From assembly GCA_028703475.1 (NCBI GenBank), contig JAQVMU010000001.1:1-44435 (forward strand): a DNA stretch of 44,435 nucleotides, given 5' to 3'. The position numbers were made by a program, and so were the translations under genes. Every line of letters begins with the position of its first letter. Position 1 is the first letter of the stretch. Positions 1 to 44,435 of this stretch are shown in pieces. The notes beneath the pieces are model-generated. The model had not been told where the DNA came from, did not search any database, and saw nothing but the letters and a program-made list of their open reading frames with translations. This stretch comes from Atribacterota bacterium. GTDB taxonomy: Bacteria; Atribacterota; Phoenicimicrobiia; Phoenicimicrobiales; Stramentimicrobiaceae.

Positions 1-521
1 CTTTCTACTTTTATTAATGCTGAAACTAATAAAGGATTAAAATTGTATTTAGTGGATTCCTCATAAATACTTTTTGCAATTGAATAAATAGTTTCACTTT
101 CTAACTGATTATTACTACCGGAAACAATGTTTACAATACGACCAATATAAAATTCTCTTTTGTTTTCTTCAGACACCATTCCGGTTAACTCTTGTAACTG
201 CATGTATATTTCAGTAAACTGATTTTTACTAACCCTGTCGAGATTATACTCCTCAAATTGCTTGTTAACCACATCTAATTTCATGTTTTGTTCGGCAATT
301 TTCTCTCTTAATAATTCATTTTCTTCCCTTAAATCCTGGTTAGAAGCGGACAATCCAACTATAGCTTGATTTGTTTGATAGTTTTCAAATAAGCTATAAA
401 CAAGTATCAATAAAACAGTAATCAGAATAATAATCACAATAGTGTTAAAATGACTTTCTAATATGTTAGTATTTTTTTTCTTTTTCGTGATTTTTTTTTC
501 TGCTTTTTCAGCTTTTTCCAT
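1..521 (-). CDS. Membrane-anchored lytic transglycosylase (SLT-like), N-terminal part, cut by window edge
   Basis: Only the first 173 codons lie in the window. The ATG at 521-519 is preceded by AGGTGAT, a plausible ribosome binding site. The protein starts with a Lys/Glu-rich cytoplasmic stretch (residues 1-20), followed by one hydrophobic segment (about 25-44) and a charged, probably coiled-coil region (about 60-105). The visible end reads NPLLVSALIKVE, which matches the start of the soluble lytic transglycosylase domain; the last complete codon (5-3) is the expected catalytic Glu. These enzymes cleave the MurNAc-GlcNAc bond of peptidoglycan outside the membrane. It lies 46 bp downstream of metG on the same strand. 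The catalytic domain itself is outside the window, so the family call rests on a short match. Confidence 0.7.
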   Translation of the reverse strand, partial: MEKAEKAEKKITKKKKNTNILESHFNTIVIIILITVLLILVYSLFENYQTNQAIVGLSASNQDLREENELLREKIAEQNMKLDVVNKQFEEYNLDRVSKNQFTEIYMQLQELTGMVSEENKREFYIGRIVNIVSGSNNQLESETIYSIAKSIYEESTKYNFNPLLVSALIKVE

Positions 522-567
522 ATTTTTATCACCTATATATTTTCTTTTTTTATGAAAAAAGTTATTT

Positions 568-2523
568 TTAACGTATCCTGCTACCAGCATCTATTTTTCT
601 GTCAGTAGTCAGTAAAACAACTTTTTCATTATCTGAAGCAGCAAGAAGCATCCCCTGGGATTTAATGCCTCTAATTTTAGCAGGTTCTAAATTAAATACA
701 ACCACGATATTCTTGCCAATTAGCTCTTCAGGGGAATAATGCTTCTTTATACCGGCTACCAGAGTCCTGGTTTCGCTGTTAAAATCAACCGTTATCTTTA
801 GTAATTTATCAGTTCCGGGAACATCTTCAGCCGCTAATACTTTTCCTACTCTCAAATCTATTTTTTTAAACTCTTCAATAGAAATATACTCTTTTTCTTC
901 TTTTATGCATTTATCTTCAACCTTTTCCATTTCAGGCACTTTTTCTTTTCTCTCTTTTTCTTTCCCTGTTTTCTTTTTATCATCAATTCTCGGGAATAGA
1001 TTATCACCAGGGTTAACCATAGTACCCGCTTTTAAGGTACCCCATTTTATATTTTCCGGAATAAGCATTTTTTCAATATCCTCTTTTATTCCTAACTGTT
1101 GCCATATCTTTAAAGCTGTAGTTGGCATAAAAGGATACAATAAGACGGATATTATCTGCAGTGACTGTGCCAGGTGATAGATAACTTTATCCAGTCTTTC
1201 TTTTTTATTTTCATCCCGGCCTAAAATCCATGGTTCTGTCTGATCAATATATTTATTAGTCCTGCGGACTAATGTCCAGATATTTTCCAAAGCAACATTA
1301 AAAGACATTTCATCCATAGCCTGAATAAACTGTTCAACCATATCTTCGGCCATCTGGTGTAATTCTATATCATATTTTTCATCTTTTCCTGAAGATTCAG
1401 GTATTTTCCGGTCACAGAATATTTTAGTCATAGCGACTGTTCTGCTCAACAAATTACCTAAATCATTTGCTAAGTCATAGTTAATCCTCTGTATGAGTAA
1501 TTTTCTGGAAAAATTTCCATCCTGTCCAAAGCATAATTCTCTCAATAGAAAGTATCTAAAAGCATCTGCATCAAATTCATCAGTGACCTGATAAGGATCA
1601 ACAACATTGCCTTTAGATTTCGACATTTTTTCACCTTCCATAGTCCACCAGCCATGAGAAAAGACCATTTTTGGTGGAGTTATATCAGCAGCCATTAACA
1701 TTGTAAACCAGATAATAGTATGAAATCTGAGTATATCTTTTCCGATTAGATGTACTGCTTCAGGCCAATAATAATTGAACTTTTCTTCATCTATACCATA
1801 ACCGGCAACTGTTAAATAGTTGATTAAGGCATCGAACCAAACATAAATTACATGTTCTGAATCAAATGGAACATCAATTCCCCAATCAAGACTTGCCCGG
1901 GTACGGGTAACGCTCTGATCTCTTAATCCTCTTTCAATGAAGCTAATAATCTCATTTTTTCTGGATTCCGGTTTAATACAATCCGGGTTATCTTTAATAT
2001 GTTGTAACAACATGTCCTGGTATTTGCTCATTTTGAAAAAATAACTTTCTTCTTTAAACTTTTCAACCGGTCTTCCACAATCCGGGCATTTGTTTTCCTC
2101 TATCTGTGTTTCCGGCCAGAACGCTTCGCAAGTAACACAATACCAGCCTTCGTATTCTCCCTTATAGATATCCCCTTTTTCATAAAGCTTGTTAAATAAT
2201 TTTTGCACTACCTGCTCATGCCTCTTTTCAGTAGTGCGTATAAAATCATCATACCGGATATTCAGTTTAGGCCAGAGGTTTTTAAACTTTGCTACAACCT
2301 GATTAGCCAGTTGCAATGGTTCAATTCCCATTTTCTCTGCTGATTTTGCAATTTTCTGGCCATGTTCATCTGTTCCGGTGGCAAAAAGAACATCAAATCC
2401 TCTTAATCGCTTATATCGCGCCATGGTATCTGCTGCAATAGTAGTATAGGCATGACCTATGTGGGGCACATCATTAACATAATATATAGGGGTTGTAATG
2501 TAATAAGCATTTCTTTTTTTCAT
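568..2523 (-). CDS. metG: Methionyl-tRNA synthetase (class I, with C-terminal tRNA-binding domain)
   Basis: Charges tRNA-Met with methionine in the cytoplasm. The HIGH signature is at residues 21-24 and KMSKS at 299-303. A Cys4 zinc site is at C129, C132, C146 and C149. After the anticodon-binding helical domain and a Lys/Glu-rich linker (about 520-548) comes an EMAPII/Arc1p-type OB-fold tRNA-binding domain from about 550 to the end (IDLRVGKVL). The 651-residue length is normal for bacterial MetRS carrying this extension. The ATG at 2523 has AGAGGAAA directly upstream. It is the downstream member of the tmk-holB-ricT-trmN6-rsmI string, the same order as in Bacillota. I saw no T-box leader upstream. 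Confidence 0.97.
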   Translation of the reverse strand: MKKRNAYYITTPIYYVNDVPHIGHAYTTIAADTMARYKRLRGFDVLFATGTDEHGQKIAKSAEKMGIEPLQLANQVVAKFKNLWPKLNIRYDDFIRTTEKRHEQVVQKLFNKLYEKGDIYKGEYEGWYCVTCEAFWPETQIEENKCPDCGRPVEKFKEESYFFKMSKYQDMLLQHIKDNPDCIKPESRKNEIISFIERGLRDQSVTRTRASLDWGIDVPFDSEHVIYVWFDALINYLTVAGYGIDEEKFNYYWPEAVHLIGKDILRFHTIIWFTMLMAADITPPKMVFSHGWWTMEGEKMSKSKGNVVDPYQVTDEFDADAFRYFLLRELCFGQDGNFSRKLLIQRINYDLANDLGNLLSRTVAMTKIFCDRKIPESSGKDEKYDIELHQMAEDMVEQFIQAMDEMSFNVALENIWTLVRRTNKYIDQTEPWILGRDENKKERLDKVIYHLAQSLQIISVLLYPFMPTTALKIWQQLGIKEDIEKMLIPENIKWGTLKAGTMVNPGDNLFPRIDDKKKTGKEKERKEKVPEMEKVEDKCIKEEKEYISIEEFKKIDLRVGKVLAAEDVPGTDKLLKITVDFNSETRTLVAGIKKHYSPEELIGKNIVVVFNLEPAKIRGIKSQGMLLAASDNEKVVLLTTDRKIDAGSRIR

Positions 2524-2557
2524 TTTCCTCTTGTAGTCCTTTCATTTCAATATTAAT

Positions 2558-2594
2558 AAAAAAGCAGTTGGATTGTTATGTTGGAGGAAATCCA
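2558..2594 (-). terminator. Possible Rho-independent terminator between rsmI and metG
   Basis: Read on the minus strand, TGGATT and AATCCA (2594-2589 and 2574-2569) form a 6-bp stem. An outer GC/GC pair is set off by a 3-nt bulge, and six T residues follow at 2563-2558. The stem is short and the T-tract is five bases from its base, so it may act as a weak terminator or attenuator in front of metG. Confidence 0.4.
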
Positions 2595-2662
2595 GCCGTT
2601 TTTAAATGTTTATCTCTCTTTATCTAACAATAATAACACAAAACATCTTCTTTGTATTAATT

Positions 2663-3541
2663 TTACTTATTTTCCTTATCACGCAGTTTTAGAATATTAT
2701 CATAAACCCAATTTTTTGGTACATCATATTCACTTGTTATTAATAAAACTATATCCTTATTATAATAACCTTTTTTACTATAGTTTATAATCTTTTTTTT
2801 AATTTCAGGTAAAATTTTTAAATCTGTATTAAACAGTCCTGTTTCATTCTTTTTTTCCTGGTTTCCTTCTAAGACTATGGTCAGCTCTCCTTTAATAATT
2901 CGACTATTTATCCTTTCAATTACCTCTGAAATGAACCCTCTTAATATTTCTTCATATTGTTTTGTTATTTCACGACAAATTACAATTTTTCTATCCCCTA
3001 TTATGTTTAATATCATATTAATTGTATCCTTTATCCTGAATGGGGACTCATAGAAAATGATGGTTCTTCTTTCTTCTTTTAATTTTAGGAAAAATTGTTT
3101 TTTTTCAGTATTCTTCTTGGGAATAAAACCCTCAAAAATAAAATTATTCATATTAAACCCGGATACTACCAAGGCAGCAGTTAAAGCAGACACTCCGGGT
3201 ATCGGAATCACCTCAATACTGTTTCTAATGGCCATATTGATAATTTCATATCCGGGATCACATATTCCAGGCATTCCCGCATCAGAAACCAGGGCAACAT
3301 CATTTCCTTCTTTTAAATATTTTACAATATACTGGTTTTTTTTCTCTTTACTGAATTCATGGTAACTGGTTAAAGATTTATGTATGCTATAGCGGTTTAA
3401 CAATTTTCGGGTATGCCTGGTATCCTCTGCAGCAATCAAATCTACTTTTCTTAATGTTTTCAGGCAGCGTAAAGTAATATCTTCCAAATTACCTATGGGA
3501 GTACCACATATATATAATTTTCCTTCCTGTTTGAAATCCAA
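2663..3541 (-). CDS. rsmI: 16S rRNA (cytidine-1402 2'-O) methyltransferase RsmI
   Basis: SAM-dependent enzyme that 2'-O-methylates C1402 in the 16S rRNA decoding centre. It shows the tetrapyrrole-methylase fold signatures: GTPIGNLEDIT near the N-terminus, AAEDTRHTRKLL, DAGMPGICDPG and FYESPFRI. At 292 residues it has family-typical length. The start is a TTG at 3541-3539 with AAGGAA eight bases upstream; no ATG is available in the preceding in-frame codons I read. It sits between trmN6 and metG, as in Bacillus, but the yazA and abrB genes found there in Bacillus are absent. Confidence 0.95.
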   Translation of the reverse strand: MDFKQEGKLYICGTPIGNLEDITLRCLKTLRKVDLIAAEDTRHTRKLLNRYSIHKSLTSYHEFSKEKKNQYIVKYLKEGNDVALVSDAGMPGICDPGYEIINMAIRNSIEVIPIPGVSALTAALVVSGFNMNNFIFEGFIPKKNTEKKQFFLKLKEERRTIIFYESPFRIKDTINMILNIIGDRKIVICREITKQYEEILRGFISEVIERINSRIIKGELTIVLEGNQEKKNETGLFNTDLKILPEIKKKIINYSKKGYYNKDIVLLITSEYDVPKNWVYDNILKLRDKENK

Positions 3542-3622
3542 TTTAAAATTTCCTTTTATGTAATGTTTATAAAAATCTATCTATCTTATTTACTGATTTT
3601 GTTGAATAATGATTTTTAATTT

Positions 3623-4315
3623 TTAATCTAATATCAATGGGGGTGCAACTTTTAATTCTGTTCCACCTTCTTTTCTTGCTTCAATCAATACCCTTTTGGC
3701 ATTTTGATTTTTCTTTGTATAAATAAATTTCAAAACTTTTGGCTCAAATAAATATTTTCTTAACACCATAATAACCTGTATCAGGCTATCTGCCCGGTGA
3801 ATCAAAAAAAGTCTTCCTCTTTTTTTCAATAGCCGGCTACATATTGCTGTCATATTATCAATATTAATATTAATTTCATGTCTTGCAAATAATTGTTCTT
3901 CTTTTGAGCTCACTTTCCCTTTGCCGGCTGGAATATATGGCGGATTAGAGGTAATTACATCAAAAAATTCAGCAGGGAACCTGTTTAATAAATTTTGCAT
4001 GTCATCATGAAGAATGTTAATCTCTTTTTCCAGATTATTTAATATAACACTTCTTTTTGCTATGTCAGCTAATTTTTCCTGTATTTCCACGGCATAAATA
4101 TTATTATTTTTAGCAGAGTCATAAATCATTAAGGGTATAATTCCACAACCGGTTCCCAGATCTATTATCCTTTCATTCCTTTTAGTATACACAAACTCAC
4201 CTAATAGAATAGAATCAATTGAAAATCGGTAAGTATTACTGTCTTGAATTATTTTTAAATGGCTTTTTCCCAGTTCTTCTATTGTTTCGCTGGGATGAAG
4301 GTTTATTTTCTGCAT
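3623..4315 (-). CDS. trmN6: tRNA1(Val) (adenine-37 N6)-methyltransferase-like protein
   Basis: Rossmann-fold SAM methyltransferase of the TrmN6/YfiC/YabB family. The SAM-binding loop is IDLGTGCG (51-58) and the catalytic N6-adenine motif is NPPY (124-127). The N-terminal stretch ETIEEL..KIIQ..FSIDSILL is characteristic of the family. The ATG at 4315 has AAGGGAA six bases upstream, so the start is well supported. This places the first 80 bp of the gene inside the 3' end of ricT in another frame, implying translational coupling. Substrate specificity (tRNA A37) is inferred from the family. Length is 230 residues. Confidence 0.88.
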   Translation of the reverse strand: MQKINLHPSETIEELGKSHLKIIQDSNTYRFSIDSILLGEFVYTKRNERIIDLGTGCGIIPLMIYDSAKNNNIYAVEIQEKLADIAKRSVILNNLEKEINILHDDMQNLLNRFPAEFFDVITSNPPYIPAGKGKVSSKEEQLFARHEININIDNMTAICSRLLKKRGRLFLIHRADSLIQVIMVLRKYLFEPKVLKFIYTKKNQNAKRVLIEARKEGGTELKVAPPLILD

Positions 4316-5159
4316 GATTATTTCCCTTACTTACCTCTTTATCATTCTGCCAGTCATCGACTGATATTTTAACACGATTTCTAATATGTTCATTATCTTC
4401 TTTTTCTATCGTTTCTATTACTATATATTTACTTAATATATTAACTTCAACCACCTTGCCGTTTTTTCCATCTTTTGTCAGGATACGTTTTCCTAATTTA
4501 GGATATTTTTTTAACTCTTCTTTGTAAAAATTAGACTCGAAATTCAAACAGCATTTTAACCTGCCACAAGCTCCTGAAACCTTTGATAGATTCAGGGCAA
4601 CACTTTGCATTTTAGCTACATTAATTGGAACAGGCTTAAAGTCTGATATAAAAGTAGAGCAGCAAAGGGGCCTTCCGCAAATTCCCAGCCCTCCAATCAT
4701 TTTTGCTTTATCCCTGACACCTACCTGTTTCAATTCAATCTTTGTTTTAAAATGATGAGCCAAATCCTTTACTAATTCACGAAAGTCAACCCGGTCATCG
4801 GCACAGAAGTAAAAAATAAGGCGACTCTTGTCAAATAAGTATTTACATCTTATTAGATGCATGTCAAGCTCGTATTTTTGTATCTTCCCAAGACAAATAT
4901 TGTAAGCCTCTCCTTCTTCTATTTGCAGATTTTCCCACTTTTCCAGATCACTCTGATTCGCTTTTCTGAGAATACTTTTCAGCGGGGTATCAAGCTCTTT
5001 CTCTTCTATATGCTGTACCGGAATAACTACCTCACCGATATCTAATCCTAACGATGTTTTTACAACACACAGGTCTCCAATCTCCAGTATATATTTATTA
5101 TTCTTAAAATAATATACAAGGCCGGAATTACGAAATTGAATACCGACAATCTTTGGCAT
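4236..5159 (-). CDS. ricT: PSP1-domain protein RicT (regulatory iron-sulfur-containing complex subunit)
   Basis: Homologue of Bacillus YaaT/RicT. In Bacillus it works with RicA and RicF, and the complex influences RNase Y and mRNA processing. The PSP1 core covers about residues 1-260. Conserved Cys residues C161, C166, C167, C198, C203 and C204 lie in the GLGICGRPLCC and GACGRLKCC motifs that ligate iron-sulfur clusters in the Bacillus complex. From about residue 262 the protein ends in a polar Asn/Lys/Arg/Ser-rich, probably disordered tail; the last part is encoded in the 80-bp overlap with trmN6. No ricA or ricF homologue is visible here. The gene is 2 bp downstream of holB. Confidence 0.92.
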   Translation of the reverse strand: MPKIVGIQFRNSGLVYYFKNNKYILEIGDLCVVKTSLGLDIGEVVIPVQHIEEKELDTPLKSILRKANQSDLEKWENLQIEEGEAYNICLGKIQKYELDMHLIRCKYLFDKSRLIFYFCADDRVDFRELVKDLAHHFKTKIELKQVGVRDKAKMIGGLGICGRPLCCSTFISDFKPVPINVAKMQSVALNLSKVSGACGRLKCCLNFESNFYKEELKKYPKLGKRILTKDGKNGKVVEVNILSKYIVIETIEKEDNEHIRNRVKISVDDWQNDKEVSKGNNHAENKPSSQRNNRRTGKKPFKNNSRQ

Positions 5160-5161
5160 TA

Positions 5162-6151
5162 TTAATCACCTAACCGTATAAAAAAATTTTCCAAAAGTAT
5201 GTTCTGGTTAACATGTTTTTCCAGTTCTTCAGGAATAGTTGTTAAATACTCTAAAATCAAAATTATTTTATCCTTCTTAAACCATTGTGCATATTGCCTT
5301 ATTGATTCTATTTTGTCCTGAAAAAAAAGTTGATTTTCATCTATATTCATCTTTACAAGCAAAGTATCTCTGAACCAGAGTACCATCATCTCGACAAAAT
5401 CTTGAAAATTATTAGTAATATCAGGAAATATTTTTTCAGAACTAAAAATATAATTTGACAATTCTTCTGGTTTTATTTTTACCAATGAGTCTATATAATT
5501 ATCTTTTATTTTTATTTTATCTTGATTTCTAATTAAATCCAGAGCCATCCCGGGGCTTCCATGAGACAGCTTGATAAGATTATCAAGCTGTTTTTCATCA
5601 ATAGAAGAATTACCCGATATAATCTTTTTTTGCTGATTTATCTCTAAGGGTTTAAAAACCAGCCTGCAGCAACGAGATATAATAGTGGGTAATATTTTAT
5701 CAGGAGCTGAAGTCACCAATATCAATATTGCATATTCAGGTGGCTCTTCCAAAATTTTTAGAAGGGAATTGGAGGCTTGAGTAGTCATCTTTTCTGCATT
5801 ATCAAATATGTATATTTTCTTCTTATTTGTCAGAGGGTGAAGGTATATATTGCTTTTAATTTCCCTGATTTTTTCAATTTTTATGACCGAATCAACAGGT
5901 GAAATAATGCTGAAATCAGCACTGCTGTTTTTTTCAATCTGCTGGCAGGAAGAACATTTATTACAGGGGTCCTGCTCTTCAGAAATATTTTTACAATTAA
6001 TTGCCTTGCTAAAAGCAATAGCAGTTAATTTTTTACCTATTCCTTCATTACCGACAAAAAGATAGGAATGTCCTATTTTTTCATTCTTTATTCTGTTTTT
6101 AAGTATTTGTTTGGGTTTAGTATGCCCGACAATTTCTTTAAAATCAATCAT
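5162..6151 (-). CDS. holB: DNA polymerase III delta-prime subunit (clamp-loader ATPase family)
   Basis: Clamp-loader subunit that helps load the sliding clamp. It has a Walker A-like GNEGIGKK (34-41), a four-Cys zinc module (C53, C63, C66, C69), the DNAEKMT segment at the Walker B position and a sensor-like SRC motif (IISRCC) near residue 158. The acidic Walker B pair is degenerate, as is usual for delta-prime. Length is 329 residues. The ATG at 6151 has no obvious Shine-Dalgarno; it follows tmk by 38 bp, so translation may depend on coupling or an AT-rich leader. The operon position tmk-holB-ricT supports the call. Confidence 0.9.
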   Translation of the reverse strand: MIDFKEIVGHTKPKQILKNRIKNEKIGHSYLFVGNEGIGKKLTAIAFSKAINCKNISEEQDPCNKCSSCQQIEKNSSADFSIISPVDSVIKIEKIREIKSNIYLHPLTNKKKIYIFDNAEKMTTQASNSLLKILEEPPEYAILILVTSAPDKILPTIISRCCRLVFKPLEINQQKKIISGNSSIDEKQLDNLIKLSHGSPGMALDLIRNQDKIKIKDNYIDSLVKIKPEELSNYIFSSEKIFPDITNNFQDFVEMMVLWFRDTLLVKMNIDENQLFFQDKIESIRQYAQWFKKDKIILILEYLTTIPEELEKHVNQNILLENFFIRLGD

Positions 6152-6189
6152 ATTATATATTTAGCGTTTCTTTAATCTTTGTTATTCAC

Positions 6190-6894
6190 TTATATTTCTA
6201 AAGCTACCTCTTTATTATATTTTTCTGACAAGCGCTGATTTAATATCTTTATTATACAGCTCATTACAAACTCCAATTCTCTGTTAGTATCAATAATTCT
6301 TATTCTGTCCGGGTTTTTTCTGGCAATCTGATGATATCCGTCTCGCACCCTATCTAAAAATAATTTTCCATTTATCTGTTTTTGCTGGATAAATTCATCC
6401 TCGAATCTCATCTCTTTCCCCTGACTGTATAAGGTAGAACGATGTAATCCAACCTCAGTATCTACATCCAGAAAAAAGGTAATATCCGGAACAATATCTT
6501 CTACGGCAAAATCATTCAAGTACTGAATTATTTTCATATCAATTCCCCTGCCAAATCCCTGATAAGCAGTAGTTGAGTCAAAAAAACGATCACAAATAAC
6601 TATTAATCCATCTTCTAATGCCGGTTTAATGTTTACCCGGATATTTTCAGACCTTGAAGCAGCAAACAATAATAATTCCGCCTTATACCCCAACCCCTTG
6701 TTTTCTCTTTCCAGCAAGATTTCTCTTATCTTATCTGCAATCAAGGTACCGCCAGGTTCCTTAGTCATTACTGAGTTAAAACCATTTTTTAATAAAATAT
6801 GATAAAGTTTCTTTGAAACAGTAGTTTTACCGGAACCTTCAAACCCTTCAAAAGTTATAAAAAACCCTTTTTTATTGTGTTTTTTCTTCTTCAT
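6190..6894 (-). CDS. tmk: Thymidylate kinase
   Basis: Phosphorylates dTMP to dTDP. The P-loop GFEGSGKT is at residues 17-24 when counted from the ATG at 6894. The DRF motif (VICDRFFDSTTAYQGFGRG) and a lid region rich in Gln/Arg are present. A TTG six codons upstream (6912) would also be open, but the ATG is preceded by the purine-rich GAAGAAGAAGAT and gives about 234 residues, closer to the family norm. It overlaps the CBS gene by 23 bp with this start. It completes the thymidylate route begun by dCMP deaminase and ThyX elsewhere in the window. Confidence 0.94.
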   Translation of the reverse strand: MKKKKHNKKGFFITFEGFEGSGKTTVSKKLYHILLKNGFNSVMTKEPGGTLIADKIREILLERENKGLGYKAELLLFAASRSENIRVNIKPALEDGLIVICDRFFDSTTAYQGFGRGIDMKIIQYLNDFAVEDIVPDITFFLDVDTEVGLHRSTLYSQGKEMRFEDEFIQQKQINGKLFLDRVRDGYHQIARKNPDRIRIIDTNRELEFVMSCIIKILNQRLSEKYNKEVALEI

Positions 6895-7339
6895 AGTTAT
6901 CTTCTTCTTCAATCATTGCTTTCAATAAATCTCTCAGAGTAACAATCCCTACCAAATAACCATTTCGTAATACAGGTAAATGGTGAATTTTATTACGAAT
7001 TAATAAGTCTGCCGCCATAACCTCGTTATCATCTTCATTAACTGTAATCACACTCTTTTTCATAAACTCTTCTACTTTATGATTGGCATATTCCTTCAGT
7101 TTTTTGGAAAGCTGTATAAATTCAGTTATAAACGTACTGCTGTTGATTATCCCTAAATAATTTGGCAATATGGCTTTAATAATATCATGCTGGGAAATAA
7201 AGCCAATAACTTTTTGCTCTTCATTTACTACGGGAATTCCGTTAATACGATGTATTGCCATAACTTCAATTACCTCTTCCAGCCTGCAATCAGGCGATAC
7301 ACTAGTCGTACTTTTTAACATAATTTCCTTAACTTTCAA
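6872..7339 (-). CDS. Protein with two CBS domains
   Basis: A stand-alone Bateman module of 155 residues. The first CBS repeat covers about residues 1-60 (starting KVKEIM; RINGIPVVNEEQKVIGFIS), a helical linker follows, and the second covers about 90-145 (MKKSVITVNEDD; HHLPVLRNGYLVGIVTLRDLL). CBS pairs usually bind adenine nucleotides or SAM and act as sensors. The start is a TTG at 7339 with CAGGT upstream; an ATG at 7321 is a possible alternative but would cut into the first repeat. It lies 17 bp after the PfkB-like gene and overlaps tmk. No effector domain is fused, so its target is unknown. Confidence 0.85.
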   Translation of the reverse strand: MKVKEIMLKSTTSVSPDCRLEEVIEVMAIHRINGIPVVNEEQKVIGFISQHDIIKAILPNYLGIINSSTFITEFIQLSKKLKEYANHKVEEFMKKSVITVNEDDNEVMAADLLIRNKIHHLPVLRNGYLVGIVTLRDLLKAMIEEEDNYEEEKTQ

Positions 7340-7356
7340 TATTTATACCTGCCATT

Positions 7357-8298
7357 TCATTTTAACTTAGTTATTTTAATACAGTTTATACATTTAACAA
7401 CATCTTCTTTGGTATGAAATTCCTCATCATCAGTTAAGGCACTTGCTAAACCGCAAGCCATAGCAAATTTTATTATCTCTACTATATTTTCCGGATTTTC
7501 TTCGACCAGTTTAATCGCAAAACCGGCAATTATAGCTTCAGCTGTACCTATAATATTAATTACCTGCTGGTTTACGGACTCAGCTAACCAAATACCTTCT
7601 GTAGTAGCGATAATATCCTTTGTATCCTGATATGATATTACGGCTATCTGAACATCCCGGTCTAATATTTCATGAGCAATTTTTATTGCATTTTCCTGAC
7701 TATCAATCTGTTTATTGAAGACCCGATTATTTGATGCTCTCAAATCCGGTTTAGCTAAATACGGACTGGCTTCTAATCCCCTTTCAAAAGGAACACCATG
7801 GGCATCCAGAATTGTTTGAACATTTTTTTTCTGTGCAATTTTTATCAACTGGTAATAGATATCATCAGGAACATCTTTCGGCAAACTACCGGAAAGAGTC
7901 ACCATACGAGTCTGGGACATTACCCGGGAAAATATTGATTTAAATCTTTCCAAATCCCGCTGGCTTATTGCTGGCCCGGGGTCACTTAAAAGTGTATGAA
8001 TCTTATTGTCATGTTCAATGATTATAACATTTGTCCTGGTTTCTTTCTCTATATGCCAAAAATTAGTAGTAATTCCATATCCCCGGAGATTCTCAGCTAT
8101 AAAATGTCCGGCATGTCCTCCTAAGAAACCTAAAGCCATGGTGTCAAGGCCAAAAACAGCTATTGCTTTCGCTATATTAATACCTTTTCCTCCAGGAATT
8201 TTTGATACTTTATCAACTGCATTATATTGATTTGGCAGCAGGTTATTTAGTTCCATTATAACGTCAAGAGCAGGATTCAGAGTAACTGTTGTTATCAT
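7357..8298 (-). CDS. PfkB-family (FruK/LacC-like) protein with degenerate ATP-binding and catalytic motifs
   Basis: Resembles 1-phosphofructokinase and tagatose-6-phosphate kinase along its whole 313 residues. The substrate-side motifs are intact: TLNPALDV (6-13), PGGKGIN (35-41), SGSLP (136-140) and LDAHG (164-168). The nucleotide and catalytic side is not. The family GAGD motif, whose Asp is the catalytic base, reads GTAE (251-254). The SLGxxG nucleotide loop reads SYQDTK (222-227). The KPNxxE motif reads KPDLRA (183-188). The frame is open and has a strong ribosome binding site (AAGGGGAAGGGA), so it is not a decayed pseudogene. It may be a non-catalytic sugar-phosphate sensor, or a kinase with altered chemistry. 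It is followed by the CBS gene after 17 bp. Confidence 0.75.
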   Translation of the reverse strand: MITTVTLNPALDVIMELNNLLPNQYNAVDKVSKIPGGKGINIAKAIAVFGLDTMALGFLGGHAGHFIAENLRGYGITTNFWHIEKETRTNVIIIEHDNKIHTLLSDPGPAISQRDLERFKSIFSRVMSQTRMVTLSGSLPKDVPDDIYYQLIKIAQKKNVQTILDAHGVPFERGLEASPYLAKPDLRASNNRVFNKQIDSQENAIKIAHEILDRDVQIAVISYQDTKDIIATTEGIWLAESVNQQVINIIGTAEAIIAGFAIKLVEENPENIVEIIKFAMACGLASALTDDEEFHTKEDVVKCINCIKITKLK

Positions 8299-8447
8299 TA
8301 ATTAAATTCCCTTCCCCTTCGAAATAGTCTGATATTTTAATAACAAATAGTAATAAAAATATTCAGAAAAAAATTATCAAAAATCTTTATAAATTATATC
8401 TTAATTAGAAAATATTATCAAAAAACTTCACTTCATCTATTCTTTTT

Positions 8448-9134
8448 CTATATATAATAATCTCTTCTGACTGGCTTAATTAATTTTATCAGTATTATGC
8501 CACCAATAAAACCTCCAATATGTGCAAACCATGCTACTCCTGCATCTGCCCCCTGTAATGATATATTTGAAAAACCATATAGCAGTTGAAAGATTATCCA
8601 AATACCCAATACAAACAAAGCAGGCATTTTAATTAGTCTGATGAAAAATCCGAAGAATATAAGAGTAGTAATTCTTGATTTTGGGAAAAGGATAAAATAT
8701 GCTCCCAGTACTCCTGCTACTGCTCCACTTGCTCCAATCATGGGCACCTGTGATTGGGGACTAATCAAAATCTGCGTGAAAGCAGCAAAAATACCGGAGA
8801 GAAAATAAAAGATAGTAAACTTAATTTTGCCTAAATAATCTTCAATATTATTACCGAAAATCCAAAGATACAACATATTCCCAAATAGATGCACAAAACT
8901 TCCATGCATAAACATTGACGACACAATTGTTAAATAGATAGGAGAAGGACCATATGGAATAATATCTACTCCCTGACTTATTTCAAAAGGTGTAAGACCA
9001 AAGGAATAAATAAATCTAATACTATCAGTTACTATAAAAAACTGGTAATAGTATACTAATGAATTAATAATTATAAGAATTATAGTTATAACGGGTATTC
9101 TTTTAGTCGGCATCTCATCCCATAAAGGGAACAT
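8448..9134 (-). CDS. Rhomboid-family intramembrane serine protease
   Basis: Polytopic membrane protein of 228 residues with about six hydrophobic segments. The catalytic Ser lies in GASG (S136) and the catalytic His in WFAHIGG (H205). The HxxxN oxyanion motif VHLFGN is at 81-86. This matches the short bacterial rhomboids that start PLWDxxPTKRxPxxT and lack extra domains. The ATG at 9134 has TGAGGT upstream. It is flanked by 149 and 198 bp of non-coding sequence and looks monocistronic. The substrate cannot be predicted. Confidence 0.92.
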   Translation of the reverse strand: MFPLWDEMPTKRIPVITIILIIINSLVYYYQFFIVTDSIRFIYSFGLTPFEISQGVDIIPYGPSPIYLTIVSSMFMHGSFVHLFGNMLYLWIFGNNIEDYLGKIKFTIFYFLSGIFAAFTQILISPQSQVPMIGASGAVAGVLGAYFILFPKSRITTLIFFGFFIRLIKMPALFVLGIWIIFQLLYGFSNISLQGADAGVAWFAHIGGFIGGIILIKLIKPVRRDYYI

Positions 9135-9332
9135 ATTTAAACCTCAATCTAAAATATTTTGTGTTATAATTTTTCTTTATTTTTTCTATACTTATAAATA
9201 ATAAAAAACAAATTAGTTTTTCATTATAACATAACAAAGGTTTCAAACCATAGCTTTATAACAAAGAAATTTTAGGGTTCTGTAGTTGAATTGGTTTTGT
9301 ACCAATGATGTAAACATTTATAATTATCAGTG

Positions 9333-10505
9333 CTAACAATTCTCAAATACAAATTCATCGGGAGGGCGGTCTATTAAACCATATTGGAAAAGAATATATT
9401 TAATTATTCTTTTTGAAGCATTACCATCACCATAAGGAGATTTATTTATAATCATCTTCTGGTATTCATCTGTATTGAATAGCAATCTTTCAACCTCTTT
9501 TACTATGTTCATCTTTTCGGTGCCAATAAGCTTTGCGGCACCAATATCTACTACTTCCGGTCTTTCGGTTTCTGATCTCAATATTAATACCGGTTTCCCT
9601 AAAGCGGGTGCTTCCTCTTGAATACCACCTGAATCAGTTAGAAGCAAAGTAGATGCCGCAATTAAGTTTGCCATTTCCTGATAGTCCAAAGGCTCTAACA
9701 ATAATATATTATCCTCCTGGCTTAATAGATTAAAAACAACATTCCTGATTAGTGGATTTTTATGTACAGGGAAAACTATGCCTAAATTGTTATTGTTGTG
9801 AATAATTCTTACTAATGACTTGCACAAATTTTCAAGAGGCTCTCCCCAGTTCTCACGGCGGTGCATTGTTACCAATAATAACTGTTTTTTTGTTTTAATA
9901 AACTTGTTTATCCTGTCATCTGAAAATTGATACTGCTTATCCTGCATTAATAACAGGGAATCAATAACTGTATTTCCTGTTATTAGTATATTTTTCCGGT
10001 TAATATTTTCTTTTTTCAGACTATCTGCCGCATTTTTTGTGGGAGCAAAATGATAATCAGCCAAAACTGTTGTTAGTCTTCGGTTAATCTCTTCGGGGTA
10101 GGGATAATACTTCTTTGCAGTCCTTAAACCGGCTTCAATATGGCCTATTTTAGTCTTCTGGTAAAAGGATGCTAATGCACCGGAAAAAGTGGTAGTTGTA
10201 TCACCCTGCACTAAAACTATATCGGGTTTCTTTAGCATCAGAACTTCTTCCAGTTTTAATAATGATTGGCAATTTATCTGTGTTATTGACTGTCCGTGTT
10301 TCATAATTCCTAAATCGAAATCACATTTTATTTTTAAAAGTTCAGTCATTTGATCCATCATTTCTCTATGTTGTGCTGTCAAAATAACAATGGGTTCAAT
10401 CAGGTTTGGATACTTCTTTGACTCTTTTATAACCGGGTACATTTTTATTGTTTCCGGCCTGGTCCCAAAAATAAAAGCTATTTTAATCTTTTTATTCATA
10501 TTCAC
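9333..10505 (-). CDS. wecB: UDP-N-acetylglucosamine 2-epimerase (non-hydrolysing)
   Basis: Interconverts UDP-GlcNAc and UDP-ManNAc for cell-surface polysaccharide synthesis. Family motifs are [13 protein letters not shown] at the N-terminus, [17 protein letters not shown], the HRREN segment and [19 protein letters not shown] near the C-terminus. Two starts are close together: GTG at 10505 (best spacing from AGAGG) and ATG at 10499. Either overlaps the stop of the deaminase gene, by 14 or 8 bp. Placement after upp and dCMP deaminase is common in Bacillota, where ATP synthase genes often follow; here a rhomboid gene follows instead. Confidence 0.95.
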
Positions 10506-10941
10506 AGCAAACCTCTTCTATACCTGCCTCAACTAACAACTGTCTTGCTAATTCATCAGGATACTTATTCTGGTAAAATATTTTTACTATACCTGAATTG
10601 ATAATCATTTTGGCACATGTTATACATGGTTGATTAGTACAGTACAGAACACTATTTTGGATACTAATGCCATGCATAGCTGCCTGCAAAATAGCATTTT
10701 GTTCAGCATGCAACCCTCTGCATAGTTCCTGGCAGGTCCCGGAAGCAATATTCATCTTTTCCCGCAAACAACCAACTTCCCCGCAATGGGCTAAATTCTT
10801 AGGAGCGCCATTATATCCGGTAGTAAGTATTCTTCTGTCTTTCACAATAACGGCACCAACTTGTCTGCGCAAACAGGTTGATCTACTCGCAACTAATCGG
10901 GCAATTTCCATAAAATATTTATCCCAAGAGGGTCTGGACAT
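10492..10941 (-). CDS. dCMP deaminase (ComEB-like)
   Basis: Zinc-dependent deaminase that makes dUMP from dCMP. The zinc and proton-shuttle motif HAE is at 78-80 and the PCxxC pair at 105-109 (PCITC). The N-terminal [12 protein letters not shown] and the TGYNGAP segment are typical of the dCMP deaminase group. Length is 149 residues. The ATG at 10941 has a strong GGAGG site upstream. It is co-transcribed with wecB. Its product dUMP is the substrate of ThyX, encoded 4 kb away. Confidence 0.93.
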
Positions 10942-10956
10942 GGTAAAACCTCCAAA

Positions 10957-10998
10957 TAGTAAATAGTGATTAGTAGATAGTAGTTAGTAGTCAGTTAA
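10957..10998. repeat. Degenerate heptanucleotide tandem block A1 (6 units, TAGTNNN)
   Basis: Six consecutive 7-bp units in exact register; five begin TAGT and the last CAGT. Examples are TAGTAAA, TAGTGAT and TAGTAGT (twice). The period is fixed although the last three bases vary. Confidence 0.8.
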
Positions 10999-11057
10999 AA
11001 CAGGATAATTTTTAGTATATCATTTAAAGGATAGAATTGAGAATAAATAAATAAATA

Positions 11058-11134
11058 TAGTTTTTAGTTATCAGTTCACGATTTTCACTCAAATTCAGAA
11101 TACAAGGTACAAGATGCGAGTTACAAGCTTCGAA
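11058..11134. repeat. Degenerate heptanucleotide tandem block A2 (11 units)
   Basis: Eleven units in a constant 7-bp register. The first three are TAGTTTT, TAGTTAT and CAGTTCA. The later ones drift into an NNACAAG type (ATACAAG, GTACAAG, TTACAAG). The middle units (11079-11099) are the least regular. Confidence 0.72.
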
Positions 11135-11160
11135 ATATTTAGTTTATTTAATATATATTC

Positions 11161-11188
11161 AATTGACCGGTTTACCGGTTCACCAATT
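11161..11188. repeat. Inverted repeat with doubled ACCGGT
   Basis: AATTG, ACCGGT, TT, ACCGGT, TCAC, CAATT: two copies of the self-complementary ACCGGT inside an AATTG/CAATT pair with a small bulge. No T-tract follows on either strand, so a terminator is not supported. It could be a protein-binding palindrome or chance. Confidence 0.4.
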
Positions 11189-11239
11189 ATTTTGGTCTGC
11201 CACTTTGACAGTCACCAGATCTTCCAGTCAAAATAGTAA

Positions 11240-11276
11240 ACAGTATCGATTTGAAATAAAATAGGCTTGATACTGT
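11240..11276. repeat. Hairpin downstream of upp
   Basis: ACAGTATCGA (11240-11249) pairs with TTGATACTGT (11267-11276), with one G-U wobble and a 17-nt loop. It lies about 135 bp past the upp stop and lacks a clean T-tract, so it may be an RNA 3'-end structure but is not a classical terminator. Confidence 0.4.
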
Positions 11277-11410
11277 CTTAACCCAAAACCATAAACAAAA
11301 AACTTTATTACCTATTAGCTAAATAGTGTCAGCGACAAAAACAACTATTATCTTTCAAATATTCCCGCTAAATTCAAATTATACTTTATATGGTATACGA
11401 TATATTATTT

Positions 11411-12040
11411 TTATTTCGTTCCAAATAAGCGGTCACCGGCATCTCCTAAGCCGGGAACAATATAGGCATGGCTATTTAAACCTTCATCTATTGTGGCTGT
11501 ATATATTTTAATTTCCGGGAATTTATCATGTATTGCCTTAATTCCTTCAGGGGCAGCAACAAGACACATGAATTTAATGTTTGATTTAGTATGACTTTTA
11601 ACATACTCAATTGTAGCTACAGCCGTTCCACCTGTTGCCAACATTGGATCTACTATAATAATGTCACGTTTATCAGCATCCTTGGGTAATTTTGCATAAT
11701 AACTGATGGGTTTTAATGTTTCCGGATCCCGATACATACCAACATGTCCCACTTTCGCAGATGGAATTAGTTTTAATATTCCGTCAACCATCCCCAAACC
11801 AGCCCGCAATATAGCTATAATTGCCATTTTTTTTCCTGAAATTATTTTCCCTTTTGTCCGGGCAACAGGAGTTTCAATATTGATCTCTTTTAACTCTATA
11901 TCACGGGTTACCTCATAAGCCATCAGATTGGATAGCTCATCGGCAAGTTCGCGAAAATCTTTAACACCTGTCTTTTTATCTCTCAACATTGTTAATTTAT
12001 GTTGAATTAAGGGATGGTCTAAAACGATAACATCTTTCAA
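11411..12040 (-). CDS. upp: Uracil phosphoribosyltransferase
   Basis: Salvages uracil with PRPP to form UMP. The PRPP loop is DPMLATGGT, and the uracil-binding C-terminus [24 protein letters not shown] is nearly textbook. Length is 209 residues. The start is a TTG at 12040 preceded by AAGGAGG seven bases upstream. It is the last gene of the tdk-thyX-prfA-prmC-ywlE-rpiB-upp string. The glyA gene that lies just before upp in Bacillus is missing. Confidence 0.97.
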
Positions 12041-12092
12041 AATAAATCCTCCTTATGTAGTGTATATTCTTTTTAAATCAATCATTAAATTA

Positions 12093-12542
12093 TTATCTGT
12101 TATTAAAAATTTCTTCAATTTTATTCAAGCGGGTAATATGACGGTCTTCCTGACTAAAATCGGTTGTTAGCCATGTTTGAACAATATCCCGGGCTAATCC
12201 TATTCCAATTACTCTTCCTCCCATGGTTAAAACATTAGCATTATTATGCTCTCGCGCCATCCTGGCAGAAAAGGTATCATGACACAAAGAAGCCCTGATG
12301 CCTGTTACTTTATTGGCAGCAATGGACATCCCAATCCCTGTACCACATATCAATATCCCGCATTCATATTCTTTCTTTGACACTGCCCTGCTGACCTTGT
12401 CAGCATAATCCGGATAGTGAACAGATTTTTTATCGTTACAGCCAAAGTCCTTATAGGTATATCCCATTTTTTTTAAGTATTCTATTATCTCGCTCTTTAA
12501 ATCATATCCACCATGGTCACTGGCAATAGCAATATTATTCAT
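12093..12542 (-). CDS. rpiB: Ribose-5-phosphate isomerase B
   Basis: Interconverts ribose-5-phosphate and ribulose-5-phosphate in the pentose phosphate pathway. Active-site features are SDHGG (8-12), the catalytic Cys C66 in CGTGIGMSIAANK, and the CHDTFSARMAREHNNANVL segment. Length is 149 residues. It starts 3 bp after the ywlE stop, a pairing known from Bacillus. The LacA/LacB isomerases are related, but the motif set and context favour RpiB. Confidence 0.95.
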   Translation of the reverse strand: MNNIAIASDHGGYDLKSEIIEYLKKMGYTYKDFGCNDKKSVHYPDYADKVSRAVSKKEYECGILICGTGIGMSIAANKVTGIRASLCHDTFSARMAREHNNANVLTMGGRVIGIGLARDIVQTWLTTDFSQEDRHITRLNKIEEIFNNR

Positions 12543-12545
12543 TTT

Positions 12546-13022
12546 TTATTCCTCTCTTAATCTTTTAATTAATTTATAAATATTTTCCTCTAATTTATCA
12601 CACACTTCTTCATAAAAAGAGAAGCTTTTGCCAAATGGGTCTTCAATATCCATATTAGTGATATCGTTGTTATTCTGGCAATAATCTCTAAATAAATGTA
12701 TCTTTTTTGAATCCGGAGGGTACTTATACAAGAGGTAGCTTTTTTGGCTGGATGTCATGGTTAAAACAAGAAAGGAATCAACCAGTAATTTTTTGTCTAC
12801 CGGTTTAGATCTGTAACAACTTATATCTAATCCACGTTTTGCCATACATAAAATAGCTTCTTCGGTTGGAGCATCACCCTTAAATGCAGCAATCCCGGCC
12901 GAATCAGAGTGATATACTAATTCCGGTGATAATTCCTGCTTAGCTTTCTGGAATAAAGCTTGTGCCATTACACTCCGGCAGGTATTTCCAGTACATACAA
13001 ACAATATGGTTTTCTTATTCAA
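12546..13022 (-). CDS. Low-molecular-weight protein-tyrosine (or arginine) phosphatase, YwlE-like
   Basis: The phosphatase loop CTGNTCRS has the nucleophile C10 and R16 (CX5R). The general-acid Asp lies in the EDPFGKS loop near residue 127. Length is 158 residues. In Bacillus the orthologue at this locus, YwlE, is a protein-arginine phosphatase; the Thr after the catalytic Cys (C-T-G-N-T) is shared with YwlE, but specificity is inferred. The start is a TTG at 13022 preceded by AGGAGA. No McsB arginine kinase is visible in the window. Confidence 0.88.
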   Translation of the reverse strand: MNKKTILFVCTGNTCRSVMAQALFQKAKQELSPELVYHSDSAGIAAFKGDAPTEEAILCMAKRGLDISCYRSKPVDKKLLVDSFLVLTMTSSQKSYLLYKYPPDSKKIHLFRDYCQNNNDITNMDIEDPFGKSFSFYEEVCDKLEENIYKLIKRLREE

Positions 13023-13057
13023 ATCACTCTTCTCCTGTATTTACATAATTCTAATAT

Positions 13058-13951
13058 CTATTTTGTGTAAGCTAAAATCACTCTGTCATTGTGATAATAA
13101 TCCTGAATTACAGATAAATATTCTTTAAAAAATCCACTTTTTTTAATCATTTCAGATATGTCTTTTTGCTGGTTATGTCCTATTTCGAATGCAAGAAAAC
13201 TTTTTTCCTGTTTTAGGAATTGAGGGGTTTTGGAAATAATTTCCTGATAATAATCCAAACCTTTTTCGCCTCCGTCTAATGCTTTTACAGGTTCATGATA
13301 ATATATTTCATCCGGCAGATTATCCAATTCTTCTCTGGGAATATAGGGCGGATTTGATATTATCCCGTCAAAGAGTATTTCTCTGTTCAAATTCTTTATG
13401 CAATCAAACATATTTCCGTGACAAAAAGTTATTTTTTCTGCACATTTAAGCCTGTGAGCATTTTCTGTTGCTAATATAATAGCTTTTGCTGAAATATCAA
13501 CTGCATAAAAATGGATATTTTTCCTGCTGTTTTGAAAATGATTACAAATAGTAACCGGAATAATACCAGAGCCTGTTCCTACATCCAGAAAGCATAACTC
13601 TACTTTATCAGGCATTAATGAAATTATATTAATAATTTTTTCAACAAGTATCTCTGTTTCCGGGCGAGGAATAAATATACCCTTTTCTACTTTAAACTCT
13701 AAACCCATAAAATTTTGGAATCCTGTAATATATTGCAACGGCATACCTTTGGACCTGCTGTCTATCCAATCATAATAAGTCTGAATATCTTTTGGTGAAA
13801 GGGATAATGAACGGTTAAATAATATATTAAATCTACTCTTATTCAAAAGGTAGCTTAATAGTAGAATAGATTCTTCTGCAGCCCTATTATTTCCGCTTTT
13901 TGTAAGTCTTATCTCTCCTTCTTTTAAGATTGCACTTATTTTTTTATCCAT
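13058..13951 (-). CDS. prmC: Release factor glutamine methyltransferase PrmC
   Basis: Methylates the Gln of the GGQ motif in peptide-chain release factors. The SAM loop is DVGTGSGI (123-130) and the catalytic NPPYIP motif starts at 200. The N-terminal helical domain (1-75) and the RPETE element (96-100) are family features. Length is 297 residues. It lies 28 bp downstream of its substrate gene prfA. The ribosome binding site (AAAGAAG) is modest. Confidence 0.95.
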   Translation of the reverse strand: MDKKISAILKEGEIRLTKSGNNRAAEESILLLSYLLNKSRFNILFNRSLSLSPKDIQTYYDWIDSRSKGMPLQYITGFQNFMGLEFKVEKGIFIPRPETEILVEKIINIISLMPDKVELCFLDVGTGSGIIPVTICNHFQNSRKNIHFYAVDISAKAIILATENAHRLKCAEKITFCHGNMFDCIKNLNREILFDGIISNPPYIPREELDNLPDEIYYHEPVKALDGGEKGLDYYQEIISKTPQFLKQEKSFLAFEIGHNQQKDISEMIKKSGFFKEYLSVIQDYYHNDRVILAYTK

Positions 13952-13979
13952 ATTACTTCTTTAAAATGAAACTATAAAT

Positions 13980-15020
13980 CTATTTTGCTTCTTTAAAAGA
14001 AGCAATTAAATCATCCATATTACCATCAAGCATCTCTTCAAGATTATGAAAGTTTTTATTTATTCGATGGTCAGTAATGCGGTTTTGCGGGAAATTATAT
14101 GTTCTGATTCTCTCACTCCGGTCACCTGTTCCAACCTGTTTCTTCCTTTGTTTGTCAATTTTCTCGTTTTGTTCTGACTGAAGTCTATCAAAGAGCCTGG
14201 CTCTTAATACTTTTAATGCTTTCTCTTTATTTTTGTGTTGCGATTTTTCATCCTGGCAGGTTACCACTATACCTGTGGGTATGTGGGTCACCCTGACAGC
14301 TGAATCAGTTGTATTTACGCTTTGCCCACCTGGCCCTGTTGAACGAAAACGATCAATTTTTATGTCATTAGGATTTATTTCCATCTCTATATCTTCAGCT
14401 TCCGGTAGAATAGCAACAGTAACAGTGGATGTATGAATTCGGCCTCCTGATTCAGTTACAGGGATTCTTTGAACACGGTGAACACCACTTTCCTGTTTTA
14501 AATTCCCAAATACGTTCTCTCCCGAAATACCAAAAATAATTTCTTTAAACCCGCCAATTTCAGTAGAATTGGAATTCATAATTTCTACCTTCCAACGATT
14601 CCTTTCAGCAAAACGGGAATACATGCGAAATAAATCATTAACAAATAGAGCAGCTTCATCTCCTCCTGCCCCGGCTCTTATTTCAACAATGATATCTTTC
14701 TTGTTTCTTGGGTCTTCCGGGTATAATAATTCATTAAGATCTTCCTCAAGCTGGTCTTTTTCTTTACTCAGAGAGGCAATTTCTTCATTAATCATCTCAT
14801 TTAATTCTTCATCAACCTCTCCTTTTTTAAGTTCATTGCTCTCTTCTATTTCTTTTTTAACATTTTTATATTTAGAATAGAGCTGTACAGTTCTGGCAAT
14901 CTCACTATGTCTTCTTGCTAATTTTTGAAATTGTTCCTGATCAGCGATTATTTTCGGATCAGAAAGCTGCTTATTCAGTTCTTCATATTCTTTTTTCAGT
15001 TCTTCTAATTCTCTAATCAT
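13980..15020 (-). CDS. prfA: Peptide chain release factor 1
   Basis: Recognises UAA and UAG and triggers peptide release. The GGQ catalytic motif is at 231-233 (TGPGGQSVN). The codon-reading tripeptide is PVT (187-189), fitting the PxT of RF1 rather than the SPF of RF2. Length is 346 residues, slightly shorter than E. coli RF1, with a long N-terminal coiled-coil region. The ATG at 15020 has GAAGGT upstream. It is followed by prmC, which modifies the GGQ. Confidence 0.96.
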   Translation of the reverse strand: MIRELEELKKEYEELNKQLSDPKIIADQEQFQKLARRHSEIARTVQLYSKYKNVKKEIEESNELKKGEVDEELNEMINEEIASLSKEKDQLEEDLNELLYPEDPRNKKDIIVEIRAGAGGDEAALFVNDLFRMYSRFAERNRWKVEIMNSNSTEIGGFKEIIFGISGENVFGNLKQESGVHRVQRIPVTESGGRIHTSTVTVAILPEAEDIEMEINPNDIKIDRFRSTGPGGQSVNTTDSAVRVTHIPTGIVVTCQDEKSQHKNKEKALKVLRARLFDRLQSEQNEKIDKQRKKQVGTGDRSERIRTYNFPQNRITDHRINKNFHNLEEMLDGNMDDLIASFKEAK

Positions 15021-15142
15021 TTCTGTTACCTTCTTGTGTTCTCAAGAAATTTATATCAATGCCTTAATAAAAAATATATTATAAAATGGCACAATAAATA
15101 TAATTCTTTTTTAAATTTAATAAACTATAAAATATTGATTTA

Positions 15143-15823
15143 TTAATTCTCTCTATGCCAGGGTTTCCCGCAGGACATTTCACCCTCCGGACATGGTCCT
15201 ATCAAGCAAGGAGGGCCTGCATCTTTAAAGATTAAAGGGGCTTCTTTTCTAACTAATTCTAACATAGCAATTGCCAATTCTCTTATTTCCCATTGAGCCC
15301 TGTTGCAACATCGTAATCTAAAAAAGTGTATCAGCTCTCTTGCATTTGCTGTAAATATAATACTGGTACCGATTGCCTGAGGCAAAATATAGCGAGCATC
15401 TTCAGCCGGTATATCCTTTTCAATCATTTCCTGATATAACTCAAAACTTTTAGCAGTGAGATCTTTAAATTTCTGTAATAAGTTATTGTTATTTTTTATA
15501 TTATGGGGTATAACAAACTGTTTCTCATCACCGGAGCCAAACTTTACATATCTCTGGCTTCTCTGGGAAAAAGAAGCAATACGGTGCCGAACCAATTGAT
15601 GTGAACAAGTACGGGAAATATCCTCTATGCCAAAAGTAAAGGAAACATGTTCTAAAACAGAATAATGCCCTAATTTCATTATCTTCTTAATCATCCTGTC
15701 CTGCATGTTCTTATCCATTGATTCTGCTATTTCATTAATATTTCTGGAAGAATAACAAAGACGAGCGGCCTGGGCGACCATCTTTTCAATGTTTTTGGAA
15801 TAATTTATAATCTGTACTCTCAT
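15143..15823 (-). CDS. thyX: Flavin-dependent thymidylate synthase
   Basis: Makes dTMP from dUMP using FAD, NADPH and methylene-tetrahydrofolate. The ThyX signature RHRxxSxxxxSxR is complete at residues 79-91. The C-terminus has a Cys/Pro-rich tail (PPCLIGPCPEGEMSCGK). Length is 226 residues. It lies 17 bp downstream of tdk. With dCMP deaminase and Tmk in the same window it forms most of a dCMP to dTDP route. No thyA is visible. Confidence 0.96.
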   Translation of the reverse strand: MRVQIINYSKNIEKMVAQAARLCYSSRNINEIAESMDKNMQDRMIKKIMKLGHYSVLEHVSFTFGIEDISRTCSHQLVRHRIASFSQRSQRYVKFGSGDEKQFVIPHNIKNNNNLLQKFKDLTAKSFELYQEMIEKDIPAEDARYILPQAIGTSIIFTANARELIHFFRLRCCNRAQWEIRELAIAMLELVRKEAPLIFKDAGPPCLIGPCPEGEMSCGKPWHREN

Positions 15824-15840
15824 TTTATAATAATTCCTTT

Positions 15841-16437
15841 TTAATATATTCTTTTAACCGGTTTATTTGCAACCTGATGATGTTGTCTGCATCTTGCCTC
15901 ATAGCTTTCCTTAGCCCCAACAAGTATAATGGGATCATTGTAATCTGCAGGTTTACCATTTACCAGCCGTTGGGTACGAGTGGCTGGTCTTCCGCATACC
16001 ATGCAAATGGCATACAGTTTATCTACATATTCAGCTATTGCCAGCAATTGCGGCATTGGACCAAAAGGTTCACCCCGAAAGTCCTGGTCAAGTCCGGCAA
16101 TAATAACCCGCTTACCTTCATCTGCCAGTAATTGAACCACTCTAATAATCTCTTCATCAAAAAACTGGACTTCATCGATTGCAACTACATCAATATCATC
16201 CTGAATTTTATTTGATATTTCCTTTATATCTCTAACACAATTAGCTTCAACCTTGTTACCGTTATGAGAATAAATGAATCTGGAATTATAACGGTTATCA
16301 ATTATCGGTTTAAATATTTCAACCTTTTTTCTGGCAATCTGAACACGTCTGATTCTTCTAATCAGTTCTTCACTCTTACCGCTAAACATACTACCACTGA
16401 TTACTTCAATACTACCACCATCACAGGTCTCGTGCAT
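15841..16437 (-). CDS. tdk: Thymidine kinase (type II)
   Basis: Phosphorylates thymidine to dTMP in the salvage route. The P-loop GSMFSGKS is at 15-22, the Walker B-like DEVQFF near 90, and the structural zinc site is CMVCGRP plus a C-terminal CRQHH. Length is 198 residues. The ATG at 16437 has a GGGGGT tract upstream. It starts the thyX-prfA-prmC run, so salvage and de novo dTMP synthesis are probably co-transcribed. Confidence 0.96.
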
Positions 16438-16553
16438 CTTTATTTACCCCCGTCAACTGTACACATTCAAGTATTCTTTTACTAACAACCATTACTGAAT
16501 AGACTGACTATATATAGAGATCTAAAAACAATTTTTTATTATGGCCAATAATA

Positions 16554-16583
16554 AATAAAACAGAGCTTTTGCCCTGTTTTATT
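16554..16583 (-). terminator. Terminator downstream of rpmE
   Basis: A 13-bp stem with one mismatch (AATAAAACAGAGC at 16554-16566 against GCCCTGTTTTATT at 16571-16583) closes a TTTT loop. On the minus strand the 3' arm runs into a T-rich stretch. It lies 47 bp past the rpmE stop and would separate rpmE from tdk. Confidence 0.7.
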
Positions 16584-16630
16584 AACTATTGACATTTGAT
16601 AGTATCTCTCATTAATTCTTATCCATTATT

Positions 16631-16876
16631 TTATTTGTCGTTTTTGTCCTGCTCTTCACTTATTTCATCTGATTCCTGTTCAATATTATATCTTCTATTG
16701 AATTTTTCTACTCTGCCGGCAGAATCAAATATTTTTTGTTTGCCGGTAAAGAATGGATGACAGGCAGAACAGACTTCAACGCGAATTTCTTCTTTTGTTG
16801 ATTGTGTTTCAAAGGTATTTCCACAAGCACAGATTACTTTGGATTTACCATATTTTGGATGAATTTCTTTTTTCAT
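16631..16876 (-). CDS. rpmE: 50S ribosomal protein L31 (zinc-binding type)
   Basis: Protein bL31. It starts [10 protein letters not shown] and carries the four zinc ligands of the Cys-containing form at C16, C18, C36 and C39. [24 protein letters not shown] is the conserved ribosome-binding part. The C-terminal 15 residues form an acidic Glu/Asp/Lys tail that extends beyond the usual 66-70 residues. The ATG at 16876 has GAAGGTGAG upstream. It has its own strong promoter (16922-16950) and its own terminator (16554-16583), so it can be expressed as a single gene between rho and tdk. Confidence 0.96.
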
Positions 16877-16921
16877 ATTTTTCTCACCTTCATTGTTAAT
16901 AATGCCTAAAATTTCGAAAAA

Positions 16922-16950
16922 ATTATATCATAACTAATTGTAACCGTCAA
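16922..16950 (-). promoter_or_regulatory. Promoter of rpmE
   Basis: On the minus strand TTGACG, a 17-bp spacer and TATAAT, with a TGn extended -10. The expected start of transcription is near 16915, giving a leader of about 40 nt. Confidence 0.8.
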
Positions 16951-17065
16951 AAATAAATTGTATTACTCTGATAAGTATTAATAATTTAGTTAGTGTATTT
17001 TTTGATTTAAGTAAAATTCTTCTTAAAATTATATTTTTTAATAGTGTAATTTTTGCTCTCTTATA

Positions 17066-18325
17066 CTATCTATTGTTATTTTCGTCTCTTATAGTATTAA
17101 GAAAATCAGTATTACTCTTTGTCTTTTTTAATTTATTCAAAAGCAGGTTAATTGCATCAGTAGTACTTTGATTAGATAAGGCTCTCCTCATTAGCCATGC
17201 TTTGCTCAGACTCTCGGCATCCAATAACAGTTCTTCCCTTCTGGTGCCTGAACGCTTAATATCAATTGCCGGGAAAATTCTACTATCTGATATCTCCCGG
17301 TCTAAACGTAATTCCATATTACCAGTTCCCTTAAATTCTTCAAAAATAACATCATCCATGCGGCTACCAGTCTCTACCAATGCAGTTGCCAGTATTGTCA
17401 AACTGCCACCTTCCTCAATATTCCTCGCAGCACCGAAGAAGCGTTTGGGATAGTATAGTGCAGTAGAATCAAGTCCCCCGGATAATGTCTTTCCGCTGGT
17501 AGGAATATTTAAATTATAAGCCCGTGCAAGCCTGGTTATACTATCAAGTAGAATCACTACATCATGTTTAAGCTCTACAAGTCTTTTTGCTCTTTCCAAG
17601 ACTATTTCTGCAACTTTGATATGATGGTTTATTGGCTGGTCAAAAGTAGAACTGACAACTTCAGCATTGTTAACAGAACGCTTCATTCCGGTAACTTCCT
17701 CAGGCCTTTCATCAATTAATAATATTATCAAAGTGGTTTCAGGATGATTTGCTGTAATTCCATTAGCAATTTTTTCTAATAAGATAGTCTTACCGGCTTT
17801 TGGAGGAGATACAATCAATCCTCTTTGTCCTTTTCCTATTGGAGAGAATAGGTCAATTACCCGTGTAGATAATTCATATGGCTTGGTTTCTAATGTGAAT
17901 TTCTCGGTTGGGAAAAGAGGAGTCAGGTTTTCAAAATCAATCCTGTCCTTGGACAATTCCGGATCTTCATGGTTTACAGCTTCAATCTTTAATAATGCAA
18001 AATATCGCTCCCCCTCTTTTGGATAGCGAACCTGTCCGGATACCACATCTCCGTTACTTAAATTAAAACGTTTAATCTGTGATGGTGAAATATAGATATC
18101 ATTAGTACTGGGCAAATAACCACCTGTACGAAGAAAACCAAACCCCTCTTTCATGATATCAAGTATTCCCTCAGAAAACATATATCCTTTTTTCTCAGTT
18201 TGTGCCTTTAGGATATTAAAAATTAAGTCAGTTTTCTTCATACGAGCACAATTATTAATATCATATTCATTGGCAATTTTGCATAATTCACTAATTTTCA
18301 ATTCTTTTAATTCATTTAATTCCAA
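17066..18325 (-). CDS. rho: Transcription termination factor Rho
   Basis: Hexameric RNA helicase that terminates transcription. The N-terminal Rho_N helical module (about 1-40) is followed by a cold-shock-like RNA-binding domain ([23 protein letters not shown]) and the RecA-like ATPase with Walker [17 protein letters not shown], and the Q/R-loop region [21 protein letters not shown]. An ATG lies at 18349, but the GAGGAGG Shine-Dalgarno is inside the first codons of that frame. The TTG at 18325, nine bases after it, is the likely start and gives about 419 residues. It follows Bacillus order, with rpmE and tdk downstream. Confidence 0.96.
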
Positions 18326-18334
18326 AATCAAAAA

Positions 18335-18341
18335 CCTCCTC
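18335..18341 (-). promoter_or_regulatory. Shine-Dalgarno that decides the rho start
   Basis: GAGGAGG on the minus strand, nine bases before the TTG at 18325. It overlaps codons 3 to 5 of the longer frame starting at the ATG at 18349, so that longer start is unlikely. Confidence 0.7.
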
Positions 18342-18378
18342 AAGTTCATAAGTAATTTATTCTATTGAGTATTATAAA

Positions 18379-18390
18379 ATTCATCTGAAT
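18379..18390. promoter_or_regulatory. Palindrome next to the probable rho -10 element
   Basis: ATTCATCTGAAT is an ATTCA/TGAAT inverted repeat with a 2-bp centre. It lies just upstream (minus-strand sense) of a TATAAT at 18376-18371, where an operator could sit. The evidence is only its position and symmetry. Confidence 0.3.
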
Positions 18391-18674
18391 GAAGTATTAC
18401 ATTAATTTTTCATTCAAAAAGATTAGATGCTGTCCTTAAATATCCTACATTGACTTTATCGGTATTCGCTGCAAATTTTAAGAATAAATATTTTATCATC
18501 AGAATTCACTTGAAATCCAGATGTAATTATTAAAAAACAAAAGTGGTCCATTATTCTTAGCAACTTCAAATTTTAATCAATTAATATTACCTATCAAAGA
18601 AATATAGTGGGACAAAATTCATGAAGAATAACCCTGGAGTTATTTTTATTAATTTTATTATATCACTTCCTTTT

Positions 18675-18707
18675 AAAAAAACAATAGATAAAATATTTTT
18701 TTATTGT
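18675..18707 (-). terminator. Weak AT-rich terminator after the nucleotidyltransferase gene
   Basis: On the minus strand ACAATA and TATTGT form a stem extended by A/T pairs, followed by T residues at 18681-18675. It lies about 20 bp past the stop at 18730. The stem has almost no G-C pairs. Confidence 0.35.
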
Positions 18708-18729
18708 CCTTAATAAGTATTTAGTGGAT

Positions 18730-19485
18730 TTATTTTTTTGACTCGTCAAGTATTTGAAGAATTAACTCATAATCAGTCAGTTTATCCAGGTCAATCATCA
18801 TTTCCGGATCATTAACCATAATACCTTTAACCGGATATCCTACTATTTCAGCTGCCCTGTCTTCAATTTCTTTTATAGAAAGACATTTCAGCAAATACTT
18901 TGCAATGAATTTCATTCCTAATAAAGTAATATATTTTTTAACGTCTTTTCGATTTTCATACAATTCATTAAGTAAAGACTTATTTTGATCAAACAGTTTA
19001 GTAGACAAAACGGCTAAATTTCCTCCACAAAAAACACCTTCTTTTAAAGTGGCATAAGATCTAACAGTTTTCGGATACTTTTCTAAAATAGTTTCCTTTG
19101 ATATAAAAGGATAGTATAAAAATGCTTCCTGTTCCTGGCATTTTGCAATAAAATCATCAATCATTTTTCCGGTAATCAAGGGCACATCAGAGGTCATAAT
19201 CATTATCTGTTCATTATTTAAATAATTAATACCATTTATTACATTTTCAACAATGGAATCGGTTGATTCAATTATTTTATTTACTTTTTTTTCAATATAA
19301 GGTATAAGCTCGCTCTGCGGGCCTACAACAACTATATTGTCTATTTTCTGTGCATGGTTTAATGCATCCACGACATATTCAATCATTGGCGTACCGTTAA
19401 TCATCAATAATGCCTTGTTATGTAATTCCTGGTGATTCCCTATCGAGCCGTCGCTTTTTCCTCCTGCCAGTACTAAAACTTCCAT
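18730..19485 (-). CDS. Nucleotidyltransferase (MobA/GlmU-like NTP transferase domain)
   Basis: A single NTP-transferase domain of 251 residues. The N-terminal LAGGKSD (6-12), the NKALLMINGTPMIEYVVDAL segment (23-42) and the metal-binding SDVPLI match the GT-A-like nucleotidyltransferase fold. The canonical GxGxR loop is replaced by a longer GGKSDGSIG stretch, seen in a stand-alone group of these proteins. Such enzymes transfer NMP to a sugar phosphate or cofactor; the substrate here is unknown. The C-terminal 50 residues (KYLLKCLSIKEIEDRAAEI..GIMVNDPEMMIDLDK) resemble MobA-like ends. It is 41 bp downstream of pyrG and probably co-transcribed. Confidence 0.8.
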   Translation of the reverse strand: MEVLVLAGGKSDGSIGNHQELHNKALLMINGTPMIEYVVDALNHAQKIDNIVVVGPQSELIPYIEKKVNKIIESTDSIVENVINGINYLNNEQIMIMTSDVPLITGKMIDDFIAKCQEQEAFLYYPFISKETILEKYPKTVRSYATLKEGVFCGGNLAVLSTKLFDQNKSLLNELYENRKDVKKYITLLGMKFIAKYLLKCLSIKEIEDRAAEIVGYPVKGIMVNDPEMMIDLDKLTDYELILQILDESKK

Positions 19486-19526
19486 ATCCTTATCACTCCA
19501 AAATATATTTTAATTACCTTTCTTGT

Positions 19527-21134
19527 TTAATTAGTATTTTTAATTGCTTCCCCGATAAAACTTACAAACATTGGATGAGGATAATTCGGCCTGGATTTAA
19601 ATTCAGGGTGAAATTGCATTCCAATAAACCAGGGATGGTTTTTTAATTCAAAAATCTCGACCAAATTATTTTCTAAATTAATTCCACTGAATATTATATC
19701 ACTTTGTTTGAATTTTTCCAAAAAGTCATTGTTGAATTCATAGCGATGTCTGTGTCTCTCCTGAATTAACTCTTTCTTGTAGATATGATAGGCCTTTGTG
19801 CCTTTAATTAAATTACAATCATAATTTCCTAACCGCATAGTTCCGCCTTTATCATTTATCTTTTTCTGTTTTTCCATTAAATCTAAAATAGGATAAGGTG
19901 TTTCAGTATTAAATTCAGTGCTATTAGCTTCATGCAAGCCTATTTTATTGCGGGCAATTTCTATTAGAGCACATTGCATACCAAGACATATACCCATGAA
20001 TGGTATGTTATTAGTACGGGCATACTTAACTGCCTGTATTTTTCCTTCTATTCCCCGAATTCCAAAACCACCAGGGATAAGTATACCATTAACTCCTCTT
20101 AATAAATCCCTGACACCTTGTTTCAATAAGAAATCTGCATCTATTTTTTTTATATTTATTTTACAATTATGGTGGATACCTGAATGGACAAGAGCTTCAT
20201 TGATACTCATATAAGCATCCTTTAAACGAATATACTTTCCAATAACTGCAATAGTTGTTTGTCTTTCCGGATGGTACAACCGCTTAACCATATCTCTCCA
20301 TTTTTGCAGGTCAGGTTTTTTTGAAGGCAAATTTAATTTCTTGACTAATAAATCGCCTAATTTTTGCTCTTCCAATACAATAGGGACTTCATATATAGAA
20401 TCCACATCACCAATTTCGATAATTCCATCCCTCGGTATATCACAAAATAAAGATATCTTGTCTTTTACTGTTTCTGTCAGCCTTGACTGAGAACGGCAAA
20501 TCAATAAATCCGGTTGTATACCTATCCCCCGGAGCTCTTTTATACTATGTTGAGTGGGTTTCGACTTAATCTCCCTCGCTGCTTTTAAATACGGAAAAAA
20601 TGAGACATGTGCATATAAGACATTTTCTTTACCTATATCATTTCTAAATTGCCTGATTGCCTCCAAAAAAGGTAAACTTTCAATATCACCAACAGTGCCT
20701 CCTATTTCTACAATGATTACATCTAAAGGTTTATCCTTGGATTTGTTTAGGCTCTTGATGTTGTCCTTAATTTCATCAGTAATATGGGGGATAATTTGAA
20801 CTGTCTTGCCTAAATAATCTCCATGTCTTTCTTTTGAAATAACCGAATTATATACCTTGCCTGTGGTGACACTGTTATTACGGCTTAAATTAATATTAAT
20901 AAACCTCTCATAATGCCCTAAATCTAAATCAGTTTCAGCTCCATCTTCTGTAACAAAGGCTTCTCCATGCTGAAACGGACTCATAGTACCGGCATCAACA
21001 TTAAGGTAGGGATCATGTTTTTGAATAGACACTCTTAAACCTCTGCTCTTTAAAATCCTGCCTATAGAAGCAGCTGTAATGCCTTTACCAATCGATGAAA
21101 CAACACCACCGGTTATAAAAATATATTTTGTCAT
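19527..21134 (-). CDS. pyrG: CTP synthase
   Basis: Converts UTP to CTP using ATP and glutamine. The synthase domain (about 1-270) begins KYIFITGGVVSSIGKG and includes SIQKHDPYLN and the EIGGTVGDIES Mg-binding segment. The glutamine amidotransferase domain follows, with the nucleophile C383 in GICLGMQ and the C-terminal QFHPEFKSRP His/Glu pair. Length is 535 residues. The ATG at 21134 has AAGGGGA upstream. A candidate promoter is at 21215-21243. Confidence 0.97.
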   Translation of the reverse strand: MTKYIFITGGVVSSIGKGITAASIGRILKSRGLRVSIQKHDPYLNVDAGTMSPFQHGEAFVTEDGAETDLDLGHYERFININLSRNNSVTTGKVYNSVISKERHGDYLGKTVQIIPHITDEIKDNIKSLNKSKDKPLDVIIVEIGGTVGDIESLPFLEAIRQFRNDIGKENVLYAHVSFFPYLKAAREIKSKPTQHSIKELRGIGIQPDLLICRSQSRLTETVKDKISLFCDIPRDGIIEIGDVDSIYEVPIVLEEQKLGDLLVKKLNLPSKKPDLQKWRDMVKRLYHPERQTTIAVIGKYIRLKDAYMSINEALVHSGIHHNCKINIKKIDADFLLKQGVRDLLRGVNGILIPGGFGIRGIEGKIQAVKYARTNNIPFMGICLGMQCALIEIARNKIGLHEANSTEFNTETPYPILDLMEKQKKINDKGGTMRLGNYDCNLIKGTKAYHIYKKELIQERHRHRYEFNNDFLEKFKQSDIIFSGINLENNLVEIFELKNHPWFIGMQFHPEFKSRPNYPHPMFVSFIGEAIKNTN

Positions 21135-21214
21135 AAATATCCCCTTTTAAAACTATCGAATTCTAAATATAGTAATAAGTAAAAATAAATAATATTAAAT
21201 TAACTAATTAGAAA

Positions 21215-21243
21215 ATACTATTTTCAGTTAAAATAAGTTACAA
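21215..21243 (-). promoter_or_regulatory. Probable pyrG promoter
   Basis: On the minus strand TTGTAA, a 17-bp spacer and TAGTAT. It lies 80-110 bp upstream of the pyrG ATG. Both hexamers deviate from consensus, so the call is moderate. Confidence 0.45.
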
Positions 21244-21253
21244 GATAAGAAAT

Positions 21254-21281
21254 CAGTTTACAGTTTACAGTTTACAGTTTT
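21254..21281. repeat. Heptanucleotide tandem block B1
   Basis: Three perfect CAGTTTA units plus one CAGTTTT, period exactly 7 bp. Confidence 0.85.
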
Positions 21282-21309
21282 CGGTCAAAGATACTGGTAT
21301 AGGTAAATG

Positions 21310-21344
21310 AAATTGCATTGTCGCTTTGTTCTGTGCAATGACAA
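21310..21344. repeat. Degenerate copy resembling the dispersed GTCATTGC-type short repeat
   Basis: The stretch contains ATTGC, TCGCTT and GCAATGACA in the order and spacing of a short intergenic repeat I know from many bacterial genomes (ATTGCTTCGTCGCT followed by CTCGCAATGACA), with several mismatches. Recognition is from memory. It looks like a decayed copy. Confidence 0.5.
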
Positions 21345-21436
21345 AAAAGTTTAACGTATTGTGTTAAAGATTAAAAAGTGCAAGTTAAAAAAATAAAATA
21401 TGTCCAGTATTATTCTCTACTAAAAACAAAAAGCAT

Positions 21437-21471
21437 TAAACCAAAATCTGTAAATTGATAACTGAAATCAG
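21437..21471. repeat. Heptanucleotide tandem block B2 (5 units)
   Basis: Read on the minus strand, five in-register units: CTGATTT, CAGTTAT, CAATTTA, CAGATTT, TGGTTTA. It belongs to the same word family as blocks A1, A2, C2 and C3. Confidence 0.65.
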
Positions 21472-21615
21472 GGAAACCCTACTTAATTTATTCCCATAAT
21501 ATTTTACTGCTTACACGCTACTGACTAATAAATACTTTCATATTATAATAAGAAATAATGTAAAAGATAAGGGTTTACAAAAAATTTTTTTATTATTATT
21601 TAAAAATATTGAAAA

Positions 21616-22254
21616 TTAATAATTTAAAACGAATATAGTTGTTTTCCCGGGAAGAGTTGTTGAGTCGATATCAAAACAGTTTTCGCCAATTATATTGATA
21701 TCCTGTTTATCATTCAGGAATACGGATAACGGATCAATTGACCACTTAATTGCCTCAGTCTTGTAATGCATTGGAATAACAATTTTTGGTTTAATCTGGC
21801 TGATTACCTGTTCTGCTTTAAGGCTATTAATTGTAAAGTATCCTCCTACCGGTACGAATAAAATATCTACATCATCTATCTGCTCTAATTGTTCTTTCTC
21901 TAATACATGACCCAAATCTCCTAAATGGCATAATATCATATTATCAGTTTTAATCAGAAAAATAGTATTAATTCCTCTATGCTTCCCATAGACACTGTCA
22001 TGATAAGATAATATTCCTTTAAATTTTATCTTATGTGTTTCACGGTTTACCGGGCCTTTTAATACAACCGGTTTTCCTTTAATACCCATAGTGTTATTAT
22101 GATCATAATGTTCGTGGCTAATGGTGATTATGTTAATTTTTTCTTTTGTCATATGATATCCTAATGTTTCATCAAAAGGATCGGTTAAAATATTTATGCC
22201 TCTTTCATTTGATATTAAAAAACATGATTGTCCTAACCATCTTATTTTCATCAC
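21616..22254 (-). CDS. Metallo-beta-lactamase-fold hydrolase (UPF0173-like)
   Basis: A compact MBL-fold protein of about 212 residues. The metal motif HxHxDH is SHEHYDH (46-52), with further ligand segments HLGDLGH and PMHYKT. It lacks the CPSF/RNase J extension and resembles the UPF0173 (YtkL/YcjY-type) hydrolases, whose substrates are unknown. The start is the ATG at 22251 (a GTG directly precedes it at 22254). That ATG shares one base with the TGA stop of the upstream HARE-HTH gene (TGATG), so the two are translationally coupled. It is the last gene of the uvrA-uvrC operon. Confidence 0.85.
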   Translation of the reverse strand: MMKIRWLGQSCFLISNERGINILTDPFDETLGYHMTKEKINIITISHEHYDHNNTMGIKGKPVVLKGPVNRETHKIKFKGILSYHDSVYGKHRGINTIFLIKTDNMILCHLGDLGHVLEKEQLEQIDDVDILFVPVGGYFTINSLKAEQVISQIKPKIVIPMHYKTEAIKWSIDPLSVFLNDKQDINIIGENCFDIDSTTLPGKTTIFVLNY

Positions 22255-23783
22255 CGGTGATTATCTCCATTTATTAAATAATTATTTTCTTCTTCATTGA
22301 GAAAAAATTGAAAAAGGGAATTAATTCTTTTGTTTATCATAGAGCTCTGATAAGAAATTATCATATTCTCAGACTCTGATAGTTCAATAAATGCAAATGG
22401 CTCCTGGTTTAATATATTGACAATTTTCTTGATGAGTATTTCATAATTATCCATACTATCATATTTGTTCAATTCAGTTATTTTTTTCATAAGCATTTTG
22501 AAATCTAAATAAGTATTCTGATTTTTAGAAATCTGCAATATTCTAACTACATCTTTTATCAAATTCCAATAATACCATTGCCTATTGCGTATTTCCATTA
22601 ATTTACCATAATTATTTTCGGGATTTTGCAGCGGGCTAAAGGCAACCTGCAATTCAAAAAGTGAAAAGGGAATTCTTTGATGCTCTTTCATTATTTTTTT
22701 TAAAAGAGTAAACTCATACAGTTGAACATTTTCTTCACTGGCCCGATCTATCAAGTTTTTATCTTGAATTTTTTTTAAAAACAAAATAACTGTATTTATG
22801 TTATAAGTCTCTCTTACTCTCTTCATCTCAGGCCAATCTATATTTTTAATCATATCAGCATTGTAATGAGCAGGTAATCCTGTAATAAGTAAATAATATG
22901 TCTTAAAGTCTAATTCAGCCTTTACAATCAGTAAATCCTGTCGGTTGTTTTTTATATAATCAACTTTATATCCAAAAAACTCAAAAGTTTTTTTAAGGGA
23001 AATATGGAAATCCTTAATAGTATTGGTATGTAAAAGATTTTGAAATAGTTTTTCAGTTGTATTTAACCATTCTGTTAATCCCCAGCAGTCTTCTGATATT
23101 TCTGTATAACGTAAATCTTTTCTCAGAGTATTTTTGATATAATCTACAAATAAACCCCTACTATCCGGCTCTTGTTTAATAATGGCAGAGTAAATCCGGG
23201 CATAGCTGAGCGGTTTTTCTTCTTCTTTTAAAATCCCATAAATGGTATCACTAATATCTCTTTCAGTTTCCGGAAGAATTTCTTTTTCAGCAATAATGAA
23301 ATATTTTTTCTTACTATCATCAATTAAGCCCATTAAAAGACGATCATTAACGTCTAATTTTTTCTTCTGATACCAACCCTTTAACCCTGTAATATATTTT
23401 TTTCGATAATTTACTGATGCAGTAATTTCTTCACCATCAGTATCTACAAAGATTATTTCAATATTGCTGTCATTACGACTCCAGCTGAAATATGGCTTTA
23501 AATAACTTGTCAGAAAGACAGTACCGGTAAGCAGGCAGTATGAAGTTAGCGTATAGGAAAGATGGGCTTCTTTGTATTTCCATCTAACCAAACCCCATAT
23601 TCCCCGTTGATACCTGATAAACCTTTGGTCTGCACCTATTGAGGCATTAACATCATGATGTGGTTTTTCTGCTTTAATCTCTTTAATCTTTTCCAGCTCT
23701 TCAGTTATCTTCCGATAATGCATTGGCCTATTATTTCTCTCCAGGATGTCATATGCCAAATCAGCAATTGATTTTTTGTACAA
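22251..23783 (-). CDS. HARE-HTH domain protein with a second winged helix and a nuclease-fold-like region
   Basis: No specific family is recognised. Residues 2-68 match a HARE-HTH domain (IADLAYDILERNNRPMHYRKI; RYQRGIWGLVRW), which is often fused to restriction endonucleases and chromatin factors. Residues 70-168 look like a beta-rich barrel (GLKGWYQKKKLDVNDRLLMGLI). Residues 174-240 repeat the winged-helix pattern (ISDTIYGILKEEEKPLSYARI; CWGLTEWL). Residues 255-370 have a restriction-endonuclease-like strand pattern (FFGYKVDYIKNNRQDLLIVKAEL) but no clear (D/E)xK pair, so catalysis is doubtful. The remaining 140 residues are unassigned. The start is a TTG at 23783 after GGGAGGTG. It is the fourth gene of the uvrA-uvrC operon. 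Confidence 0.65.
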   Translation of the reverse strand: MYKKSIADLAYDILERNNRPMHYRKITEELEKIKEIKAEKPHHDVNASIGADQRFIRYQRGIWGLVRWKYKEAHLSYTLTSYCLLTGTVFLTSYLKPYFSWSRNDSNIEIIFVDTDGEEITASVNYRKKYITGLKGWYQKKKLDVNDRLLMGLIDDSKKKYFIIAEKEILPETERDISDTIYGILKEEEKPLSYARIYSAIIKQEPDSRGLFVDYIKNTLRKDLRYTEISEDCWGLTEWLNTTEKLFQNLLHTNTIKDFHISLKKTFEFFGYKVDYIKNNRQDLLIVKAELDFKTYYLLITGLPAHYNADMIKNIDWPEMKRVRETYNINTVILFLKKIQDKNLIDRASEENVQLYEFTLLKKIMKEHQRIPFSLFELQVAFSPLQNPENNYGKLMEIRNRQWYYWNLIKDVVRILQISKNQNTYLDFKMLMKKITELNKYDSMDNYEILIKKIVNILNQEPFAFIELSESENMIISYQSSMINKRINSLFQFFLNEEENNYLINGDNHR

Positions 23784-23810
23784 TTGACACCTCCCACAGG
23801 AATAAGAAAA

Positions 23811-24314
23811 TCATTTTTTGTAACTTTTCATTAATTCAACATATCCATCTGCATGTTCCCGTAACATAGCATATTCCTTATCAGTCAACTTTCTGACCAC
23901 TTTCCCGGGTATACCCATAACCATAGAATTGGCCGGTATTACTGTTTTTGGTGTGACTACAGTACCGGCAGCAATAATGACATTCTCTTCGATTACCACT
24001 TCATCTAATATGTTTGCACCTGAACCAATTAAGGAACAATCCTTAATTGTACATCCATGTAAAATTGCTCCATGACCAATTGTAACATAGTTCCCTACTA
24101 AAGTGGGCAGATTTTCTGTAACATGGATAACTGTTCCGTCCTGGACACTGGTATGATGACCAATAGAAATTAAATTCAAGTCACCACGCAAAACAGCATA
24201 AAACCATATACTGCTATACCGACCTACATCAACCTCACCAATGATACAGCAATTATCAACTACTAAAGCCGTTTCATCTATGTTCGGTGTTTTACCATTA
24301 TAATTTATAATCAT
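23811..24314 (-). CDS. Gamma-class carbonic anhydrase-like hexapeptide protein
   Basis: Left-handed beta-helix protein of 167 residues with an imperfect hexapeptide repeat through about residue 145 and a C-terminal helix. The three zinc His ligands of the gamma carbonic anhydrase group are at H64, H81 and H86 (TVIHVT; IGHGAILHGC). The G-x-x-S-S-I-W and RGD segments (31-44) are typical of YrdA/PaaY-like members. Whether it hydrates CO2 is uncertain, since many homologues have no proven activity. Its ATG at 24314 overlaps the uvrC stop by 17 bp, so it is co-transcribed with repair genes without an obvious functional link. Confidence 0.88.
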   Translation of the reverse strand: MIINYNGKTPNIDETALVVDNCCIIGEVDVGRYSSIWFYAVLRGDLNLISIGHHTSVQDGTVIHVTENLPTLVGNYVTIGHGAILHGCTIKDCSLIGSGANILDEVVIEENVIIAAGTVVTPKTVIPANSMVMGIPGKVVRKLTDKEYAMLREHADGYVELMKSYKK

Positions 24315-25788
24315 GTCTTACCTCCAATATATCTTTTATTTTACGTGCTGTTTTATCTCCAATCCCGGGTATTTCTTTTAATTCTTCCTGTTTGGCATTT
24401 CGGATATCATCTATACTTTTAAATTTTGATAAAAGCTGTCTTTTTCTTTTATCTCCAATTCCAGGTATAAAATCAATAACAGAATTTTTTATCTGTTTAC
24501 TGCGCAATCTTTTATGGTAACCAATAGCAAACCGATGGGCTTCATCCCTGATTCTCTGCATTAAAAATAATGATTCTGAGTTTTCCGGTAATAAAATAGA
24601 ATCTTTTTCCCCGGGTCGGAATATTTCTTCTTCTCTTTTTGCCAAAGAGGCTATATCTAATTTAATGCCAAGTTCCTGCAGTATTTGAATACCTATATTT
24701 AATTGACCTTTTCCACCATCCAGTAATACCAAATCGGGCAGTGCGTCTTTCTTTGCTTTACTGTCACGAAATCTCCTGTAGAGCACTTCTCTCATCATGG
24801 CAAAATCATTAATACCTTTCACTTCTTTTATCTTATAATGTCTGTACCTTTTTTTATCTGGCACTCCTTCTGTAAAGACTACAAGCGATCCAACCGATAT
24901 CTGTCCGTGAATATTAGAAATATCATATGCCTCAATATGTTTCGGTAATGACTGTAAATTCAAATAATCTTGTAGCTCGTGCAGTCCCTGATTAAGGGAA
25001 CTGTGGTTCTTTGTGTTAATCAGGTAACTGCCTACTTTTTTCTTATAATGTTTGCTTATCTTCCCCTGGTCTATTACCTTCTCAATCATCTGTATAGTAT
25101 CCCTGATTTTGGCAGCCTTTTCAAACAGCATTAACTGGGAAACTATCTTCATTTCATCTTTTAAATCTTTCAATAATTGGTTATGCTGCCCGGTTAATAA
25201 GAGACAGCATTCGTCTACTTTTTTTCGGTAATCATCCCGGTTTATCTTTTGAGCACAAGGAGCGGAACACAGATTAATCTGATAATCAAGGCAGGTTGTG
25301 CCCATTTTGATTTTTCTATTACTGCAATTTCTCAATTTGAATATTTCTCTTAATTTTTTAACCGCTTTTTTGGTTACTTCTACATCTACAAACGGTCCAA
25401 AATACCGGGCTTTTTTATCTTTCTCATACCTATTTTTTCGGACTAATTGAATAGCAGGATATTCTTCCCTGCAGGTTATTTTAATATATGGATAACTTTT
25501 ATCATCCTTTAGCTGGGTATTAAAATAGGGATTTTTTGTTTTTACCAGTCTACTTTCTAAAAGCAATGCTTCCATCTCTGACCCGGTGATAATATAATCC
25601 ACATCATCTATCCTGTTTATCATTTGGCTTACTTTTAATGAATGAGTGTAGGATTTATTAAAATAAGAGCTTACTCTGTTTCTTAAAGAAATTGCCTTAC
25701 CGATATAAATAATTTTGCCAGTTTTATCCTTGAAAAGATATACTCCACTTTGTTGGGGCAATTGTTTGACTTTTTCTAAAATATTCAT
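24298..25788 (-). CDS. uvrC: UvrABC system protein C, unusually short
   Basis: Excision nuclease subunit making the 3' and 5' incisions. Present are the GIY-YIG domain (GVYLFKDKTGKIIYIGKA, 15-32), the Cys-rich segment with C155, C166, C174 and C178, the UVR motif (about 205-240), the RNase H-like nuclease (EAYDISNIHG at 286-295, LVLLDGGKGQ at 353-362, DEAHRFA at 415-421) and the C-terminal double helix-hairpin-helix (440-490). It is 496 residues, against about 600 in Bacillus and E. coli. The deficit lies between the UVR motif and EAYDIS, where only about 45 residues remain instead of about 140. The reading frame is intact. It is 28 bp downstream of uvrA. Confidence 0.95.
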   Translation of the reverse strand: MNILEKVKQLPQQSGVYLFKDKTGKIIYIGKAISLRNRVSSYFNKSYTHSLKVSQMINRIDDVDYIITGSEMEALLLESRLVKTKNPYFNTQLKDDKSYPYIKITCREEYPAIQLVRKNRYEKDKKARYFGPFVDVEVTKKAVKKLREIFKLRNCSNRKIKMGTTCLDYQINLCSAPCAQKINRDDYRKKVDECCLLLTGQHNQLLKDLKDEMKIVSQLMLFEKAAKIRDTIQMIEKVIDQGKISKHYKKKVGSYLINTKNHSSLNQGLHELQDYLNLQSLPKHIEAYDISNIHGQISVGSLVVFTEGVPDKKRYRHYKIKEVKGINDFAMMREVLYRRFRDSKAKKDALPDLVLLDGGKGQLNIGIQILQELGIKLDIASLAKREEEIFRPGEKDSILLPENSESLFLMQRIRDEAHRFAIGYHKRLRSKQIKNSVIDFIPGIGDKRKRQLLSKFKSIDDIRNAKQEELKEIPGIGDKTARKIKDILEVRHDYKL

Positions 25789-25816
25789 ATTTTGATTCTA
25801 CCATAAGTTTAATTGC

Positions 25817-28666
25817 TTATACTTTAATTATGTCTTTATTATGGCCGGTATTTATGATTTCTTTCAAATATTTGCCGGTGAAAGAATCAGGGTGCTGTAT
25901 AATTTCTTCAGGCGTTCCTTCAAAGACTATCTCTCCTCCCTCATCTCCTCCTCCAGGTCCTAAATCAATAATGTGATCCGCCGACTTGATTACTTCCAGA
26001 TTATGCTCAATTACCAGTACAGTATTACCCTGTTCGACTAATCTGTTTAATACATTTAAAAGTTTGCTGACATCATCAAAATGCAATCCTGTAGTGGGTT
26101 CATCTAAAAGATATAATGTCCTGCCGGTGCTTATTTTGCTTAACTCCTTAGCCAGTTTAATTCTTTGTGCTTCTCCTCCTGATAAAGTACTTGCAGATTG
26201 ACCTAATTTAATATAACCCAGTCCTACATCAACAAGAGTCTGTAATCCTCTATTTATTTTGGGAATATTCTCAAAAAATTGACAGGCTTCATCAACTGTC
26301 ATATCTAACACTTCAGCAATATTTTTATTTTTATATTTTACCTCTAATGTCTCCTGGTTAAACCTGTTTCCCTTGCAAACCTCACAGGGAATATAGATAT
26401 CAGGTAAAAAAAACATCTCTATCTTTACTATTCCTGCACCCTGACATGCTTCACACCTTCCGCCCTTCACATTAAAACTAAATCTTCCTGACTTGTATCC
26501 TCTCACCTTTGCTGTTTTTGCCTTTGCAAACAATTCCCTTATCGGGGTAAAGACTCCGGTATAAGTAGCAGGATTTGAACGTGATGTTTTCCCTATGGGT
26601 GACTGGTCAATGGTTATAACTTTATCGATATTTTCAACACCTTCTATTCGGTCATATTCACCAGGCCTGACTCTGCTATGGTATAATATTTTATTCAATG
26701 ATTTGTATAATATATCCTCTACCAGTGTGCTCTTTCCAGAACCGGATACTCCGGTTACACAGTTAAATTTACCTAAAGGTATGGAGACATTTATATTTTT
26801 CAGGTTAAATTGCCTGGCGCCAATTATATTTATACTCTTACCATTCCCGTTTCTCCTGCTTGTTGGGACAGGTATCTTCTTTTTCTTGCTCAAATACTGA
26901 CCTGTTATTGATTTTTTATTTTTCTGGACACTTTCTTCATCACCCTGTGCCACTAAATGCCCTCCATGGATTCCGGCACCCGGTCCCAGGTCAATAATAA
27001 AATCGGCTGAACGAATAGTATCCTCATCATGTTCAATAACAATCACTGTATTTCCCTGGTCTCTAAGCTGAAAAAGAGTCTTTAATAATTTATCATTATC
27101 CCGTTGATGCAATCCAATTGATGGTTCATCCAGAATATATAAAACTCCCGTCAGGCTTGAACCTATTTGTGTAGCAAGTCTTATCCGCTGATTTTCTCCT
27201 CCGGCAAGTGTAGAGGTAGCCCGGGAAAGAGTAATATAGTCCAAACCAACATTCATTAAGAAATTAAGTCGGTTGCTGATTTCCTTTCTAATCTGTTTTG
27301 ATATTTCTGTTTCTCTATCATCTATATGAAGATGTTTAAAAAATTTAATAATTGCCTTTATCGTCATGTCCGATAATTGAGCAATGGAATACCCGTTGAT
27401 TTTCACCATAAGACTTTCCGGGCGAAGTCTTTGTCCGTTACAAACCGAACAATTGCTGATTGTCATATATTTTTGAATCTCATATTGCACATATTTTGAT
27501 TTAGTCTCTCTGTATCTTCTTTTTAAATTATTTATGACTCCTTCAAATTCATTTGTATGCAACCATGTTTTGTCATCTTCATAATGTTTATATTCAAAAT
27601 TTATCTTTTCATCTCCAGATCCATAAAATAAAATATTTTTCTGCTCATCTGTTAACTGATTAAATGGAATATCCAGTGAAAAACCATAATGTTTTGCAAC
27701 ACCGGATAAAATGTGATTCAGGTATCTACCTTTAACTTTACCCCATGGTGCCAGAGCCCCTTCCATGACTGATTTACTTTTATCGGGAACTACCAAATCA
27801 TGGTCAAATGCCATCTTGTATCCCAAACCTGTACAATTTGGACAAGCTCCATATGGACTATTAAAAGAAAAAATTCTGGGTGTTATTTCAGGCAGGTTAA
27901 TTCCACAATGAGGACAGGAGAATTTCTCACTAAAAACATGTTCTTTATCATCTTCATCCAGAACAATTACTAACCCTTCACCTAATTGTAATGCAGTTTC
28001 AACAGAACTGCTTACCCTGCTCTTTATTTCCGGTTTTACTATTAATCTATCAATAACTATGTCTATATCATGCATTTGATAACGAGCTAATTGGATATCA
28101 TCATCCACTTCAACCATTTCTCCATCAACCCGTAACCGGATAAAACCCTTCCTTCTAATATCTTCAATCACCTGACGGTGTTCACCTTTTTTAGCCCTGA
28201 TCACAGGTGCCAATATCTTTATTCTGCTATTTTGGGGCATATCCATTATCTGTTCAACAATTTGATCTAATGTCTGCCTTGTTATTTTTCTGCCACATTC
28301 GGGACAATGAGGTATACCGATTCTGGCATATAATAAGCGCAAATAATCATATATCTCGGTTACAGTTCCCACAGTAGAACGTGGGTTTTTACCTGATTTT
28401 CTCTGGTCAATCGAAATAGAAGGCGATAACCCTTCAATATAATCTACATCAGGCTTGTCCATTTTTTCCATAAATTGTCTTGCATAAGAGGACAGAGATT
28501 CAATATAACGTCTCTGGCTCTCTGCATAAATAGTATCAAAAGCCAGAGAGGATTTTCCTGAACCACTTAAACCGGTTATAACAATCAGTTTATTTCGGGG
28601 TATGCTCAGAGAAATATTTTTTAAATTATGTTCCCTTGCCCCTTTGATGATAATGTTGTTTTGCAT
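25817..28666 (-). CDS. uvrA: UvrABC system protein A
   Basis: Damage-recognition ATPase of nucleotide excision repair. It has two ABC modules: the first with [12 protein letters not shown] and [13 protein letters not shown], the second with [15 protein letters not shown] and [13 protein letters not shown]. Zinc modules are seen as CPECG/CPHCG with CPNCTG, and as CEACQGAG with CEVCKGNR. The frame is open to a TTG at 28702, but the ATG at 28666 begins the conserved [17 protein letters not shown] and has GGGAG upstream; this gives 949 residues. It heads an operon with uvrC, a gamma carbonic anhydrase, a HARE-HTH protein and an MBL hydrolase. I saw no SOS-type box upstream. Confidence 0.97.
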
Positions 28667-28737
28667 ATTTTTTAACTCCCATTTTTGCTTTGCAATTTGC
28701 AATTAATTTAAGATATCATTATTTGTGTATAAAAAAA

Positions 28738-28765
28738 GTATAACGTATACCGTATAACGTATAAC
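28738..28765. repeat. Heptanucleotide tandem block C1
   Basis: Four 7-bp units: GTATAAC, GTATACC, GTATAAC, GTATAAC. The period is exact and one unit carries a substitution. Confidence 0.85.
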
Positions 28766-28979
28766 ATTAAGATAATCAATATTATAAATAAAAAATCAAT
28801 CTTCCAATAGACTACTCATAATCAATCATTCATCAGATTTCCAAATTTCAGAACCAATACATTTTTTTATATTATCCCTATAATCAAACTAATAAGTTAC
28901 ATTCTCAACTAAATTTAAAAGTGGGAAAGGTTTTAGAACTCCAATATTTGAAATATTACTGCGAATCTTTTGAAATTAT

Positions 28980-29014
28980 TTACCTATGAACTAAAAACTG
29001 ATATCTGAAAACTA
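28980..29014. repeat. Heptanucleotide tandem block C2 (5 units)
   Basis: Read on the minus strand: TAGTTTT, CAGATAT, CAGTTTT, TAGTTCA and one further TAGG-type unit, all in a 7-bp register. Confidence 0.7.
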
Positions 29015-29072
29015 TTTTCTATTTATGCTTACCCTGTATTTCTTTTAACTATAATCTGGATACTATTTTTCT

Positions 29073-29121
29073 TGAACATTGTCTTTAACTACCTACCAAC
29101 TACCAATGACTAACTACTATT
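29073..29121. repeat. Heptanucleotide tandem block C3 (7 units)
   Basis: Read on the minus strand: TAGTAGT, TAGTCAT, TGGTAGT, TGGTAGG, TAGTTAA, AGACAAT, GTTCAAG. The TAGTAGT unit is shared exactly with block A1, 18 kb away. Confidence 0.72.
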
Positions 29122-29182
29122 ATCTCCCGCTTATTCACACATTATTTTATTATCTTAGTGTATACACGATACTTAATTAATT

Positions 29183-31174
29183 TTATTTAAACATTGTTCT
29201 TTCTTTTTTTAATCTCCTTATTTCATCTCTCAGCAAGGCTGCTTTTTCAAAATCCAATTGTTTGGCAGCCTGATTCATTTCATTCTTAAGTGATTTTAGC
29301 AGGCTGCTTAAACTGCTCTTTGGCAGGTATTTTGCTTTCCCTTCCCCTACTGAGTATTCTTCTTCCTCTAAATCAACCTTTTCATTATAAAGCATTTCAT
29401 AGATGGGTTTTTTAATGGTTTGCGGGGTAATGTTATATTTTTTATTATACTCCAATTGAATCTTTCTTCTGCGATTAGTTTCATTTATTGCTCTCTGCAT
29501 GGAACCGGTTATTTCATTACAATACAGTATAACGGTACCATTTACATTTCGCGCTGCACGTCCCATAGTTTGAATCAGGGATGTTTCTGACCTTAAAAAA
29601 CCTTCTTTATCTGCATCAAGAATTGCTACCAGGGAAACTTCCGGTAAATCCAGCCCCTCTCTTAATAAATTAACACCAACCAGTACATCAAACTTTCCTT
29701 CTCTGAGATTTTTCAATATCTTAATTCTTTCTATGGTACCGATTTCTGAGTGAAGATACCTTACATTTATATTAATGTTCTGTAAATAATTAGCTGTATC
29801 TTCTGCCATTCTCTTTGTTAATGTAGTAACCAGTATTCTCTCTTTTTTAACAACTCTTTTTTTGATTTCTGCAATAAGGTCATCAATTTGAAATTCAGCC
29901 GGTTTTATAATCACTTCCGGATCTGCCAATCCGGTAGGTCGGATAATCTGCTCAACAATCTGCTGGCTTTTTTCAAGTTCATACCGGGCGGGAGTTGCCG
30001 ATACAAATATGGCCTTCTTGATATATTTTTCAAATTCATGAAAAACTAACGGGCGGTTATCATAAGCAGAAGGCAGCCGGAAACCATACTTTACAAGACT
30101 GTCTTTTCTTGATTTATCTCCTGCATACATTCCTCTTATCTGAGGTAATGTCACATGTGATTCATCAATTATCATCAAAAAAGACCGGGGGAAATAATCT
30201 AATAGAGTAGCCGGTGGTTCACCAGGATTTCTTCCACTTAAATGTCTGGAATAATTTTCAATACCTGTGCAATAACCAAATTGGACAAGCATTTCCAAAT
30301 CATATTTCGTTCTTTGTTTTAACCTTTCTGCCTCTAATACCTTATTATGCTTTTTAAAATACGTAAGCCTCTCCTCTAACTCATTGTTAATTGTTTTTAT
30401 TGCTTCTTTTACACGACCATGAGTAGTAACAAAATGTTTTGCCGGGTAAATAGCGACTGTTTCTTTTTTTTGTATTTTATGCCCGGTTAAAGGATTTATC
30501 TCATGAATTGCTTCAACAACGTCTCCGAATAGTTCTATTCGGAATGCACTTTCAGAATATGCAGGAAATACTTCTACTATATCTCCTCTGACCCTAAAAG
30601 AGCTTCTCTGAAATTCAATATCATTTCTTTCGTACTGAATATCAATTAATCTATTAATAATATCACTTCTCGGGTATTGCTGGTTTTCCCTTATAATCAA
30701 TACCAGATTAGAAAAGTCACCAGGAGAACCCAGACCATATATGCAGGAGACACTTGAAACAATAATTACATCTTTTCTTTCCAGTAAATTAGCTGTAGCG
30801 GCTAACCTTAACCTGTCAATCTCTTCATTGATAGAAGAATCTTTTTCAATATAAGTGTCAGTTCGAGGTATATATGCTTCAGGTTGATAGTAATCATAGT
30901 AGCTTACAAAATAACCAACAGCATTATGAGGGAAATATTGTTTAAACTCATTGCACAGTTGCGCTGCTAAAGTCTTGTTATGTGATATAACCAGGGTCGG
31001 TAATTGCAGGTTTTGAATTATATTAGCCATAGTAAATGTTTTTCCTGAACCGGTAACACCAAGCAGTGTTTGGATTTCCTTTTTATTCTGAAAACCATTG
31101 CTGATTCTGTCTATTGCCTCCGGCTGATCTCCCTGAGGTTTATAATTAGAAACTAACTGAAATTTTTTTACCAT
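29183..31174 (-). CDS. uvrB: UvrABC system protein B
   Basis: Helicase-like subunit that verifies damage and recruits UvrC. Walker A is GVTGSGKT (39-46). The beta-hairpin region [21 protein letters not shown], the DESH box and the QTMGRAARN motif VI are present. The C-terminal UVR motif ([16 protein letters not shown]) is the partner of the UVR motif in UvrC. Length is 663 residues, normal for the family. The ATG is at 31174. It is transcribed from its own promoter (31212-31239) and separated from uvrA by 0.5 kb of repeat-rich sequence. Confidence 0.97.
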
Positions 31175-31211
31175 TTAAAAATACCTATAAAATGTTTTGT
31201 ATGTTTTAATC

Positions 31212-31239
31212 ATAATACTCTTTAATAAAAATAGTTCAA
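31212..31239 (-). promoter_or_regulatory. Promoter of uvrB
   Basis: On the minus strand TTGAAC, a 16-bp spacer and TATTAT, about 40 bp upstream of the uvrB ATG. I looked for a LexA-type palindrome overlapping it and found none. Confidence 0.6.
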
Positions 31240-31467
31240 ACAATTATTATATCACATATTATAATTTAGTCAGCAGGGTAAATATAATGAGGTTTGTTTA
31301 CCTTTTGATAGTGTCTTTTACCAATACATATAATTGTTTATTGTAATATATTGTAATTACAGCAGATAAATTACTTGGTCTCTTTATCACACATAGTATT
31401 TAATAATAAATAATCTATATTACTTCTTAGAAATTTCTTTCAATAAATACATATTCTTTCAATTGAA

Positions 31468-32082
31468 TTATTGAAAATTTTTATTCAGTTCTTCCCATAA
31501 ATGTAGAACCTGTTTTTTAGTATATTCCAGGCTGTTACTATTATCAATAATATAATCAGCCATTTTTACCTTTTCCTCTATCGGTATCTGTGTTTTAATC
31601 CTTTTCAGGGCATCTTCCCGTGTCAGATTGTTTCTTTTCATTAATCTGTTTATCTGTTTTTTTGGATCGAGATATACAACAATGATTTTATTCATCATAT
31701 TCTCAAAGCCTGTTTCAAAAAGTAAAGGTACATCAACAATACAAACAGTACTCCTGTTGCTGTTATTACTTATATTTTCTAACTTCTTTTTTATCACTTC
31801 AGTGATTTCCGGGTGAGTAATCTGATTCAATAATTTGAGTTTGTTTTTGTCAGAAAAAACAATATTTCCTAATTTTTTCCTGTTGATTTCCTGATTTTCC
31901 CTTAATATTCCTACACCAAAATGTTTCACAATTTTTTCCCAGGCCTTTTTCTTTGGGCGTACAACTTCCCTGGCAATAATATCTGCATCAATAATATCTG
32001 CACCTAATTCCCTGAACATATCTGCAACAGTTGTTTTTCCGGATACAATTCCCCCGGTGAGCCCTATAATAAGTGCTTTCAA
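31468..32082 (-). CDS. coaE: Dephospho-CoA kinase
   Basis: Final step of coenzyme A synthesis: phosphorylates the 3'-OH of dephospho-CoA. The P-loop is GLTGGIVSGKTT (7-18), followed by the DADIIAREVV substrate motif and the DVPLLFETG segment. Length is 204 residues. The start is a TTG at 32082 with TGAGGT ten bases upstream. It lies 46 bp downstream of polA, a pairing also common in Bacillota, where mutM often lies between them; no mutM is present here. Confidence 0.95.
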   Translation of the reverse strand: MKALIIGLTGGIVSGKTTVADMFRELGADIIDADIIAREVVRPKKKAWEKIVKHFGVGILRENQEINRKKLGNIVFSDKNKLKLLNQITHPEITEVIKKKLENISNNSNRSTVCIVDVPLLFETGFENMMNKIIVVYLDPKKQINRLMKRNNLTREDALKRIKTQIPIEEKVKMADYIIDNSNSLEYTKKQVLHLWEELNKNFQ

Positions 32083-32128
32083 ATTATTTTTACCTCATTG
32101 TTATAATAAAACTAAAATAATTATCATA

Positions 32129-34819
32129 TTATTCCAAATCACCCCAGCGATGGCCGGTCTTAAAATTGACTATTAGTGGAATACTCAATTGCAGGCTTCC
32201 CTCCATTATGCTCCTAATAATTAATTTTCTGTCTTCTATTTCAAATTCTGGTATTTCAAAGATTAATTCATCATGAATCTGTAAAATCAAACCACTGTCA
32301 AGATTTTTTTCTCTCATTGCTTCGTTTATTCTAATCATAGCAATTTTAATCAAATCTGCAGCTGTTCCCTGAATAGGTGTATTAATAGCAGTCCGCTCGA
32401 AAAACTCCCGAATATTTCTGTTATGACTGTCAATGCCCTCAAGATATCTTCTACGGTTTAACATTGTATGCACATATTTATTTTTCCTTGCACTTACAAT
32501 CTGCTCCTCTATAAATTCTTTAACCCTGTAATATTTTTGAAAATATGCATCTATATAAAGCTGTGCCTCATTCCTGCTGATACCCAGGTTATTTGCCAAA
32601 CCATAACTGCTTATTCCATAGATAATTCCAAAATTTATAGTCTTGGCAATTCTTCGCATCTCTTCGCTGACAATATTCTCATCAATATTGAATAACTTTG
32701 CCGCAGTGAATGCATGTATATCCTCACCTTTTGAAAATGCCTGTAATAAATTTTCATCCCGGGATAGATGTGCTAATATCCTTAATTCTATCTGGGAATA
32801 ATCAGCTGAAAGGTAGATATAGTCCTTTTCCGCAATAAATGCATTTCTGATTGCCTTTCCTAACTCAGTCCTAACAGGAATATTCTGTAAATTCGGGTTG
32901 TTGCTGCTTAACCTTCCGGTTGTAGTTCCTGTTTGATTAAAGCAGGTATGGAGTCTGCCGGTTTCCGGATTAATAAGTTGAGGTAATTTATCAATATAGG
33001 TATTTTTTAATTTTTCCAGTTCACGGTAATTGAGTATCTTTGCTACTATTTCATGTCTTTCTGATAACTTATTCAGAACACCAGCATCAGTGGAATAGCC
33101 TGTTTTAATTTTTTTAGTTGCAGGTAGTTTTAATTTTTGAAATAATATATAGCTCAACTGTTTTGGGGAATTAGGGTTAAATTTTTCACCAGCCATATTA
33201 AATATTTCTTTTTTAATATCTCCAATTTTTTTAGAAAATTGCTGGGACATTTCCTTAAGAAAGGCGCTATCCAGCTTTATTCCCCTTTTTTCCATCTGAA
33301 AAATAACCTTAATAAGGGGTAATTCAATTTCCTGGTAAAGTTCTTCTAAATGGTTTTCCTTTAACAATTTGTTAAAATATTTCTTTAAAGGTATCAATGT
33401 CTTGATTTGTCTACAAAGTTCTAACTCTTTTTCAGAAATATCATTATCACCCTGTATGCCTGTTGCTATTGTAATTCCTGCCTGCTCTGAGTAATCCTGT
33501 ATTGTCTTTGTCAGAGAATATTCTGTTTGGGATGGATTTAGCAGATATGCAGCAATCATTATGTCAAAATAAGGCAGATTGAAAAAAAAGCTATTTTCAT
33601 GAAAGCAGTTCCAGATATTTTTCAGATCATAGCCAACCTTTTCAATTTTTTTATCCTGAAAAAGTGGATACAGATATTCTTTTATCTGTTTTAATGAAAA
33701 GTATTCAGATTTTTTAATCAAAGCATTGCCTGCATCAATTCTAATCAGATACACATCTTCCTCAATAGCAAATAATATTTTATCTATCACTCCGGTAAAA
33801 TCTCTTTTCAGGCTTGCCTTGTTAAATAAAAAAGAAAATATATCTTTAGATTTAATTTTTTTTGTTAACTGCTTTAGCTCTGATACTTTTTTTATCTCGT
33901 GAAGTGAAATATATTCCTCTTCAGCTTGACTATTTTTATTACCATCATCAGGTAATTTTTCTAACAATTTTTTAAATTCATATTTCTGGAAAAGACTCCG
34001 CAGCCTTGAATAGTCAGGTCCTTTATATAAAACATTTTTAATTTTTAAATCAAGATCCATATCCTTTTTTATAATAGCTAACGATTTGCTTAACTCTGCC
34101 TGTTCCTGGAATTTTTCAATTTTATTCCTTATTGCAGGCTTTTCTATCATATCCTTGTTATTTATTATATTTTCCAGGCTACCGAATGTTTTTATTAAAT
34201 CACTGGCAGTTTTTTCTCCTATGCCGGGAACACCGGGAATGTTATCTGATTTATCTCCTTTTAAACCCACATAATCCGGGATTAATTGAGGAGAAAATCC
34301 TAAAAATTCCTTTACAGAATCCAACTGGTACTGCTTGACCTGCGTAATCCCTTTTTGCATTAATAATATCTCTGTGTCCTTATCAATTAGCTGTAATAAA
34401 TCACGGTCACCTGTTACAATAACAGTCTGATAATCACTGTTCTTTGCCATCTCTGCCAGAGACCCTATAATATCATCTGCCTCAAAACCTTCAACAGCAA
34501 TTGAAGGAATATTGTAGCAATCAACTATTTCTTTTATAATGGATAGTTGTTCTATCAATTCCTGTGGCATCTTCTCCCGCTGTGCCTTATATTCACTATA
34601 CTGTTTATGGCGAAAGGTAGGTTTAGGGGTATCAAAGGCAATAATTAATCCGTCCGGCTTTTGTTCCTCCAGTAATCTTGTGAGTACTAAAGTAAATCCA
34701 TAAGCGGCATTTATTAACTGTCCATGTGTAGTAGTCAATTTTGGCAATGCAAAGAAAGCGCGGTAGATTAAACCCTGTCCATCAATCAGGTATAGTTTTT
34801 TTGTATCTTTTTTACTCAT
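32129..34819 (-). CDS. polA: DNA polymerase I, proofreading residues lost
   Basis: Gap-filling repair polymerase. The N-terminal 5'-3' exonuclease begins KKLYLIDGQGLIYRAFFALP. The central domain has the 3'-5' exonuclease fold, but the DxE of motif Exo I reads LFN (FSFLFN), so proofreading is probably absent, as in Bacillus PolA. The polymerase carries motif A DYSQIELR, motif B RRIAKTINFGIIYG and motif C QIHDELIFE. The frame is open to a TTG at 34873, but that codon overlaps a possible TTGACA -35; the ATG at 34819 gives the family-typical start (897 residues). The Shine-Dalgarno is weak. Confidence 0.95.
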   Translation of the reverse strand: MSKKDTKKLYLIDGQGLIYRAFFALPKLTTTHGQLINAAYGFTLVLTRLLEEQKPDGLIIAFDTPKPTFRHKQYSEYKAQREKMPQELIEQLSIIKEIVDCYNIPSIAVEGFEADDIIGSLAEMAKNSDYQTVIVTGDRDLLQLIDKDTEILLMQKGITQVKQYQLDSVKEFLGFSPQLIPDYVGLKGDKSDNIPGVPGIGEKTASDLIKTFGSLENIINNKDMIEKPAIRNKIEKFQEQAELSKSLAIIKKDMDLDLKIKNVLYKGPDYSRLRSLFQKYEFKKLLEKLPDDGNKNSQAEEEYISLHEIKKVSELKQLTKKIKSKDIFSFLFNKASLKRDFTGVIDKILFAIEEDVYLIRIDAGNALIKKSEYFSLKQIKEYLYPLFQDKKIEKVGYDLKNIWNCFHENSFFFNLPYFDIMIAAYLLNPSQTEYSLTKTIQDYSEQAGITIATGIQGDNDISEKELELCRQIKTLIPLKKYFNKLLKENHLEELYQEIELPLIKVIFQMEKRGIKLDSAFLKEMSQQFSKKIGDIKKEIFNMAGEKFNPNSPKQLSYILFQKLKLPATKKIKTGYSTDAGVLNKLSERHEIVAKILNYRELEKLKNTYIDKLPQLINPETGRLHTCFNQTGTTTGRLSSNNPNLQNIPVRTELGKAIRNAFIAEKDYIYLSADYSQIELRILAHLSRDENLLQAFSKGEDIHAFTAAKLFNIDENIVSEEMRRIAKTINFGIIYGISSYGLANNLGISRNEAQLYIDAYFQKYYRVKEFIEEQIVSARKNKYVHTMLNRRRYLEGIDSHNRNIREFFERTAINTPIQGTAADLIKIAMIRINEAMREKNLDSGLILQIHDELIFEIPEFEIEDRKLIIRSIMEGSLQLSIPLIVNFKTGHRWGDLE

Positions 34820-34940
34820 AATTATAATAATCTTTCTTGACGTATCTTGTATATATTTGAATTCAGCTGTCAAATAAATCTTTTTTATTATTTTTCATAT
34901 TTTTCCACGTTTTACAAACCTTATTTTACAGGCATTTTAC

Positions 34941-34969
34941 TTGACATTATAAATATACTAAACTATAAT
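34941..34969 (+). promoter_or_regulatory. Perfect consensus sigma-70 promoter for tRNA-Leu
   Basis: TTGACA (34941-34946), a 17-bp spacer and TATAAT (34964-34969), matching consensus at all twelve positions. Transcription should begin near 34976, about 30 nt before the tRNA. Confidence 0.92.
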
Positions 34970-35005
34970 TTTTAAGAATGTTTCCATTAAACCAGAAACA
35001 ATTAT

Positions 35006-35094
35006 GCCGAAGTGGCGAAATTGGTAGACGCACTGGACTCAAAATCCAGCGGGCCTCGCAGCTCATGTCGGTTCGACTCCGACCTTCGGCACCA
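35006..35094 (+). tRNA. tRNA-Leu (anticodon CAA), CCA encoded
   Basis: Acceptor GCCGAAG (35006-35012) pairs with CTTCGGC (35084-35090). The discriminator is A (35091) and CCA is encoded (35092-35094). The anticodon stem CTGGA/TCCAG encloses the loop CTCAAAA with anticodon CAA at 35040-35042, which reads UUG. A long variable arm (35050-35066) makes it a class II tRNA, as expected for Leu. The T arm is GTCGG/CCGAC with the TTCGACT loop. It is the only plus-strand gene before 40.9 kb and points into the 3' end of dnaE. Confidence 0.97.
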
Positions 35095-35105
35095 TTAAAA
35101 TTCTT

Positions 35106-38100
35106 TTATTCACTACCCTCAAACCACACCCTGCTATAATTTAATACATTCTTTATTTCACTAATAATTTTTTCGTTGTATTCTATCCTATCATCAGTTT
35201 GCTGGCGATAAATTTTTTGTGGTGATTTGAAGTGAATAATGACATTGTTTTGACCAGGATATTTTTTAAATATTTTTTTCAGGTCTTTCAAACTTTGTTT
35301 ATCTATATGATTAATATCTGCCTCGATATGTAAAAGGTGCTTATTACTCTTTCTGCTATTATTTTTACGTCTTTTTTTTATCTTATATTCATTGATAGGT
35401 GTAATTGATTCAGCCAGTAGTTTTACATTAAACTCTGCTGCATCAAGGCGGCCTTCAACTATTATTATATTCTCCTCACTGAGCGCCTCTTTGTAATCTT
35501 CGTATGTTTTTGGGAATACTATTACATCAACAGTACCGTCTAAATCCTCTAAAACAAAAAGAGCCATCATATTGCCGTTTTTAGTTGTTTTTTTGCGCAA
35601 AGAAGTAATTATACCACCAAGAACCAGTTTACTCTTATCTGCAAATTGGTTTAATTGTGCAGAATTGCCAGAAACCGCTTGTTTTAGCTTCTCCTGGTAA
35701 TCTTCCAGTGGATGGTGTGATAGATAGAAACCAAGTGTTTCTTTCTCCATTGTTAATAAATCCTTATCTGAAAATTCGTCAATATCCGGCAATGGTATAT
35801 CATCTGTCTGTTGAGATTGAGAATTTTCAGACATTAAAGAAAAAAGATTGGTCTGACCATTTCTCTTGTCTTTCTGCATCTCATTCCCTAAATTGATGGC
35901 TTTTTCCAAAATTGATAATAATTGGGCTCTTTTGGATTTAGTGGAATCAAATGCACCGCATTTTATCAGACTTTCAATGACCCTGCGATTCATAGTTTTG
36001 AAATCCACCCTGCGGCAAAAATCAACAAGGGAGGTAAAATGACCATTTGCTTTTCTTTCTTCTATAATATTTTCAATAGCTGCTCTTCCTACATTTTTTA
36101 CTGCAGCAAGGCCAAATCGGATTGCATCTTTGTCAACAACTGTGAAGTCAATCAGGCTTTCATTGATATCCGGTGGTAATATCTTAAGTCCCATATTCTG
36201 ACATTCTTTTATATACTTTACTACTTTATCAGTATTTTGCATAATACTTGTTAGTAGTGCAGCCATAAACTCAACAGGGTAGTGTGCCTTTAGATAAGCG
36301 GTCTGGTATGATATAAATGCATATGATACGCTATGCGATTTGTTAAAACCATATCCGGCAAAATATGCAATAAGATCAAATATTTCACTTGCAGTCTGTC
36401 TTTCAATTTCATTTTTTACAGCTCCCTCTATAAACAGCTGCTGTTGTTTTTTCATTACCTCTTTTTTCTTTTTGCCCATGGCTTTTCTCAAAATATCTGC
36501 CTGTCCAAGGGAAAAACCTGCTAATTGGCTGGCAATCTGCATTACCTGTTCCTGGTATACAATAACACCATATGTATCACGTAAAATAGGTTCTAAACTG
36601 GGATGTATGTACTTTATTTCAGAATTTCCTTTTTTTCGGTCAATAAAATCATCAATCATATTACTGCCCAGGGGACCCGGCCTGAATAAGGCTATAAGGG
36701 CTGTTATATCCTCTATATTCCTGGGTTCTAACCGCTTGACCAGATCAATCATGCCTGAACTTTCTAATTGAAACAATCCACAGCATTCCCCTCTGGATAA
36801 TAATTGATACACTTTTTCATCATTGAGTGGAATATTTTCAATATCAATATTTTCTCCACGTGTTTTCCGGATAATCTTTAGGGTGTTATTGATTACTGAA
36901 AGAGTTCTCAAACCCAGAAAATCCATTTTTAATAATCCTAATGATTCCAGTACATCAGCTGCATATTGTGTCGATATTTCGCCATCAGATGTTAGTTGCA
37001 GGGGAACAAAATTGGTAAGTGACTCTTTAGACAGTACTACACCGGCAGCATGGGTTGAAGCATGTCGGGATAATCCTTCCAATTTTGATGATATCTCGAT
37101 CATTTTATTTATATTAGCATCATTTGCCATTATATTTTTTAATTCAGGTTCCAGCTTCAATGCTTTTTCAATGGTCATTTTGGGATCCATGGGCACTAAT
37201 TTGGCAATTTTGTCCACCTGTCCATAAGGTATACCCAGAGCCCTGCCAACATCCCGAATTGCTGCCCGGGCAGCCATAGTACCAAAAGTAATTATTTGAG
37301 ATACTTTATCTCTTCCATATTTCTTACTGACATATTCAATAACATCCCCTCTTTCTTCATAACTGAAATCAATATCGAAATCCGGCATGCTGATTCTTTC
37401 AGGGTTCAGGAATCTTTCAAAAAGTAAATTATAATCCAGGGGATTTATGCTGGTAATGTTGAGACAATAAGCTATCAGACTTCCTGCTGCAGACCCTCTT
37501 CCAGGACCTACCATAACATGATTATTTTTTGCATAATTAACAAAATCCCATACAATAAGAAAATATGTGGCAAAACCCATCTTTTTAATAACTGATAATT
37601 CATAATCCAGTCTTTCTCTGATTTCCTTATTTAATTCCTTGAATTTAGTCTTTGCACCTTCGTAACAAAGCTGTCGTAAATAATCATTATCTGTAAGCTT
37701 TTCGGGTAAATCAAAATCAGGTAGATGGGCATTACGAAATTCAATTTCCAGATTACATTTTTCGGCTATTTTTAAAGTATTGCTTAATGCTTCGGGAACA
37801 TCAATAAAATGCTGTTGCATTTCTTCAGGGGTATTAAAATAGAATTCATCAGTACTTAATTTCATTCTATTCGGATCATCAAGGTTGGTTGCTGTCTGAA
37901 TACATAACAGTACATCATGGGCTTCCCTGTCTTCTCTATTTATGTAATGTACATCATTTGTTGCAACTAAAGGTATTTCTAACAGACGTCCCAATTTAAT
38001 CAGCTCTTCGTTCACTTTGATCTGTTCCGGCATAGTATTATTCTGTATTTCCAAATAAAAATCATCCTTACCGAATATCTGCTGATAGGAAACTGCCAGT

Positions 38101-38579
38101 TCCCTGGCTTCGGTAAAATTATTCTGCAGAATCATTCGGGGAACCTCTCCTTTTAGGCAGGCAGATAACCCAATTAAACCCTTACTGTATTTTTTTAAAA
38201 TATCTTTATCTATTCTCGGTTTATAATAGAATCCTTCTAAAAAAGACTTTGTTACCAACTGGAGGAGGTTCTGGTAACCCTCTTTATTCTTAACCAGAAG
38301 TATTAAATGGCTGGGTGATTCTTTTTTTCCATTTGATTTATCTTTCCTGCTCTTAGGGGCAACATACACTTCACAACCAATTATTGGTTTAATTTTATTA
38401 GCTACTGCTTCTTTGTAAAAATTTATCACACCATACATTACTCCATGATCAGTTAAAGCTAATGCTGGCATGTTATTCTTTTTTGCCTTTGAAATCAGGT
38501 CTTTTATCCTGCATGCCCCGTCAAGAAGGCTATATTCAGAATGTACATGAAGATGGACAAAATTTATCTTTTCTGACAT
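35106..38579 (-). CDS. dnaE: DNA polymerase III alpha subunit (DnaE1 type)
   Basis: Replicative polymerase. The N-terminal PHP domain (HLHVHSEYSLLDGA, LTDHG, GCEVYVAP, LSACLKGEV, ATNDVHY) appears to keep its metal ligands, so it may proofread. The polymerase core has the catalytic PDFDIDFS and the GPGRGSAAGSL fingers/palm element. A tandem HhH region and a C-terminal OB fold (LVLGGIITSLRKK..GNMMALFVLEDLDG) follow. At 1157 residues it is a standard DnaE1. The ATG is at 38579. A strong intrinsic terminator ends 24 bp upstream of that ATG, leaving no room for a promoter in between. Confidence 0.97.
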   Translation of the reverse strand: MSEKINFVHLHVHSEYSLLDGACRIKDLISKAKKNNMPALALTDHGVMYGVINFYKEAVANKIKPIIGCEVYVAPKSRKDKSNGKKESPSHLILLVKNKEGYQNLLQLVTKSFLEGFYYKPRIDKDILKKYSKGLIGLSACLKGEVPRMILQNNFTEARELAVSYQQIFGKDDFYLEIQNNTMPEQIKVNEELIKLGRLLEIPLVATNDVHYINREDREAHDVLLCIQTATNLDDPNRMKLSTDEFYFNTPEEMQQHFIDVPEALSNTLKIAEKCNLEIEFRNAHLPDFDLPEKLTDNDYLRQLCYEGAKTKFKELNKEIRERLDYELSVIKKMGFATYFLIVWDFVNYAKNNHVMVGPGRGSAAGSLIAYCLNITSINPLDYNLLFERFLNPERISMPDFDIDFSYEERGDVIEYVSKKYGRDKVSQIITFGTMAARAAIRDVGRALGIPYGQVDKIAKLVPMDPKMTIEKALKLEPELKNIMANDANINKMIEISSKLEGLSRHASTHAAGVVLSKESLTNFVPLQLTSDGEISTQYAADVLESLGLLKMDFLGLRTLSVINNTLKIIRKTRGENIDIENIPLNDEKVYQLLSRGECCGLFQLESSGMIDLVKRLEPRNIEDITALIALFRPGPLGSNMIDDFIDRKKGNSEIKYIHPSLEPILRDTYGVIVYQEQVMQIASQLAGFSLGQADILRKAMGKKKKEVMKKQQQLFIEGAVKNEIERQTASEIFDLIAYFAGYGFNKSHSVSYAFISYQTAYLKAHYPVEFMAALLTSIMQNTDKVVKYIKECQNMGLKILPPDINESLIDFTVVDKDAIRFGLAAVKNVGRAAIENIIEERKANGHFTSLVDFCRRVDFKTMNRRVIESLIKCGAFDSTKSKRAQLLSILEKAINLGNEMQKDKRNGQTNLFSLMSENSQSQQTDDIPLPDIDEFSDKDLLTMEKETLGFYLSHHPLEDYQEKLKQAVSGNSAQLNQFADKSKLVLGGIITSLRKKTTKNGNMMALFVLEDLDGTVDVIVFPKTYEDYKEALSEENIIIVEGRLDAAEFNVKLLAESITPINEYKIKKRRKNNSRKSNKHLLHIEADINHIDKQSLKDLKKIFKKYPGQNNVIIHFKSPQKIYRQQTDDRIEYNEKIISEIKNVLNYSRVWFEGSE

Positions 38580-38603
38580 ATTTAAACACTCTCTTAAATT
38601 TCT

Positions 38604-38633
38604 AAAAAAATGGAAAGCCTGGCTGGCTTCCCA
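38604..38633 (-). terminator. Rho-independent terminator after the phosphofructokinase gene
   Basis: On the minus strand TGGGAAGCC and GGCTTTCCA form a 9-bp stem (one G-U pair) with an AGCCA loop, followed by seven T residues (38610-38604). It lies about 95 bp past the phosphofructokinase stop and only 24 bp before the dnaE ATG. Confidence 0.85.
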
Positions 38634-38729
38634 TTAATTATTTCTCTATATTAATACTATCACAAATTTTTCTTAATTTTCTATTATGATTAAAAATATT
38701 TGAATTTTCTAAAAGATTTTTAATCCGGA

Positions 38730-39761
38730 TTACTTGAAGAAAATCTTTGCGAAATCAATCCATTCCTGGTTAACTGTTTTAATCTCTTTTGTCGCTTCTT
38801 CCAGAGGAGTGGCAACTATTTGATTTCCCTTCATAGCTGCAAGCTTTCCAAATTCCTGTTGTTCGATTAACTCAACTGCCTTTACACCGGTGCGCAGACC
38901 CAGCATCCTGTCAAATACAGTAGGAATTCCTCCTCTTTGCATGTGTCCGATCACGGCATGTCTTGTTTCTATACCGGTTTTTTCAGTAATTATATCCCCT
39001 AATGATTGCCCGATTTCTCTCTTTTTTAGTATCATATGACCAAATTGGTCTAACTCTTCTTCTCCCATACCAACTCCTGGCAATTCTACTCCTTCCGAGA
39101 CAACAACTAAGGCATATTTTTTCCGGGAATATACTCTTTGCAGTTGCTTGCACATTCCTTCTATGTCCGGGGTTTCTTCCGGTATCAAAATCCAGTCTGC
39201 ACCGGAGGAAAGACCCGTATAAAGAGCTACCCAGCCGGCATGTCTTCCCATTACTTCCAGTATCATTACACGATGATGGGATCTACCTGTATCTTCCAGA
39301 CTTTTCATGGCTTCTACTGCCCTGGTAACTGAGCTGTCAAAGCCAAAGGTAAAATCTGTATCAGATAAGTCATTATCCATTGTTTTGGGGGCACCAACCA
39401 CATTTACCTGATGTTCATGGTATAACTTACTGGCAACACCCAGAGTATCTTCTCCTCCCATTGCTAATATAGCATCCAAACCATAATTATTTATTGTATT
39501 TAATACTCTCTGTACACCGCCTTCAATTTTAAATGGATTAGTCCGGGAGGTTCCCAGGAAAGTTCCTGCTTTATCAATTAATTCCTCTGCATCCTGTAAA
39601 TGAATTTTAAAAAGGTTTCCATCAATTAATCCTCTCCAGCCATCCCTGATGCCAAAAACTTCATAATTATAATCATGGGCTCTATAAACAGCACCGCGAA
39701 TAGCCGGATTTAATCCACAACAATCTCCTCCACCAGTTAAAATTCCTATTCTTTTTGACAT
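38730..39761 (-). CDS. 6-phosphofructokinase with PPi-type residues
   Basis: Phosphorylates fructose-6-phosphate. It shows TGGGDCCGLN, GWRGL, the substrate loop PKTMDNDL and MGRHAGWVAL. In PFK phylogeny, Gly at the positions equal to E. coli 104 and 124 indicates ATP use, while Asp and Lys indicate pyrophosphate. Here they are D105 (GGEDT) and K126 (APKTMDND), so a PPi-dependent enzyme is the better prediction. Length is 343 residues, similar to group III enzymes. The ATG has GGGAGGAA upstream. It follows fba by 52 bp and ends at a clear terminator. Confidence 0.9.
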   Translation of the reverse strand: MSKRIGILTGGGDCCGLNPAIRGAVYRAHDYNYEVFGIRDGWRGLIDGNLFKIHLQDAEELIDKAGTFLGTSRTNPFKIEGGVQRVLNTINNYGLDAILAMGGEDTLGVASKLYHEHQVNVVGAPKTMDNDLSDTDFTFGFDSSVTRAVEAMKSLEDTGRSHHRVMILEVMGRHAGWVALYTGLSSGADWILIPEETPDIEGMCKQLQRVYSRKKYALVVVSEGVELPGVGMGEEELDQFGHMILKKREIGQSLGDIITEKTGIETRHAVIGHMQRGGIPTVFDRMLGLRTGVKAVELIEQQEFGKLAAMKGNQIVATPLEEATKEIKTVNQEWIDFAKIFFK

Positions 39762-39813
39762 AAGTAATTCCTCCCAAAAATGTATATTATATTTTTTTAT
39801 GATTTAACATTAT

Positions 39814-40680
39814 TTATGCCTTATTGTTTGAACCTAATACTCTGATACGCCCTCTTATAACCTCTTTTGCAGCTTCTTTTGCAGGTGCCAGCATTTTTCG
39901 GGGATCTATCTCTTCAGGGTTTTTTTCAAGAAAATCATTTGCGGCTTTAGTAAAAGCCATACGAATTCGGGTATCAATGTTTATTTTAGTTATACCTGCA
40001 GCTATTCCTTTTCTTATTTCTTCATCACATGCCCCGGATGCTCCGTGCAAAACCAAAGGTACTCCTGTTAAATCTCGTATCTTTTCTATTCTTGGTATAT
40101 CCAACTGTGCTATTGGTTCCTTACATCCATGAATTGTTCCCACTGCGGCAGCCAATGAATCAATTTTAGTCATTTTGACAAATCTTTCAGCCTCTTCCGG
40201 ATCAGCCATATATTCCTTTATTTTTTCAAGAGCTACACCAGGCTCATCGCTGGAATCCATCTTCCCGATTTGACCGATTTCGGCTTCTACCGGTACATCG
40301 CAAACATGAGCCATTTCAACTACTTTTTTGGTCATTGCCACATTTTCATCAAAGGGAAGCTTGGATCCATCAAACATCAATGAAGTAAAGCCAGCTCTCA
40401 AACAAAGAATATTCTGATTATAATCAGTTCCATGGTCTAAGTGTAACACAACCGGTATAGTTGCCCTTTCCGCCATTGACCTGACCATACTGACAATCAT
40501 GTCCAGGCCGGCATATTGAATTGCTCCCTGGGAAGCCTGGACTATAACCGGGGATTTTTCCTCTTCTGCCGTTTCAATGATAGCTTGAACAATCTCCATA
40601 TTGTTTGCATTAAATGCTCCGACAGCATACTGTCTTTTTTGTGCGTCAATTAACATCTCTTTACTGGTTACTAATGGCAT
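39814..40680 (-). CDS. fba: Fructose-bisphosphate aldolase, class II
   Basis: Cleaves fructose-1,6-bisphosphate to the two triose phosphates; zinc-dependent. The metal motif HLDHG (80-84) includes ligand H83 and the catalytic D82. Further family segments are PVEAEIGQIG, LVLHGASG and GITKINIDT. Length is 288 residues. The ATG at 40680 has GAGAGGAGA upstream. It is the first gene of the fba-pfk operon, driven by the promoter at 40773-40801. Tagatose-bisphosphate aldolase is a close relative, but the partner gene favours a glycolytic role. Confidence 0.95.
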   Translation of the reverse strand: MPLVTSKEMLIDAQKRQYAVGAFNANNMEIVQAIIETAEEEKSPVIVQASQGAIQYAGLDMIVSMVRSMAERATIPVVLHLDHGTDYNQNILCLRAGFTSLMFDGSKLPFDENVAMTKKVVEMAHVCDVPVEAEIGQIGKMDSSDEPGVALEKIKEYMADPEEAERFVKMTKIDSLAAAVGTIHGCKEPIAQLDIPRIEKIRDLTGVPLVLHGASGACDEEIRKGIAAGITKINIDTRIRMAFTKAANDFLEKNPEEIDPRKMLAPAKEAAKEVIRGRIRVLGSNNKA

Positions 40681-40772
40681 TCTATTCTCCTCTCAATATT
40701 TTAGAAATTCCAGTTTTAATTATTTTTTTTATTGATTAATATCAGATTGATAAAAATTCTCAATGTTTTTTT

Positions 40773-40801
40773 ATTATATAGCTGTTGTAATCTTATTGCA
40801 A
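40773..40801 (-). promoter_or_regulatory. Promoter of the fba-pfk operon
   Basis: On the minus strand TTGCAA, a 17-bp spacer and TATAAT. The expected start near 40766 gives a leader of about 86 nt before fba. Confidence 0.7.
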
Positions 40802-40877
40802 ACATAAAAAATCTTTAATGTCTAAATAGTCATATGTATAGGAGGTGTCTGCGAGTATAATTATATAATATTCGGCA

Positions 40878-40944
40878 AATAAAACAGGTAAATATATTTG
40901 AGTAAAAGTTTATTTGGTGTTATATTCAAAAAAGCCTGTTTATT
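40878..40944. promoter_or_regulatory. Inverted repeat flanking the hflK promoter
   Basis: AATAAAACAGG (40878-40888) and CCTGTTTATT (40935-40944) are complementary apart from one extra A. They bracket the TTGAGT/TATATT promoter almost symmetrically. They could be paired operator half-sites; chance cannot be excluded. Confidence 0.35.
40898..40926 (+). promoter_or_regulatory. Promoter of hflK-hflC
   Basis: TTGAGT (40898-40903), a 17-bp spacer and TATATT (40921-40926). The expected start is near 40933, about 58 nt before the hflK ATG. Confidence 0.65.
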
Positions 40945-40990
40945 ATTAAAAATAGACTATGGGCTTAAATAAAAAAGAAAGGAGATAAAT

Positions 40991-42001
40991 ATGCCAGAAT
41001 TTGGAAATGAAAATAACCCTGATAAATTTGCTAATATAACAGAAAAGATATCAAAGATACAAATTGGAAAAGGTATAATTAAAATATTATTCCTGCTCAT
41101 TCTTATTATTTATCTTGCCAGCGGTATTTATATTGTTCAGCCAAATGAACAGGGTGTAATAAAGCGCTTTGGAAAATTTGCAAGAATTGACAGTCCTGGA
41201 TTGCATTATCATCTTCCCTACCCTTTTGAATCAGCCCTGACCCCCTCTGTTACTGAGGTAAAGCGTATTGAAATTGGCTTTAGAACTGTTCGGGGAGGTT
41301 ACGTAGAAGTATCCGAGGAGGCATTAATGCTAACCGGTGATGAGAATATTGTCAGTGCAGAGTCAATAGTCCAGTACAGGATAAAAAATGCTGCTGATTA
41401 TCTCTTCAATATCATTGAACCGGAACAAACGGTTAGGAATGCTGCTGAAGCAGCATTACGACAGGTCATTGGGGAACGAAAAATTGATGATGCTTTAACT
41501 GAGGGAAAGTATGAAATACAGGAAGAGTCAAAGGTATTAATTCAAGAACTGCTTGATTCCTATGAATCAGGGATTGTAGTTATTGCAGTACAGCTTCAGG
41601 ATGTAAATCCTCCTGAGGAGGTTTCGTCAGCTTTTAAAGATGTGGCCAGTGCAAAAGAAGATAAAAGCAAATTCATCAATCAGGCTGAAGGCTATCGGAA
41701 TGACATAATTCCAAATGCCAGAGGTGAAGCTGCTAAGATTATCAAAGAAGCCGAGGGTTACAAAGTTGAGAGAATAAGAAAAGCTGAAGGAGATGTTGCT
41801 AAATTTAATCAGGTTCTGACTGAATACCAAAATGGAAAGGATGTAACAAAATATCGTCTGTATATTGAGACTATGGAATTAATACTGCCTAAGATGAAAA
41901 AATACATCATGGAAACGAATAATGATACTGACTTGCTGAAATTTTTACCTCTGAGTGATTCATTTATGCCAGAAATCCTCGGAAAGGAGGCTACCAAATA
42001 A
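40991..42001 (+). CDS. hflK: HflK-like SPFH/prohibitin membrane protein
   Basis: Membrane-anchored SPFH-domain subunit that in E. coli forms a complex with HflC around the FtsH protease. A single N-terminal transmembrane segment (28-48) is followed by the Band 7 start VQPNEQGVIKRFGKFARIDSPGLHYHLP and a long helical region with ARGEAAKIIKEAEGYKVERIRKAEG repeats (about 230-265). Length is 336 residues. The ATG at 40991 has GGAGAT upstream. Its stop overlaps the hflC start (TAATG), so the pair is translationally coupled. No ftsH gene is in the window. Confidence 0.93.
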   Translation: MPEFGNENNPDKFANITEKISKIQIGKGIIKILFLLILIIYLASGIYIVQPNEQGVIKRFGKFARIDSPGLHYHLPYPFESALTPSVTEVKRIEIGFRTVRGGYVEVSEEALMLTGDENIVSAESIVQYRIKNAADYLFNIIEPEQTVRNAAEAALRQVIGERKIDDALTEGKYEIQEESKVLIQELLDSYESGIVVIAVQLQDVNPPEEVSSAFKDVASAKEDKSKFINQAEGYRNDIIPNARGEAAKIIKEAEGYKVERIRKAEGDVAKFNQVLTEYQNGKDVTKYRLYIETMELILPKMKKYIMETNNDTDLLKFLPLSDSFMPEILGKEATK

Positions 42002-42858
42002 TGAGAAAAAGTTTATTAATAATTATTTTAGTATTAGTTATCATAGTTGCAAATTTTTCCTTCTTTATTGTTGATGAAACCAAGCAGGCTATAATTCTGC
42101 AATTCGGCAAGCCTATAAAAGCAATTCAGCAAGCCGGTCTATATATGAAAATACCTTTTATTCAAAATGTAGTATTGTTTGAAGGAAGACTGCTTATCTA
42201 TGATGCCCAGCCGACAGAGATTATTACCCGGGATAAGAAAACTTTAATTTTAGACAATTATGCCAGATGGAAAATTGAAGATCCTTTGCTTTTCCTGCAA
42301 ACTGTTAGAGATATTAATGGCGCACAGGCAAGACTGGATGACATTATTTACTCAGAATTGAGAGTAGATTTGGGAAAGTTTGATATGAGTGAAATTGTCT
42401 CTCAAAAAAGAACAGAAATTATGAAGACAGTAACTGAACGAAGTAATGAAAAATCAATAGAATATGGAATTAACATTATTGATGTAAGAATTAAAAGAGC
42501 GGATTTACCTCCTGAAAATGAGCAAAATATCTTTGCCAGAATGGAAGCTGAACGTGAAAGAATTGCCAAACAATATCGAGCAGAAGGTGAGGAAGAATCT
42601 GCAAAGATTATTGCAGAAACAGAGAGAGAAAAAACAGTTATTCTCGCTGAAGCATACAAGGAAGCGCAACAGTTAAGAGGTGAAGGAGAGGCAGAAGCAA
42701 TTCGAGTATATGCAGAAAGTTTTAATCAGGACCCGGAATTTTACAAATTCTACAGGTCATTGGAAGCATATTTAAATAGCTTTAATGAAAACACCACTAT
42801 TTTATTATCTCCTGATAATGAATATATAAAATATATTAATGATTTATCAGGTAATTAG
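42001..42858 (+). CDS. hflC: HflC-like SPFH/prohibitin membrane protein
   Basis: Partner of HflK. An N-terminal transmembrane segment (4-23) precedes the Band 7 domain (VDETKQAIILQFGKPIKAIQQAGLYMKIPF), the IKRADLPPENEQNIFARMEAERERIAKQYRAEGEEE stalk helix (about 165-205), and the conserved YRSLEAYLNSFNENTTILLSPDNEYIKYI end. Length is 285 residues. It begins one base inside the hflK stop. Transcription ends at the hairpin at 42877-42930, which is shared with the convergent fusion gene. Confidence 0.94.
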   Translation: MRKSLLIIILVLVIIVANFSFFIVDETKQAIILQFGKPIKAIQQAGLYMKIPFIQNVVLFEGRLLIYDAQPTEIITRDKKTLILDNYARWKIEDPLLFLQTVRDINGAQARLDDIIYSELRVDLGKFDMSEIVSQKRTEIMKTVTERSNEKSIEYGINIIDVRIKRADLPPENEQNIFARMEAERERIAKQYRAEGEEESAKIIAETEREKTVILAEAYKEAQQLRGEGEAEAIRVYAESFNQDPEFYKFYRSLEAYLNSFNENTTILLSPDNEYIKYINDLSGN

Positions 42859-42876
42859 AATTTTATAAAATAAACA

Positions 42877-42930
42877 AAAAGGGTCTTTTGTGTATTTATC
42901 TTACTGGATGATAACACAAAAGACCCTTTT
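42877..42930. terminator. Bidirectional terminator between hflC and the fusion gene
   Basis: A perfect 17-bp stem: AAAAGGGTCTTTTGTGT (42877-42893) against ACACAAAAGACCCTTTT (42914-42930), with a 20-nt loop. The A/T ends of the stem supply T-tracts on both strands. On the minus strand the T-run continues as TTTTTGTTTATTTTAT. Confidence 0.88.
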
Positions 42931-42998
42931 GAATTATTCAATATTACCGAAAGCTTCTAAAGCTAAACTTTGTGCAGATAAAAAAATATGATTATCGA

Positions 42999-44435
42999 TT
43001 AATATCCTTCTGAGAGATCCACTTTATTTTCCGGCTCCTCCCCATAAAAAATCCTGGTAATATTATTGTAAACAGATTGTATATTCTCTTCAACCGCCTT
43101 ATCACTGTACCCGGCATTATGAGGAGTCATAATAATATTACCCAGTTCGTGAAAAGGATATTTTCCCGGCAATGTTTCAGGGTGTTCTCTGTCAGGATAA
43201 CGATACCATGTATCTATTGCCGCTCCGGCTAAATGTCCATTTTTTAAGTTATGATAGAGAGCCTTTTCATCAACAACCCTACCTCTACCTATATTGATAA
43301 GGTACTTATCTTTCATTAATTTTAACATATCTCCATCCAGCATATTATTGGTTTTTTCAGTAAGGGGCACTGCAACAATAATAAAATCAGACATTTTGAT
43401 TACATACTCCAGGGATTCATGATTGCCTAAGAATGTTAATCCGTATATCTTCTCCAATTGCTCTTCCTCTTTAATTTTCCGTTTAATGGCATAGATATTC
43501 ATACCGAAAGGTAATGCCCTTTTCGCAATTTCTAAACCAATAGCACCAAAACCGATAATACCCAGGTTTCTACCATGAAGCTGGAGTGTGGTTTCCTGTG
43601 AAATAAAGCCATGCCATTTTCCTTTTCTTAAATCTCTGTCAGTATTGATTAAATCTTTTGCCAGTGCTAATAATAAACAGATTGCATGTTCTGATACAGC
43701 ATGGCTGTTTCCGTGAACATTACACACATTAACTTTTGGAAATTTCCGGAAAGCATCCAGGTTCTGCTTATCTACACCTGCAAATGGTATCTGAAATAAT
43801 TTTAGATTCTTGGCCATTTGAAGGTTATCCTCATTTAGCTCTCCACCAATGATTACATCCGCCTCTGCTATCAGTTTATTTAGTTCAGTCTTCTTTTTTG
43901 CTTTAAAATTAATATTCAGGGGAATACTATTAATTTTATTAGATTTATTTAATAGTTTTACCCAGTTCTCTCTGCTGACCATCTTGCTTAAAACAAGTAC
44001 ATTTATTGTCTTATTACATGACTCGCTAATCAGATTTTGTCTATCATTTTCATATCTGCGTGCAGCAATTATATGTTTGCATTCCAAATTCCATTTTTGA
44101 CAGTTATTTTGAAAATCATAACAATCACATTCTGGAACATCAAGGTTGACATGATATGTTTTTTTACTCTTTTGGTTTTTTACCAAAAAAATATTCCCCT
44201 CTCCTCCCTCTCTGCAAATAGACAAATCATTTGCGGCTAAAGCCCTGTTGTTTTGTTCCTCCTGTATCAACAGCTTTCTTGCTAAATTATCAGCTATCTT
44301 GTTTTCTTCCCGACGATTCCAGATAAAAAATACCGGTACTTTTATTTCATTTAGTAATTCCTGTATTCTCTCATAAAGAGGGATCATCCTTTTGTTTTTT
44401 ACTTTAAATTGCTTATTCAACTGTTTCACGACCAA
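42999..44435 (-). CDS. Fusion protein: RNase H-like domain (C-terminal half), SWIM zinc finger and D-2-hydroxyacid dehydrogenase; N-terminus outside window
   Basis: The frame is open at the window edge; the first visible codon, TTG (44435), is internal. Residues are counted from there. 1-56 match the second half of bacterial RNase HI-like proteins (VVKQLNKQFKVKN; REENKIADNLA), with D49 at an active-site Asp position. 94-125 form a SWIM finger with ligands C103, C105, C119 and H121. 144-478 form a D-2-hydroxyacid dehydrogenase: GFGAIG in the GxGxxG loop (295-300), catalytic-type R384 and H439. The usual catalytic Glu of the DVFxxEP motif is Tyr (Y413, DTWYRYP), as in a distant subgroup. All three parts are in one uninterrupted frame. 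The substrate is unknown. Confidence 0.8.
   Translation of the reverse strand: MVVKQLNKQFKVKNKRMIPLYERIQELLNEIKVPVFFIWNRREENKIADNLARKLLIQEEQNNRALAANDLSICREGGEGNIFLVKNQKSKKTYHVNLDVPECDCYDFQNNCQKWNLECKHIIAARRYENDRQNLISESCNKTINVLVLSKMVSRENWVKLLNKSNKINSIPLNINFKAKKKTELNKLIAEADVIIGGELNEDNLQMAKNLKLFQIPFAGVDKQNLDAFRKFPKVNVCNVHGNSHAVSEHAICLLLALAKDLINTDRDLRKGKWHGFISQETTLQLHGRNLGIIGFGAIGLEIAKRALPFGMNIYAIKRKIKEEEQLEKIYGLTFLGNHESLEYVIKMSDFIIVAVPLTEKTNNMLDGDMLKLMKDKYLINIGRGRVVDEKALYHNLKNGHLAGAAIDTWYRYPDREHPETLPGKYPFHELGNIIMTPHNAGYSDKAVEENIQSVYNNITRIFYGEEPENKVDLSEGY

Follow-up and report, generated by a model that had tools for sequence, protein, structure and literature searches.

A fusion protein that joins an RNase HI, a SWIM zinc finger and a D-2-hydroxyacid dehydrogenase in one chain is encoded on the minus strand of the window, i.e. 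the whole stretch of 44,435 nucleotides that was analysed, and is real and conserved in one order of Atribacterota. The architecture is new, while its parts and its general kind, RNase HI with a metabolic enzyme as fusion partner, are already known. RNase HI gains with it an architecture that was absent from the libraries searched and is conserved within one order of uncultured bacteria; a SWIM finger here accompanies a bacterial RNase HI as an added module. We consider it likely that the product is a bifunctional housekeeping protein, whose RNase HI-SWIM part and NADP-type D-2-hydroxyacid dehydrogenase are independent enzymes joined by stop loss.

Reading frame and domains of the fusion gene

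The ORF check of the window gave an open frame without interruption at 42999–44435 (minus strand). The contig (119,976 bp) extends beyond the window, and the complete gene was located at contig positions 42999–44657 (minus strand), encoding 552 aa from an ATG preceded by GTAGAGG (ribosome site AGAGG); the TTG at 44435 marks the window edge only, the true start lying upstream. The single uninterrupted frame across three domains, described in the earlier note from the window alone, thus holds for the whole gene, and the missing N-terminal half of the RNase H domain, which was to be looked for past 44435, is present with all four catalytic acids. Residue numbers refer to the full 552-aa protein; the 15-orthologue alignment counts without the first Met and is one lower. 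The following features were assigned:

Contig 44436–44657, minus strand: first 222 bases of the fusion gene, beyond the window
42999–44435, minus strand: portion of the fusion gene inside the window (residues 75–552 of 552 plus stop)
44262–44435, minus strand: RNase HI, C-terminal part (residues 75–132; whole domain 1–132), from Pfam RVT_3/RNase_H, DEDD residues, PDB profile and fold
44043–44195, minus strand: SWIM zinc finger (residues about 155–205; C177, C179, C193, H195), from motif, Pfam in two orthologues, hhalign and AF2
44004–44042, minus strand: hypervariable linker (residues about 206–218), where the genes of G004 and G009 are split
43002–44003, minus strand: D-2-hydroxyacid dehydrogenase (residues 219–552), from Pfam, PDB profile and alignments
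40991–42858, plus strand: hflK and hflC, from NCBIfam (hflC) and conserved order
39814–40680, minus strand: fba, downstream of the fusion, name read from the sequence
38730–39761, minus strand: pfkA, downstream of the fusion, name read from the sequence

Judged by sequence, the N-terminal part belongs to the archaeal/LC11/Rv2228c type of RNase HI and has intact catalytic residues. The full protein matched RVT_3 (6.3e-18) and RNase_H (1.3e-11) in Pfam, and the DEDD residues D9, E48, D72 and D123 were invariant in the alignment of 15 orthologues, D123 lying inside the window and the other three just outside. The best solved relatives by PDB profile were LC11 RNase H1, Rv2228c (1.9e-22) and S. 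tokodaii RNase HI; Rv2228c was also the top fold match (Foldseek 3hst, E 1.9e-12, TM on target 0.83) of the RNase H-SWIM AF2 model (pLDDT 91.8, pTM 0.82). The fusion shares its fold and DEDD residues with single-domain prokaryotic RNase HI (LC11 RNase H1, S. tokodaii RNase HI, RVT_3/PF13456), which carry neither the SWIM module nor the dehydrogenase. The gene is single copy, no second RNase HI having been found in the order's genomes, and RNase HII is present in most of them. The RNase HI part probably removes RNA from RNA/DNA hybrids, with both activity and substrate being predictions.

The predicted zinc ligands, numbered C103, C105, C119 and H121 in the earlier note, correspond to C177, C179, C193 and H195 of the full protein. 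This CxCx13CxH set was invariant in 15 orthologues, with Y, V, D, F and A around it also conserved. The window's own protein stayed below the Pfam SWIM threshold; the curated cut-off was passed in the fused proteins of two orthologues (G011 and G006), counting frame neighbours, and profile–profile comparison (hhalign) with SWIM domains gave a probability of 96%, while control regions taken from these proteins stayed at <1%. Together with Pfam on the full protein, motif, orthologues and hhalign agree with the three domains and their order as read earlier from the window. The fusion has CxCx(n)CxH, the preceding Y.V strand and the following helix in common with SWIM domains (PF04434), its C2–C3 spacer being 13 residues long. 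Among the matches listed (386 genomes), only this order showed a SWIM adjoining RNase HI: every listed one outside it ended near profile position 130–150, short of the SWIM and thus lacking the finger, and a wider RNase H-SWIM family was rejected on this ground. The finger may serve as an extra nucleic-acid-binding module or clamp that helps to grip the hybrid.

The C-terminal part (2-Hacid_dh_C 2.5e-46, 2-Hacid_dh 5.9e-11; Pfam, full protein) has the two-domain fold, GxGxxG and the catalytic Arg and His in common with PH0597 (2dbq), PH0520 (2d0i) and PH PGDH (1wwk) (PF02826/PF00389). Invariant in the fused family are GxGxxG at 369–374, R458, H513 and also Tyr487 (window 43197–43199), which occupies the usual catalytic Glu position; this Tyr, and the joining to RNase H-SWIM, set the fusion apart from glyoxylate/hydroxypyruvate reductases and phosphoglycerate dehydrogenases. 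An Arg-Glu-His triad holds for most 2-hydroxyacid dehydrogenases, formate dehydrogenases having Gln at the Glu position, and here R458 and H513 are present with Glu replaced by Tyr487. As the triad is not universal in the superfamily, assignment to the superfamily holds, but the domain does not qualify as one of its canonical catalytic members; the dehydrogenase could be altered or merely ligand-binding. Stand-alone relatives from other lineages (L154–L160) carry the same Tyr, which marks it as a subfamily trait and not as decay after fusion. Dehydrogenases of this subfamily, with the motif D[TV]W[YWF]xY, stand alone in family f3 and in several other lineages.

Basic residues in place of Asp after strand β2, as in the NADP enzyme 2dbq, suggest use of NADP(H), so that of the NAD-dependent dehydrogenase named in the earlier note the enzyme class was retained and the cofactor revised to a predicted NADP type. 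The domain scored far under all NCBIfam equivalog cut-offs, and the window's genome holds a single further complete NAD-binding domain of a 2-hydroxyacid dehydrogenase. The top PDB fold match of the fused dehydrogenase, one among many near-equal dehydrogenase matches, was a model titled TKRA-RECF by crosslinking MS, known from the PDB title alone; a literature search for a TkrA-RecF paper found none. The combination of RNase H, SWIM and dehydrogenase was absent from every domain library searched, and a literature search for it in Atribacteria found nothing, in keeping with the earlier remark that no standard architecture combines these domains.

Conservation of the fusion and its junction

All carriers of the fusion belong to Candidatus Atribacteria/Atribacterota. 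The RNase H-SWIM part was found in 20/24 genomes of the order, the other four being 63–76% complete, and in 18 of the 20 gene-bearing genomes, from two families, all three domains are fused in one frame, with 48–75% identity to the window's protein and the same domain order. The earlier note had named a separation of the genes in related genomes as evidence against the fusion; such a separation exists in two genomes (G004 and G009), at the linker, and the other 18 stay fused. Since the same fusion occurs in 18 separately assembled genomes, chance and misassembly are excluded. That sequencing or assembly wrongly joined separate genes, for which the overlapping separate genes of the two relatives could be cited, is accordingly of negligible probability, given 18 independently assembled orthologues with this range of identity, one domain order and purifying selection.

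Elsewhere in the phylum, families either gave no match or carry a free-standing RNase HI that lacks SWIM and usually lies in a run, with two other conserved genes ahead of it. An apparent fused gene in one of them (L105, on contig C201 of the f5 genome G045) was rejected as probable binning contamination: it consists of the N-terminal portion of the fusion and the LOG gene at the end of a contig, 96–99% identical to f1 relatives. The fusion fragment is 99% identical to that of G006, and a stand-alone RNase HI is present in G045 besides. A viral origin was likewise rejected, no relative of the fusion having been found in IMG/VR.

Mean identity was 28% in the linker, 69% in RNase H, 56% in SWIM and 62% in the dehydrogenase; judged by domain dN/dS of about 0.02–0.2 in pairs without synonymous saturation, all domains are under strong purifying selection. 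The start Met of the dehydrogenase is kept in most fused genes. In G005, G007 and G008 (L035, L034 and L044, respectively) the dehydrogenase begins AAAAAAATGAA(A/G), an A7 run followed by the retained Met. A one-base loss from the A7 run of these three loci would give AAAAAATGA, with the stop overlapping the start.

The split G009 has an A5 run, and its upstream frame terminates in a TGA that overlaps a TTG start; in the split G004 an A-run upstream has two bases fewer than that of the fused sister G006, the dehydrogenase retaining AGGAG...ATG. In the dehydrogenase tree the fused clade is a single group, in which G004 stands next to the fused G006 and G009 next to the fused G002. The two splits, caused by small A-tract indels, look like secondary, independent events because they nest among fused relatives; errors in the A-runs are less likely, and if the splits were such assembly errors, the argument for a dispensable link would be weaker. 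The A7 junction is a possible slippage or switching site.

Genomic setting and function

Among relatives the order LOG-family gene (TIGR00725), fusion, hflKC, fba, pfkA, dnaE and polA is conserved, dnaE and polA following pfkA/fba downstream of the fusion. Apart from hflC and TIGR00725, the neighbours are presumably what their names say, these having been read from the sequences. The window's own genome has no LOG-family gene beside the fusion, and coaE, uvrB, uvrA and uvrC come after polA. The hflKC pair lies between fusion and fba on the opposite strand and is not counted as part of the unit, since only some relatives have it at this place, others (L035, L036, L041, L044) lacking it. The neighbourhood combines replication/repair with glycolysis.

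In the reading we prefer, RNase HI and dehydrogenase would once have been neighbouring, translationally coupled genes, an origin suggested by the retained dehydrogenase Met, by the A-tracts at the junction and by a stop that overlaps a start in one split relative; a frame change would then have removed the stop between them, giving one chain. The RNase HI-SWIM head would remove RNA from hybrids, with the SWIM assisting the grip, and the dehydrogenase would reduce a 2-oxoacid with NADPH, both cofactor and substrate class being predicted. The two enzymes would most likely work independently, the fusion providing co-expression. 2-Hydroxyacid dehydrogenases are dimers, and because enzymes of this family dimerise, the fused RNase H is probably dimeric via the dehydrogenase.

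Independence is the most likely reading in view of the split relatives, the linker identity of 28%, the occurrence of each half alone elsewhere, the recurrent unrelated partners of RNase HI and the RNase HI-CobC precedent (both described below). Against it stand the retention of the fusion across two families, which drift alone would not necessarily bring about, and a gene neighbourhood, with dnaE, polA, fba and pfkA, that is conserved. The RNA/DNA-directed redox regulation or NAD-sensing nuclease put forward in the earlier note found no positive support, given the hypervariable linker, fusion loss at A-tracts, halves that occur alone and unrelated partners elsewhere; redox- or RNA-directed regulation is possible. 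A functional coupling, in which the dehydrogenase would sense NADPH or a glycolysis-linked 2-oxoacid and modulate RNA-primer or R-loop removal, linking replication to carbon metabolism, was retained as an unlikely rival because of the replication/glycolysis neighbourhood, the genetic links between glycolysis and replication reported for B. subtilis (PMC1866360, PMC9009071), and the TKRA-RECF fold match. Retention of the fusion in 18 genomes also favours it, and a Tyr in place of the catalytic Glu might suit a ligand-sensing role. However, gene adjacency is no proof, TkrA-RecF is one of many near-equal matches, and variable linker, viable-looking splits, stand-alone halves and unrelated RNase HI partners elsewhere argue against coupling. 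More speculative and very unlikely is the form in which the dehydrogenase would report NADPH or a glycolysis-derived 2-oxoacid to RNase HI, thereby setting primer/R-loop removal near the dnaE/polA machinery, with the junction A-tract letting some lineages switch between fused and separate enzymes. Quite unlikely, too, is a scaffold role, in which a catalytically reduced dehydrogenase (Glu to Tyr) would mainly dimerise the RNase H-SWIM head to grip long hybrids: the invariance of Tyr487 in the fused family and the textbook dimerisation of 2-hydroxyacid dehydrogenases would fit it, but R458, H513 and GxGxxG are invariant in a domain under strong purifying selection, and the Tyr is shared with stand-alone relatives.

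Recurrent RNase HI fusions

A studied precedent is the RNase HI-CobC fusion (NF005567; Rv2228c of M. tuberculosis, MSMEG_4305 of M. smegmatis), likewise restricted to a single lineage: its N-terminal RNase HI is of the RVT_3 type, as in the Atribacterota protein, a variable linker connects it with a metabolic enzyme to which it is unrelated, and both domains are under purifying selection (PMC7466739). It differs in its partner, an α-ribazole phosphatase, in having no SWIM and in belonging to another phylum. The domains of full-length MSMEG_4305 are functionally dissociated, and loss of the phosphatase domain from RNase H-CobC had little effect on growth, the authors favouring drift (PMC7466739). 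The cut-off of NF005567 (326 bits) was passed in 1/290 genomes; the fusion protein scored 94 bits, over the RNase H part only, and is not a member.

In other, unrelated genomes, RNase HI of the same type was found fused in frame to IMP dehydrogenase (IMPDH, L117), to DAHP/KDO8P-synthase-family (KdsA-like) enzymes (L120, L121), to IspF (L126, L128), to a CoA-binding/Succ_CoA_lig (acyl-CoA-ligase-like) protein (L114–L116) and to a PD-(D/E)XK protein (L130). The fusions L114–L117, L120/L121 and L126/L128 resemble the Atribacterota protein in RNase HI type and in-frame metabolic partner, and differ in that the partners are others, RNase H is mostly C-terminal and there is no SWIM. Counting CobC, RNase HI is thus repeatedly fused to unrelated metabolic enzymes, of which there is seemingly no collected account in the literature searched. 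Either RNase HI genes fuse easily without consequence, or a common reason ties hybrid removal to metabolism, and the natural fused and split relatives described here make this question directly testable.

Further long frames (L118, L119, L122, L124, L125, L127, L129, L131–L133 and L202–L208) had no recognisable metabolic partner by eye, for L122 also by Pfam, and were not counted. A separate case is L123 (G083:C34), a single frame containing three RNase HI-like repeats, of which the last two look degraded at the catalytic motif.
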